From Porpolomopsis calyptriformis (lineage: Eukaryota; Basidiomycota; Agaricomycetes; Agaricales; Hygrophoraceae): a DNA stretch of 64,000 nucleotides. Positions 1 to 64,000 of this stretch are shown here, in pieces. The position numbers and the translations under genes are program-made. Each line of letters starts with the position of its first letter. The first letter of the stretch is position 1. The stretch spans positions 806,001-870,000 of the forward strand of contig OX621165.1 in the NCBI GenBank assembly GCA_951640195.1. Direction: 5' to 3'. The notes beneath the pieces were generated by a model. The model saw nothing but the letters and a program-made list of their open reading frames with translations. It made no database searches and had not been told where the DNA came from.

Positions 1-832
1 ATTTTCCGCAAGCGTCATGAAAACTTTAACCCTACTCATGCCCGGGTGTGTCAACTTTGCTGTCTAATTTGAGCCAGTCGGCATGCCTCTCCATTATGGG
101 CGAGCATGCGCAAGGTTCCCTTACACTTTGTGCACGAAAGCCATGGAGAGAGATGAAGGCGGTAATTTGCCGACCAAAGAGCACGATCGGCCCAAACTCT
201 CACTCGATCGAAGCCATACCAAGCTGAGCTTGGGCGCTAACCTATTGTTTTCAAGCTTAGGCTCTTTACATGCATTCCGTTCTCTTTCTGAGAAATTTTT
301 TCGAACCCGATATGTGCTGCTCTTGTTTGCCTGCCTGAATGCTCGAGGCATCCCGATATGAGTGCCAACATTAGCGTGAGTTGATCTCTGATCAAAAGCT
401 CCGCGTTCATTATCAGGGCTTTCTCAACACATTGGATTCTCTCAATGCTAATGGTCTTGTACTTCTTTGATGCAGGATCTTTCTACCTGGTGAATTTTCA
501 CTTGGGCTGGTAGTCATCTTTAAGGTCCTACTTCTGGAGGTCGCTGCCTTTACCTTCTCACAAACGGCGGTCTGCCTCATGGATGTCAGCCGCTCATACG
601 GCGAAGCCCTTAATATACCAGACCCACAATGACGCATGTATGTATCTCTATCGCTTGCGGCGTCCACCACACCCACCGTGGTCAACCACCACTTACTCAA
701 AAGCCACCCCTCAACCAGGGACAAGGTCCAAGGGAACTCCGTGCCGTCAACTGCGGAACTTGAAGCTTGAAGCTGTCCTGTTGATCACACTTCACAAGCC
801 CTTTTGTAGAACACCCTTCCAAGCGACTAAGA
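1..832. other. No gene recognised
   Basis: Open frames here are short, overlap on both strands and show no recognisable domain. I see no RNA gene or repeat. The last ~100 bases probably hold the promoter and 5' UTR of the gene starting at 833. Confidence 0.4.
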
Positions 833-2296
833 ATGAAGGGAAATTTACGACCCACTCATATTCGAAGGCACCACAGCCAAAGCGATACCACTCCAAACCT
901 CTCGCAAAGCTCCCTGTTCACGGACTCAAAACTGAGCCTCGACGTCGGTCCTCCTTACGCGGGTGAAAATCCTCACCAAGATTCTATCCTGGGTGCGCAT
1001 GTCATAACCCGGTCTGCATCTTCCCCTCTTCTGTCGACGAGCACCCAGACTGGTGGTGTCTACGCGCACCAAACCTTCTCGAGCACGAATTCCTTGCGGT
1101 TAGACCCTCGTTATAGTGGCGCAGGCGACGATCCGTTTACCCCCGTCATCAAACAACTGTCTCCAATTGCAGAACAAGACTACTTCTCCCCTGAGAACCA
1201 AACCCTGCCATTACCAGCCGAGGATGTTACCACTGGTCAGGTTCCTACTCCAACTGAATCCCAATACTCCGGTGTCATTCGTGCGTACCGACTACCTGAT
1301 TTCTTCTACCACTTCTAATCGAGCGGAATGAAATCAGGGCCATCGTCAGTATACTCGACATTCATCACTCGCCCCCTCAACAGGTCCATCAGCCAGGCAT
1401 CTTCGAGAACACACCGCTCATCGTCATCTGCTGCACCTCCGAGCATTCCACCACTTGATCTTCGCCCGGCGTTCCCGAGTCAGATCATCGTCCCCCCACC
1501 GCGGATGCCGAAATCTACCACCGCGAGATCTATGTCTACGATAACTGCCAGCTCAGACGGTCGCGGAGGCGTGTATGACGATGGCTCCTCAATGCGAGCG
1601 GAGAGTTTCAAAACTGCCCAATCCATCGATCTCCACGGAACGGAGCAAGGCATCGAAGGGGGTCCAGGTGCACAGAATACTGGTCGTTCTGGTGGTCTTG
1701 TGCGCGGGCCAGGCCCTCGGACGGGACAAGCAATCGGGCCATCCGCAAATTCACGAGGCTCTCAATCTTCGTTTACTTCGTGTTTCGAAAAACGATGGCG
1801 GAGGAGCGAAGGTTACGGAAGTGGCTTCTCTCTTACCGCATTTCCGAAGATACGCGGGCCGCCATTCGGCATCTCTGCAACACCAGCGTGCTGGTTGTTT
1901 TGGGGAGGCTTTATCGCTCCGTGGTGTTGGATGATCGGGGGATGGTACTACACTATACGGGGGGAGAGGAGACCGAGGTATGGGGAGAAAGGTAAGACGA
2001 AGGAGCTTCTATTGCCGATGTGGGTGATGGCGAAACGGGGACCTGGTGGTGTTGAGCCCACGGAGGAGGCAGTCTCGCAAGGGGCGTGGTTTGGCTATCC
2101 ATTCGTTGCACCTGCGGTTGACAAAGAGGCGTCGGTGACATCTGTTAATTCTCGGTCCCCACCTACGATCAGGGCAAAAAAGCCGAAGACTCTTGATCCG
2201 TGGATATTTCGATGCCGCGTTGCAGCAATCACGAGTGGTATGCTGATTGTCATAGGTTTTGTTATCGCTCTCGTTGTCGTTGGACACAACACATAA
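833..2296 (+). CDS. Serine-rich protein with two C-terminal hydrophobic segments
   Basis: Two exons, 833-1280 and 1338-2296, joined across a 57-nt intron (GTGCGT...CTAAT...CAG) that restores phase and gives 468 aa. The first ~320 residues are Ser/Thr/Pro-rich and probably disordered. A Trp/Gly-rich hydrophobic segment follows at about residue 330 (WLFWGGFIAPWCWMIGGWYY). A basic stretch comes next, then a typical membrane anchor at about 440-465, close to the C terminus. Proteins of this layout recur in Agaricomycetes as uncharacterised serine-rich membrane proteins; that is from general knowledge of such genomes, not a search. The ATG at 833 is the first in frame with good downstream composition. 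Function unknown. Confidence 0.7.
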
Positions 2297-3239
2297 AGGC
2301 TGGCTGATTATTTGGGCATCCCTTCTCTCATTCATTGTCTGGGCATCCTTTTCCTTACACTATATTCGCTATCTCAAGCATGGGCATATAGACAAAGAGT
2401 GTGACTAGCTCTGTGACATTTCTGTGACATCACGCTCGCGTGTTAAGTTTCTCCTGGATGATCATGTCCTCCTCGAAGGCTAGCCACGATGACCCACGAG
2501 ATAGTTCTTTTGAAACCAAAGTGTCCTTTCCAAAAACTTGGCTTCGCGAGTCAAACGGTTCGTCCTATAGTTGGAGTGACTTTAGTGAACCACATTCTCA
2601 TGCGCACTGGCGGCAGAGGCCCTTAGCTCGTCCGCAATGCTTCTATGCGGCTTCATCCTAATCACACGCAATAGGTGAGTACTTCCGTACATTTTGCCAC
2701 CCTTTTTTTTCCTTCGGTGCTCATATATGTCAAACACAACCGATTAGATATCTATGTTGGCCTGCTCTAGTGCTCGCCATTGGCGGCGTCATAAACCAAC
2801 ACCCCTTGCGCACGAAGGAAAGAGGGGCTGGTCCTTGGTCAAGTGTTATGTGCGTCCAGTTAATTCTTCTCCATGCTATGGCTCATTCGTTATTCCAGGT
2901 TGTGTATGTCAGGTATAATCGTATCTTATATGCCTTACTTCATTGTGCCCCTCAAGGCCCCACCAAAGTAGAGGATTATGTATTGCCTATTACTCCTAGG
3001 GTTGCGACTGTGGTCTCAATGAAATACATCTCCCGTCGTTTCACCCACCCATGCATGACAGTCAACCCAACCCAACGCAATAAAAATGGTATAGAAAAGT
3101 TAAACAGATGTAATGTTGCAGGTCATAAACATTGAAATGGGAATGGTAAAGATACACTTTAAAAAAATGCAATGCAGATGATGGGTGGACAACAGAAAAG
3201 CGAAGGAGATATGCATGCGATAGCGGAGGGAAAAAACGT
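2297..3239. other. Intergenic, nothing recognised
   Basis: The stretch lies between the Ser-rich gene (+) and the 3' end of SET1 (-). Only short unsupported frames are present. A doubled TGTGACAT occurs at about 2412-2430 and again near 15397-15415; no function can be given. Confidence 0.4.
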
Positions 3240-6200
3240 CTAGTTGAGAAATCCACGGCATTTAATAGACCCGCAAAGGCAGGGGATTTTGTCTTGTTCA
3301 ATCGGGAAATGATAATCTGGGCAAAGCGGTTACAAATATTGCGAGATGTGAGAATGCGATGTAACTTACCATAGGTGATCTCGTCGCCGAGTTCGATATC
3401 TTGCTTAGCATATATCACTATCTTCTTTTCTCCATTGATAGTGATGATTTTTGCTGTACAGTTGGGGTCGCAAGAGTGGTTAATCAAACGACTGCGAAGA
3501 GCGTCAAATTTCAGGGGGACAAGGCAAACAGAATTCGTCAAAAAAAAAACACTCACCCCAAATTACCTTTCTTTGTAGCATCTACGACCAAATCTTCGTC
3601 TATTCGGAACAAATAACTACTTCCAATCCCCTGCCGTTCGTACGCTTTCTCTCGTTTATCGGCGATTTGCGCGCGGATGATCTCACCAACATACTCAATG
3701 ACCATCTCACCCCGGGAGATTCTCTCCATGGCATACAGACCCCAGTCATGGATAGGTGAGCGTGCGAATCGCAGATGCTTCTTCCTTGTCTGTAGCTGGT
3801 TGAACTTGAAGCTGAGTTCGCTGGCAGCCGTCTCTCCTTTGGACAGTGCTACGGCCCGTTGGACCTGATTGATCTCTTCCAAACCTTGAACACGACGCCG
3901 AGCATTGGCGCGATTCGAACGCGACGACGTGACATGCTGAGGTTGCGGTGGGTCAACCTCAACAGTGGTTTCAACAGTTGTCGCTCGCAGGGCGTATTGG
4001 GCCACATAAGCAGACTTTTCCGTGTGTGAAATCTTGTAGTAACCTTGCGTGCGAGCAGATCCACTCTCATGTTTGCGGAACGGAGGAGGATGAGTAGGAT
4101 CTGAGGATGGACAAGCTGACGTATCATCTTCAGTTTTCGGGAGAGAATTGTCGGAAGCCAACGCAAGTCTTGTGAAGTAAACGTCTTCATCGTCTTCGCA
4201 TAAGTCCTGCTGTAGAGGATCCAGCGGAGGACTTCGAGGGGGGGAAGGGGCCAGTAGACGGTTCCGCTCTGGGATTGGTGAGGGTGACCGAGATGGAGAA
4301 GGAGAAAACTGGGAATCAAGACTGGAACGGATTTCAGAGACTTCCAGAGGATCAAAGTCTAACATGTCGGGGGTGAAAACTTCATCAATAAGATCCTCAG
4401 CCTTCTTGGGAACCTTCCTCCTAGCGGCTTTGAGGTACCCACGACCTTGCACATTGTCAGTATCCCTCTTTTGCCGCTTCTTCGTCGGTTCTGTCTCTTC
4501 AGACACACTTCTCTTGCGTACCCCCAGTAATCCCGATTCGCTAGCGACCGTATCGTCGTCGTCAGACTCAAGGAACTCCTCCACAATTCGCTTCTTCTGT
4601 CTCTTCTTCGGTCTCTCGACCAACTCATCTTCCTCTTTTTGTGTCTTGTCCTCTTCCTGATGATCTTCCTTATCGGTCGGCTGGACACTCTCAGCGATGT
4701 TCTCGTCCTCCAAGAGCTCTCTCCTTTGTTTCTTGAACGATAGCCCTTTCAAACCGCGCTTTTCCATACGTTTTTCTTCGTTCGTCAAGTGCCCACCAAC
4801 CTCGCGCGTGCCAATCTCTTTGACTCTCTTCGCCTTTTCCCCTGCAAACATTCGTCTCAAGTTCGGCCCGACGACTCGTTCCATAATATCCTTCTCCAGC
4901 ATATTTTTCAACTCCTTGACAATGATCTGCTGGGCCTGTTCAACCAATTCGTCGTCCCGCCAGCAAACTTGAGCTTGCGCGGACTTTTGGGTCGGAGGTG
5001 GGTGGACAGTTATGGTGACTGAGTGGTGCGCGACTGTTGGGGTCCCCAAATTCAACACCCTCTCAGCCCTGCGAGCGGAATCGGCCGTTTCGAAGGTGAT
5101 ATACCAACCAAGGTGGTCATGTAGAATCTTTTCCGCACAAAGTGGGTATCAAAACTACCTCACGAGATGGACCAAAGTCACGCACCTTCTGTACCTTGAA
5201 ATCTTTGAAAAAATTCTGCATGTCGTCCTCCCTCACGGCGGCTCCTACTTCGATTCTGACGTGATCCATCCCATTTTTGATTAATTCCGCAACAACATCC
5301 TCGTGCTCCTTTTGCTTTGCACTTTCACTGGCTTGGGCAGGTCGTGCGGGGGTCGGCGAAGGCGAGCGCGAGATATCCATGGCGTGGGGGAGGTACCCAG
5401 CATAGAGAGGGCGGCCTCGAAGAGGAGTTGATGATGACGAGTCTTGTGTGGGATCTACCTGCGGAGAATGGGCTGTGTCGTGTGTCAGAGCAGCTCTCAA
5501 TGATAACATCTTGGCTTGCACGTGTATAGGTGGAGGGAGTACCCGCATGCTCGCTGGCAATGATGAGTCTGGAATCGGGGGAGGAGGTACGCCATTGAGT
5601 TGAGGATTGGGTGGGAGGGGATGGACCTGGGTTGTTGGCCGTCCACTAACTAGCTGGTAAGAGTCCGAACCGCCAGTTGGAAGAGGGGATTGTGCTGAAG
5701 GAACGTTACGAGGATGCTGGGTCGACTGTCGATCAGTCTGCGACTGGCCGGCTGCCCGAGGGTTACGTGAAGGCGTCTGGACAGGATTCGGGGCCGGAAC
5801 GGGCGGAACCTTGCTTACGTTCAAACCCAAATTTGCGTTTGCCTCCCTCAGCTTGGCTTCCTTTTCTTTCCTCTTCTTTTCCTCCCGTTCCCGCTTCTTC
5901 CTCTCATCCAGCTCTTTCAACACAGCCTTCAATTTCGTCCCTTCACCATCAAACACTACCCTGATCTCGTCTCCTTCTACATTTGAGCCCGCACTTACGT
6001 TTAGTCCCAATCCGCTGCCGGTACCCAGCCGTTTCCCATTCTCCTTAGCCACGCACCTTTTGGCTTCCTCGTGCGTGCTATACTTGATAGATACAATGCC
6101 CAGCGCACTCCCATTCTCCTTGTCAATCTGTGGCTCGAACAACACGAGGCTTCCGTGAACGCTGAAATGTCGCCGGATCTGCTGATTCGGCGCCAGTGGT

Positions 6201-8002
6201 GGGAGGTTCGTAATCAACACACAGGTCGGAGGTGGCGGCCCGGTGGAGTTCTCATCGTACTAGAACAAAATTCAAATTTAAGCTATCCGAATCAGACTAA
6301 CGTTGAAAGCGGCTTACCTCGTATTGTATTTCATGAAACATCCCTCTTCCGGGCCTCAAATTTGTTAATTTCTTGAAGCCAACCACTTTTCTTGGATCCC
6401 TCACAACAGGCTCAGGTTCGTCCTCCAAGACCTCGCCATCAAATCTAAGCAAGATCTCCTTGCCTTTACCCTTGCCTTTGACTCGTTGGTCACTCCTATC
6501 TGATGAAGATCGTGCTTTCTCGATGAAAGCTCGAAAATGCCCATCACGATCTTTATCCGTAGCTGGATCATAAAGAATTTTGAAGTCTTTGCCCTGCGGA
6601 AAGCATGATCGTTCTGGTGGCCACGGTGGGAGCGGAGGGAGGGAATCGGTCTTCGGAGGAGGTGTCGGTGGTTTTGTCGAAGGTGGCAACGGAGGGGGTG
6701 CAAACACAGGTGGTGCAGGTAAGGGACTAAGAGAAGCGGACGATTGCTCAGGTGGGAGTGGCGGCGGATTTGAATGAGGAGGCGGTGGCGGAACTGAACG
6801 AGGCGTTGGAGAGGGAGAGGGGGGTGGCGTAGATTGCGGTCTATCTGCTGACAACTGTGCAGGACGCGAATGTGGTGAGTGGGGACGTGATGTAGCAGTG
6901 AGCTGAGGGAGAGATGGAAGTGGAAGTGGAGGGGGTGCGGGCAATGGTGTTGAAGAAGATGATAGAGGAAGAGGTGGCGGTGGGGATTGTGGTGGCGGAG
7001 GCGGTGACTTTGGTGGTGAAGGTCTACCGACTGTTGGAGGTGGAGACATAGGTGGACGTGGCGAGGGTGGGGATAAATGAGAGGGAGGAGGGGGATCGAG
7101 GGAAGGTGGCTGTATGTAGGATGGACTGCGAAGGCTTGGAAGTGGAGTATCGGTGTGTCTGATGGATTGCCGACCTGTACTGCTGGAAGCAGTTGTATCG
7201 TGCCACCCATTCAGTTGTATGCGTAAAGGCTGAAGGCATTAACTCGGTTTAAAGGGATCAAACGGCGAACGGAATAGAAACTTACGGTACTTGATTTTGA
7301 CCATCCTTCAGCGGACCACTTACTGCTTTGATGAGGTTCGTGTGGCCGGAAACTCGAGCTGTTTGGTGTTTCTGTTGAAGATGAGGATTGAGCGAGATGA
7401 TATGACGACTGTGGACGGTCAGAGGCAGGAGGTGGCGAAGGGGTTGAACGCGAAGTTTTTCTTATCGGCGAAGCCTCGCCTATCGCCCGCCCTTTGGCAG
7501 ATGTCGATGCTTGGGGTGTGGCACTTGTGCCGCCTGCCGGGCCAGCGTCATACCATCCATTAATTTGAGATTGTGAACTGCTTGACTAGAGACCCAATCA
7601 GCCCGCAAAGTCGCGCTTTATGAAAGGGAAGCTTACTGCACTCGCATTCGACCACTCGCCCTCTGTCAGTTTACCGATTGGCTTGGTCTTTGTCAAGATG
7701 CTCGGGACGAGTCTCGCAACGCTCGCGTCTCCAAGATCATACACCTCGTGCCCATTGACCAAGCTTGTCGTTGGCGCCCCTCGCGAGTTAGCCAATCCAG
7801 TCGACACAGCTGGTGGTTTAGCGACACCATTTATCAGACTACGTGGGCCAGTGGGAGGGACGACAGCGCTTCTCTTGACTGGCGCCTGCGAACTGGAACT
7901 CGAGGGTTGTTGGGCCGCTGTTGCTGGAAGAGATTGTGGGGTGACGATGGGAAGTGTGCCTACCAAAGCTCGAGGCCCGCGAGGGGGAGCCCTTCCAGAC
8001 AT
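3240..8002 (-). CDS. SET1: Histone H3 lysine-4 methyltransferase, COMPASS catalytic subunit SET1
   Basis: Seven exons (8002-7637, 7585-7286, 7229-6318, 6259-5186, 5127-3557, 3491-3370, 3316-3240) give 1473 aa with all phases consistent. In order: a Pro-rich N terminus starting [13 protein letters not shown]; a conserved block with [15 protein letters not shown] and [11 protein letters not shown] (~450-520); an RRM-like domain ([20 protein letters not shown], ~535); a second RNA-binding/SPOC-like block ([10 protein letters not shown]...GWYITFE, ~875-900); a long charged region with the n-SET; the SET domain (~1325-1455) with [22 protein letters not shown] and [12 protein letters not shown]; and a post-[16 protein letters not shown] at the extreme C terminus. 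The SAM-binding NHSC and the post-SET Cys residues are intact, so it should be active. It is expected to methylate H3K4 in the nucleus as part of COMPASS. Confidence 0.95.
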
Positions 8003-8874
8003 CGTGCCCTAGTTCGCTGAGAGAAAAGAAGAGAAAAAGAAAAAGAAAAAAAAAAGGCTTGAAGTAAAATGCAAGAGCGTGTGCCGTATTAGCACGGCAG
8101 CCAAACAACCCCTCAAAACACTACCTCCAACTCTTAGATCTCATCTTTCACGATTAGTGAGGGCAGGCCAACATTTATCATTCCGTTGCCAGTGTTTTTT
8201 AACGGCAAAGCGACATTGCTCGAAAAATACTTTGTTATCTCAGAAATCGGGGTGGTGATGGCCACCATCGGTCTAGGATGCACCGCGCTTGAACCTACTG
8301 CGAAACAGCCACAAGGGCGCTGATGCCGTGGAGGCATACTCGGGCTTGACCAGACAATTAAATCCGGTGAGAAAGCCTTCATCCTCGTACCAGATCGCTC
8401 GAGATGTAGAGTGTATGAGATACTTGCTCATCACACACGACACATGCATGATATCGGTTGCAATTGACCCCAGGCTATCAACATGAAGGCTCTGACCTAC
8501 TCGAATTGACTAGTGCATCTCTGCTGTTGATGACAGAGACGCAAGGCCATCCAGAAGAGTTTGGCAGGTGATGCCATTGATTGGACACGTTAAAGTAGAG
8601 GAATGGTGAAAGGCTTCTAGCAAGGTTTACCTGCACACAATTGTCGACTCTCAACCCGGGAACGCGTAAAGAGGCAGGAAATCTTATTTGTAATGTACGT
8701 ATCACCTTTATCCGGCAAACATGACCTGGTCTGGGCAACTGCTGATCTTCATATCCAGATTGAACAAGAGGAAAGGATATATCTGTCTGCATATGTATGA
8801 GACAACTTGGTGGTACAGGCAAGTTAAACAAGCGAGCGTTTATGAAAGAAACTCTATTGACCGTGTTCTCTGTG
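8003..8874. other. Intergenic between SET1 start and next gene
   Basis: The stretch contains the SET1 promoter; purine-rich A/G runs lie just upstream of the ATG at 8020-8060 on the + strand. I see no supported gene in the remaining ~800 bases. Confidence 0.4.
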
Positions 8875-10110
8875 TCAAAGTGACCTCAAGGCGTGAATGA
8901 CATTGTCGTAATCGTATTCAACCCAACGCTGACCGCCCCTCTCGAGCGTCCATTGTCTGCTTTTCTCTGAGCATGGATGGATAGGAACCTTCAAAGAGGT
9001 GCCAGTGCACGTAGCATTCGACCGGAGACCTTCTTCTTCTTCTGTTGATGCTGCTGCAAGATCTTCAACGAATTGTTCGCTATTTTCCCCTGCGTCGACA
9101 TCAACATCGCTATCCTTTCCCGCACTTAGTATCGTGTTCTTTGTCTTCTCTTCTTCTGGCTTCCTTCTAGATTCGAAAGGACGGATCTTGAGGAGTGCTT
9201 CCGGGGTAGGGCGAAGTGGCCGTTGTCTGACCTTTGCCTTGATGGGAATGCCCCGGTAAATCTGGGCCAGCTGGGTCTTGGTCGGGGTTTCTTTAGGCAC
9301 GCCTGACTTTCTCTTGTTCGCAAGGATCCTGGACTCGCGAACGAACTCGTCTGGGATCCTCTCGCCCAGGAACCGTTCGAGCTTCCGGATTCGCTTCCGA
9401 TTGGCTGTTGTGGGCGATGGCATGTACGGGATGCTCGGACTCAGGGGGCTAGGGAGAGGAGATGGTATGGACAGGCGAGGGCAGGCGAGGGCGGCGGGGG
9501 AGGTTTTGAGAGTGGGTAGGGTTTTTCGGGGCGAATCGGATTCTTGGCTCTGCTCATCAGAGGTGTTGGGTGAAAGCGTCTCGGCTGTTTCGGAGTCTGG
9601 AAATAAGGGAGACTGGGGAGTTGGGAGGTCTATGGAGGATGGAGGTCGGGGCGAGTAGGGATTCTTAAGAGTGCTGACAGGAGATTGAGGTGGAGGGGGT
9701 GAGGCGGGCGGTGAGGCGGGTGATATGGATAGTTGAGGGACGCATGGGAGTGGACGAAACGAAGGCGAAGGAAGGGTGTGTGTCTTTCCCCCGACGACTG
9801 CTGGTGCCGATGATGGGATGGGTGGCAATGGCCGTGATTTCCATGACAGTGGTGGGGGGAGAGTCGAGGCGTGATGTGTCGAGGGATAGTTGAGATTACG
9901 GGGTTGGGTGAGAGAGGAGAGTCGAGGAGGTGGAAAGTACTCCGGTGATAATGAAGGTATTGAAATGTGAAGGGCGTCTTGTCTTGCCTTGACAGGCAAA
10001 GAAGTGCAGCAAGTAAGGGTGACTGACATGGAGGATGAGGGTGGAGGAAAGAACGACATCGCCGGCGCTTTTAAGTAACGTTGGTACGAAGGAGAACAGG
10101 GGGCGGGCAT
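8875..10110 (-). CDS. Proline-rich conserved hypothetical protein
   Basis: A single open exon of 411 codons from ATG 10110; a second ATG at codon 18 (MSFFPPPSSSM) is an alternative start. Residues ~1-240 are Pro/Ser-rich and probably disordered (PPSPASPPPPQSP-type runs). After ~245 comes a basic, more structured region (RKRIRKLERFLGERIPDEFV, then KAKVRQRPLRPTPEALLKIR). The C terminus is conserved-looking and aromatic (WTLERGGQRWVEYDYDNVIH). No catalytic motif is visible. The order of disordered N terminus, basic helix and short conserved tail suggests a regulatory or scaffold protein. Function unknown. Confidence 0.65.
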   Translation of the reverse strand: MPAPCSPSYQRYLKAPAMSFFPPPSSSMSVTLTCCTSLPVKARQDALHISIPSLSPEYFPPPRLSSLTQPRNLNYPSTHHASTLPPPLSWKSRPLPPIPSSAPAVVGGKTHTLPSPSFRPLPCVPQLSISPASPPASPPPPQSPVSTLKNPYSPRPPSSIDLPTPQSPLFPDSETAETLSPNTSDEQSQESDSPRKTLPTLKTSPAALACPRLSIPSPLPSPLSPSIPYMPSPTTANRKRIRKLERFLGERIPDEFVRESRILANKRKSGVPKETPTKTQLAQIYRGIPIKAKVRQRPLRPTPEALLKIRPFESRRKPEEEKTKNTILSAGKDSDVDVDAGENSEQFVEDLAAASTEEEEGLRSNATCTGTSLKVPIHPCSEKSRQWTLERGGQRWVEYDYDNVIHALRSL

Positions 10111-11210
10111 GGAAGGTTTGGATTGTTTTTCATTTTATTCTTTCCATGCAAGGTGGAGCCCGCTCTCGATCTAGTCATCGATCTCAGTCGCGATCGATTG
10201 CAACACAGACTCACAGCCTTTTTGATAACCGTAAACATGGAGTTCTCGTGACCGCAGCGTTATCCAGACCGAAAAGGTAGCTTAGATGACACTAAACTCC
10301 TTGTCCTGGTCGTATAAGACTGTCCTAGTTATATAAGACTGAAATGTCTGAACAAAACATTGTGATTTTCTATTCAAAGGGACACGTACTGTGCACGAAT
10401 GTCCACCTCTCCCCAATTTTGTCATAAGAATCCGGCTGAATTTGGGCTGCTTGCTCCTCACGGGGACTCCATATCGGTGAGTGTGGACTCCCGCACTGTC
10501 CGCGTTTCATTCTTAGGTTTTGCAAATTGGGCTGCGGGTAAGGTGAGATTACCACCGGGCTCACATCTAGACTTGGATCGATCGTCTACACCCCGCCTAT
10601 GTGATCAAAAGCACGGCTGGCGACCCTCATCGTGAACGTTTGCGTTGTTGTTCTTGTTACAGAAAGCCGAATTGCCGTGAAAACGGACGCAAAATAGATG
10701 ATAGGCACGCACAGGATCCTACGGATGATCATGATGCGACACTGAATGAATAGCAAATTCACCGGATCGCTAGCTCAAGTAAGCGATAGGGACAAACCTC
10801 GGCTCGCGTAGATGTCGTATGTAGACTCAACATAGACTCAGAGGGCGGCAAAAGGCAGGATACGCGTTGTAACTCCAACATTGCATCGCCCGGACGTCCG
10901 CATATCGACCACCTCAGGTATTTCATCTTGGTGTTGTACGACTGATTCCAGGAACGATATGGTGCGGAGACCGACCACTTCTTCTCCACAATTTATAATA
11001 TGGGTTCGTGCAACTGATGGGGCCAGTTGCTTTTGACAATATCGAGCGTCCTAACGACCAACCGAGCTATCTGGGGAGATTTGTTATTCTGGATGTAAAT
11101 GAAGTTGCAGGATGACTGGTTATGGACGAGAGTGAGCGACTCCTATAGATTCCACCTGATATCATGTCCGCGTGGTTCCTGCGGCATAACGCCACGCCGC
11201 TCTTTCAGTG
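10111..11210. other. Intergenic, nothing recognised
   Basis: About 1.1 kb between divergent genes (- at 10110, + at 11211). It should hold both promoters. No RNA gene, repeat or supported reading frame was seen. Confidence 0.4.
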
Positions 11211-12920
11211 ATGGTAAGAATGGGACCAGTGTCATATCCTAGGCCAGCAAGAACTGTCGCCTGGAAGACTGTTCAACCACGGCCCCTCTTGCCTATTTCT
11301 GAGCCTCCTCAGGATTCGCTGATCTTTCCAGATCTTCCTTCACCACCTCGTCTGCCGGCATTGGATGCCCCGTACAGCTTGAGTACCCATGTCATCCCCG
11401 CCGCGTACCCTCGGGTATCTCCCGATTTCCCGCTTCCGCCAACTCCTCCGGGGACCGCAAGCAAGATGGAACGGAAGAGGTTGGCGACCGAGAATGGTGA
11501 GATGCTGTTAGATCTAGAAGACCGGCATTCGAATGGCGAGATTGGCCCGGGAAGTCGCAAGGTTCTTTGGAATGTGGTCAATCGTTATGTGAAAGAGAAC
11601 CTGGACGAGCGTGAGCGCGCGGGACTCACTTTATTCTGTGTCCATGCCAATGGATTCCCGAAAGAGGTACGCGATGTGAATAGCCGTTTATATATCTCAT
11701 ATTCCTGTTCCATCTAGATTTGGGAACCTACTTTGCAGCATCTACTTTCAGCACCCTCTGCCTCTCAGATTGATGAGGTATGGTGCTGGGACTCTGTTCA
11801 GCATGGTGATGCCGCACTGTTGAACTCGGGAAATCTTGGCAGTATCTGTAAGTGTTTCCCCTCTGCGATTTTCGACTGAGGGACAATCGTTCCAGTTGAC
11901 TGGTCTGACAACGCCCGAGACATTTTAAATTTTCTTCTCAACTACCTGCCTTTGGTTGCTACATCCGCTACTTTACCGACGCACCTTTCTCGATTGCCTT
12001 CCGTCGAGTCTCATCGTCGGGAAGTCAGCGGCTATGACAGACGCAGGTTGATTGTCATTGGCCATTCTTACGGGGGTTGCACGGCGTACGTTCGTCCGTC
12101 CGTTTCCAACGCGAATTGGCTGCGCATAACGGTTTCAGGTCGCTGGCGGCGATCCACTTCCCCGCCCTGTTCTCGTCGCTGATCCTCATCGATCCCGTCA
12201 TCATTCGACCCATGTATTACCACGACACTATGCATATCTTCAACCTTGTTATGGGCGCGTTGCAGCGTCGGTCCACGTGGTCGAGTCGGTATGGTATAGA
12301 GCTCTGCTTTTTTTTTAAATTTAATTTAACTCCGAACGCTCTCCAGAGAGGAAGCATTCGGCCTGTTCGCCCAAGTTCCATTCTTCGCAGCATGGGACCC
12401 AGCTGTTTTGAAGGTGTATGTCGAATGTGGCTTGAGAGCTGAAGCCGACGGCAGCGTGAGACTGAAGACGTGTGGGGTGCAAGAGGCGGTAGTTTTTGCG
12501 GGACGCCGGACAGCTTACGAAGTCTGGGAGTTGATCGAGCGGTTGGAGGAGAGTGTGGGACTCAGATGGATCGTCCCTGGGAAAGCCGGAGCTCCTGGGT
12601 TTGTGAAAATTGATTGCACGGGATATTCTCGCTGACGCAAATAGGATTGGAGGTGCAGAGCAGACCCAAGAACGGGTGTGGCGACGACCGAGGAACTCGA
12701 GCCATGTTGTGATGCCTAATGCAGGTCACTTGGTCAGTACAGCCATCTCTCGCACAGCCATATGAACGGTTATTGGTCATGTACAGATTGTCCATGAGAG
12801 ACCGCAAGCGCTAGGTATGTACATGATGTGGTATCAGATGGTCCGACCCTTACGAAGGCAGCACGAGACATTGACAGCTTTCTCGAGGACAAGTACAGAG
12901 TGCTTAAGAGTAACTTGTGA
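11211..12920 (+). CDS. Alpha/beta-hydrolase fold protein (GHSYGG serine hydrolase)
   Basis: Eight exons (11211-11666, 11718-11847, 11896-12085, 12139-12288, 12347-12598, 12645-12732, 12787-12814, 12862-12920) give 450 aa. The first ~125 residues are Pro-rich. The hydrolase fold then starts with TLFCVHANGFPKE (strand and oxyanion-type HxNG). The nucleophile elbow is IGHSYGG (Ser ~253), followed by FSSLILIDPVI, and the catalytic-His candidate is in MPNAGHLIVHERP near the C terminus. The HANGFPK...HSYGG...IDP pattern matches the fungal hydrolase group often annotated as toxin-biosynthesis or Lpx1-like lipases. The substrate cannot be told. No biosynthetic partners lie beside it, so I do not link it to a metabolite pathway. 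Confidence 0.8.
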
Positions 12921-13054
12921 ATAATTCGATCACGAGATTGCTAAAGAAAGCCGTTATTAGTAAAACCTCGCTCGAACGGGTTTGTCGGAGTTGTCCTACA
13001 GAGCTTTCAGTCAACTACCCTCCGTCATGAAAAAGCTGTGAACGTCCCTTCAAA

Positions 13055-15003
13055 ATGTTCCCTAAAAACTTGAGTTTAACACGGCTGGGCCATATCCTTA
13101 TCTTCTGGCCTTCTGTCCTTGCATTTCCTCTCCTTCCCAGGCGTGGCTCTGCAGTCCTCTCCTCCCAGGGCACCTCAGCAAACATGATGCCTGTATGGGT
13201 GCGTCAATCTCACTCTTTCCCTATCGCACTCCTCTCACCCCTCTTAGCTTCCGATCCTGCTCATTGTCTTCTTAATTGCCGGAATGGTCGTCTGCATGTA
13301 TACCAGGCGGGTAATCCGGAGGACTGCCAGAGTTTCGTCCGGATCGAGTGCCCAAGAACTCACCGCGGACCAGCTTGCTGCTCGCGAGCCCCAGGGGACC
13401 GCCGCTAGTAGGACTCGGACAAGGCGCAATCGACGCCCTCGGCGCACTCCCAGTCAGATCTCCACTACTTCCTTGCCTGCATATATGAAAGAGCCAGGGG
13501 AGCAAGAGCTTGTCATTTTTCAGTCAGTAAATCTTTGTTCACCACACTCTCTCATCTCCTCACATCTATCATTGGAGAGGTGCCCAGGATATGGAGGACG
13601 GCTCCGTTTTACCCGAAGAGTTTGTCATGCCCTCTGTCGCTGAAGGTGACATCGAAGGCTCTGTCCACTCTAGGGACAACTCACAGGCCTCGAGGTACTC
13701 TCCTTTGCCCGTTGCATCCAACGATGCTCCTCTTTTGCCAAACGATCAACCCCCTCAGGATCCTTCCTCCCCTCAGAACCAGAGAAACCACAGGAACAGC
13801 GCCGATACATCAGGAAGCTCCATGTCCTCTCAAAACACACCCCAAGCCGCTCCCGATCCTCGAGGAGAAGTACCTCCATATTTTGAGGTCCCTCCGCTTC
13901 AGGAGCCTGAGCCAATTGCTTCTTCCACTGACCACTCTTCTGTTCACAACTCAGCTCCCACTTCTGAGTCAGCGCCTTTACCCCCTTCCAACTCGGCTCC
14001 TCCCGAACATAGACGTTCCGGTTTCCGGGCCTTCCTGAATGTTTTCAGCAATACTGCCTCACCTTCCCATTCCAGAGTTGCCTCCCGCAGGCAAGAGGCC
14101 CATAACCGAACTCCCTCGGACCACCCCCCCGAAGTGGCACTCACCCAGGAAACACCCCCATCCGCTTCCCTCCATCGTCCTTCTCCTTCCGGAGGATCCA
14201 CCTCTATGTTCCGTCCATTATCTCGTGAACGAGTCAACAATACCGTGTCCTCCAACCGGATGAATTCCCCATCGCTCCTCTCTCTCCACTCTATCTCTGC
14301 CCCACTAACCCATACCTTGGTCCGCACCGAGTTCACGTACCCTAAATCGGGTCCGACTCCCGAGCAGCTCAAGTTTATCTCATCTGTAGAGTCTCTGGGG
14401 AGATTCGGTCGACCCTACGGGCCTGATGCTATCGCATACGTGGCCTCGACCTCACGCCAGGAACTGAGCCCACCCCCAGATTTCAATGCTCTCAGTTCAA
14501 ATTCACGGCCGTCCACCGCCGATCGGTCTGGCTCTGCTGCTGCTGCTGATATGCGCTCCGCTACCCTCCCGACCTCCCCGCTTGCACAGCAGGTGATCGA
14601 AGAGGCCAGTCCGATCGACAGCCCTACCCCACCGTCTGAGACTCAGCCGCACGCGTCTTCCTCGACGACAAATCATTCGCCTTCTCGATCCCCGACCGTA
14701 AGGGAAGCAGCGGCAACTCCCTCGACGGCGGGACCACCACCACCACCGTCGTTCAAATACCCGCCGTCATTCCCTCGGTCTGACTCGCGAGCCAGCTCGT
14801 CCCTCTCCAACGCGACGTACAATACCGCCCTAGAGTCGATGGGCGGGTCGAACGTGGACACCGACTCTGGCCCGCCCACCCCGGGAAACTCATCGCAGCC
14901 AGCGTTGACGATGACAGAGCGTCACGAGGGCACGGACCTGACTGTCACGATGAGTGCGGCTGCGGCTGCCATCGCCGGTAACGTTAATAGTAATCAATCA
15001 TAA
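13055..15003 (+). CDS. Single-pass membrane protein with Ser/Pro-rich cytoplasmic tail
   Basis: Three exons (13055-13198, 13248-13522, 13578-15003) give 614 aa. The N terminus carries a hydrophobic stretch (LGHILIFWPSVLAFPLLP) that may be a signal sequence or anchor. A clear transmembrane helix follows directly after intron 1 (LPILLIVFLIAGMVVCMY, ~49-66), capped by a basic stop-transfer TRRVIRRTAR. The remaining ~540 residues are Ser/Thr/Pro-rich and low in hydrophobics. The second intron ends TTGGAG, chosen because it alone joins ...ELVIFQ to GAQDMEDGSV in frame. The layout suggests a plasma-membrane or ER protein with a long disordered cytosolic tail. Function unknown. Confidence 0.65.
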
Positions 15004-15703
15004 GGAGAGGGGAAAAGGGGGTCTGGCAACCCCTTCGTTTTCTGATTCTTTTTTATGCTTTCTCCAAAACGCTACTAAATTTGATCTGTACTAGGCATAT
15101 ACATATGTATGATACTTACACGGACTCTCGTCACAAACTATTCGGGTTTATTTTAGAAATTCTGACTGTTATCATTACTTCCTTGTTTTGCGTACACCCT
15201 GAATGGAGTGGTCTGTTTTCTAAGTAGGCCCTTCATACACAGTGAGCGTATCAAATTTTTCCCCCAAACCTTGAAAAAATTGCAATTAAACATACTTCTC
15301 ATTACATTTCTCTCTTTAATTACAAATTTTTCATTGTACAATTCCAGTGTCGTGCCCTACAAAGCTGCAGTGCTGGTCAGACATTCATTCAGCTGATGTG
15401 ACATACATGTGACATGCCCACTAGTGGGGGGTGCCCATTCAGGGGTACATGATAGTATACAACTTTTTACTGAGAGTCACATTTTGACAATCCAAGATTG
15501 AGTTTTTTTTTTTGGCTGGGGTTGTCACTCGGCAATTCTGTACCGAACGCACTCTAATATATTTCTATTACGTGCTTCCCCTCGCCCTCATCGTAAACTG
15601 TATCTCTTATCCTCCGGACTTCAGTTCCTCGACGGGCACCAGTGTGGTCAAAGTAACGCTCGTCCACGGTGTCTGCCAACTAATTCTTCGTCTGCGCCAA
15701 ATC
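15004..15703. other. Intergenic, AT-rich; contains a transposon-end-like sequence
   Basis: This is the space between two convergent genes. It is AT-rich, with no supported gene. At 15464-15480 the sequence TTTTTACTGAGAGTCAC matches, with one difference, the right terminus of the TIR element at 32654-33555 plus its GTCAC flank. No matching left end was found nearby. Confidence 0.4.
15464..15480 (+). repeat. Possible solo terminus of the 32.6-kb TIR element family
   Basis: TTTTTACTGAGAGTCAC here compares with TTTTTACTGAGCGTCAC at the right end of the element at 33544-33560: 16 of 17 positions agree. It is short enough to be chance. Confidence 0.3.
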
Positions 15704-17110
15704 CTACTGCTCTGAATCGTCAGTCCAAGAGAAGGGGACGTTGCTACGCTGTTGCGTCTCTGAATCATCAATAAAACTGCTCTCATACTCGTCTTCGTCT
15801 TCTGTCCCGGGTTCCGTTTCATGGCCATCATTGAGTTCTGCGAAACGGGCGCGTAATTCACGACGTCTCCGATTGGTCCACCAGTGTTCGTACGGTTCCC
15901 GGCGACCGCGATTGATGGCATGATTTTCATAGTCAGAACCCCACCCTGGGTAAACGGTGTCCCAGAGCATGTGACCATCCCAATTATATGAGGACTCATC
16001 CCCCTCCTCCTCCTCCATATACACCCTCTCGTCATCCCAGTCCGGATCCTGGTCCCAATCATAACTTAGCTCACACCCAGTACAAACCCCCTCCCAAATC
16101 TCGTGCATGCACGCTAAGCACCGACGAATCCCTCCATCTTCGACATCGAGGTATCCCAAATTCAATTGGACATTTCTGTGGACTGCGGCGTTGGGGCGCG
16201 CGGTGGACGGCGGCGTGAATATCCCGGACCAGGGATTTCTGCTATTCGTGTCACCCGGTGGACGAGGATTATCGGTGGGAGTGAGAACTCCGGGAAGTAA
16301 GCCGCTACTGGCAAGCCCCATTACCATGCTTTTCAGACCCCATACCTGCACCGGAGGTGTCTTGACGTTCGCTCGGCAATGTGGGCAGGATTTCTTCCTT
16401 GCATAGGCAGGCTGAGTGGGTCCATCGACAGGCTGAGCTGTGAACCACTGAACAAGGCAGTTGTAACAAATGATATGTCCACAAGGGGAAAGAGCGTAAG
16501 GTTTAAACATAGGATCAAGGCATATTTGGCAGGTCAATGATTGTTGGAATTGAGAAAGGAGCTGTTGGTGGTCTGTAAGGAGCTTGAGTCAATGTTAGTC
16601 GGTGAAAGATTGTGATACGAAGACAAACGCACTTTGCTTTTTGCTTCGAGTTCCTGAGTGAGCCGGATAATTTCGGCTGCTTCGGCGGACTTCGATACTT
16701 TAGTCTTGGTCTTTGCCTGATGGCGCGTTGAGTGCTCTGATTCAGATTTTGTACATCCATTGAGCTCGTAAGAATTNNNNNNNNNNNNNNNNNNNNNNNN
16801 NNNNNNNNNNNNNNNNNNNNNNNNNNNNNNNNNNNNNNNNNNNNNNNNNNNNNNNNNNNNNNNNNNNNNNNNNNNNNNNNNNNNNNNNNNNNNNNNNNNN
16901 NNNNNNNNNNNNNNNNNNNNNNNNNNNNNNNNNNNNNNNNNNNNNNNNNNNNNNNNNNNNNNNNNNNNNNNNNNNNTTCTTCGTCTTCTTTATGTCTCTC
17001 TCGGAATCCGTCGCGTCAGGTGAGAGAAATCGCTTGTTCGAATTGGTATATTTGAACGCGTTCTGTTGTGTTTCGTTGGAAGACGAAGAAGCTACAGGTG
17101 TTTGAGGCAT
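15704..17110 (-). CDS. RING-finger protein, probable E3 ubiquitin ligase, interrupted by assembly gap
   Basis: The N-terminal exon starts at ATG 17110 (MPQTPVASSSSNETQ) and runs into a 200-N gap (16976-16777). The sequence then stays open from the gap edge to 16633 (charged, coiled-coil-like: EIIRLTQELEAKSK), is spliced across 16632-16562 and continues 16561-15704. After the intron, LLSQFQQSLTCQICLDPMF opens a RING: CxxC, CGHIICYNC, a long loop, then CPHC. A second Cys pair set follows (CLACMHEIWEGVCTGC), suggesting an extra zinc site, and then a strongly acidic tail. Phases agree on both sides of the intron; continuity across the gap is inferred from strand and direction. Expected to recruit an E2 for ubiquitin transfer. 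Substrate unknown. Confidence 0.7.
16777..16976. other. Assembly gap (200 N)
   Basis: Exactly 200 N lie inside the RING gene. A round length usually means an estimated or placeholder gap, so the true missing length is unknown. Confidence 0.95.
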
Positions 17111-17239
17111 CTTTGGACTGTGGCTCGAGGTATCAAATCGGCGTTGAGGCTAGCGAGGGCGGTGAGTCCCTGGCTGAGTGGTGGTTTGGGTGAGAGTGTT
17201 TGATTATGTAATTTATCCCACTTGTATTCTCATTCTTTG
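17111..17239. promoter_or_regulatory. Shared divergent promoter, RING gene / transporter
   Basis: Only 129 bases separate the two start codons (17110 on -, 17240 on +), so both promoters and 5' UTRs must share this stretch. No clear TATA box is visible. Confidence 0.45.
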
Positions 17240-18774
17240 ATGGCCGGCTCGTCAAAATTATTTACCTCGCCCGTCAAGTTCCATCGTCCTTTACTACCCT
17301 TGTCTCGGTCAACTCTCTTGAACTGGGAGCCTTTGAACGCTCAGTTTGGTATCCTAAGAGATGCTTCGCTCAGCCGCGCGCAGGACCTGCACAAGGGCTG
17401 CTCCGGGAAGGAAAATGCTTTGCCAAGAGACAAGGAGAGTTCTCTTGTACGCTGCGACCGCTGGAAACATAAGCAGAATCCGCTTTTCATTCCCTCGGCG
17501 CGTCCACTTGGGTTCCACAACAGTCATTATCCTACACCAATAAAACGAGTCCGTCTATCTCGGGAGGTCTTGTCTCATGCTCTGCCTCTTATTGCTCGCC
17601 TTCCATGTAAACGTTTGTCTTTGGTACAACGGTTGCGGATCACCAAATTTTGCAATTCGCGACCGTTCTGGCTTGCCTTGTATTTTTGTTTCAACCTCAG
17701 TCTAACCTTGCATAATAAGCTGGTTCTGGTACGATTCCCCTTCCCGTACACGCTTACCGCTCTGCATGCTCTCTGTGGTTCTGTTGGGGGGTATCTCCTA
17801 CTCGGAAGTGGTGCGTTTGTCCCGGCCAGGTTATGTCCTAGCGATATGGTTGTGTTGGTTGCGTTCAGCATTCTGTACGCAATCAATATCGTTGTTAGCA
17901 ATGTTTCCCTTCAATTGGTCACCGTCCCAGTGAGCGAGCCGCGTCGGGATTGCCGTGATGTTTATAGCATTCACAATTCTCTCTCAGTTCCATCAAGTGG
18001 TCCGAGCTATGACACCTCTGTTCACGATCTTCTTTACCGCAATGATACTCGGCATCCGAAGCACTCGCGCAAGAATCACTACTCTAATCCCAGTGATCTC
18101 TGGTGTTGCTCTGGCGTACGTCTATCAAACCCGAAATGAAAGCAATTTATTGAGTTCCCACCTGCTGTAATGGCAGAACGTATGGCGACTACGACTTTAC
18201 ACCTTGTGGCTTCTTTCTCACCCTCCTCGGCTCAGTCCTGGCCGCTCTTAAGACGATCGTCACCAATATGCTTCAATCTTCTTCGTCCCAACGGTATTTC
18301 CGGCGGCTCCACCTGCATCCGATCGATCTTTTGATTCGCATGTCTCCACTCGCATTCGTTCACTGTATGTTATATGCACAACTTTCGGGAGAACTCGGGC
18401 GGGTCCGTCACTACAGTTCTCACGAGATGACACCCCTCAGGGCGTTGGCGTTGCTCTCTAACGGTGCAATCGCATTCGGCCTAAACGTTGCAAGTTTCAC
18501 AGCAAATAAGAAGGCTGGGCCGCTAAGCATGACCGTTGCAGGTGCGTATATTCTTTTCTCACCCGTAAATTTGATGACGACCGCTGCCAAATATGATGGG
18601 AACCAACCAAACTTTGTAGGGAATGTGAAGCAGGTGCTAACAATACTGCTTGCCGTGGCGGTGTTTGATTTAAAGGTTACCTGGTCCAATGGCATTGGCA
18701 TGCTGCTCACGCTGATGGGTGGGATTTGGTACGCTGCGGTCGAATACGAAGAGACGGACGGCTTACAGGCATGA
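17240..18774 (+). CDS. Triose-phosphate/nucleotide-sugar transporter family membrane carrier
   Basis: Four exons (17240-17929, 17988-18115, 18177-18541, 18620-18774) give 445 aa. After a ~145-residue hydrophilic N terminus come about ten hydrophobic helices. Family landmarks of the triose-phosphate translocator (TPT, drug/metabolite transporter) group are visible: NLSLTLHNKLVLVRFPFPYT, ALHALCGSVGGYLL, VSNVSLQLVTVPFHQVVRAM, SLAALK-like repeats and the C-terminal TVAGNVKQVLTILLAVAVF. The last intron (78 nt, in frame, no stop) is removed because the family joins SMTVA directly to GNVKQ. Expected in the Golgi or ER membrane as an antiporter of a phosphorylated sugar or nucleotide sugar; substrate not predictable. 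The ATG at 17240 is the first in frame; the real start could be further downstream. Confidence 0.8.
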
Positions 18775-19007
18775 TTTTGACTATATTTCTTTCTTCTTGA
18801 CGCTGTTGTATATCGTTTTGTCGCCTTGAACGGGATTTTGGCAGGGTCAAATGAATTGTTTGGCAGGGCCGTCCGATTCAAATAAAGCCTAAGTTCGGCG
18901 CAACAATCAGGATATGTCCGATTCCGCATCAAACGGCAGCTTGCTGTCATCAGGTAACAAACTGACCGTTTCTAGTGTCTTAGGTTAATCATATCATTCC
19001 TGGTGCG

Positions 19008-19200
19008 GATTAAAAGGCGAAGTCGCACATTGGGAATTTCCCAGCTGCGCTCCCCCCCCCCCCCCCCCCACTTTACACTCTCTGGTGCTGGTTACCTGGA
19101 GATTCTTCTTTATTTTTTCAACAGCTTGCTTTACGAACCAACCTTTACGACCTAATTTACGACTTTCGATTATTCTTCCGAACAAAACTATTCATTCATC
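19008..19200 (+). promoter_or_regulatory. Promoter and 5' leader of repeat precursor A
   Basis: An ATTAAAAGG box at ~19009, a C18 run at 19052-19069, then GTGCTGGTTACCTGGAGA and an ACAGC...TTACGAACC block. The same elements (TATTAAAAGG, GTGCTGGTCACCCGGAGA, ACAGCCGTTACGAACC) lie in the same order before paralogue B at about 21360-21480, so the 5' flank was duplicated with the gene. Confidence 0.55.
19052..19069 (+). repeat. Homopolymer C18 tract
   Basis: Eighteen consecutive C about 130 bases upstream of the start codon of precursor A. Paralogue B has an unbroken-up equivalent region without it. The length is error-prone in assemblies. Confidence 0.9.
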
Positions 19201-20331
19201 ATGGTTCAAACATCTACTCTCGCTATTGCCACCATCGCTTTCACCGCTGCCTCCTCCCTCGCTCTTCCCATGTGCGTCTCATCCGGATATTTCGCGTAAC
19301 CCTTCACAACTAACTTGACTATCGCAGAAATGAGGTCGAGGAACGCAGCTTCGTTGGAACAGAAGAAGATCTCGCCACACGCGAGCCCAATTTCTGGAAG
19401 ACTTTGAAGCAAGATCTCCCTCAGATTGCCGGCACCGCGTTGAAGGTCGCTACCAAATTTATCCGTGAGGAGGACGAGCTTGCTGCTCGTGAATACGAGG
19501 ATGAGCTTGTTGCCCGTGAATACGAGGATGAATTTGCTGCCCGTGAATACGAGGATGAGCTTGCCGCGCGTGAGCCCATGGACGAACTTGATGCACGCGA
19601 GCCCAATTTCTGGAAGACTTTGAAGCAAGACCTCCCTCAGATCGCCGGCACCGCGTTGAAGGTCGCTACCAAATTTATCCGTGAGGAGGACGGACTTGCT
19701 GCCCGCGAATATGAGGATGAGCTTGCTGCACGCGATTTTGAGGACGACCTGGCCGCCCGTGAGCCCATGGACGAACTTGATGCACGCGAGCCCAATTTCT
19801 GGAAGACTTTGAAGCAAGACCTCCCTCAGATCGCCGGCACCGCGTTGAAGGTCGCTACCAAATTTATCCGTGAGGAGGACGAGCTTGCTGCCCGCGAGTA
19901 TGAGGATGAACTTGCCGCGCGTGAGCCCATGGACGAACTTGATGCACGCGAGCCCAATTTCTGGAAGACTTTGAAGCAAGACCTCCCTCAGATCGCGGGC
20001 ACCGCGTTGAAGGTTGCTACCAAATTTATCCGCGAGGAGGACGAGCTTGCTGCCCGCGAATATGAGGATGAACTTGCCGCGCGTGAGCCCATGGACGAAC
20101 TTGACGCACGCGAGCCCAATTTCTGGAAGACTTTGAAGCAAGACCTTCCTCAGATCGCCGGCACCGCTTTCAAGGTTGCCAGCAAATTCATCCGGGAGGA
20201 GGATGGACTCGCTGCACGGGAGTATGATGATATGATTTACGGGTACGCTGTCGTCCCTCAATCTCATCCAGCTCACTGCTAATGAAGCCTTTCCCAGACG
20301 GGAGTATGCTACTCTCGATGAACTCGATTAA
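19201..20331 (+). CDS. Secreted multi-copy amphipathic-peptide precursor A with C-terminal DELD
   Basis: Three exons (19201-19271, 19328-20242, 20298-20331) give 339 aa. The N terminus MVQTSTLAIATIAFTAASSL is a clean signal peptide. The mature part holds five near-identical ~25-residue segments that start NFWKTLKQDLPQIAG and end ALKVATKFI. Each has four Lys and one Asp, and hydrophobics spaced as in an amphipathic helix around one Pro. They are separated by acidic spacers built from (E)YEDELAAR, EPMDELDAR and EEDELAAR, so every peptide is preceded by AREP and followed by R-EED. The last exon encodes REYATLDELD. The precursor resembles multi-copy peptide precursors (apidaecin, fungal alpha-factor and Kex2-processed repeat proteins), but its presumed sites are monobasic. 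A host-directed or antimicrobial role is inference. Neighbour B is a paralogue. Confidence 0.85.
19389..20242 (+). repeat. Coding tandem repeat of precursor A
   Basis: Peptide segments begin at 19389, 19605, 19794, 19956 and 20118, giving unit lengths of 216, 189, 162 and 162 bases (72, 63, 54, 54 codons). Differences in unit length come from extra copies of the 8-9 codon YEDELAAR spacer. The nucleotide sequence is almost identical between units, pointing to recent expansion or gene conversion. Confidence 0.9.
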
Positions 20332-21519
20332 AGTTTAGGTATTGGTTCACCTAAGTGCTGCTTTGTAGACTTGTATTCTCCGCGGACTATATCAGATAGT
20401 GATGTAAAGTGAAGCTCTCGGGGGGCGAATTCTCATTCAGTTTGTTTCGTTGCCATCAAGTTCAAATGCTGTATGCTCAAGGGACATGTGAAACGTAAGC
20501 TTAAGTTGTTAAGCCGTCAGCCATCATAATATACGGAGCCTTGACACCTGCGCCGTTATGATGGTGGCGGTTGCATGTATTGTGTGAGAGTGGTTAACTC
20601 CTTCAGAATTCATGCCAGTCCATTCTGCTCATCAGTTTCTAAACGACAACGTGAAAGCTGGCGAAACATCGACGAAAAAAGCAAGGAACCGGCTGGAGAT
20701 ACCAATGGTAGTGAGGCATATGAGATTTAGGCCCTGCTCATACCCACACGCCTTGCCAAAAAATATCGGCAAATCCTGGCCGCGACAGTCTCCTGCTTAT
20801 GAACACGATCTCGTTGAGATTAAATTACTGCTCCCTGGTTGATATATGCATAGGGTCAGTGGTGTTAGGGTAAAAAGTCTCATAAGATGGATGTCGGTAT
20901 GTACATATCAGCTGCGGTGATTGGTTTTTGATTTCATGATCTGTGTCGTTTTGTGCACCCAGTATGTTCCGTTGGGTATCAACTGAGATTTCGAGGGCGA
21001 TGTTCAAGCACGAAGGACGTAAGTCATGGAATTCTCCAAGTGCAATGTTTTGGTGTGCAAGGCGAAACCGAGGTTGGGGATGACATGATACCAAAAATAT
21101 TCGAAACCACGAGTGCCCGAAATCTCGTTATGTAAGTTATTTGTCAAAGTTGTGTCGACTGCCTAAAAAGTCTGAGTGGCTTGGTGACAGAAACTTGGCC
21201 GGGTGCGAGACAATTTCGAGCCAAGGTAGCAAGGTAAGCGTGATATTCTCTCACAACTTCTCTACCATCAAACATTTACATCATGGTATCAATTCGGGGG
21301 GGATCCTACCCTTGCCTCTCCCATTCAGTTCGCCGCAGTGAACACTCCATGGCTCTCCAGTATTAAAAGGAGGGGGAACTCTCCGAAAAGCCTCAGCTGT
21401 GCTCACTCCCACATTCCCCTCAGTGCTGGTCACCCGGAGACTACTCTCATCCTAAGTTTAACAGCCGTTACGAACCCATTTTGCCATTTTTCGACTTCAC
21501 TCACCAGTATTCACTCGCC
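20332..21519. other. Intergenic between the two paralogous precursors
   Basis: The two genes' 3' flanks share GGTTCAC and GTAGACTTGTATT (A: ~20340-20380; B: ~22555-22590), so the duplication probably includes the 3' UTR. The rest (20600-21300) has no supported gene. The last ~160 bases hold the promoter of B. Confidence 0.5.
21360..21519 (+). promoter_or_regulatory. Promoter and 5' leader of repeat precursor B
   Basis: TATTAAAAGG at ~21360 lies 160 bases before the ATG, followed by GTGCTGGTCACCCGGAGA and ACAGCCGTTACGAACC. These match, in order, the leader of precursor A. Confidence 0.55.
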
Positions 21520-22542
21520 ATGGTTAAAACTTCCACTGCCGCTATTGCTACCATCGCAGTCAGCGCTGCGACTTCCTTCGCTCTTCCCATTGAGTACATT
21601 TTATATCCCCCGAATCCAACTCTGTGGTTCCTAACTATTATTTCTTTTACAGCATCGCTTCACGGGAGCCTTTATACCTGCCAAAGAATCCTTTCTCCAA
21701 CCCAACAGGGAATCCTTGGTCCGGCCCATCTTTGCCCTTCCCAAAGCATTCTTGGTCCACTCATATCGGGCGTGAGGAAGAAGAACTTGCCGCACGGGAG
21801 CCATACCTGCCGCCAAAGAATCCTTTCTCCAACCCAACAGGGCATCCTTGGTCCGGCCCATCTTTGTCCTTCCCAAAGCATTCTTGGTCCACCCTTATCG
21901 GGCGTGAGGACGAAGAACTTGCCGCACGGGAGCCATACATGCCCGCCAAGATTCCAACAGGGCATCCTTGGTCCGGCCCACCTTTGTCCTTTCCAAAGCA
22001 TTCTTGGTCCACCCTTATCGGGCGCGAGGACGAAGAACTTGCCGCACGGGAGCCACTCATGTCCGCAAAGATTCCTACCTCCAACCCAACAGGGTATCCT
22101 TGGTCCAACCATTTAGGACATCGTTTGCCCGTGATCAAGCCCTCTTTGTCCCCCCTTCTCGGGCGCGAGGACGAAGAACTTGCTGCACGGGAGCCATACT
22201 CGCCCGCAAGGAATATTCTCTCCAACCCAATGGGATATCCTTGGCCCCCCCCAATAAGGCAGACTTGGTCCCCAAAGAGGCAGCCTTTGTCCACCCTTAT
22301 GGGGCGCGAGGACGAGGAACTTGCTGCACGGGAGCCCAACTTCTTGAAGACCGTCAAAAAGATCGGAGTCGGCGCTCTCAAGTTGGCGAGTAACTTCATC
22401 CGCGAGGAGGATGAACTTGTGGCACGGGATGCTGATAACTTGATTTACGGGTGCGTTCCCATATTTCCGTTTCTGGCAGTAGATGTGGATGAATGACATC
22501 TTCCTCAGGCGGGAGTATGCTTACCTCGATGAGCTTGATTAA
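21520..22542 (+). CDS. Secreted Pro-rich repeat precursor B with amphipathic peptide and C-terminal DELD
   Basis: Three exons (21520-21593, 21653-22450, 22509-22542) give 301 aa. The signal peptide MVKTSTAAIATIAVSAATSF is clearly homologous to that of A, and both introns sit at equivalent places and phases. The body has five Pro-rich units of ~30-40 residues (pattern Y.P.KNPFSNPTG.PWSGPS, then FPKHSWSTLIG), each ending G-R and followed by the acidic spacer EDEELAAREP. Unit 3 is shortened, and units 4 and 5 have diverged. The last segment is not Pro-rich: it starts NFLKTVKKIGVG and ends KLASNFI. It is Lys-rich, amphipathic and related to the repeated peptide of A. The tail is REYAYLDELD. It looks like a mixed-cargo peptide precursor; function not known. 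Confidence 0.85.
21653..22335 (+). repeat. Coding tandem repeat of precursor B (Pro-rich units)
   Basis: Five imperfect units end at each GAAGAACTTGC..CACGGGAGCC spacer. The first two to three are nearly identical at DNA level; the last two differ strongly in the Pro-rich cargo while the spacers remain conserved. This is the reverse of neutral decay and suggests the spacers are the constrained part. Confidence 0.8.
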
Positions 22543-22864
22543 AGATAATATTCGGGTTCACAAATGTATTGGCCGTAGACTTGTATTTTTTCGATGATCC
22601 GAGCGATCGTTCGGGGGAATATGAACTCAGCGTTCTGAATTACCAACTGTGAGATCTCTGTTGGAATAATCACGCATCGCATATACATGCCAACGATCCC
22701 TGTGTGAAAGTGACAGGATCAAATTATCGTCCTGAGTCCGCCGCATTCAACTGCACATAATCTAGGTAAAAGAGTGTATCCAGGGTGGTGGAGCATAAGC
22801 ACTTATTGGCAACGCGAATGGAGACACAGTAGTATTTGAGAGGCACAAACACACTTGATTTTCT

Positions 22865-23407
22865 CTAATGATGATCGGCGTTAGCTAAGTGTCCCGCCTT
22901 GCTGTTCTGCCATGCATCAGTGGATTTCGCCCAACTGTAGACGCCATATCCTGGGGAAAGTATTGAGAAGGGTAGGGGAATAACAGTCTTGAGTGATAAC
23001 GTACCAAAGGCGAACGGAATGACGAAGTACGGAGCCTGCTGAGAAAGGCGTCTGTAGCCGTTGAAAAGATAGCTTCGAATCATGCGAGGAGCGGCACGCG
23101 ATTGGAAGGGTGAAAGAGCTACGGGTGGAGACAAGCGAATCTGAGCAGGGCAAGAGATGAAAGATGACGGAAAGACGAACTATATGACATTATTCCCCTT
23201 TGTCGCATGCCAGACTTGTCGCCCCACCATAAGTTCTAAGATCGATGGCATATTAGATGCTATCAAACAATACGACCTTGGGTTTGGCAAAACCGCTCAC
23301 GTAGACTTTGGCTAAGAGATGGGTGACCGGTCAATGAAATGTACATTATTTGTCTGCTAGGACTCACGGCCAGGCATTTCGCTGAACTGGACTGCGGTAG
23401 GCTTCAT
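22865..23407 (-). CDS. QCR8: Cytochrome bc1 complex subunit 8
   Basis: Five exons (23407-23368, 23311-23301, 23235-23181, 23118-23005, 22950-22865) give 101 aa. The protein reads MPGPKVYNLWWGDK near the N terminus, then SYTLSPFQSRAAPRMIRSYL, NGYRRLSQQAPYFVIPFAFG, YGVYSWAKSTD and QNSKAGH. These are the hallmarks of the ubiquinone-binding/QP-C subunit (Qcr8) of respiratory complex III in the inner mitochondrial membrane. The single transmembrane helix is APYFVIPFAFGYGVYSWA. Exon 2 is only 11 nt (encoding the end of the PKVY motif), yet it is required for both frame and family match. Length is normal for the family (~95-110). Confidence 0.93.
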
Positions 23408-23946
23408 GGCGGGCGGAGGTGCTCGTTTGAGAGCGGAGGGGGTTGGTATGTGAACAAACACGGGAAAACAGGAATACTAGGTAGGCCATTCAGCAAAAGT
23501 GAGTAGTACGCTCAGTTCATCCTTGGGAAAGCAGACACTCATATCCGCATCCGCTAGACCTTTCTTTCATCACTTTGCCTTCGATGATTAGCCATCAAAC
23601 GCTTTACAACCTCGCAAACTCACTCGGAGTGCTTGCTATGCTCACCGTCGTGGGGTACCACATCGTAGCTGTAAACGCACGGTATCTGGGGAGAACACAA
23701 GGCAGCGAAACGACGAAACAGTGAGGACTGTTGAGGTGTGTCTGTACCGCCCTTGCGGTGACGTTGCTAAATGGACTGGTCCCAAAGGTGTCGTATATAT
23801 ATATCGCATTAATACTCTCCTTCCTCTCCGTGGAACGTGTTTTCCAAGAGGTCTCTTCGATGTTTGGCTGATACAACCGTTAATCTCTCCTTGAGTTGCT
23901 TGATTTCTTGAGTACCCATGAGACTGCGCTGCAAACTTATCTTGTC
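23408..23946. other. Intergenic between divergent genes
   Basis: Promoter region of QCR8 (-) and the esterase-like gene (+). A short TATATATATA run lies at ~23793. No supported gene. Confidence 0.4.
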
Positions 23947-24855
23947 ATGGCCCTTCATCTCCGAGAACCACTGGGCACTCCGTTAGCCAATAAACCAGCT
24001 CCCAAGATATCGGTCATCCCAGTTCCATTCCATTATGCACCAAGCGAAGACGGGACAGACGAAAACCTGCTGATCCTTCTCCACGGCCTCGGTATGTTCA
24101 CGTTCAACAATGCGATTTGTTCGCCCATTCAATGTACGACCTAATACGCAGGCGACACTCACGCCCCATTTTCAAAGCTAGGCCGTCAGCTGAAACTTCC
24201 TCAAACCGCTGTCCTGGCGCTTCGTGCACCCGAGCAGTAAGTAGCCAGAAGCTAGACCATAAAAATTCTCAAATGCTCATGATCTCCCAGACTTCCTTTC
24301 CTTTACGAGCAAGCTTTTCAATGGTACCCTTCGTTCACTCAACTAGGCGAACTCATCGACAGGCCAAATCCTACTTCTGTCTTGGACATGATGTCAAAAG
24401 TGATCGACCATTTAACCAACGACTGCCGCTGGCCCCCACAGAATATTCATCTATTCGGCTTTGCTCAGGGAGGCAGTGTAGCCGTTGAACTCGGCGTCAA
24501 GTGGTGGAGGTCTCAATCGGAAAGACAAAGCAATCCCAGCGAAGAACTCGGCGAACCAGCTGCATTAGGGTCCATCGTCAGTATATCTGGACCAATGTTA
24601 TCTTATCCCACACTATCGAAAACCTGCTCCACGCCGCTGCTCGTTTTCCATAGAACATCGCCATCAGAGTCGATGCTACCGTTCGACGCGCTAGTAGCAT
24701 TTAAGAAGGCGTACGAGGCGGTGACTGAGGTGAAGATAAGTGGAGGTAATGGGATGCCTCGATCTAAGGATGAGTGGGAGCCGATAATGAGGTTTTGGTC
24801 AGGGCAGCTTAAGCGAAGACAAGTCGGGGAGTCGTACGAAGTTATGAGCGGCTAA
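23947..24855 (+). CDS. Phospholipase/carboxylesterase-like alpha/beta hydrolase lacking the catalytic Ser
   Basis: Three exons (23947-24091, 24152-24236, 24291-24855) give 264 aa. Family features: LLILLHGLGDTHAPF after strand 1, AVLALRAPEQLPF, QWYPSF, IHLFGFAQGGSVAVEL and the C-terminal MPRSKDEWEPIMRFW. The nucleophile elbow, usually GxSxGG in the acyl-protein thioesterase/carboxylesterase group, here reads GFAQGG, with Ala at ~135. The region where the catalytic His usually sits reads SGGNGMPRS, without a His. The fold is therefore clear but classical Ser-His-Asp catalysis is not expected. It may be a pseudoenzyme or a binding protein. I cannot say whether the loss is shared by the whole fungal subfamily. 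Confidence 0.8.
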
Positions 24856-25292
24856 TATCGTGCATCCCCCTAAACTGCTCAATCTCTTGTCATCTAGTAG
24901 CCAAAGAGTTTCCTCAAGCGCATTTTTGTGCAAACTACCCATTGCCCATGGAGGATGTTATTAAGAGAACGACAAATCGTGTTGGCAACATGGGAGGACA
25001 AAGTGATCTGGAGAGACAGCTATCTTGACCAGGGCAACTACTACCATGCTCTCCTCAAGCCAGCTTTCATCGAATCGAATGGACGTCTCAAGCTTTCGCG
25101 AAACTTTGAGATGTTCATTCACGAGCGTTCATGGCTTTGAGACAGTCATTCGAGAGCGTTCGCAGACCTTCGAGACATTCTTTCGATCCCTCAAATGAAA
25201 ATTTGAATCAGATCGGAATAGCCAAGTTGTATGCACTCTGGCTCGTGATGATCCTGTATTTCTTCGGGGCACGCACATTGACCCATAAAATG
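24856..25292. other. Intergenic between convergent genes
   Basis: Short frames only. A loose repetition of GAGACATTC/GAGCGTTC words occurs at 25110-25190. No supported gene. Confidence 0.4.
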
Positions 25293-26480
25293 CTAGAGTT
25301 CGCGAATCCTCCACATCCCGTTCTTATCACGAATGCACTTCGAAGAGTCAGGGAAACCGACCCATCCCATTTCCCGACATTGTGACGACCAAATCTTTGC
25401 CAACTCAACTGTGCATCCCTCATAAGATGGGTGGGCCGTCGCGGCACCAGAAGAGTGTGCCCAGTTCCTCACGTTGAATTCCTCCAGCTTAGGGAACAAT
25501 GAGAGGATCGAGGCGAGGGTTTCATGGTTCTAGAAAGGTTGGAAATGTCAAATTTTGCTAACGCTTTGAGACAGGAAGACCACATCGTCTCACCGCATTG
25601 ACCTTGCCATCTTCAACATGCACGGATAGTCTAGAGATCCTCGGGAAGTGTTCGAGTATGGATAAGGCCACTTCACGTAGATGTTCATCATCGGAGAGCG
25701 TTTTGATGAACATTGTGAAGCTGCTGATGGAACTTGGGTACCCGACGAGGTCGGATATTAGCTCTTTGATTCTGCCCGCGTTCCACTGCTGTGAAAACGC
25801 AGGAAACGCGTCAACTGTGTCGGGTTCAACGGTACCTAGTCGAAAGAGACGGAAGAGAGTGAAACGGTTTTTGGATTGGTTGTGCAATTGCCGGTACATT
25901 GAAAGATCCTCTGACGTTGGAAGCGCGCTGTTGTGAATAATGAGAGTTTCGAGGCTTTTCTGTGACGGGATCCATGGTCTGACTTGTTCTGCCAAATTCC
26001 CAGAGAGGTAAAGGCTTGTGAGAGAGAAAACGCAGTGCCTGATTACTCCGGAGGCTGGTAAACGAAATAATTGCTGATGACGAGAATTTAAGATGCTTAC
26101 CAAAGGCAAGATTCCAGCATCATCGAAACATACTCTGGGTGAACGGAAGAAAATTTTAGTTTAAGGTGTGTCAAGGATGGCATGAGCAATAAGCAATCGC
26201 AGAGAGATTGGATGATTGCTTCTGAGATCTCTGAATACGAAGCGCGGGATAGGGAGAACGATTTCACAAGAAGGGCTTTGTTTTTGACTTGAAGATTCTG
26301 GAAACCTTCGAGGATAGTATTTCCTGGACAATAGGGCCCGAAATCGATGCTTTGGTAGAGGAAACGTTCAGCCTCGACTCGAAAGATGCTGTTGGTACAA
26401 GCAAATAACGATAGCTCGGTGCGACCGAGCGAAGCTATGATTTTTAAAATTATTTCAGTAGGAAGGGCCTCAAAAGACAT
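25293..26480 (-). CDS. F-box-like protein with leucine-rich-like C-terminal part
   Basis: Three exons (26480-26101, 26038-25594, 25529-25293) give 353 aa. The N terminus MSFEALPTEIILKIIASLGR followed by ELSLFACTNSIFRVEAERFL matches an F-box (L-P-x-E-I-L..I, then a conserved Cys/hydrophobic helix). The remainder has repeated LxxLxL-type segments (LTHLKLKFSSV, LTSLYLSGNL, SLETLIIHNS, ISRLSVHVED). This is as in the many lineage-expanded F-box/LRR-like proteins of Agaricomycetes. Such proteins link substrates to SCF (Skp1-cullin-RBX1) ubiquitin ligases; the RBX1 of this genome lies at 39.9-40.5 kb. It is transcribed divergently from the NLR gene, 323 bases away. Substrate unknown. Confidence 0.7.
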
Positions 26481-26803
26481 TCATTTAAGCAGGGATTGTG
26501 ACCCATAAACACACCAAAGGCTCACCTTTGGGCAAATGTTTGATCCTTGTTCGGTTACTTGAAAAACATCAGGCACTTGAGGTGTGGGGTGATGAACCAT
26601 TAGATCGCTGTCCTGGATCACTATCGCAATCCTATTGAAAGGCACATTCAAAACCGCTTGCCTGCTTGCTAGCCAACCCCTCAATGTCTGAGCTGGCGAA
26701 GCAGAGATTAGGTGGCAACTTGCTAATTTGTTAAGATCGCACAGGTTCAAATGAAGAGGTGATACGTAACAAAAGTTGTGACAATTCTCCGCATCATCTT
26801 ATC

Positions 26804-29735
26804 ATGACCAGCAGTTCGACTAGTCTTAGCAATTTGACCGTGCATGTGGACCACGGTGTGCTGAATATTGTTGGGGGTCACCAAATTACAAATATTCTGC
26901 CAGGTCAGTACCCTTCAATCTCTTCTGGGCCTTCTTCAATGTGATTGGATTATTCCCCAACTGTGAGACGATAAGTACTTCCTTGCTATCATCTGCCCAG
27001 TTGTCGTCTGGTAAGAGGCTGTGACCGATCTGTTTTTGTGTTCACACATCGTTTGATCTTCGCTTCTGACTTTTATCAATCATCCCAGACCCGAGCCATG
27101 CAAACCGCCAGGGGGCAGCGCCCCGATTTATCAACGATGCTCCCCTTGATCTGCTCTCTGTGCATTTCACCGGCCGCGGAAAGGACTTGGAGTTTTTGGA
27201 ACAAGCATTTGAAGGCAGGGTCCAGAGCGATATACCCAGCCGTTGTGCTGTCTATGGCATGCCAGGCTTGGGGAAGACTCAGCTGGTACTGCGGTACGCA
27301 AAGATATCAATCGATCAGCATCGATATTCGTACATCTTTTGGATATCGGCCACCAGCTTGGATAAGTTGAACCAGGGCATAGCGGGGATTCTCCACCTCG
27401 TTGGACATCAAGATCGCTACCATCAAGAACAGAATGCGAAACTCACAGCTGCGCGACTCTGGTTGGAAGAATGTTGTGCTGATTGGCTGCTCGTCTTGGA
27501 TAACGTCAACAGGACTACTCTCGATTTCATACGCATGCACCTCCCTCACAGCAATAAGAAAGGGAACATCCTTTTCACCACACGGACAGCCGATGTTGCT
27601 GAAGTTCTGGTTAATGCCGCAGGAGAACGACATCCGACGCTCCAACTTACGCCCTTGGGGTTACAGGATACAGCAAAACTTTTCTTCAAGGACGCGGGCA
27701 TCGAGGTGGCGATCGTAACGCCTTCTTTGTTAACTCAAGCCGAGGAGCTCGTCAAATGCCTTGGTTGCTTGCCTCTTGCCGTTGTTCAGGCAGCGTCGTT
27801 CATGAAACAAACCTACAAAAACCTCGACGATATTCTGAGATTATACGAGAACAAACAAAGAACAGAAGTGTGTTCATATCCACCTTGTCGTTAATCATCA
27901 ACATTTATCCATTATCACAGGCAATTCGATGGGAAAACGATTTATCTACTTACGAGGAACGATCTGTGGCCGCGGCATTTACTCACCAGTTCGATCAACT
28001 GCTTCAGGAATCTCGCGATATTAGTAATTTCCTCAAAATGGTGTCTTTCTTCGACCCAGAAAGCATCCCGCTAGAGATGATTGTTGCGGGAGGCGAAGAG
28101 TGGTTACGCGGACAAGACAAACCACAGCCTGTTCCATCTCGGTCTGTTAATACTATGCTACGAAACGTCAAGACATGGGCTCGGCCGCGACGCTGGAAAT
28201 CCGGTCGTACGAAAACTCAAGGCGAGGGCGCTAGTGAAGGCTCTCAGATATCGTTGGAGTTTTCCTCGTTGATTAACCTTATCCTCTCCCCAATTCAATT
28301 CCAGATGGGGATACAGAAGCTCCAGAGCCTATCTCTTGTTGAACAACGATCCTCTCTCGGAAAGCCTTCGTTATGGATGCACGATTTAATCCAATTCATG
28401 GTGCAAGAAGGTGCAAAGAAGGAAGAAGCTTACCAAGACTGGCTCCGGGTGTCAGTGTTACTTGTTTGTGGCGCATTTAGACGCATAGGCGACCCTATAT
28501 TGCCACAGCAATGGGTGGAATATGAGAAGTTCATACCGCACATACGATCATTGGAACAGCGAGGGAATGAGGCGCATGATACGAACCTTGCGCTGACCCA
28601 AGCTAACACAAAGATTGCGGTATACTTGGCGAATCGCGGAAGGTACGATGAAGCCGAGGAACTTTTGAAAAAAACCCTGACAGTTATGAACAAGCGGCTA
28701 GGCGCTGGCCACCAGGATACGCTCTGGTCCTCGGACAGCCTCGCCGTTGTGTATCAGCGGCAAGGGCGGTACAATGAGGCCGAGGAACTACACAAGCAAA
28801 GCTTGGCGGCTAAGGAGGAGGAACTTGGCGTCAATCACCAGGAAACTCTCCAGTCGATGGACAACCTTGCCGTTGTGTATCAATGGCAGGGGCGGTATAA
28901 GGAAGCCGAGGAACTGCACCAGCGAAGCTTGGCGGGTAGGGAGAAACAGCTGGGTGCCCATCACCCCGAAACACTTACTTCAATGAATTCCCTTGCGAAT
29001 GTGTACCGCTTGCAAGGACGATTCAGTGAAGCAGGGGAATTGCACAAGCAAACCTTGGCAAGCACCACGAAGCAGCTAGGTCTAGATCATCCTGGCACAC
29101 TATTGTCAATGAACCTGCTTGCGAATGTGTATCGATTGCAAGGACAACTCAGCAAAGCTGAAGAGTTGTACGAGCAAGCACTAGCAGGCAGGGAGAGGCA
29201 ACTAGGTGCCGGGCACCCAGACACACTGGAATCCGTGAACTCCCTTGCAAATACCTATCGATTTCAGGGGCGACTCAACGAGGCCGAAGAGCTGTACAAG
29301 CGCGCCTTGGCGGGTAGGGAGAAACAACTAACCGCCGATCACCCTGACACGCTCACGTCTGCGAACTCCCTCGCTCTTGTGTATCGATTGCAAGGACGGC
29401 TCGCCGAGGCTGAAGAACTGCACAAGCGAGCCTTAGCAGGCAGAGAGAAGCAGCTAGGCATCGACCATCCGGAGACGCTTACCTCGATGTACTCCCTCGC
29501 ACTTGTGTATGAATCGCAAGAGCTGTTCGGCAAAGCCGAAAAACTTTACAAGCAAGTCTTGGCAGGTAGGGAGAAGCAGCTAGGCCTCGAGCATCCAGAG
29601 ACGCGTACATTGGTGAACTCCCTCACACATATGTATGAATCGCAAGGGAGGTTCAACGAAATGGAAGAACTTCAAAGGCGAGCATCTGTGGGCCAAGAGA
29701 AGCCGCTAGGGTTCGATCACCCCGTACGCCAGTGA
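26804..29735 (+). CDS. NB-ARC / TPR NOD-like receptor
   Basis: Three exons (26804-26903, 27089-27867, 27921-29735) give 897 aa. The N-terminal ~30 residues (NLTVHVDHGVLNIVGGHQIT) are of the short Gly/Asn-rich type seen at the front of basidiomycete NLR-like proteins. The NB-ARC ATPase follows, with P-loop VYGMPGLGKTQL (~88-98), Walker B WLLVLDNVN, sensor GNILFTTRT and the GLPLAV-equivalent LGCLPLAVVQAA. A winged-helix-like linker (FDQLLQES...WMHDLIQFMVQ, with the MHD-type WMHD) leads to about nine kinesin-light-chain-type TPRs of 42 residues. NB-ARC-TPR proteins in fungi are candidate receptors in non-self recognition and programmed cell death. The ligand is unknown. Intron 1 (185 nt) is unusually long and may hide a further small exon. 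Confidence 0.85.
28600..29720 (+). repeat. Tandem TPR repeats, 126-base period
   Basis: About nine units of 42 codons carry the pattern LA.VYR.QGR..EAEEL.K..LA.REKQLG.DHP.TL. Central units are similar enough at DNA level to allow recombination and copy-number change, as is common for the sensor part of fungal NLRs. Confidence 0.85.
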
Positions 29736-30901
29736 CAGTGATACACCTTGCTGGTGGCCATTGCCAGGTGAGTATGACGAACCCCGGTTGGTAAGGAAGG
29801 CGCCAGGTACTGATCACACACGGCCTAGGGACAACCAACGCAATATCCAATAGCTCGGATGATTGCTCGATTACCGCTGTTTCTCTAAACATATACTATA
29901 TCCACTTTTGAGCCGGCCGTTTTGGTGAAGTTGTCGAAGGCATCTCCGTTCATCCCCCTCCAGTGTCTTTCGAAAAATCTCAGTTGGCTCGGTGTTGATG
30001 TGGTAAGCGAGATTCGATTAGAGAAAGTCGCTCTTGAGGAAAGTGGACCATGCATCTTCTAGGCGCTCCCAAATGATTTGGAACAACATGGTGGTATGTA
30101 GAGGTAAATCCTCCATTGATCAAGATTACCCTCACCGAACCTATGTGTCATCGACAAGTTTATGGCGTGTACACAATTGTTTAGCATCGAGCGTAGAAGT
30201 AATCTTCGTTGTACTTTGAGATAAAAGTTAGCTAATTTCCGTTCAAATCTCTTCACCGGGACGTAAGGCAACCAAGTCGGCCCTGTGCCTTCATCCGCCT
30301 CTGATCAGTCTCTTTTTTGCGATCTCCGGCGTGATGATATACCACATAGCGCTGGCGGGGGTTAGGAGTTTGGGAGCACTGAGGGTTGGACGTCGACACC
30401 ACGTCATAGACAAAGAGGCGGGCCTTCTTGACCACGAACGATTGTAACACAACACCCTGGCTCGGATAAGGGTGAAAAGTTTCTCCACAACTGTATCCTA
30501 CATATGAGGCTCTCGATAAGGATGTTGGAAGCATACGTTGTTTCGTTGGGACAAGTTCGTGACCCGATTTGACGGATGGACAAATCTTCCGTGGATTATA
30601 AATTGATAAGCTATCATTAGGAGCGCGAGACACGTTTATGAGGTGTTTGTTTAACTGAGTGAACAAAATGAATAAAATTCATTGGCACGGGCTCACAGGA
30701 TGAATAACCCACCTGTAGGAGGACTTGAAAATGTCAAGAAATTCGATTCTTTCGCCTCGAGGTCGTCAAATTTCCGTTTCGTCAACGAGCTCTGAGGGGG
30801 CATTGGAAGGACTTTAAATCAGAGTCTGTTAACTTTGGCACAAGCGATTATTGGGATGCAGTCATGCTAACCCTGAGACTTTGAAGGAGAGTAAATTGCC
30901 T
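29736..30901. other. Intergenic, nothing recognised
   Basis: About 1.17 kb between two convergent genes. A 137-codon frame (30253-30666, -) has no recognisable features. No repeat or RNA gene seen. Confidence 0.35.
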
Positions 30902-31699
30902 CTAATCGTCGTTGGACACGTTCGAGCGTTCTGTTCGTTGAACATGAGGGACGAAATGATGGTCACGAATACGAGACATTTGGAGACAACGAGGGACGGA
31001 CTTGACATCAAATAGTTCGCTGGTTCCTACAATATGCAGAACGCTCTCCCACCCGATGGGTAGGATCCGGTTTTGCATGCTCCTTTCGGAAAGAGGGACG
31101 TGTGCTACGAGAGATGCAAGAATCCGGGAAAGATGTGCAGAGGTAGTCAAAGCAAGAGCGTCCACGACAGAGGGCGATAGGATTTCGTCTTCGGCATCAT
31201 CAACAACAAACTGAGTCCGTTCCGCAGATGTGGGCTGGGAGGTTTTGGGAGAGGAAGAAAGATTCAAGAATTGTGTAGCAAGCACTTTGATCTCATCTTC
31301 TAGGCCCCATTCAGGGACGTAGACGTCATCTGCGAGAAGAGGCCACCGTGTCCACGTATCTCTGACTTTGGTCTCACCAATCCGATCCACCGCCTTAAGT
31401 TTACGTTTGTCTCTGCTTCTCGTGCGTTTCCCGAGGCTGATTGGCACGTCCGACAAAGACTCTGGGTCCCCTTCGACATCATCTGACGATAATATTGCGA
31501 CACTTTCGGCCAGAAGACCCTTTGATACTTCATCACAGCTGTCGTCGCCGTTTTGACTTGGGCGAGTCGGAGGTTCAAGATGAGAGTTGGTCAAGTGGAA
31601 TGCTACATCGAGCGTGTTTCTTGCTTGCAGTGCGCGTAGCAGAGACGCGTATTCAGAAAGTTCGGCGCGCAATGCAGCTGGAACCAGAGGTCGCTTCAT
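30902..31699 (-). CDS. Rrn9-domain-like protein (possible RNA polymerase I initiation factor)
   Basis: A single exon of 265 aa from ATG 31699 (MKRPLVPAALRAELSEYASL). The central DTWTRWPLLADDVYVPEWGL with a following EDEI resembles, from memory of the family, the conserved WxRWPL...YVPEWxLEDE block of the fungal Rrn9 domain (core/upstream factor of RNA polymerase I). Upstream is a basic segment (GKRTRSRDKRKLKAVDR). Downstream is an acidic VVDDAEDEIL and a helical C-terminal half. It is divergent from RPL41, 159 bases away, an apt partner for a ribosome-biogenesis gene, although that is weak evidence. The assignment rests on one motif. Confidence 0.5.
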   Translation of the reverse strand: MKRPLVPAALRAELSEYASLLRALQARNTLDVAFHLTNSHLEPPTRPSQNGDDSCDEVSKGLLAESVAILSSDDVEGDPESLSDVPISLGKRTRSRDKRKLKAVDRIGETKVRDTWTRWPLLADDVYVPEWGLEDEIKVLATQFLNLSSSPKTSQPTSAERTQFVVDDAEDEILSPSVVDALALTTSAHLSRILASLVAHVPLSERSMQNRILPIGWESVLHIVGTSELFDVKSVPRCLQMSRIRDHHFVPHVQRTERSNVSNDD

Positions 31700-31858
31700 A
31701 TCAAGCCACCTATCATTGCGTTACATAATACTATACAGCGTCATCAAGCCACAACTCTGGCTCAAGTTCCCTTGAAGCTTGTCCATAACTTCACATGTGC
31801 GTCCTTTGCTTTCGACTCTTGATCTTGCTCTCTTACTGACCCTTGACGCGTTTGTAGT

Positions 31859-31995
31859 ATGAGAGAGAAGTGGAAGAAAAAGCGATCCCGCAGGCTCAGA
31901 CGTAAACGCAGAAAGATGAGAGCTCGTTCCAGTGAGTGGACATCATCCTTTGGTCATGCGTCCGTTTCACATTCGATCATTCTTTCTCAGAATAA
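31859..31995 (+). CDS. RPL41: 60S ribosomal protein L41 (25 aa)
   Basis: Exon 1 is 31859-31931. It is spliced over 31932-31990 (GTGAGT...CTCAG) to 31991-31995, which completes a Lys codon and the stop. The product MREKWKKKRSRRLRRKRRKM-RARSK is the extremely basic 25-residue eL41, one of the smallest known proteins, located at the intersubunit face of the 60S subunit. Length and composition match the family exactly. Two positions (E3, S10) vary from common fungal versions. Confidence 0.93.
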
Positions 31996-32653
31996 TCGCC
32001 CCATCAGGCGCAGGGCTTGCGCAGTAGCGGATGTCATCACCCCCTAGCAGATAGAATGGACCATCCAAACTCTAGCTGCTTGACTTCTCGCGGTGTACCC
32101 CCGGGCTCTGTGCTTCTTGGGAGTCCTTCCACATCGTTGGGAGGTGTCGTTAGGTCCAAAAGTTTTGTCTTATTCCCACACAAATTCAATCGTACGTGAA
32201 AATAAATGCCATCAGTCTCATGCTTGAAGTTTCCGAACGGGAGAAGTTTTTATGGGTTTCTGTCTGCGGTTTAGGTCGTTTGCTTGATGGCCATGGACCC
32301 AAGCGTACCTTCCTTTACGGTAACGGGATTATTGGATTCGACTCGTGACATACACAGTTAGCAGCGCGTACAGACGCTAAAACCGAAGAGGCCTCATCCT
32401 TGTGTTCTCCAGCTCAGATTTTGAGAGGATCCCGCTCGCTGTGGTCTTGGAAGCATTCCTGGTAATCTGGATGCAGGAAAAGACCACCCGTTGATATTTT
32501 CTCATTCAAACGCCCTCTTGCTATTTGATCCATTCAATTAGTCTAAGCAGCACTGAGACGGCAAACAACGGAAGGTCTCAGTTTTTTCCAAATGATAGCA
32601 TTGCGAAATCAAGACTCGATGGATGTTACTAGCATATCGCGTCCTTGGTCACC
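31996..32653. other. RPL41 3' UTR and intergenic DNA up to the transposon
   Basis: No supported gene. Immediately left of the element, the - strand (from ~32653 down to a TGA near 32620) would continue the RSC7 reading frame by about ten codons if the element were removed; see the findings. Confidence 0.4.
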
Positions 32654-33555
32654 CTCAGTAAAAACGGAAGTCGACTTGGTGAGTTAATAGTCTGAGTTTA
32701 GTCGATATCTAGTCGTCATTTTGGATACCAATAATTGCCATCAAACTTAGTCTACACTCAGTCGACGTTTCGGTCGACTTTAGTCAAGAATATGATTGAA
32801 ATTTTTTCGTTAAGTGTCATCTAGACCTGCCCTCAACTGCAGTCATATGTTGGTTCGTTTTGTTCCGAGTCGTTTCTCATTTCCCCACTTATTATCCCTT
32901 TAGCCTAAGCCACTGTTTGCACCCCCACTGGCCTTTACAACCCTGTAGTCTCGGTGCTGGCGTCTGTCTCCTTGTCTTATCTTCTTGTCTTATCTTCTTG
33001 TCTCTGCTGTGCTCACTGTGGATCTGTTTGTCATCTGTGCTGTGCTCATTGTGGTTCTGCTGGACGAGCTTCTCGAATGGCCATACCCTTGGTTCTGGTA
33101 TCTCTGCATCCATTGTATGGAGGGTCTCTTACATGTTCTGCCTCTTTCTAACAAGTATCTACGTAAGCTAGTTCTTGGGATTGTGAAGGATCAATGTATA
33201 GGGCTTCAGGCTCGTTATTGTAACAACGGAGGTAGCGGCCAATCCTGGTGCTACGAGTGGGGAGTGCTTGGAATGATAGTACCCTCTATGCATGCAATAT
33301 ATATATATATTTCGCAATTTTTGTAAGATTTTGAGTGACTACTATCCGACTACTATCCGACTACTATCCGACTTTTAAGTGACTTTTACACCGACTTTCG
33401 CTTGGTTCCATCAGATCTGTAATGCCGATGCCAACTCGATACGACTAACCCGACTAAATCGCGTTGCCAAAATCGACATTTAGTCGCCCATCAGTCGTTT
33501 CCGACTTTTTACCGACTATATACGACAATAATCCGACTTTTCGTTTTTACTGAGC
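32654..33555. mobile_element. Non-autonomous TIR DNA transposon (MITE-like), ~0.9 kb
   Basis: The left end CTCAGTAAAAACGGAAGTCG and the right end, read on the other strand, CTCAGTAAAAACGAAAAGTCG are inverted repeats of ~21 bases with about two differences. GTCACC is present directly at both borders (32648-32653, 33556-33561), a possible 6-base target duplication. Both sub-terminal zones are filled with short AGTCG/CGACT words, for example three copies of GACTACTATCC near 33340-33370. This is typical of transposase-binding regions. The interior has no transposase, only imperfect TCTTGTCTTATCT and TGTGCTGTGCTCA repeats and an AT run. Superfamily is uncertain; the TIR does not match a family I can name. 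Confidence 0.75.
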
Positions 33556-35351
33556 GTCACCTGGGTCGATGTGATCCGAGGTGGGAAGTTCCATGATCGT
33601 GTCCACCCATGCAAGAGACCATGCACCATTCCCAGTCTTCGTGCCACCCAACACTCGTTTCTTCCCAGAATCAGTCACCAGCTCCCATCGGCACCTGGTC
33701 GGTTGGGTATCTGTGCGGTCTACAGAAATAAAATCTGTACACTCGTTATCGTGATAGAGCAAGAAGTCCACTTACATTGCACAATACCCCCATGAGGTTC
33801 GTAGACCCCCAAGGGTAGGTCTTCCATTTCCTGTAGCTTTCTCTTCTTGGATAGTCCAGGGCCACCCTCTGCACTCTCTTTATTGGGCCCACCCATTTCG
33901 TCCACTGCGGGCCCCTCTTCTGCTTCTTTCCCAGCCCGTGATCCAGACAGAATACCCCCACACACCTTCAACGCCTCCTTCCTAAGCTTTGCCCACTCCT
34001 CCCCAGATTCAACCGTCCTTTGAGCGGCAACGAACATCCAGTTCTCCTCATTGAGTCCATCGCGGTTCAACAACGATTTTCGGACGGCGTTCAAAGGTCC
34101 ATCGCTATACGGTCCCCACCCAGACCCGCCGAATAACGTTGTCGGGCCTCCAGCGCGGTATATACCCGAAGCACCACCCCGGTCAGCTTTACTCTGCATA
34201 TTCAGTCCAGCTTTCGCTGCAGCAGCGAGGGCGGCTGTCTCGTGCGAGTAGGTCGAAGAAGGGTCCGGAAGTTCACCCACTGGGTCGCCTGCTTTCAAGC
34301 CTCTAGCGGTGATCTCTTCAAGAGACTTTTCTTCATAGTAATCGTCTTCTACCCACTTTCCGTCTAGAGAGGCGTATTCGCGCTTGCCTCAGACACTTCC
34401 GAGATCTCTGAGACCTGGCTAACGCACCGATAATCATTTTTGCGCCATGAAGCTTGTATGCGCTCCTTGCGGTGATTAGAGTGACGCTCCTTGTACGAAG
34501 ATGAGATCCTAGTTTACCAGCCTCGATGAGATACTCTTTCTCGGGTTGGGTGGCATTGAGCTTGAATGCGAGCAAGTTGCGCCGGAAGTAGTACAATGAA
34601 TCGCGAAAGCCGGATGTGCGCGCAGCATCGATGGCAAGCATGTACTGACGCTCTGGATGTCGATTTGGAAGGGTAAATGTGGCAGCTTTGAATCGTCGGC
34701 CTGGATGATGTAAATGTATAGATAGAAAGGACATTTGAGATTGATAGACTCACCTCCGAGCAAATTTCCATTGACATCCATCTTGGTGTCCCCCTTGGGA
34801 TCGTCCTCTGTGATGAACTCGTCATTCTCGATGATATATACCTTTCCTTGAATCTTTCTGAAGGGCTTCCCACCACCCAAAGGCGCCTCCTTTTCCTCCG
34901 GTTCTTCTGGAGCTACATCTTTCCCTCCTTCGGTAACATCTCCATCTCCCTGCCCATCATCGTCCGCACGACCAGGCAGCCTGATTGTTAGCGGGCCGCC
35001 TCTCCCGCGCGCTCGCCCTCTTGCTCTCCCAGTTCCGCGCGGACGCCCTCTACCCCTTGGTGTACTTGTGCCTGAAACCCGGCCACGGCCCCGAGGCCGA
35101 CCGCGTCCTTTCTGAGCTGCGGAAAGCTCGTCGTCCTCCATCTCGCCGTCGTCAACATCATCAGCACCGATCGCCCCCCCTGACGCGCTTTCCGAGGCGA
35201 CATCACCCTTTCCGTCGTCACCTGGTGCAGATGGGTCAGCTGTTTCGTCCTCCTGGTCGTCAGCCATCTCTTCCGACTCAGGCTCGGGCAATCCACTTTT
35301 AGCGACGGACAGTCGTGGCTTGATAATAATTTTGGTGCCGGAAGACTTCAT
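33547..35351 (-). CDS. RSC7: Chromatin-remodelling RSC complex subunit Rsc7/Npl6
   Basis: Four exons (35351-34754, 34700-34428, 34387-33776, 33719-33547) give 551 aa. The N-terminal third is acidic and then carries RGR-rich AT-hook-like repeats (KGRGRPRGRGR, PRGRGRPRGTGR). The diagnostic Rsc7/Swp82 core follows: KVYIIENDEFITEDDPKGD, MDVNGNLLGGRRFKAATFTL, RQYMLAIDAARTSGFRDSLYYF, GKWVEDDYYEEK. The C-terminal part covers KADRGG...YRAGGPTTLFGGSGWGPYSD. Intron 2 is short (40 nt). It should work in the nucleus in the RSC/SWI-SNF remodeller. Oddity: the last two residues (Ala-Gln) and the TAA stop at 33547-33549 lie inside the terminal inverted repeat of the adjoining transposon, so the native C terminus has been replaced. 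Confidence 0.9.
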
Positions 35352-35379
35352 GTGTGATCATGTGACTAAAACGACTTGA
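35352..35379. promoter_or_regulatory. 28-base divergent start-to-start spacer
   Basis: The start codons of RSC7 (-, 35351) and the next gene (+, 35380) are only 28 bases apart. At least one transcript must therefore start inside the other gene's coding region or use a downstream start. A TGTGATCATGTGACT sequence with a CATGTGAC E-box-like core is present. Confidence 0.4.
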
Positions 35380-36295
35380 ATGCGAGCGACCGTTCGGAAT
35401 CAAACCATTCGCTCCTTCAAGCTCTTTCTCGCAGAGCAGGCATCTGTCAGAACAAACCCGGCTTGTACTCGCCGTCAGCTCTCTTTCCAAAATTACGCCC
35501 TGCGTTCTGCCATTCCACCTCTCCGGTGGTACAACTCCAAGAGGTCATTTCCCGACCCTAGTCGCACGGACGTTTTCTATCACTACTTCTCTGGTCCTCC
35601 GGCACATCTCTTTTCTGATCTCCCGGTTTATGCTTTGTCCTTTCTTCCCGACTTCCCTCCATCCGTGGACTCGTGCACCGTCATTGGCTGGCTACCTGCT
35701 GTGGCAGAGCGGGAAGGCCAAGATGCTAGTCTAAGCGATTTTAAGGAGAACGGCGGGTTCATGCACCCATGTTGTCTTTATTAAATAACATTTTACTGAC
35801 AGGCAAATTTCGTGCACTTTTACACGAAGCAATCAGAACTGGTCTCAGAGACGACGTAGACGACATCCAGATCAACAGGGCTGCTCAGCTACAGTGGGGG
35901 TGGATGCATATCCATGGTGCGACTATTCGATTGAATGTGCCTTCCGTCTGTGATGCCATCCGCAATATGTCTCTGTCAACAACAGATGAACGTAACATCC
36001 CCGCATTGGGGCGGATTGGTGACCCAGACGATATTCTGGCTTCCGTCTTGGTTGAAGATAGCAAGGTGCTGTTGTCTCTTTCCCTGTCATCTATCCATCA
36101 TTCCTTGCCTTTCCTTTGGTCAGGCATTAGGACACTTCTAACTCCACGATTCTGTTACAGATCCTACCAGACACTTACCAAGCAATGCCATCATATCGGC
36201 TTTGCACGGCTGACGGTTTGCCGCAGCTAACACCAGGGTTGGCGCAAAAGCTTAGGGCGATGCTCGAGGAGGGAAGCAAGACAGCCTCATCTTGA
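35380..36295 (+). CDS. Basidiomycete conserved hypothetical, possibly mitochondrial
   Basis: Three exons give 256 aa: 35380-35752, 35803-36065 and 36161-36295. The N terminus is Arg-rich, free of acidic residues and amphipathic (MRATVRNQTIRSFKLFLAEQ...), as in a mitochondrial presequence. Later landmarks are LSFLPDFPPSVDSCTVIGWL, LLHEAIRTGLRDDVDDIQIN, NIPALGRIGDPDDILASVLV and MPSYRLCTADGLPQLTPGLA. Intron 1 is the weak point: the frame needs either a GC-AG intron 35753-35802 (preferred, joins ...KENG to KFRALLHEA) or a 32-nt GT-AG intron starting 35772. I do not recognise a named family. Function unknown. Confidence 0.6.
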
Positions 36296-37330
36296 TCCCT
36301 CTTAGCTAATGTTGCGAGAGAAAATGGTGGTAGCCGACACCCGTGAGTAGGGGACCACCGCTACATATTTTGAAGGGTGTCTCATGTTATGTCTTCAGCA
36401 AAGCTAACTCTTGCAATTCTGGCGTACCTTTTGGGCTCTGTTTCTGGCCCTTCGATGTCCGCCGCTCCACTCGACGCCAGTGACCACAGTCGGGTTAAAT
36501 GATTCTTACACAGTCCAATTCGATTAAAGCACATGATATTGTTCGGACACAATCATGGGCCACTTTGACCTTCAGCAGGCGCCGTATCTGAATGAACTCA
36601 TTGAAAACACAGTAACCGCAAGGAAAGTAAGCGGGATGAGAAGAGGGGAAATGATATCAAGTATGGCGAAGAGATTTAAAACATGATCATTTTCCCCCCT
36701 GACATACTTGAACACTTTGTAGGAAGGTAAGCGCAATGAGAACAGGGGGAATCGAAGAATATGAAGTTCCTAAGCAGACTCGTTACTTTTTGAAAGGCCA
36801 CGCCGAATTACAGAACACGATTGGACGGAACCATGCGTGGACGATATCAGGTTAATGCTTCACCTTCAACCTCGAGCCTTGACTTCTACAGTACCTTTTG
36901 AAACGCACGCTATCTTTAGGTCAATGCCTCCCTCAGTAATTCCATTGAACCGAATCCGTCCTCACCTTCTGGCCTCGCACGCTCAACGTGGTCTATCCGG
37001 ACCCATTTGATGCCCCCCATGCTAGGTAAAACGCCCAGGCCATGCTCAGTAAGATTCAGGCGTGTGATATGAACGTAAACCCTGGTTGACGGCCTTCATA
37101 TCCACTTCTCTCGTCTTCCTATATCTCATCCCTACTTCTCCCGGGAAACAAATATCTTCATCCTGCCATTCGGCCTGGCTCATCCTATGCGATCGAACGG
37201 TCCAAGATTGAAAAAAGTGCCCCCGTCGCGACGACGTGCCGATTCCGTTCACTGGCTCTTTCGCAGTAACATCCCTCGCAGGAGAGGTTCTTTTCTCCCA
37301 AGTGACATTCGCAAGAGAAATTTCTTTGGG
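36296..37330. other. Intergenic with a short direct duplication
   Basis: About 1 kb without a supported gene. The imperfect direct repeat at 36621-36652 and 36721-36752 is listed separately. Confidence 0.4.
36621..36752 (+). repeat. Imperfect 32-base direct repeat, copies 100 bases apart
   Basis: AGGAAAGTAAGCGGGATGAG at 36621 and AGGAAGGTAAGCGCAATGAG at 36721, each followed by A-A-(g/c)-AGGGG(g)AA. About six differences over 32 bases. Nature unknown. Confidence 0.6.
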
Positions 37331-39693
37331 ATGGGCGATATCATACAAGTGATTCTAAATGTAAACTTTTTCCTGTTCACATCGCACCATCTAGTTTACT
37401 CAAATATCTTTCACCATTTTGGTGCCCCACCAGCCTAAAGACACTATTCGTTCTTTAATCGAATCCCGGCGCTTACTTGAAGAGGCCCGCCAAGAGATAT
37501 CACAGACTCGAGAGGACTCGCAGGTATACGTGAAGCCAAAGATTTCACGTTTACCCGGATTTTTCCCTCGTGAACAAGAGTGCAGTGCCATCGAACGTGT
37601 GTTGGATGGACAGCCCTCTTTTACAGTCATTTTTGGTGCAAGTTTGGTAGGCAAGGTATGACGCTGCTTTCCCCCCCGTCAACAAGTTTGAGATAACAAT
37701 CACCGCCGTTCTCGTTTCGTAGACCGCGATGCTAAAGGAGACCCTTTCTGGGGAGAAGTATCATGTCTTGTACATTGATCTCCGCCTGGCTGGTTTCGCC
37801 GACATCCAATACTTGTACACCAGTCTCTGTCAGCAGATGGAATTGTACTTCATGGAACTCGCAAAAATGGCCGGGTATAGGGTATTCGAAACTGAAGCTC
37901 AGAAGTTCAAGGTATTGTTGTTCATTCTTCTGGCTCGGGATCCTGGGTGTATTCACTTGGCAGTGGTTACAGCGCGATCGCTTCGACGTCAAGCAACGAA
38001 TATCCAATGCCTCAGTTAGTGCGAACCCCATCACAACCAGTGACATTGCAAGGCTTATGGAGTTGTTCCAAGTGAGTGCTTCGAGAACTTGAATCGTGAC
38101 CTTACTCTTGATCCAACCTTTCTCATATTGTTCAGACTGCCTTATTGATATATTCAGAGTTCAATCCGAGCTGTGACGAGAGTGAAGCTAGTTCTGAGAA
38201 GTCTGACGAATCCTCAGATAGGACTCGTGTCGAACCGGGACCTAATGGAGTAGGTTCTAACCGCCGTTGGGGTTTCCGATTTCCGACCAAGGGGAAAGCT
38301 CGCGGGGGCGGAATGGTCGTTCAATGTTCTAAAATCGAAGGACCCGAATCGGAAAAGGAGAAACCAAAGCCCGCCAAGAAAATACCTGTTGTGTGGGTCG
38401 ATGAAGCACACAAACTGTATGCCCCCTTTTGTTTTCTATTTATTCTACCAATCATTCTCCCGTGCTGATCTTGACCGTTGTGGTAGGTCATCCCTCGTTC
38501 AGTCGACAGACACAATGAAGTGCTTGCTCGACTCCATGCTCGTGTTGACAAAGCAGGACCGACTTTGTCATGTCATACACACAACGAGCGATCCGTTTTA
38601 CCAAACAACGTTGAGACAGTTCAACGTTATGCACCACTGCAAGGTGCGAACGTTCAGCTGCTGTACGAGAACCAATCACGCTGACGTTGCGAAATCACCA
38701 GACTCTCACCATTGGCGACTGTTCAAAGTCCAAGATGCGGACGTATTTCAACGATTGGCTGTTGGCGCGTGTCCCGGAAAGTCTTCGAGGGGGATTAGAT
38801 TTCGAATCTCTGTACGATGCTTTTGGTGGCAGGCTGGCACACTGGCACGAGTACATCACTGATTATGGTTCGCCCTTTTCACCTCCTACTTGTACGAACT
38901 CTGCTCATTATTATACTCAAAGTGGATTCAAATGGAGATCTGGACGGTAAGTAGTAATATTTCTGTATAGTCAACATTGTCGCAAACGTTTGTCCACCTA
39001 GTGAAACGAAGTTCGAATTTCCTCCAAGCTCACTCGTTCCTCAACCTGCACATAATCCACTCGTCGCAAGCTTCTGCTCCACCCCTTGCTGAAGCCGAAC
39101 AACAAACGAACAACCGAAGCACAGAAACCCTTCACCCCGGTCTTGGACCTGCTGGCCTAAAGGCTTGCTCACCAACATCGCCTTCACATGTCACTGACCC
39201 GAGAGACAACGAAGATCGTGCGATCATCATGGTTGCCGGCTATTACGATGCCAATTTCACCGCGATGCAGCTGCTCAAGGTGATGAGCAGGTTGACGCAA
39301 CCAGGGGTGGCGTACTTGCCCTATTTCTTGCTGTGCAGGGAGATTGGGGTGCGTGCCGTTGATGGGATGGTGAGAGGGAAAGTGCTGGATTTGAGATGGA
39401 CGGAAACTTTGGCAAAGGAAGGGGTGGACCTGGCAAGAAACCGGCGTGGTGGGATTGTCAGCGGGACTGTCGTTGATGGAGCAGGGGAGGGTACCCTCGT
39501 TTTTTCGGCAGGTCAAGAGATTCAGGAGCAGAGGAACGTGAACGATGAGGAGTTTGATGGAGTCGTCGTTGGCCCGAAGTTGGTGCCGATCACTCCGATT
39601 ATGAGATATGCAATGAGAGAGGTGGTCCAGGAATATGAGGACGAACAGTCGGTTTCGGAATATGCTTCTTTATCAGACGTTGATGAGTACTAA
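37331..39693 (+). CDS. STAND/archaeal-ATPase-like P-loop protein
   Basis: Nine exons (37331-37360, 37395-37655, 37723-37911, 37973-38071, 38136-38416, 38487-38643, 38702-38867, 38923-38946, 39002-39693) give 632 aa. The ATPase core has Walker A VIFGASLVGKTAML (~89-101) preceded by a RLPGFFPREQE motif, and Walker B VVWVDEAHKL (~277-286). It continues with LTKQDRLCHVIHTTSDPFYQ (sensor-1 type HTTSD). This order (R-x-x-E before P-loop, DEAH-like box, HTTSD) recalls the ATPase_2/MNS group of STAND NTPases. An acidic insert with many Ser lies before Walker B. The C-terminal ~230 residues are conserved-looking but unrecognised (IMVAGYYDANFTAMQLLKVM). The first, 10-codon exon is the least certain part. 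Function unknown. Confidence 0.7.
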
Positions 39694-39865
39694 TTATTAC
39701 TGCAATCCCGTATTCATTCATCCATCCATGGACACTGTCACACAATTTATGCTGGTTCTACGAAATGTGCATTTTCGCACTACTCATCCCGATGGTACAT
39801 GCCTACAGTATTTCTTCGTACAAATGTGGTAGCGTTTAAGTAGTGCAGTATAACAATGGGATATA

Positions 39866-40503
<638 letters not shown>

Positions 40504-40726
40504 ATTGATGTTAACGCCGGGACAATTGTGATGTTTTCGCGTGCCTGTTGCGCTGGATGAACTATTCAAGCCGCCCGTTGGAAATGTGATTCAGATGTGC
40601 GGGAGGCTGAAGAAAGTGAACTCGTACAGTGAAGTTCTTGCTCAGAGCCACTAGTGAGCAAGCTTGGCTGTGGCTGTCACAGATGTCCGGAAGAGTCACG
40701 CTATCAAACGCGATGAGGAAGGAACG

Positions 40727-41949
40727 ATGGGCTCTTCAAACAAGACATTTGCACAACAATTCTACGCCGAGTTCAACACTCACCGCTCTGGTCTGCCAAT
40801 CTGATCAAATATACTCTGTCTGCCAATCTAAAGTACACTGAACAGCCCTCCAATCTGCTATCGAGTCCGCGAGCTCTACGCCCTCAGCGTCCCCTGATAT
40901 TCTCCAAGCTCTTTCTGTCGACCTTGCAAAGCTGACAAAAAGTCTGCTAGATGGTAGATGGTATCTGCCTGCGTATGATCAACAGCAGTGTCAACTGGTA
41001 CGACTTTGTGGCCGTTACGAGCTAGAATGGAGGTTGATCGATCGCGGCATTGTTTAGCAGTTGGATGCTTTGGAGAAGAGTCTGGATACACTACGTTCCT
41101 CATCCACCCCCAAGTCCCGATTCTCGTTCAAGCGGAAGTCTGCCGCATCGCCGGTTCCTGCTTTGCCACTTGCGCAATCTGAGGCAGCGGTATCTGTGGA
41201 TTCATCGTCATCTGCAACTGCAACGACGAACCTGGTACTCTCCTCCCGCACCCATTGCCATCTCACCGTAGACTCCTTGCCCGACTTTTGTCATTCTTCC
41301 GATCTCACCGTCACCGATCTTGATCACTGTATCGTCAATCTTTTACCTCCTTCTGCGTACAAGGATTCGCAAGATGAGACAACACAGAACGACAAAGTAG
41401 CAAACCTATCAGCAATCCATATCCACCACATCCACAATTCAATCTTGATTCTTCCGATCGTCGTCGGGAGTGTTTTCTTGTCTGATCTTTCGTCATGTGT
41501 GATCGTTGTCGGTTGCCATCAGGTTCGCTTTACATTCACTATCACCCGGGAAAGGGTCTGAGAATTGTTTTTTGCCAACTGTGGCGGTAGTTCCGGATGC
41601 ATGACTCTCAGAGTGTAGATGTGTATCTTAGGAGCCAATCCAATCCGACGCTCGAAAACGCGACCCGAATCCGGTTCGCGCCCTATCCCCAAGCGATCAC
41701 TCTTCCCTATCATGATAAATTGTCAAGCAAGGTATCTTCCTATGCTGTAACCAGTGCGACTGCATGTAGTGACGATGGTTTTAGTCAGGCAGCGAATTCG
41801 CTGTTGACGATTTTTCTCACATCCGGACAACTAGGTCTCCCAACTGGTCCAGGTTGGCACCCGAGACCCGTCCCGAAAAGTGGTTCGAATCTGTTATATG
41901 TGGAGATATTGGTTCCACGTTGGAGGACTACCTGCCGCACCATAGCTAG
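40727..41949 (+). CDS. Tubulin-folding cofactor C (TBCC domain)
   Basis: Five exons (40727-40790, 40846-40997, 41061-41522, 41591-41731, 41785-41949) give 327 aa. The N-terminal half is helical (YAEFNTHRS, DILQALSVDLAKLTKSLLDG, LDALEKSLDTLRSS). The C-terminal TBCC beta-helix reads LSAIHIHHIHNSILILPIVV, GSVFLSDLSSCVIVVGCHQFR and MHDSQSVDVYLRSQSNPTLE. It ends FAVDDFSHIRTTRSPNWSRL, with the usual WFESVICGD and tail. The QFRMHDS segment carries the conserved arginine that acts as a GTPase-activating finger on beta-tubulin. Orthologue of human TBCC and yeast Cin2 in function; acts in the cytosol in alpha/beta-tubulin dimer release. It is divergent from RBX1 (223 bases between starts). Confidence 0.9.
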
Positions 41950-42412
41950 TACATATATCTTTGTAAGGTCACTCGGTGACCAAAAGTATGTGGTATTGAG
42001 TAAACTAAGTAAACGTTCATGACAATTGTCTTCTACTCCATTACCGAAATCTCATACCTGATGCGCCAGAGCTCATGCAGACCTTTCTCGCCGCCAACGT
42101 AACGCGTTCGTATTCCTTGCGCACTGCTCTATGCCAAAAGCTGTCGAATAGATTGAGTGTGTACGATCAGATCACTGGGCTCGAAGAGTTGTTCCAGATG
42201 AGCATCATCGAGGTTATCTGACTGGATTGCAAGAACAACTGGGCACATCGGGCAAGTTATTTTCTCCTTTGAAGATCAGCTCTGACTGACCGAAATACTC
42301 TTATCAGCCTACATCTCGCCATAGTACCTTCTAGACAGTTTATAACCTACAAATAAAAAATGGCACTTTGCACGAAGGAATTATCAAATGTAGAACGGAA
42401 TGGATGGTACAT
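41950..42412. other. Intergenic between convergent genes (TBCC / KGD1)
   Basis: 3' ends of both genes; no supported gene or element. Presumed overlapping 3' UTRs. Confidence 0.4.
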
Positions 42413-45400
42413 CTAAGACATATTGAACGCTGCTGCGAGGAAGGCCTCAATCTCCTTCTTATGGTGCACCTGTTAAATAGTGAGGAGTAGTCATCGAAGT
42501 TGATGTCAACAAACAGACCTTGCTTCCAGTTGCAACTGAACCTGTTGGTCCCCGTCCAGCATAGAGGGGGTATTTTCCTCCGTGATGCTCTGTCTTGTTG
42601 GCGGATGTAAAGATCCGAGGACCTACGTAGCTCCATGCGCCGTTATTCAGAGGTTCCTCCTGCAACAGAATCATGGGTATCGTGGTAAAACATAGGTCGT
42701 CTACATACCTGACACCAAAGAATACCAGCATTAGGATACTTGTCGAGATGGGGGGTGATCTACAGAAGCGCGTAAATCTCTCAAAGCTTTGTATATCAAC
42801 TTCATCATACTAGGTCGTAAGGGAAGGGCGAGAGTTGCTCGATTCGGCTGATCGCCACGTCTTTGATTCTTTTATCTTCGCGTTCCTGTAACAAAGTATG
42901 GTACACTTGCCCTTCAAGTGATTTAAAGTCGTTACGTCAGGTGCAGACACTCTTGTCTCACCTGTGCAAAGAATGTGTCTTCTAATCTCGTTGGGGGGTA
43001 CCAGTAGGTCTGGGTGGTGATCGGGTATATATCGCTGAAACTGTGAATCGCCAATCATTTCTGCTAACTCCGAGCGAGCGTGGGGGTGGCGCAAGAGAAA
43101 CTTGGAGAAGAAGAGAATGAGCTGTATAACAGGAATAGTCAACATTCTTGAGAAAGGGATGGGACGAGTTGGACCGACTGGTTTTCGGAAATCGCGATGA
43201 ATCTGACGACGAAGGACATGAAACTGTGGAGGACACATGGTTCAGATGACGAACAAAGACCCTAGTCAACATTGGGACATACATAGTTCGCTGGCGTTCT
43301 ATGGTTGTGCAAAGTGAGAGAAAGAAACTTACGAGCCTGACGAATACTTACGTAGGATACACGACTTGCATGTTACAATCTTGGTGCTGCCTTTCTATTT
43401 TTGCGGGTGTGGGGAAAATATTGGGATGATCATCGCAGAGCTGCAGGAAGCGCTCTATCCGTCCACTGGAATGCTCTGGTCCTTGCCCATCGTACCCATG
43501 GGGGAGGCTCATCACCAAACCAGTTCTCTGTAACCATTTTCGTTCTCCAGCTCCAATGAACTGGTCGATTATACATTGTGCATTGTTCGCGAAATCACCA
43601 AACTGAGCTTCCCACATCGTCAAGGCGTCTGGCGAAACGAGAGAATAGCCCAGTTCGAATCCGAGTGTGCCAAACTCCGAAAGCGAAGAATTGCAGATCA
43701 CAAACCTGGCCTGATTTGAGCCAAGGTCGTTTAAAGGAACATATTGCTTCTCATTCACTTGGTCATGAATGACAGCGTGGCGCTGAGAAAAGGTACCTCG
43801 TTCAACGTCTTGCCCAGATACACGGACATGAATTTTCTCTAGTGCGAGGGATCCAAACGCAAGAGCTTCGGCAGTAGACCAATCGATGTTACGGCCTTCC
43901 TCTACAGTGTTTCCCCGAGTGCTGAGAATGCGCGCGAGATTACGGTGGGGCGTAAATCCAGGGGGATAACTGGAGATGGCCTTGCCGACGCGCCGAAGGA
44001 CGTCCTCTGTAGACCCGGTGGAACGTGTGGGTAAGGTTTGTTCCGCGAGTTGCCGCGGAGAGGGGAACCCTTGCCAAGATGCTGAAAGCCATTCCTTGCT
44101 CGTAGGAATATAGTCTTTGGCTCCGGCGGCAGCCTTCTCAAGCATTCCCCAAACCCACTTCTTATGATCCTCGATGTCCGTCTCCGTAAATGTCCCTCGC
44201 CCGACGAGAAACTTTGTGTATTGAGTAAGGGAGGTTGGTTGCTTCGCGATAGCCTGATACATCCTCGGTTGAGTGAAGCTCGGCTGGTCGGTCTCGTTAT
44301 GGCCATATCGACGGTAGCAAACAATGTCAATTACAACATCTTTTTTGTATTTTGCGCGATAATCGGCGGCTAGTTGGCAAACGAAATTGACAGCTTCGAC
44401 GTTGTCTCCGTTGACGTGAAATATGGGTGCATCGATTGACTTGGCTATGTCGGAAGGATAGGGTGTCGAGCGAGCGAAACGAGGATCGGTCGTGAAACCG
44501 ATTTGATTGTTGACAATGAGATGGATTGTCCCACCCGTGCCGTAACTGGGGAGGTTATGGAATCCCATGGTCTCATAAACGATACCCTGACCCGCAAATG
44601 CGGCATCACCGTGAAGGAGAACACCCATAGCTGTGTTGTGAGTTGTCTCGTCCTGCTCAAAATGCTGGATCGCACGAGTCTTTCCAAGAACTACGGGATC
44701 CTCGGCCTCTAAGTGCGATGGATTTGCTACGAGCGACAAGGAAACTTTTTTGCCAGACGGGGTTGGTCGTACATAATTCGCCCCAAGATGGTATTTTACA
44801 TCGCCCGCCGGAGAGTCATCTTCTTGAGAGCCGGAGAATTCGTTTAAGATGGCTTCTATTGGCTTCCGAATGACATTCCCCAACACATTCAGACGACCGC
44901 GATGAGGCATGCCAATAGTGACATGTTTTACTCCGTGGTCCACCGATCGGTCAATGAGAGCCTTCATGCCTGGTATCAGAGCCTCGCAGCCTTCAAGTCC
45001 AAAACGCTTCTCGTTCGGATATTTGTTGGCGATGAACTTCTCAAAGGATTCAGACCATATAAGACGGTCTAGGATCATGCGCTTTTCTTCGACGGTATAA
45101 TTCCAAGGTTTGGGTATTTCTACCCGTTCTCTAATCCAGTCGCATTGTTCCTTGTCGGGAATATGAGCATATTGGATTCCGATAGCACCGCCTGGGATGA
45201 CCTCAGTGGTTTATTCACGAGGCCACGGGGGCAACTTACAATATATTCGCTTGCAAAGCTTAATAATATCCCCCAATGGCATGGATTTTCGGCTTTCAGT
45301 GGCAAAATGTGGTAGAATACCAGGACCCAAAGATATCTCCTTCCCGAGATCGCGCTCGGTGAAACCGTATCGACTGAGTTCTAGCTCAGGAGGATGGACA

Positions 45401-45882
45401 TCGGCGAGATCAGCATCAAGAATCCCGAGAGGATCCAATTCGGCGATGTGATGCCCGCGTACTTGGTACGCTCGGACAAGCAATTGGACCTATGATGGGA
45501 GAAGAATACGAGTAGCGGAAAGAGGTCGAAAACGGCTGACCTTCAAGTGATCATCCAGTTCAGCGCCACCGCTGGCATGCAGAGCAGGTGCTCCATCGGT
45601 TGGTGAGGGGAGATGTTTTGGAGCTGGTTGAAAAGCCTGAGTGCTCGTCAACCCTTTCTCCAGGCCAGAGAAATACGCGTCCCAAGATGCATGGACCGAC
45701 TTTGGATCCTGTCTCCAATGTCTGTACATTGCCTCCGCGTAATAGGCATTGGTGCCGTTTGCAAACGGATCATTGGGTGATACCGAAAGAAGGGGAGTGG
45801 CCAGCCCACGTCTCAACGGTGAGGATAAATTTGGCGACTTGACCGGTCGGTGGGCAAGAAGTAGGTGTCGGGATACCCGCAT
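42413..45882 (-). CDS. KGD1: 2-oxoglutarate dehydrogenase E1 component, mitochondrial
   Basis: Ten exons (45882-45541, 45489-45240, 45191-43352, 43298-43283, 43223-43179, 43121-42962, 42911-42811, 42759-42709, 42659-42519, 42469-42413) give 1000 aa, the usual length. A mitochondrial presequence ([20 protein letters not shown]) precedes the E1 signature [20 protein letters not shown]. The ThDP-binding core shows [25 protein letters not shown] and [20 protein letters not shown]. The transketolase-like C-terminal part includes [20 protein letters not shown] and [12 protein letters not shown]. It oxidatively decarboxylates 2-oxoglutarate in the TCA cycle with E2 and E3. Exon 4 is only 16 nt (TPANY) and is needed for frame and family match. 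Confidence 0.96.
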
Positions 45883-46139
45883 CGAAAGAATCGCGGCAAT
45901 GTGAGCAAGGTGAACAGTGCCAGAACTTGTGACGTGACGTGGCGTCTCTCTTTTATCTCAACCGCCACGCCACGGGACTACTTCCTCATCCTCCCGCTCT
46001 TTCTTTCTGAACTAGTGATCCAGCTGAATACCTTTCAGCGATTTTTTCAGTTTACATCAGTGATTTCACTTCACCCTGCTCTAAGACACCGCTCGTGCGC
46101 TGCGTACGCTTTCTGTCACGTGCCGTGCGTCACAGCTTC

Positions 46140-49100
46140 ATGTCCACCGAAAGTCAACTCAAGGCATTCTTCGCTCGTCATCGCTTTCTACTGACCAAGG
46201 AACGCGATGAAGAGATCAATCGAAATTTTCTCCTTCTAACTAATTGCGGTCCTAAACTTCTGGAGCAAAAAGGACTCGCCATAACTGGCCTTAGTATTAT
46301 TGACCAGAGGATTGGACTTGGGGGTAAAACGTATGTAACTCCTCGCCAAACTTGCAAGCTCCGAGCTAACGCACATGAAGTCCAGTCTGGTCGAGCTGGA
46401 GAGATCGGTGGCTTCTAGTCCCACTCCGTCCTTCCCACCTCATTCGCTGAGGTCGGTGTGCACTCTCTTATTGCGTTTGGTGACGGAAGCTTTATAAACG
46501 ACCTAGACCTGGAGACCTTGCTCGTATTGAAGAAAATGTTAGCAATAAATCCAGGAAGACTGCTCAAGATATTTCGGGGGGGAGTAAGGATGTCAGAGCA
46601 GCAGAAGGCGTTGTATATAAGGAACGCGCCTTCGATAACATCGTTCAACCCTTCACCTAATCTTTCTGTGACAGGTCTCGGAAACCCGTATTGTTATCGC
46701 CATCGATCCGCCCGATTCTGCTTCGGACGATCTGGATTTGCCTGAACGATGCCGTGCTGTAAAACTCGCAAATAGTGTAACATATGATAGGTCTTTTGAC
46801 CCATTTCTACACACCTTGGTAATCTCACTGAACGATGTCTTAGAATGGACAAAGCATTAGATCAGCTAGAGAAGTCGGTTATTCCTTCTTCAAGATCATC
46901 GGTTGGTGTCGTCATTTCTGTTTCCCTTATCATTCACGTTGCTTCCAGACAGCGGAGAAGTCACCGCAGGAAATGACACAATTAATGCAAGTCCTTTTAG
47001 GTTTGACTCCACGTTCAGAAAAGATCCCCATGGACAATATCACTTTCTTCGACAATTCTTTAAATTTGAGCCAAAGAGAAGCGGTGAAATTTGCGTTAGA
47101 ATCTCCAGAGGTGGCTTGCATACACGGGCCGCCAGGTTCGTATCCTTACACACTCTCTGGCCGGTGGTCATAGCCCATATTCGCGCAGGGACGGGTAAAA
47201 CGCACACTCTCATCGAAATTATCCGACAACTGACAACGGCCGCGATCGAAAACCACAAGCCTCAGAGACTTCTTGTATGTGGGGCTTCTAATATGTCTGT
47301 CGACAATATATTGGAACGATTGCTCGCGTTGCCTCCTGGTGAAAACGGCGAAAAACTGACAGTAACCAGAATCGGTCACCCGGCTCGAGTCATGTCGAAT
47401 GAAGATGTCTTGGAATCAACCCTTGAAGTAAAAGCAGGGCGTTCTGAACAAGTTTGTCATCGCATCTTCGTTGTTCTACCTTTATGTTTACGCATGGGAC
47501 CTGATCCACAGGCCGCTCTAGCCAAGGATGTCAAGAATGAATTAGAGTCCAAAATGGGTCTGCTTTCTGGAAAAGGGAAAGGTGTCAAAGGGAAACGGCC
47601 ACGGGGCGCAGAACGAAGAGAGCTTTGGGATGAAGTCAAGGTATTGAGGAAAGAGTGAGGGGGCATGCATACTCACCCTCTTTTTTTCCCCTGATCGCTT
47701 TATGTTTAGATATCGCCAACGCGAGGGAGGTGTGGTGAATGCAGTGTTAAGAGATTCACAGGCAGGTAATTTGCAGAGTGCTGATGAGAAGTATGCATTA
47801 ATCCTTCCGACCTGTTAGATCGTGCTGGCGACTTGCCATTCATCTGGTGGGAAGCAATTGCAAAAATATCGTTTCGACGTCGTTATCATCGACGAAGCTA
47901 CACAAGCTCTTGAGGCTGTAAGAAATCTTCATTATACCCATCACTATCGGTCCTTTGTTTTCAGTTTGTAAGCCTCATTCCTGATAAAGGATGAGCTGCG
48001 ACCTGTGGATGTTCTTGAGAAGCTCGTTCTCTATCGGGAATAAGAATTGCAAACTGAAAATAACAGACTGATGCCATTGTCAGAACTCAGTTGAGTTTGA
48101 TACTCCAGGTATGCTGGATCCCAATTTTCAAAGCGAGAAAGTTGATCCTCGCGGGTGATCCGATGCAATTACCACCTACCATCCTTTCAATTGATAAGCA
48201 CGATGACAAGAAAAAACAAGACACAAATGTCAAAAAGAAATCAACTCTAAAGAACGATCCGTCACAACAGAAACAGACGCCTCCTTCTGACCACGAGATT
48301 TCCGACTCTAGTATATCTGACTGTGGAGAAAGTGATATGGGTGACAACACCGGTGTGTCCAATCCTACAAAATCAAGAAAGCAGGCGGTTCTACGACCTC
48401 CACGCACATTGGAAACAACCCTTTTCGACCGACTGGAGAAAATGTATGGCCCAAGTATCAAACGGGTGTTGGATGTCCAGTATCGGTAAGCGTGCTACCC
48501 CTTGCTCGTTCTCTTCTCCTAGAACGATCTTTTTTCAGGATGCATTCACAAATATGTGAATTTCCGTCTAAAACGTTGTATTCATCAAAGTTAAAACCCC
48601 ATGAGTCCGTGGCAACTCATCTACTTAGTGATCTTCCGGAGGCTAAGGTTGAGGATGAGGACGAGGAAAAGGACGTCTTAGGGACTCCCGTGATATTTTT
48701 TGACACTGCTGGTTGTGAATACTTTGAGAGACTTGAAGGGGATGGAGACGAAGGGAGTCGGTGCAACGAAAATGAAGCCGCTGTCGTCAAAGAATGGATC
48801 GAAAAACTCGTGCGTGGCTTTGACTCTCCCCATGCTTTAGATTTGCATGATTTAGCTTTTTCCAGACGACAGCCGGAGTATTGCCGTCGCAGATTACTGT
48901 TATCACACCGTGGGTTAGGGGATACGCAGGCCTATCGAATCCTGATTACAGACCACTCTCGCAGATATCAAGCACAAGTCACGCTTTTGACCTCGATTTT
49001 ACGACCAGTGTACGGGGCGTCACTTGAAATTGGCACTGTAGATGGTATGCAAGGGCGAGAGAAGGACGCCGTTGTCATCAGCCTTGTTCGGAGCAACCAG

Positions 49101-49448
49101 ACTGTGGGTTTAGTGCCTCTCATCGTACTCTAGCATTCTTTTTGACTTGAGCATTCAGAGAGAGGTTGGCTTCCTCAAGGACAAGCGTAGGCTGAACGGT
49201 AAACGGTTTTCGCCCTTTTTCAGACTGCTCTCAGTTTCAATTTTCTGGGTTTATAGTTGCGATGACAAGAGCAAGAAGAAATCTAGTGAGTCTGTGTGCT
49301 TTCAACGGCAGTGAATACTGAATGTGGGTAACATGAACAGTGTGTGGTTGGCGACTCCTCGACGGTTCGTCACGGCAGCCGATTTCTTCGAAAGTGGATG
49401 GAATGGTTGGAGGCGAACGCTGATGTGCGGTATGCTGGCTTGGAGTAA
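46140..49448 (+). CDS. HCS1: Superfamily I DNA/RNA helicase, HCS1/IGHMBP2 family
   Basis: Seventeen exons (46140-46330, 46386-46451, 46507-46612, 46675-46790, 46844-46901, 46949-47135, 47189-47451, 47512-47654, 47710-47761, 47819-47917, 48109-48485, 48539-48809, 48866-48909, 48965-49103, 49159-49198, 49257-49285, 49341-49448) give 762 aa. Motif I is CIHGPPGTGKTHTLIE (~236-251). Motif Ia is LLVCGASNMSVDNI, motif II VVIIDEATQALEA, motif III LILAGDPMQLPPTI. Motif IV/V read ITVITPYQAQVTLL and GTVDGMQGREKDAV, and motif VI VAMTRARRNLCVVGD. It matches the Upf1-like group that includes yeast Hcs1 (polymerase alpha-associated helicase A) and human IGHMBP2. Exon 9 ends at a GC donor; the exon 3 donor lies inside a conserved VYK triplet. 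The long intron 10 holds a foldback element. Confidence 0.93.
47958..48060. repeat. Foldback (hairpin) element inside HCS1 intron 10
   Basis: Left arm 47958-47996 (starting TTTTCAGTTTG) and right arm 48022-48060 (ending CAAACTGAAAA) are inverted copies of 39 bases, with roughly three quarters of positions paired, around a ~25-base loop. The host intron is 191 nt while its neighbours are 50-65 nt, so the element accounts for the extra length. It may be a tiny MITE or a source of a small hairpin RNA. Confidence 0.75.
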
Positions 49449-49646
49449 ATGTTCATGAACGCTATGATGACATTTGATCGATCAATCATTAATCACGAAT
49501 TGGACGTATATTAGTCTCCTAAGTTATCTTTTGAATTCCATTTGGGGCAAGCATTTAAAGATCATGGATTCTCGGAGAACCTTGGTGTTAGACGTGACAG
49601 GCAAGCTCGATACACGTCAACTTTATACCACACACTTTGTCACACG

Positions 49647-51959
49647 ATGGCAAACGGAAAGAGGGCACCCTACGGAACTTGGGCTTCACCTATCACGGTA
49701 AATGCGATTGTCGAGGGGGTACGTTGAGTTATAATAGAGTTTCCTGGTCCCTGAATTAATCTTTGGCCAGTCAATTGCTATCGATGAAGTCCTGATCGAC
49801 ACTGTGACTTCCAACATATATCACATAGAAAAAAGACCTGATGGTGGTCGGTCCGTGGTGGTCAACACGAAATCTAATAGAGACCTTTTTGGTGGGGACT
49901 GGAATGCCCGTACCGCGGTACACGAGTATGGGGGAGGTGCTGCCATAGTTCACGGGGGGGTTGTTTATTTCTCCAACATTGGTGACGGGAGAGTTTACAA
50001 GGTGATGGAGGGTGGTATTCCTCAACCTATAACGCCAGGTGAGTCATCATTCTACGCTGTTTCATTTACAAGATTCATTCCTTCTGACAAACATCAAGAA
50101 AATAAGGCACTCCGTTTCGCGAATTTTTCAGTTCACCCGGCGCACTCTTCCCTGCTTGTGGCTGTTCTTGAGGATCATACCGATGACAGGCCGTCCGCAA
50201 TTTACAACGAACTCTGTGTAATCAACGCAACCACGCAGGAGGTACAACGAAGTCTCGTATCTGGGGCTGACTTTTACGCATCTCCTACCTTTTCGCCAGA
50301 TGGAAAACGATTTGCGTGGCTTCAGTGGTTTCACCCTGACATGCCATGGGAAGGAGCGGAGATCTACGTCGCAGACGTCAGAGTTGTAGGTAACAGGATC
50401 GAGCTGAGCAATCTGGTTCGTGTAGCCGGAGAAAAGGGGACCGTCAGCGTGTCATACCCGTCATGGGTGTCCAACGACAGGCTCATCTTTACCAGTGATC
50501 AATCAGGATACCAAAACCCTTGGGTGTACTCCCCAAATACGTCTCCCAGTGCAATGCCCGTGTTCTGCATGCCTATAGCGCAGGATTTCGGCGGACCTGC
50601 TTGGACGCTCGGTGGTTCCCCTTTTGCTCCGGTTGATAGCGCAGGAAGTAGCGTGATATTTGTCGCCATCAGGGACGGTCGCAGTGTTTTATACGTTGGC
50701 GATTTGGAAAGCCGCTCTGCCCCACAGGAGATCGAGTGTCCGTATGTCGTGGTTCAGAATATCCGCCGGGCAGCGCTGGGAAAACCCGAAGTTGTGTTCA
50801 TAGGTGGTAAGGTTGACGAATCTCCGGGCTTGATTCATTGCGCGCTGTCGTCGGTACATCCCAGAACTCCGACGTATATGACCCTCAAGTCCACGGCTTC
50901 GGCCACGTCTGCGGTTGCTAACTTCCCCCCTGAAATCGTATCCATACCTCAGCCCATTTCCTTGAAAATCCCGCAGACACAGGAGCCTTTACATGTTATT
51001 TTTTACCCTCCTACTAATCCTGGTTATGCGGGCACGAGCTTGCCAGGGGAATTACCGCCTTGCGTGCTACAAGTGCATGGCGGTCCAACGGGAATGACGG
51101 GTCAAGGTTTAGACTGGAAAAAAACTTTCTACACAAGTCGTGGATGGGCTTGGTACGTCGTTCCATGTCATGATTCTGTTCTTGTTGTGACAAGTCTCTT
51201 TTCACGCAGGCTGGATGTAAATTATGGTGGCTCGTCTGGTTATGGTCGCAAATATACTTGAGTCGTCTTGACTTCACACTATCTTGTTCGACTCCAACCT
51301 TTGGTTTCAGTGGCCGTCTTGTAGGCAAGTGGGGAATCGTAGATGTCGGAGACTGCATCCATGCAGCACGTACACTCTCCTGCCCGCCGTACAATTTGAT
51401 GGATCCATCTCGTGTGGTGATTCGTGGAGGCTCGGCAGGAGGCTTCACCGTGCTTGCAGCGCTCTCCATCGCTCCGGTTGTTACAACATTTGCGGCTGGC
51501 GCTTCGCTTTATGGGATATCCGACCTGAGGAAACTTGGGAAAGGAACGCACAAGTTCGAGTCACGCTATTTGGAGAAGCTGATTGGGGGAACTGTGGATG
51601 AAATTGCGTATGTTTATGAACAGCGATCGCCAGTGTTTCATGCGGACAGGATTGTTACTCCCTTATTGGTATGTTTATGTGCGTTTCTCAGTTGTGTGAT
51701 ATATATTCACCAAGCCGATTGTTCCACGCGAACTTGCTACTACGTGCTGCAGATCTTACAGGGAGATATTGACAAAGTCGTTCCAAAAGAACAAGCCGAG
51801 GTCATTGTGAAGAGCATCAGGGATCGTGGTGGACATGTCGAATACAAATTATATGAGGGTGAGGGACACGGCTGGAGGCAAGGGAAGAATATTGAAGATG
51901 CGCTGGAGAGAGAGATTAGATACTACGAGAACGTTCTGAGGATTGGAAGCAGGAGGTAG
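49647..51959 (+). CDS. Prolyl-oligopeptidase family (S9C-type) serine peptidase
   Basis: Six exons (49647-49718, 49771-50038, 50099-51152, 51210-51257, 51311-51668, 51753-51959) give 668 aa. An N-terminal beta-propeller (AVHEYGGGAAIVHGG, SPTFSPDGKRFAWLQW, YPSWVSNDRLIFTSDQSG) precedes the peptidase domain. That domain has PPCVLQVHGGPTGMT, WLDVNYGGSSGYGRKY, the nucleophile RGGSAGGF (Ser ~522), an Asp in LQGDIDKVVP and a His in GEGHGW. It resembles dipeptidyl/acylaminoacyl peptidases; no signal peptide, so probably cytosolic. Oddity: the exon 4/5 junction fits the family only if the intron 51258-51310 begins TTGAGT instead of GTGAGT. Other donors in phase would delete part of the catalytic domain. 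Confidence 0.85.
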
Positions 51960-52083
51960 ACTGTCACGTGACAGGAAGTAGAGACGGTCACGAGACCGAC
52001 GCGTTCAATTTGTTTGACCTGCCCTAAATCACGTTGTGTTCAACTTACTTGGACGCATATGATCACTAACGTTAACCAACGCC

Positions 52084-55000
52084 ATGACCAGCAGTAATTC
52101 CGAATCGCGGTCACCGCTTTATGGTACCGCTACTTTTACCTCAATGTCTAGACTTTCCAGTTCGACACCTTCAGGTAGGTCATCTTTGAATGACTATATG
52201 ATGATTTGATTCCAATCAGCGATGTTCAGACACGGCACGTCTGTCTTCGAACGAGGATGATGCGTCGTCTGATCACCACATGAGACGCATCACAGTCTCC
52301 CCGTCTCCGTCCCAGCAGAGCCCAAATCCCGAAGAGGATGATTTCTTTGATGATAATTCCATTGATGACACCGCCGAGGTTGAAAACGTTCTCAATATTG
52401 ACAACGAACTTGATGATACCGAAGATCTTGTCACCCGATGGTCAGGCAGTGCGTCTGCGTCATCCCAATCGGCATCCACTTTTACGTCCCCAAGATCCTA
52501 TTCGACTTTTCCACGAAGCTTCACATCTGCCTCAACCGGATTTCCGTTCTTTTCTGCTGGTAGAATTCTCAGTGGAATCACAGAACGAACCGAACCATCT
52601 TCTCGACCTCTCTCTCGTATCCCGCGTCCAGAGAATCCAACCCCAGACGTGTTGAGAAGGTCTGCTATGTTGAGCGGCGAACCCTCACACCTCCAGTATG
52701 GTCGATCTTCCAATGAACCAGGCTCGGATCGTGTATTGCCACCTCCGGGTCGTCGTGCAGGCGAGTTGATTGCATTTTTCGAGGACAGGAGGACAGATTC
52801 CGGGAGCCCAGGTGGTCACTCCAGAACGGCCTCTATGCCAGCCATGCCTGGTGGACTACGATCTCCTAGTCCGTTCACAACAAGTCAGTCGACACCAAAT
52901 GTCGGAAGCACGACTGGGTATGGATATGGCAGCACAACCTACGGATATGGGTCCAGGTCATCATCTCCTTCGAAGAGTCAATCTGGCTCGTCGGGATCTT
53001 CAGCATCGTCCGCCTCTCTTCCAATTTCCACCTTACTCTCGCCGCCGTTGAGAGGACTGACCTCAACGTCTGGAACTGACACGCGCACGGAGACTCGCAC
53101 TGGGCTCGGAACATATGAAAGCCGGAGTCCATTGAGCAATACCGTTACTAACACACTGACCCAATATACTCACACATCAACACCCACATCAACACCCACA
53201 AATACTTTCACCGGAACGACAACAGCATCACTCCTTCGTCGACCCCAAACATCGACGCGCTCACCATTGGCTTCGGTACGAAACATTGTTGCTGCGTGGA
53301 AAGAACGCACCCCCGCTCCAGCGAAATCAACTGGAGTATCCTCTGCGCAAGGTTCAGCAATAAGCCCGTCACCGCCCCCTGGAGATGGTGACGGACTCTT
53401 GGGCGTCAGAAGACGGGTGGAGAGGGTAGGCACGAGTTTGCGAGAAACTCAGTCGGGCGACGAGTCGCCAAAGGCCGAGGAAATGTCGATTGATATGACT
53501 GGTCTCATGCCCTATGTAAAGGGAAATGCAAAGGTCAGTTGCCTTTTTGGGACGATATCGATCACCTGCCATAGTCTGTTTCTAGCCCGAACGCATTGGT
53601 TTACTTTGGTACCTCAATGTCCATGCCTCCCCGCCTTACAGATGGCAACGCTGCCAAGCTCTTCTTTATCCTCACATACTTCTCCTCTCTTGGATCGCCC
53701 CTGGAGGTGGACGAGGAATCGTCTCTCTTGACCTCTTGAACTGTACCAGTGTTATATCGGTACCTTCACCGACACACCCGAGTGCGCAAGATGATGTAGG
53801 GACTATAGCTGCGAGATTACAGAGCGCAGAGCGTGGGGGCCAACCTTTGGTGGACATGCTTGTACCCTTCCACTTGTTATATGGAGACGGTGTCGAAATG
53901 GTGGCAGCTGAGAGTTTGTTGGAAAGGCAGAGATGGGTGAACTATCTATGGTAAAAATGATTTCCTATGTATGTGGTTTTGGTTCGTTAACCATTATTCC
54001 AAACACAGGGACACTATTCATCGGCCAATGATAGATCGTTCCCAAACACGCTCACCCACTGGTTCGATAACAGGATCCATAATGACGATCCAGTCATTTG
54101 ACAGCCGAAGTAGCTCAAGCTCGAGCAAAGGCTCTGCCTCTACAGTTTTTGTGCCTCCCTTCGATACCATCCCCGAGATGTCAGATTTACAATCCCAATC
54201 GAGTACTCAATCAAGAATATCTCGTGGACCGTCCCTGATCTCTTCCCACCATACGGGGACTGTGGATGATACAGCCATCTTGAATCAAGAATATGTGTAC
54301 CCCGGGGATCGCCGTGTAGTTCCTCCCAGCCGCCATAGTTCACTCAGGCGTACGATCTCGCTGACTGATCTTGACGAGGAGTTTGCGTCCGCTGTGACTC
54401 GGGCACGAGATGCTCGACCCGGGCTAGGGTTCGTCCGTCGTATGATTTTCGGAGGTTCTCCGGTTACAGTATCGAGCGGTTCGTCACTAAGGGCAGACGT
54501 GATGGTAACACCGCCGCCCACGGGGAGGGGAAGCGATATTTCCAAGAGTCGAGGGTCTGCTTCTGATCAGTCTGTTACGGATGATTCATTCTTCTCAGCT
54601 GGATCTAGAACTGTAGTTGACGGATCGAGGACGACCACATCCTCGTTCTATTCGACGACTTCTTTTACCGGTGGTAGGACTGGTCTTGAGAGCGAGACAT
54701 TCACAGACTTGAGGACCGATGATACTTCATTGCCTTTGGCCTCGAGTGGCTCTGACACCTTGATTATATCGGCGACAATGTCTCCCAGGCGTACGGAGTC
54801 GGCATCAATGCTCAGCGATTCACGCGACACTGTAACACCTACAACATCAACAGTTTCACTGTCTAGAACCAGTGAGATCAGGAGGCGGTCACGCACAAGC
54901 TCGAGAACGCTTTCGTCGTCATATCCCAGTTACAGTGATGACTCTTCAGACAAGGAAAACTCTGAACCTTATACCCCCACTCGGACGCACTCAGAGAGCG

Positions 55001-58000
55001 ATTCAAGGAGTTACCATGTCTCACGTTCCTCTGAGTTTTCGTCCCTCACCACGCCCAGTACGACCATCAGTGGGACTGCCGCCTCTTTCTCGTCTTCGTC
55101 TTCGTCCTCAGCTGAATGTATCGAAAAGGAGTCAAGTAGCGAGGTTGATGTAACGCCATCCATAGAAGGTTCAGATTACGCGACCGCTCGAACGCCTACG
55201 CTATCTGAATACGAATCTCTCCCCACCATCCCGTCTGAGTCGGAGTATGACACTGCAGAGGTCTGTTCCACGGAATTCGTCACAGTCGATGTATGTCCTT
55301 CAGAACCATCGACTGCATTTACCACTGCGGAGGTTTGCTCGACTGAACTGACGACCAAAGACATCCCGTCGGTCGGGAGTTCTCCTGTGGTTGTGGAGAT
55401 ACCCGTTGAAGTAGAAGACACATGGGTGAGTCTTAGTCCCCCGCATCCCGTCCCGAGCATCCCGGAGTCACCTTCCGATGTCGACTTAACCGATGGAATT
55501 GAGCCTGTCAGCGCTACATTGCCATCATCAACACTGTCGTCCTCTCTTGAGTCCACTGACATGGAGGATGTTACTCCTCCCCCTCTCACGTCGTCGTTTG
55601 TAAGCACGCCGACTGAGTCATTCTTTGGACCAACGTTGACAATCGCGGAGAGTCTACCTCGAACTGCTACCCCTACTGTCACTGAGTCGGATGACGGACT
55701 GACTCCCATCACTCCCTCGCTATCATCGCATCCTGTATCCACCCCACCAAGGACGGAATCTCTTTGGGCAGAAGAGACCAATGAATCTTATGAATCCTCA
55801 ATATTGCGAGCGTCGCCGTCTGTGGGATCATTAGCGCTTCATGAAGGACTTGACACCTCATTCGAAACCTCAATCATGAGGCCCAGTGGAACATTGCTGT
55901 CGTCTCCAGATAGGCTGACACCCATTCCGGAGACACCTACTGCCTCGTCCCTTCTCATCCCTGCTTCCCCGTCACCATTGCCAGTGTCATACCATTCCGT
56001 CTCTTCACCGACAGACGTGCCGACGCCCACTGCGTCGTGGCGACCACCGTTATCCGCCGCATCGCTGTCGAGGACGCTCTCGGCCTCTTCTGGGATGTCG
56101 ACCACATCGATGGGGTCGTCCATCCTCGGCCCAGGGTCCCTAGATGAACCACTCGGCGAAGAGCCATCGACAGAATCATCTCTGGTTCCAACTCATCACT
56201 CTCCCACCCCCCCGCAAATCGTATGTATAGTTTCATTTATATTTCTCCTCTTCCTCATTTCGTTTTGCAGAGTCCTCCTTCGGTTGCCGTACCCAGTTCA
56301 CCAATGTTGGCTACCCCATCGGTATCTATGAGTGTCAGTATTAGCACTCCGCACACCAATATCCCATCCATACGTTCAGACCTTGATACAATCCCTTCTG
56401 ACGAGGGTCGTGGCGAAATTTTGACCCACGATATAAACCGGCTTCTTCAGTACCTTCATGATCTTGATCAGGTCAGAGGTCGTGAAAACCATGAACTGGC
56501 GGACAATATAAGGGCGATTCGAGGAGAGCTCTACAACTTATCCGATTTCCTCCGCCGACGTGAGCCGGAACGCCGGGATGAAGGTCTTGTAGTGTCCGAA
56601 AGGCCTGCTGGGCCACGCGATTTGCCAGTGTCTTCTCGTCCCATTTTATTAACACCCCCTCCTCCCTTCAGAGTTCCATCGCCCAGCTCCATAATGACGA
56701 CTGAATCCTTCTTGTCCTCTCATTATACCGATGATGACCTTCTCGCGGAGGAGCCATACAGACCTTGGTCTCCACCCTTATCACCCGAGGGTTCCATAGT
56801 CTCTTCTGCACCGACGGAGCGTCCATTCACCTCACCACCATCACCAACGTCCTCATCTTCACCCCCGATCCCGCCACCGTCTGTGACTCCCGCGACTTCG
56901 TCGCCCAGTTCGTTAAGCGTTTCTACTGTCCGTCCGCGATCAACACTTGCAAATTTACGAGATCTTTTGGATGGAATTAAGAACCAGGTAGCAGCTCTCT
57001 GGGATGGTCAGCTTTCCACCAATCATATGCTCGATGAACTTCGAGGGCGACGGCCCCCACCAGATGATGGCATGGCCGACAGACTACAAGCGATTGAAGG
57101 TCTACTTCAAAGAATCCTCGATCAAAGCCAGCCTCGCCAACCTGAACCTGTTGAGCTAAGTATGCCCAGTCGAGAGACAATGTCCAGCACAGATTTTTCC
57201 GATTTAGACCGTCTTCGGGATCGTCTGAGAGATATCGCTTCTCAACAAGCCCATCCTCCTATCCAGATGCCTGAGCCGGTACGCATAAGGCCCTCGTTAG
57301 ACGAGGAGTTGGCTGCGATGTTGCGCGCAGAGCCTCAGCTTCCTCCTCCGCCTGTGCAGCAACCTCCTGAACTTATTCCGTTCCGGTACCAGCCTACAAG
57401 CAGGGAATCGAGGCCCAGAAGTGCCAGTCCGACACTCCCTCCTCGACCTCACACTGTACCCCGCGAAGCACCAGTCACCTTCTTTGATGTTCCTCATCCT
57501 AGACCCACACGAATCGCTGTACCAAGGGGACCTGCTAGCAGGCCACCCCGGCCACGACCAGAATCGATAGAATCAGATGCACCTGTTATCCCGTCGCGGC
57601 CGCCTACCACACGACCACCTCGAGATCAAGACTTTGATGACCGTTTGCGGGATTTGCGAAGGAGGCGACGCCCTACCCTGGTTGATGTCCCCCCGGCTGA
57701 GCCTGTGATCGTGAGTCCACGTTGCTTGAGATCAATCATAGTTCTTATAGTTCATTAGCCATCCGATCTATACGACCGACCACCCACTGCCCCAGCTGAC
57801 ATAGGCAGAGATCGTCGGTCGACTCGACCATCGTGGTATCAGCCTCGACCAGTACGTATTTTTATTCTTGAGTTATGATGAATTAAATTCACGTTGCTTT
57901 GTGTTAGCCTCCCGCTGCTGCCATCCCGCCTCCAGGTATCTTTGGGCCACCGACTGCTGCCCCAACTCAAGGCGCACCTCTAACATATATTCCAATGCCC

Positions 58001-61000
58001 CCCGGCCCGGTAAGTTTTCAGAAGTACATTGGCTTGGGTCATGTTACGAGTACTGGTTTTAGACTGTTGTTCAAGTCCCGTTGTTCGATACCTTGATGGA
58101 CATTCTACGGGTAACTCTTTTTCCAAATTTCTGAATGTAAAACTAAAGGGTGCTCAGGAAAACCGACTAGCCCAACTAGCCACTGTCGAACAACAAAGAG
58201 AGCTTATGAGGTACATGAGGGGTTTAAACGAGTGGCTTGAACGTGATGTCCACGATCGTCAGGCCTCACTCCGAGGTGTTACAGCGCGTGTAGATCAGCT
58301 AAGAAATGATCTTGGGCGACTTAGTATGGGGATGCGACCGCCAGGTGAATTCCCTTCTGTTTGTAAATTTGCCGACCTGTGTTCATGTTGTGAGCTAGGA
58401 GATGGCCAACCCGGCCAGACATTCGTTATTCCTCAGTTTCCGCCCCCAGCCGTGGGACCTGAGCCTGCCCGTCCTCCCCCCGGATTTCAACCATACCCTG
58501 ACCAATCAGGTGTTGTACCCCCTGTCATCCCTTTCCCTGTGCCCGAAAGGAGAGATAGAACACCTAGTCCACCTTTTTCGCCTGTTATTCCCGGCCTCGT
58601 GGGTCTGGGACGAGCCGGAGGAACGCCAGCAGTTGTGCCCGGTCCCATTCCTTATGCACCACCTCCCGAACCTCGCCGCGACCGAGAATCCGAAATTTAT
58701 ATCCCCTCAGAATCCTCCGAAAGTCCAAGACGCTTTGCCCAGAGACCTCGTCGAGACGGTGAAGTAAGCATTGTACCCATGCCAGCGACCTCGGAGACTA
58801 GTACCAGTGGGACTCGTACCCCCGAACACGAACATATCCCCGGCATTCCCTTAGTCGTACCTGATGTATCGAGACCCTCCCGTTCTAGAACTTCATCGGC
58901 TAGAATCCCTACCGGTCCTGCGTTTGCCGATGTACCAGGTCCTATGGATGGTGTCCCAGGACCCCCAGGCGTCCAACCAACCTATGTCATCCAGCAACCT
59001 CCGCAACAAGGCCCCATGGTACCAGTGCCTGCACCTGGACTGATGCCCGTGGGAGGCTTCCAGCCCCTCCCCGGGGTGGCACCTACTATCCAACCTCAAG
59101 TCATTGAGGTCCGCACGCATCCATCCCGAGGGCGTACGCCATCCAGTGAAAGAGATCGGGGCCACCGGTCGCCGCCCAGGGGAAGAGACCGCTCACGGAT
59201 TAGGCGCAGACGCCGATCACCTTCGCCCAGTTCAGAGGGGGACGGATCCCCGCGCCGACATTCACCGCGACGGCGTAGACGTCGCTCCTATTCGCCTTCT
59301 TATCGTTCTTACTCTTATTCTCCTGGTCGTCCAGTCCCCTTCCTACCGTCATATGGTCCTGGCTTAGGCCATGGTTTTGGTTTTCCACATGGTCTTCGTC
59401 GATCTCCTGTGATGGTTGTTGGTGGCTCCCGCACTCCTTCTTCCGGGAGACGCTCTCCAATCATTCATTACCCACCCCCAGCCCCAGCCCCGCCAGTAAT
59501 CATTGCCCCCGACGGCGGGAGACGTTCAAGAGACCGCTCTCCTGTGTTTATGGCACATGATCCCACTATGTTGCCTTCACGTTATTCCCCTGAAGGTCGC
59601 CGCACCCCTCCAATAATTCTGCAGCCAACGGACCTCGGACACATCCCACATGCTCCATCGGGTCGAACACTTACCCGAATCCCACCAACCGAACATGAAC
59701 CTGCCTATGAGTATTCTCGACCATCTCCCCCGCCGCATGTCCGTCGCTCTCGTTCCTCACCCCCCCCTATGCAACCAACCGCAGTCGGTTATCCTGAAAC
59801 CCGTAGGCGTTACTCCCCGCGCCGTCCTCGTTCCCACAGCCCGGACTATAGTCGATCCCCCCCTGATGATAGGTACCGTCGTCGATGGCGCAGTCCATCT
59901 CCTTATGAGAGATATCCTTACGATAGACGTAGACCGTTGCCCTCACGGTATCGGTATCGCCCCCGCTCCTTTAGTACTCCTTCCTCCGGAGAAGGACATT
60001 ATTCCCCTAGGTTCCGCTACGGTCCTCGCACATATGCTTCATCCTTGCGTGGTCCCGAAGATGAACGTGATGAAGGTGTTCCCCATCACATCGTAACCGT
60101 TCCTTCACACCGTACACGACTACCTCCTCGTTCTTCGCCACCGCCATCCGAAGACGATCATGACATAGGCAGTCCGCGCATCGTGACAGTTCCTTCACGC
60201 CGTACACGACTACCCCCTCGTTCTCCGCCACCGCCGTCCGAAGACGAGCACGACATGGGCAGTCCGCGCATCGTAGCAGTTCCTTCACGCCGTCCACCCC
60301 GAAGACACACAGGCCCTCCAACAGTAATTCGTCCCAGTTCTCGAGGCAGTCAAGAATCTACCCCTCCAACGTTCATCACTTTGGGTCGAGATGGGCGAGG
60401 TCCTGGGGCTCTTTCGACGTATGAACCAGAGGAGGATCTCTCTCGCGCTTCCTCTCCTCCACGTGGTAAGTGTTAAATAGTCCAACCGTGGTTTAAAATC
60501 ATCGTTTTAACCTCTCTATTCAGCTTATCATCCTGCGTATAGGCCCCCGCCCCGATCAACGATGGAGCATGACGAAGGGGCGACCCCAAGGCCCCGTGTG
60601 CCTAGCGAACTTCCCCAGATTACACCAGCCCCAACTACCCGTGAAGAAGACACAAGACGTCCCACAGTACATCCTTCCACAGAGGATAGGGAAGCCTCAA
60701 GGCGATCGCCTAGTATTGTCAGGAGTATTGTCCACCGCGTTCCTCCTCCTCGCAGCGCAGAGGGACCAGATTTGCGTTATGGCGATGCTGAACGAGATCG
60801 AGATGATCGATTCCGTGAAGTAGAGGGAAGATTAATTCAATCTGTACAAACCGCTGCCGAGGCTGAAGATCAACGAGAAGGTGAATTCCGTCGCAACGAG
60901 GAGGAAAGGAATCGCTTGTTTTTGGAGCACGAGGACAGAAGAGACGACGAATCACGCCAGCGACGTGACCAAATTTGGCATGAATTAGAGGGTCGCTTGG

Positions 61001-62604
61001 CTGGTCCCATACCAGCTCCTCGACCATTGGAGAGCCAAGTCGACAGGGAGTCGGCAAGTTATGATGCCGCATCGCGATACGCTACTGATATTCAGGAGAT
61101 TGTTCAACGTGAAAGGGAAGAATCGGCTCGGGAAAGGGAAGCAGAAGCAGCGGAACGTGAACGAATACGGGCGGAGATGGAGGCGGAACGTACCCGGATA
61201 GCAGAAGAAAGAGAGGCGAGAATCCAAGCTCTAGAGACGGAATTGGCGGAAGTCAAAGCCGAGCTGGAGAATGAAAGGCAGCAGCGGATCACCGAGGAAG
61301 CTGAGACGAGGGAAAGGGAGAGACAAGAGACATTGGAAAGAGATGAAGCTGTGAGGAATCAGCTGGGGGATATCACTAATTTGATTCAAGATCAACGAGA
61401 TGTTTGCGCCAGGACAAAAGAACTCATGGACGAGAGATGGGCGGAGAAACAAAATAGAAGAGAGGACAAAGACTCTAAATTAGCTGAAATCCGCGAAATG
61501 GTGTCCAGGATTATCCAGGATCGTGAGGCGGACCAACTCAGAGCCGAAGAAGATCGTGCAGCTGCTGAAGCTCGACCCGGTTCGTTTTTTTTGATTATCT
61601 TGCGTTGTCATTTATCCACCTCGAAATAGGGATCGAGAAGGTCTTGGAAGAGCTGCAGAGACAGAACACGGAGCAAAGAGAACATCTCAATGCTCTTTCT
61701 GAGAGTAATTATTCAAATTTTGTTGTATTACATTCTCCCTCACATTTTCATTGCTAGCCTGGAGAGCGGATTGCGCCCGACAACACCAAGAGAACCTTGA
61801 AGCTGTCAGATCTACTGCTCAAGAACAGGTGCCCTTCAATGTTCAAGGAGTAAGAGTTCAACTAATTTAATGCATTCTATGCGGCTCGACTGATGCACTT
61901 AATCCCTAGTATCTGAATGACTTTAGTAAGTCATTAGCATCCGAGGTCAAAATGTTGCTCGGCGAAGTTGGCAAGTTGCGTGAAGAGAGGCGCGCAATAC
62001 AATAGTTCGTGCTTCCGTTCCTCCTAGCTGTAGGGCTATACTGACTAGGTGGACTGTAACGCAGCGAGCTTGGTTACCTGTTGTGCCTCAAGGCTAAAAT
62101 CGGTCCGGGTGGTGAATTCGAGCCCGACTGGTCAGTTGGACACTTTCCTATGTCTAATTCCGTTCTAAAGTTTGTTATGTACATCAGGCGACCCCCTGGT
62201 GCTCCGGGTGGCCCACCTGCTGACGCCCCACCTCCAGAACCCCCTATGCCACCCGAGGAACCACCACCGGCCAAGCCAGGTTGGCGTACGGTACATCAAC
62301 GTCCGCCTCGCAGACAAAAGCTTAAGAAGGAGCCACCCCAACCAGCCCCTCCTGGTCCTGGCCCAGCACCTGGACCTGGACCTGGACCCGACCCAAGACG
62401 ACAGGTGTCTTCATGGGCGACTTGGCAACGTGAGTCTTTCACGCAGAATTGTTTAACATCCGAATCTGATATCTTGCGCACTACTCAGCCGACCCTGCGC
62501 TTGCTCTGACCCCCCCGTCTATTGAACCCACGCTGCTCGTTCCGGACAGAGGGAGTCCTGGGCTGTTTGGTCCAAGGTCGCCGCGTGATTCACATGGTCG
62601 ATGA
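52084..62604 (+). CDS. Giant PH-like domain / disordered / coiled-coil protein, 3216 aa
   Basis: Seventeen exons, all in consistent phase: 52084-52174, 52230-53533, 53586-53950, 54009-56220, 56271-57710, 57759-57851, 57908-58009, 58063-58110, 58158-58344, 58399-60465, 60524-61579, 61630-61704, 61758-61849, 61910-62004, 62065-62130, 62188-62429, 62489-62604. Order: Ser-rich start; a PH-like domain at ~465-590 (LLWYLNVHASPPYRWQRCQA, LLSWIAPGGGRGIVSLDLLN, LLYGDGVEMVAAESLLERQR); ~700 residues of Ser/Thr/acidic disorder; a Pro-rich part with short helices (EGLLQRILDQSQ); an Arg/Ser-rich part (~2150-2620); a long coiled coil (~2720-2980, with RIAEEREARIQALETELAEV); and a Pro/Gly tail. Probably a cortical or cytoskeletal scaffold; function unknown. 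It is possible, but less likely, that two genes are joined here. Confidence 0.7.
60091..60294 (+). repeat. 90-base coding repeat in the giant protein
   Basis: Two full copies and one partial copy of a 30-residue unit (IVTVPSRRTRLPPRSPPPPS plus SEDEHDMGSPR) begin at about 60091, 60181 and 60271 with high DNA identity. Confidence 0.75.
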
Positions 62605-62842
62605 ACGGAAACATCTTCGATATTATTTATGCACATGTATGCTTCATTTTCTGACTATGTTAGTGAAAACGGTAGATATATGCCTATTGGCCGGAAGGCA
62701 GCATTTGTCCTATGAGGATTCTTTACGTTGTAAACCATAATATACTCGCACCGGCGACAACAAATGCTTTTTGATGGAATAAGTTCATTCATGCTGCAGG
62801 AAAAGTGTGAAGCGTGACGATCTGTGATCAAGGACTAGTTAA

Positions 62843-63193
62843 TCAGACTACACTTGCCATTATTATCGCAGTTGCATAGCTGCAGTTCTGATCCTTGCAC
62901 TCGCTCGAATAACATTCCTCAGTTAGTTTGAAACGAGTACTATAATCCAACGATTGCGTCGTGACCGCAGACATACCACGGTAAGTCAAGACCTCTGGTG
63001 CACCGGCCTTGAGGAACACGTCGTGGACCGCTTGACCGAAAGCGTATGCAGTCAACATGTCGTCCAACTTTCGAACCATCACCTTGCTACGGGCAAGAGT
63101 CCATTTGTGAACCCCTTCTCGTCGATGGCAAATCTGCATGGCTACCACTGATCTCTTGCCCCGCCAACTTCCCTCCAGAAGTGGTATGTACAT
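62843..63193 (-). CDS. Hypothetical Cys-containing frame antisense to TRM44 start
   Basis: A 116-codon frame (M at 63193) whose second half looks coding in codon use (DDMLTAYAFGQAVHDVFLKA, LTEECYSSECKDQNCSYATA). Its first ~50 codons lie antisense to the first exon of TRM44. If real, it probably starts at an internal Met near 63058 or is the last exon of a gene whose 5' part I cannot see. Not recognised; it may also be a shadow. Confidence 0.25.
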   Translation of the reverse strand: MYIPLLEGSWRGKRSVVAMQICHRREGVHKWTLARSKVMVRKLDDMLTAYAFGQAVHDVFLKAGAPEVLTYRGMSAVTTQSLDYSTRFKLTEECYSSECKDQNCSYATAIIMASVV

Positions 63194-64000
63194 CTCTCGC
63201 TGAGTCGATCAAGTTCACCCAACCATCTCCAGTTCGAGATAGCCATCTCCCAGCTCATCCATCACCCAGAGTACAACTCAACTCTCATCCTACGATCAGA
63301 AACGCTTTCCGAATCCGAATCCCACTTTCCACACATTGTACCGAAATTCGTTGGATTATGGCCCATCCTGGTGATCCATCGCAAGTTGTTACCTCGAAGG
63401 CCCAGTCGCGACGCTAGCTTGGAACAATTTTGTACACTCTATTCCACTAGATCTTCCAGTACCGACCACACCACTACTACCAGCATCCCCTCCACACTTG
63501 TCCTTACTCCAGTCCTACCCAACGACTCGTCCCCACTTCCTTATTACCATCCGCCTGTCTCGCACCTTGGCGTCCGCTACGTACAGCCATCTGAGCAGCC
63601 ACCGATCCTGCGAATCGATCTCGTTCCCCTCCCAAACACACCCATTGGGCTAACCTCGAGATTGTACCGGACATGTCTTGCTTTACTAGATGCTTTGCAC
63701 AGATATGGCTGGGGCGCGATGAGAAACTACACGAAACGGGTTTTGCATGATCATCTTGTCTCCCGCGAGAGTTATCAAGACCTCTGTCTCGCCATGCGTG
63801 AACGTCATGGCCATCTTGTGGATCGATGGCCGAAAGTCACGGACCCATTGAAATATGTTTTTGAGGTCGGCCTTTTTTTTTCTACCATCGCATAATTCAA
63901 TCTCATGTATCATTCTCTTTCAGGATATCAGGATAGCTACGTTTTTGATGTTATTATGGAAAGATTCTTTTTCCTCCCCGACGGAAGACACTAGTGCCGC
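63046..64000 (+). CDS. TRM44: tRNA (uracil-O2-)-methyltransferase, 5' part
   Basis: Partial: exons 63046-63183, 63233-63865 and 63924 to the window edge (>64000). The protein runs AWLPLISCPANFPPEV, then FEIAISQLIHHPEYNSTLIL and IVPKFVGLWPILVIHRKLLP. After a Ser/Thr-rich insert come YYHPPVSHLGVRYV, SYQDLCLAMRERHGHLVDRW and DPLKYVFEDIRIATFLMLLW. The block of Y..L..KMR..H....V..WPK.TDP.K.VFEDI.IA.FL..LW is characteristic of Trm44, which makes 2'-O-methyluridine at position 44 of tRNA-Ser in the cytosol. The SAM-binding catalytic part is beyond the window. The start at 63046 is the first ATG in frame. Confidence 0.8.

Follow-up and report, generated by a model that had tools for sequence, protein, structure and literature searches.

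A putative kexin-processed polyprotein with five near-identical cationic segments and a DELD tail in Porpolomopsis calyptriformis

In the genome of Porpolomopsis calyptriformis we have identified a gene, here gene A, whose product carries five nearly identical lysine-rich segments separated by acidic spacers and closes with a DELD tail, together with further genes of a similar plan. Judging from the layout of the sequence, the product of gene A is quite probably processed into peptides, and the reading that we favour, with fair confidence, is that of a kexin-type polyprotein cut after single arginines to release a membrane-active peptide. Across the family, the constant element is the package, namely the 5′ leader, the signal-like start, the arginine-acidic spacers and the tail, and the helical peptide of gene A is one cargo among several. 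Gene A and its neighbour, gene B, lie in the window, by which we mean the whole 64,000-nucleotide stretch analysed (contig OX621165.1, positions 806,001 to 870,000), and their coordinates are given in window positions.

Gene A and its five cores

The coding region of gene A occupies 19201–20331 on the forward strand, from the ATG at 19201 to the end of the stop codon at 20331. Splicing out two phase-2 introns, placed by reading frame and GT..AG borders (19272–19327, 56 nt, and 20243–20297, 55 nt), leaves three exons and an open frame of 339 aa. Exon 1 (19201–19271) encodes the hydrophobic N-terminus MVQTSTLAIATIAFTAASSLALP, which by eye resembles a signal peptide, and exon 3 (20298–20331), delimited by the gene model and the charge split, holds the C-terminal tail REYATLDELD, with the boundary after its arginine, and the stop.

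The core unit EPNFWKTLKQDLPQIAGTALKVATKFIR comprises 28 codons and, on unit comparison, is found in five forward-strand copies at 19383–19466, 19599–19682, 19788–19871, 19950–20033 and 20112–20195; the first four specify the same protein, the fourth with synonymous differences, and the fifth differs by two amino acids (L>F, T>S), so that the five almost identical segments of about 25 residues described earlier were recovered. At the DNA level the repeats form five 244-nt copies with 72–100% identity to the reference copy, spaced by 216, 189, 162 and 162 nt, and Tandem Repeats Finder gave them scores of up to 849. Pooled over the ten pairs of cores, pS was 0.225 and pN 0.012 (ratio 0.054), which indicates that the peptide has been kept nearly constant as synonymous sites drifted.

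The charges are distributed in the way that had been claimed. The 25-residue NFWK..KFI segment has a computed net charge of +3, each spacer unit between the cores one of −2 or −3, and the tail one of −4. Spacer units measure 8–9 residues (for example EEDELAAR, EYEDELAAR and EPMDELDAR), and the first block (19467–19598, forward strand) strings together five of them, 44 residues in all, each ending in AR. All lysines beyond the start sit inside the cores, and 23 of the 24 arginines precede an acidic residue. The amphipathic helix that had been postulated also held up in computation, as the helical moment of the core is 0.489, a value reached by only 0.2% of 2000 shuffles of the same residues, and AlphaFold2 run without an alignment folded a 32-residue piece around copy 1 into one helix (mean pLDDT 89); its model of the entire repeat exon was uninformative (pLDDT 50). 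By computation, then, the core combines a net positive charge with an amphipathic helix, as in cationic helical antimicrobial peptides. The sequence supports the polyprotein of the first-pass annotation, of secreted type and with five cationic amphipathic units and acidic spacers.

A PDB sequence search with the 25-residue core returned no match up to an E value of 10. Pfam gave nine weak families for the gene A exon, taken as chance: eight fell below the cut-off, and the best, DUF3222, reached 29 bits against a cut-off of 25 by summing over the repeats, no single stretch passing. One family for gene B, below its cut-off, was likewise taken as chance. When 20 ORFs of the window, A and B included, were scanned, the clear domains were ordinary ones (TPT transporter, RING, NB-ARC, TPR, SET and RRM). 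Elsewhere in the window, frames with NB-ARC and TPR repeats at 27070–29732 contain 126-nt tandem repeats and suggest an NLR-like fungal protein, a 90-nt tandem repeat of 2.3 copies (60089–60297) lies within a long open forward-strand frame (58014–60473), and the region at about 16530–17100 translates to X, reading as masked or unknown bases.

Gene B and related genes elsewhere in the genome

Gene B (21520–22542, forward strand, 301 aa), a paralogue that starts 1.2 kb beyond gene A, begins with the similar N-terminus MVKTSTAAIATIAVSAATSFALP, has phase-2 introns at the same two places (21594–21652 and 22451–22508) and ends in REYAYLDELD; the first-pass annotation had noted neither this paralogy nor the DELD end that the two genes have in common. 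Its cargo is of two kinds. Five proline-rich units of 32–39 aa (21666–22307, forward strand; for example EPYLPPKNPFSNPTGHPWSGPSLSFPKHSWSTLIGR), with E[ED]EELAAR spacers between them, show no amphipathicity when their moment is compared with shuffles, and a single unit, EPNFLKTVKKIGVGALKLASNFIR (22332–22403, forward strand), placed by gene model and moment, resembles the A core and is an amphipathic cationic helix. The annotation had named homologues that keep the spacers and lose the amphipathicity as evidence against itself; the proline-rich cargo of gene B is of this sort, yet the last unit of the same protein is not.

Genome-wide, the spacer pattern [DE]ELAARE occurs at 12 places in 33.5 Mb, all within A and B, against none in the control. 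The pattern DE[LF]D-stop, searched as codons, matched 37 places against 9 in the reversed control; 16 of these, which end in TGG, were dropped, and the upstream sequence of all 21 places with a stop was inspected, by a long three-frame reading for seven of them (L034, L035, L037, L051, L057, L058 and L061) and by a motif count as well. Six of the 21 are genes A–F, four of them new beyond A and B, and one is L034. Upstream of the other 14 nothing pointed to a related gene, with zero counts of [LIVMF]x[AG]R before an acidic residue in 1400 nt upstream, a count which alone does not prove absence, since gene E fails it too. L034 (L063; C4 near 366363) has a His-rich secreted frame, then a stop and codons for LVEREFELDELD; it might encode a DELD effector interrupted by an intron, but it was not counted as a member because a plausible intron leading to the DELD codons was not found.

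Genes C–G lie on five contigs other than that of A and B, which brings the family to six contigs in all. Gene C (C4) carries one proline-rich and one long cationic piece, gene D (C13) three copies of a 55-residue unit beginning QFGLQSIFGALTKGVSRGPG, gene E (C11) three [AS]AGKTA... and two AKGGSRSKW... units split over exons, and gene F (C14) a Met/Gln-rich piece and an NFLEKAG... piece. Gene G (C8) has a signal-like start and arginine-bounded pieces; its cargo is SLESCGGSGCSEESKHHHKLKSGVKVAYKVGTTAAKLALIR, and its tail is RDFEVTESD in place of DELD. All of A–G begin in a signal-like manner, have their introns in phase 2 and encode short pieces, most of them acidic, that are delimited by arginine; the DELD end is found in A–F and the two-part leader in A–E and G. 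In all seven models the hydrophobic N-terminus is followed, by eye, by x-P-[IV]. No [LIVMF]x[AG]R before an acidic residue occurs in the upstream segments of gene E, and in F this motif is weak, so the membership of these two rests on the leader (half of it in F), the start, the introns and the tail.

The leader consists of CAGCTGYGCTC, a gap of 12–32 nt and GTGCYGGTYACY, and starts about 125–160 nt before the ATG in A–E. In gene A it spans 19042–19096 on the forward strand (CAGCTGCGCTC, 32 nt, GTGCTGGTTACC), starting 159 nt 5′ of the ATG, and in gene B the motif pair spans 21394–21434 on the same strand. Neither half is a marker by itself, given that CAGCTGYGCTC occurs at 28 places in the genome against 21 in the reversed control and GTGCYGGTYACY at 27 against 24. 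Together, on one strand and no more than 60 nt apart, the two halves occur at seven places, before A, B, C, D, E, G and H, where chance predicts 0.0007; as the pair was defined on A–E, the new ones among the seven are G and H. In fact, gene G was located through the leader alone, before its protein had been read, and turned out to be the same kind of precursor. Gene H (C8, L071:256-792) has both halves and encodes a secreted-type protein of 178 aa without internal repeats, whose end, GRRRELSSWMEDEE, is again an acidic tail after arginine; it is treated here as a relative in regulation only. In the 64-kb window, with up to three mismatches in all, the pair appears twice only, before A and before B. 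Gene F has the second half and a degenerate first half, and was missed by the scan with up to three mismatches. Eight GTGCTGGTCACY places at C14:269–281 kb looked like an array of the same family, but this was rejected for the six inspected, which precede a different secreted family (MHLPT..) sharing half the leader only. That region (C14:271300-281000, L072) holds a tandem array of genes for the MHLPT[IV]FTFVLLVNAA.. family with TATA-like boxes and GTGCTGGTCACY, one gene having two copies.

All 15 introns in the A–G models are in phase 2, the models being open frames with GT..AG borders fitted by eye and homologous introns not counting as independent cases. In A–G the first intron comes after the signal-like start; in A–F the last one lies at or beside the arginine with which the DELD tail begins. 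A cargo exon flanked by phase-2 introns can be copied or exchanged and the frame kept, and gene E exhibits such a duplication. The cargo types include amphipathic helices, proline-rich peptides and glycine-rich peptides. Measured by the best 18-residue moment, six of 11 cargos exceeded shuffles at the 5% level (A1-4, A5, the B helix, the C helix, E1 and G, the first two being near-identical entries) and five did not (both proline-rich ones, D, E2 and F). Amphipathicity is thus no trait of the family, as the proline-rich cargo of gene B also indicates, and the split points to a family that delivers varied cationic cargo.

Arginine boundaries, processing and competing readings

Over A–G, 71 of 118 arginines stand before E or D, against none of 92 lysines, counts that are not independent observations because repeats were copied. 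By gene the proportions are 23/24 in A, 14/18 in B, 10/15 in C, 10/17 in D, 5/19 in E, 5/19 in F and 4/6 in G, so the pattern is strong in A–D and weak in E and F; in gene H, outside this group, 1 of 7 arginines and 2 of 11 lysines precede E or D. Among the 71 sites, P4 is L, F, I, V or M in 57 and P2 is A in 35. Dibasic pairs, overlaps counted, number 0 in A (after residue 20), 2 in B, 1 in C, 0 in D, 5 in E, 7 in F and 1 in G. We split A–D and G in silico between R and E or D, and also after a spacer arginine before Q, A, N or S. The long cargo pieces came out at +2 to +7 and the short ones of 3–13 residues mostly at −1 to −4. Those that carried 0 or +1 were what remained of the N-terminus in B, D and G, a further two pieces from G and a single cargo fragment of B. 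E and F gave a similar picture, with some pieces fused. After its arginine the tail measures 9 residues in A and B and 8 in C, D and G, with a charge of −4 in all five. In size and in the sign of its charge, the DELD tail of A–D matches a further spacer.

Given such a layout, the signal peptide would direct the gene A polyprotein into the secretory pathway, where a Golgi kexin-type protease would cut after single arginines at the LxAR↓E, FIR↓E and YGR↓E boundaries (↓ marking the putative cut). The EP at the front may then be trimmed off by a dipeptidyl aminopeptidase and the R at the end by a Kex1-type carboxypeptidase, by comparison with yeast alpha-factor and candidalysin. The product would be five copies of a lysine-rich amphipathic helix of about 25 residues, NFWKTLKQDLPQIAGTALKVATKFI, and the acidic spacers, the DELD tail among them, would offset the positive charge of the cargo within the cell and bear the cut sites. 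Once free, the peptide would most likely act on the membranes of competing microbes or host cells. If the polyprotein is indeed processed, we consider a membrane-active or antimicrobial role somewhat more likely than not; such an activity, or a host-directed one, is an inference here as in the first-pass annotation. The C-terminal boundary of the core, FIR↓E, is found without the LxAR context, and were it left unused the peptide would retain part of a spacer. Nor is EP a pure mark of the core, since the EPMDELDAR spacers start with it too.

This reading as a whole is argued for by the near-identical cores, their amphipathicity, the arrangement of arginines before acidic residues, the charges of the split pieces, the swapping of cargo with exon plan and tail kept, the leader that led to gene G, and the matches to the proteases. 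These matches are partial: a kexin-type P domain at C7:1704877 covers 58 of 86 positions and DPPIV_N at C5:1978560 lies in three pieces, both with in-frame stops that were taken for introns. Vogt et al. produced basidiomycete KEPs in Pichia, and the products appear to have been cut after single arginines (PMC9769878). In Candida Ece1, Kex2 cuts after Arg61 and Arg93 and Kex1 then trims, both being needed (PMC5784256).

The same processing could instead yield a signalling or host-directed peptide, resembling an alpha-pheromone or a symbiosis effector, that acts on a receptor or a plant rather than on a membrane. We hold this to be unlikely, though it is the alternative to be taken most seriously: the R↓EP boundary of gene A resembles the Kex2-plus-STE13 layout noted by Le Marquer et al. 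in basidiomycete KEPs (PMC6339444), the DELD-tailed proteins of Piriformospora (Serendipita) indica are root-induced (PMC3192844) and have promoters with common motifs (PMC13039781), and Laccaria MiSSP8, which Umemura cites (PMC7329392), derives from a repetitive precursor that Kex2 cuts and is required for mycorrhization. Yet the cargo differs wholly between paralogues sharing the leader, which fits an arsenal better than a single receptor ligand. Moreover, a 25-residue, strongly amphipathic helix of charge +3 is unusual among pheromones, and the A core would make an atypical one.

Tandem repeats of alternating charge are common in surface proteins, and one might imagine a structural role, either for the intact secreted repeat protein or for pieces that assemble on the hypha like the Rep1 repellents of Ustilago, peptides described as arising from a kexin-cut repeat precursor and governing properties of the hyphal wall. 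This we regard as improbable, for the confinement of lysines to the cores and the setting of nearly every arginine of gene A before an acidic residue form a layout made for cutting, and the cargo of C, F and G is repeated little or not at all. A dikaritin-type RiPP precursor, whose core is excised and then cyclised by UstYa enzymes, is still harder to accept. Gene A encodes a multi-copy secreted precursor and UstYa (PF11807, DUF3328) domains are present in the genome, but none was found among the 20 window ORFs scanned, and the two matches (C11:942793 and C3:508972) are far off: even the nearer, on the contig of gene A, is about 316 kb away from it. The A core lacks tyrosine as well, a residue that Umemura gives as mandatory for that cyclisation (PMC7329392); distance and lack of tyrosine together make cyclisation unlikely. 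Those two matches may mark dikaritin clusters of their own, unrelated to the A/B locus. Finally, the low complexity of the spacers and the antisense frame of gene A, which is likewise open (373 aa), could be what a chance or decaying repeat without a product would leave. We give this almost no credence, considering that the differences among cores are mostly synonymous, that six more genes have a similar exon plan and tail, and that a leader is shared.

Known precursors and the DELD tail

The claim of the first-pass annotation that no described family shows this combination was too strong, since multi-copy, kexin-cut secreted precursors, the KEPs, are a described class (Le Marquer 2019, PMC6339444; Umemura 2020, PMC7329392; Vogt 2022, PMC9769878), and the tail resembles that of the DELD effectors of P. 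indica. KEPs are widespread in fungi, with functions mostly unknown. They have a signal peptide, to which the signal-like start of gene A would correspond, and, as in gene A, near-identical peptides in tandem, cut sites that are basic and, here and there, an XP dipeptide following the cut. Where at least three repeats of at least eight residues are asked for, gene A has five 28-residue units; where a dibasic site is asked for between repeats (KR, RR or KK in PMC6339444; KR, KK, RK or RR in PMC7329392), it has a single Arg before Glu or Asp. Lacking the dibasic site, gene A stands outside the published definitions and fits the idea only. Two further differences from KEPs are its DELD tail and its blocks of acidic spacers, which reach 44 residues.

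Other likenesses are of layout. Candida Ece1, the source of candidalysin, is likewise a fungal polyprotein from which Kex2 and then Kex1 free a membrane-damaging peptide, but its site is the dibasic KR and its peptides are described as non-identical, one being the toxin. We know of no DELD tail in Ece1. In the yeast alpha-factor precursor, as in A, a basic cut site is followed by Glu-X dipeptides (LDKR↓EAEA there, LDAR↓EP in A), with KR in place of AR and a 13-residue ligand. The apidaecin precursors of bees are multi-copy antimicrobial precursors with short, peptidase-trimmed acidic spacers of the type RREAEPEAEP (PMC11549390), and the cargo of gene B is proline-rich too; here again the likeness is one of layout, as these are animal precursors with a dibasic site and 18-residue peptides rich in Pro and Arg.

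The DELD effectors of P. indica, as described in 2011, end in RSIDELD, are 101–135 aa long with regular His and Ala, and include 17 induced in symbiosis (PMC3192844). They resemble A–F in an acidic DELD tail after Arg and a variable middle, and by description also in being secreted, as the signal-like starts would predict for A–F, and in having conserved upstream motifs, to which the leader of A–E and G might be likened. DELD itself is present in A–F, the tail of A being REYATLDELD and the nearest to RSIDELD being RSYEIIDELD of gene E; gene A, in contrast, has 339 aa, no His and internal repeats. Strong motif conservation was reported in 2026 for six P. indica DELD promoters (PMC13039781), which have a motif of their own, set beside the leader of A–E and G by description rather than by sequence; the likeness to P. 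indica as a whole is one of motif and layout, drawn from descriptions. In the literature collection searched, no paper joined DELD, KEX2 and fungal.

The tails of A–D, together with RSYEIIDELD of gene E, suggest from the sequences that the DELD tail and the arginine-acidic spacer may be the same element. Perhaps, and we put this forward tentatively and at somewhat less than even strength, the DELD tail is the last unit of a monobasic arginine-acidic spacer, and DELD proteins would be a branch of a large, co-regulated, cargo-swapping family of fungal peptides, with a signal exon, exchangeable phase-2 cargo exons and a tail exon, that releases a cocktail of helical and proline-rich peptides and of which members such as gene A have been missed by dibasic surveys. 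The function of the DELD motif was called unknown in 2015 (PMC4620400), and a tail that looks like a removable spacer offers a direct test of a question open in 2011 and in 2015. The findings also suggest that fungal peptide precursors are undercounted by KEP surveys relying on dibasic sites, and that members without any common sequence in their cargo can be located through a conserved 5′ leader. One genome mixes helical and proline-rich cationic peptides, and gene B does so within one precursor.
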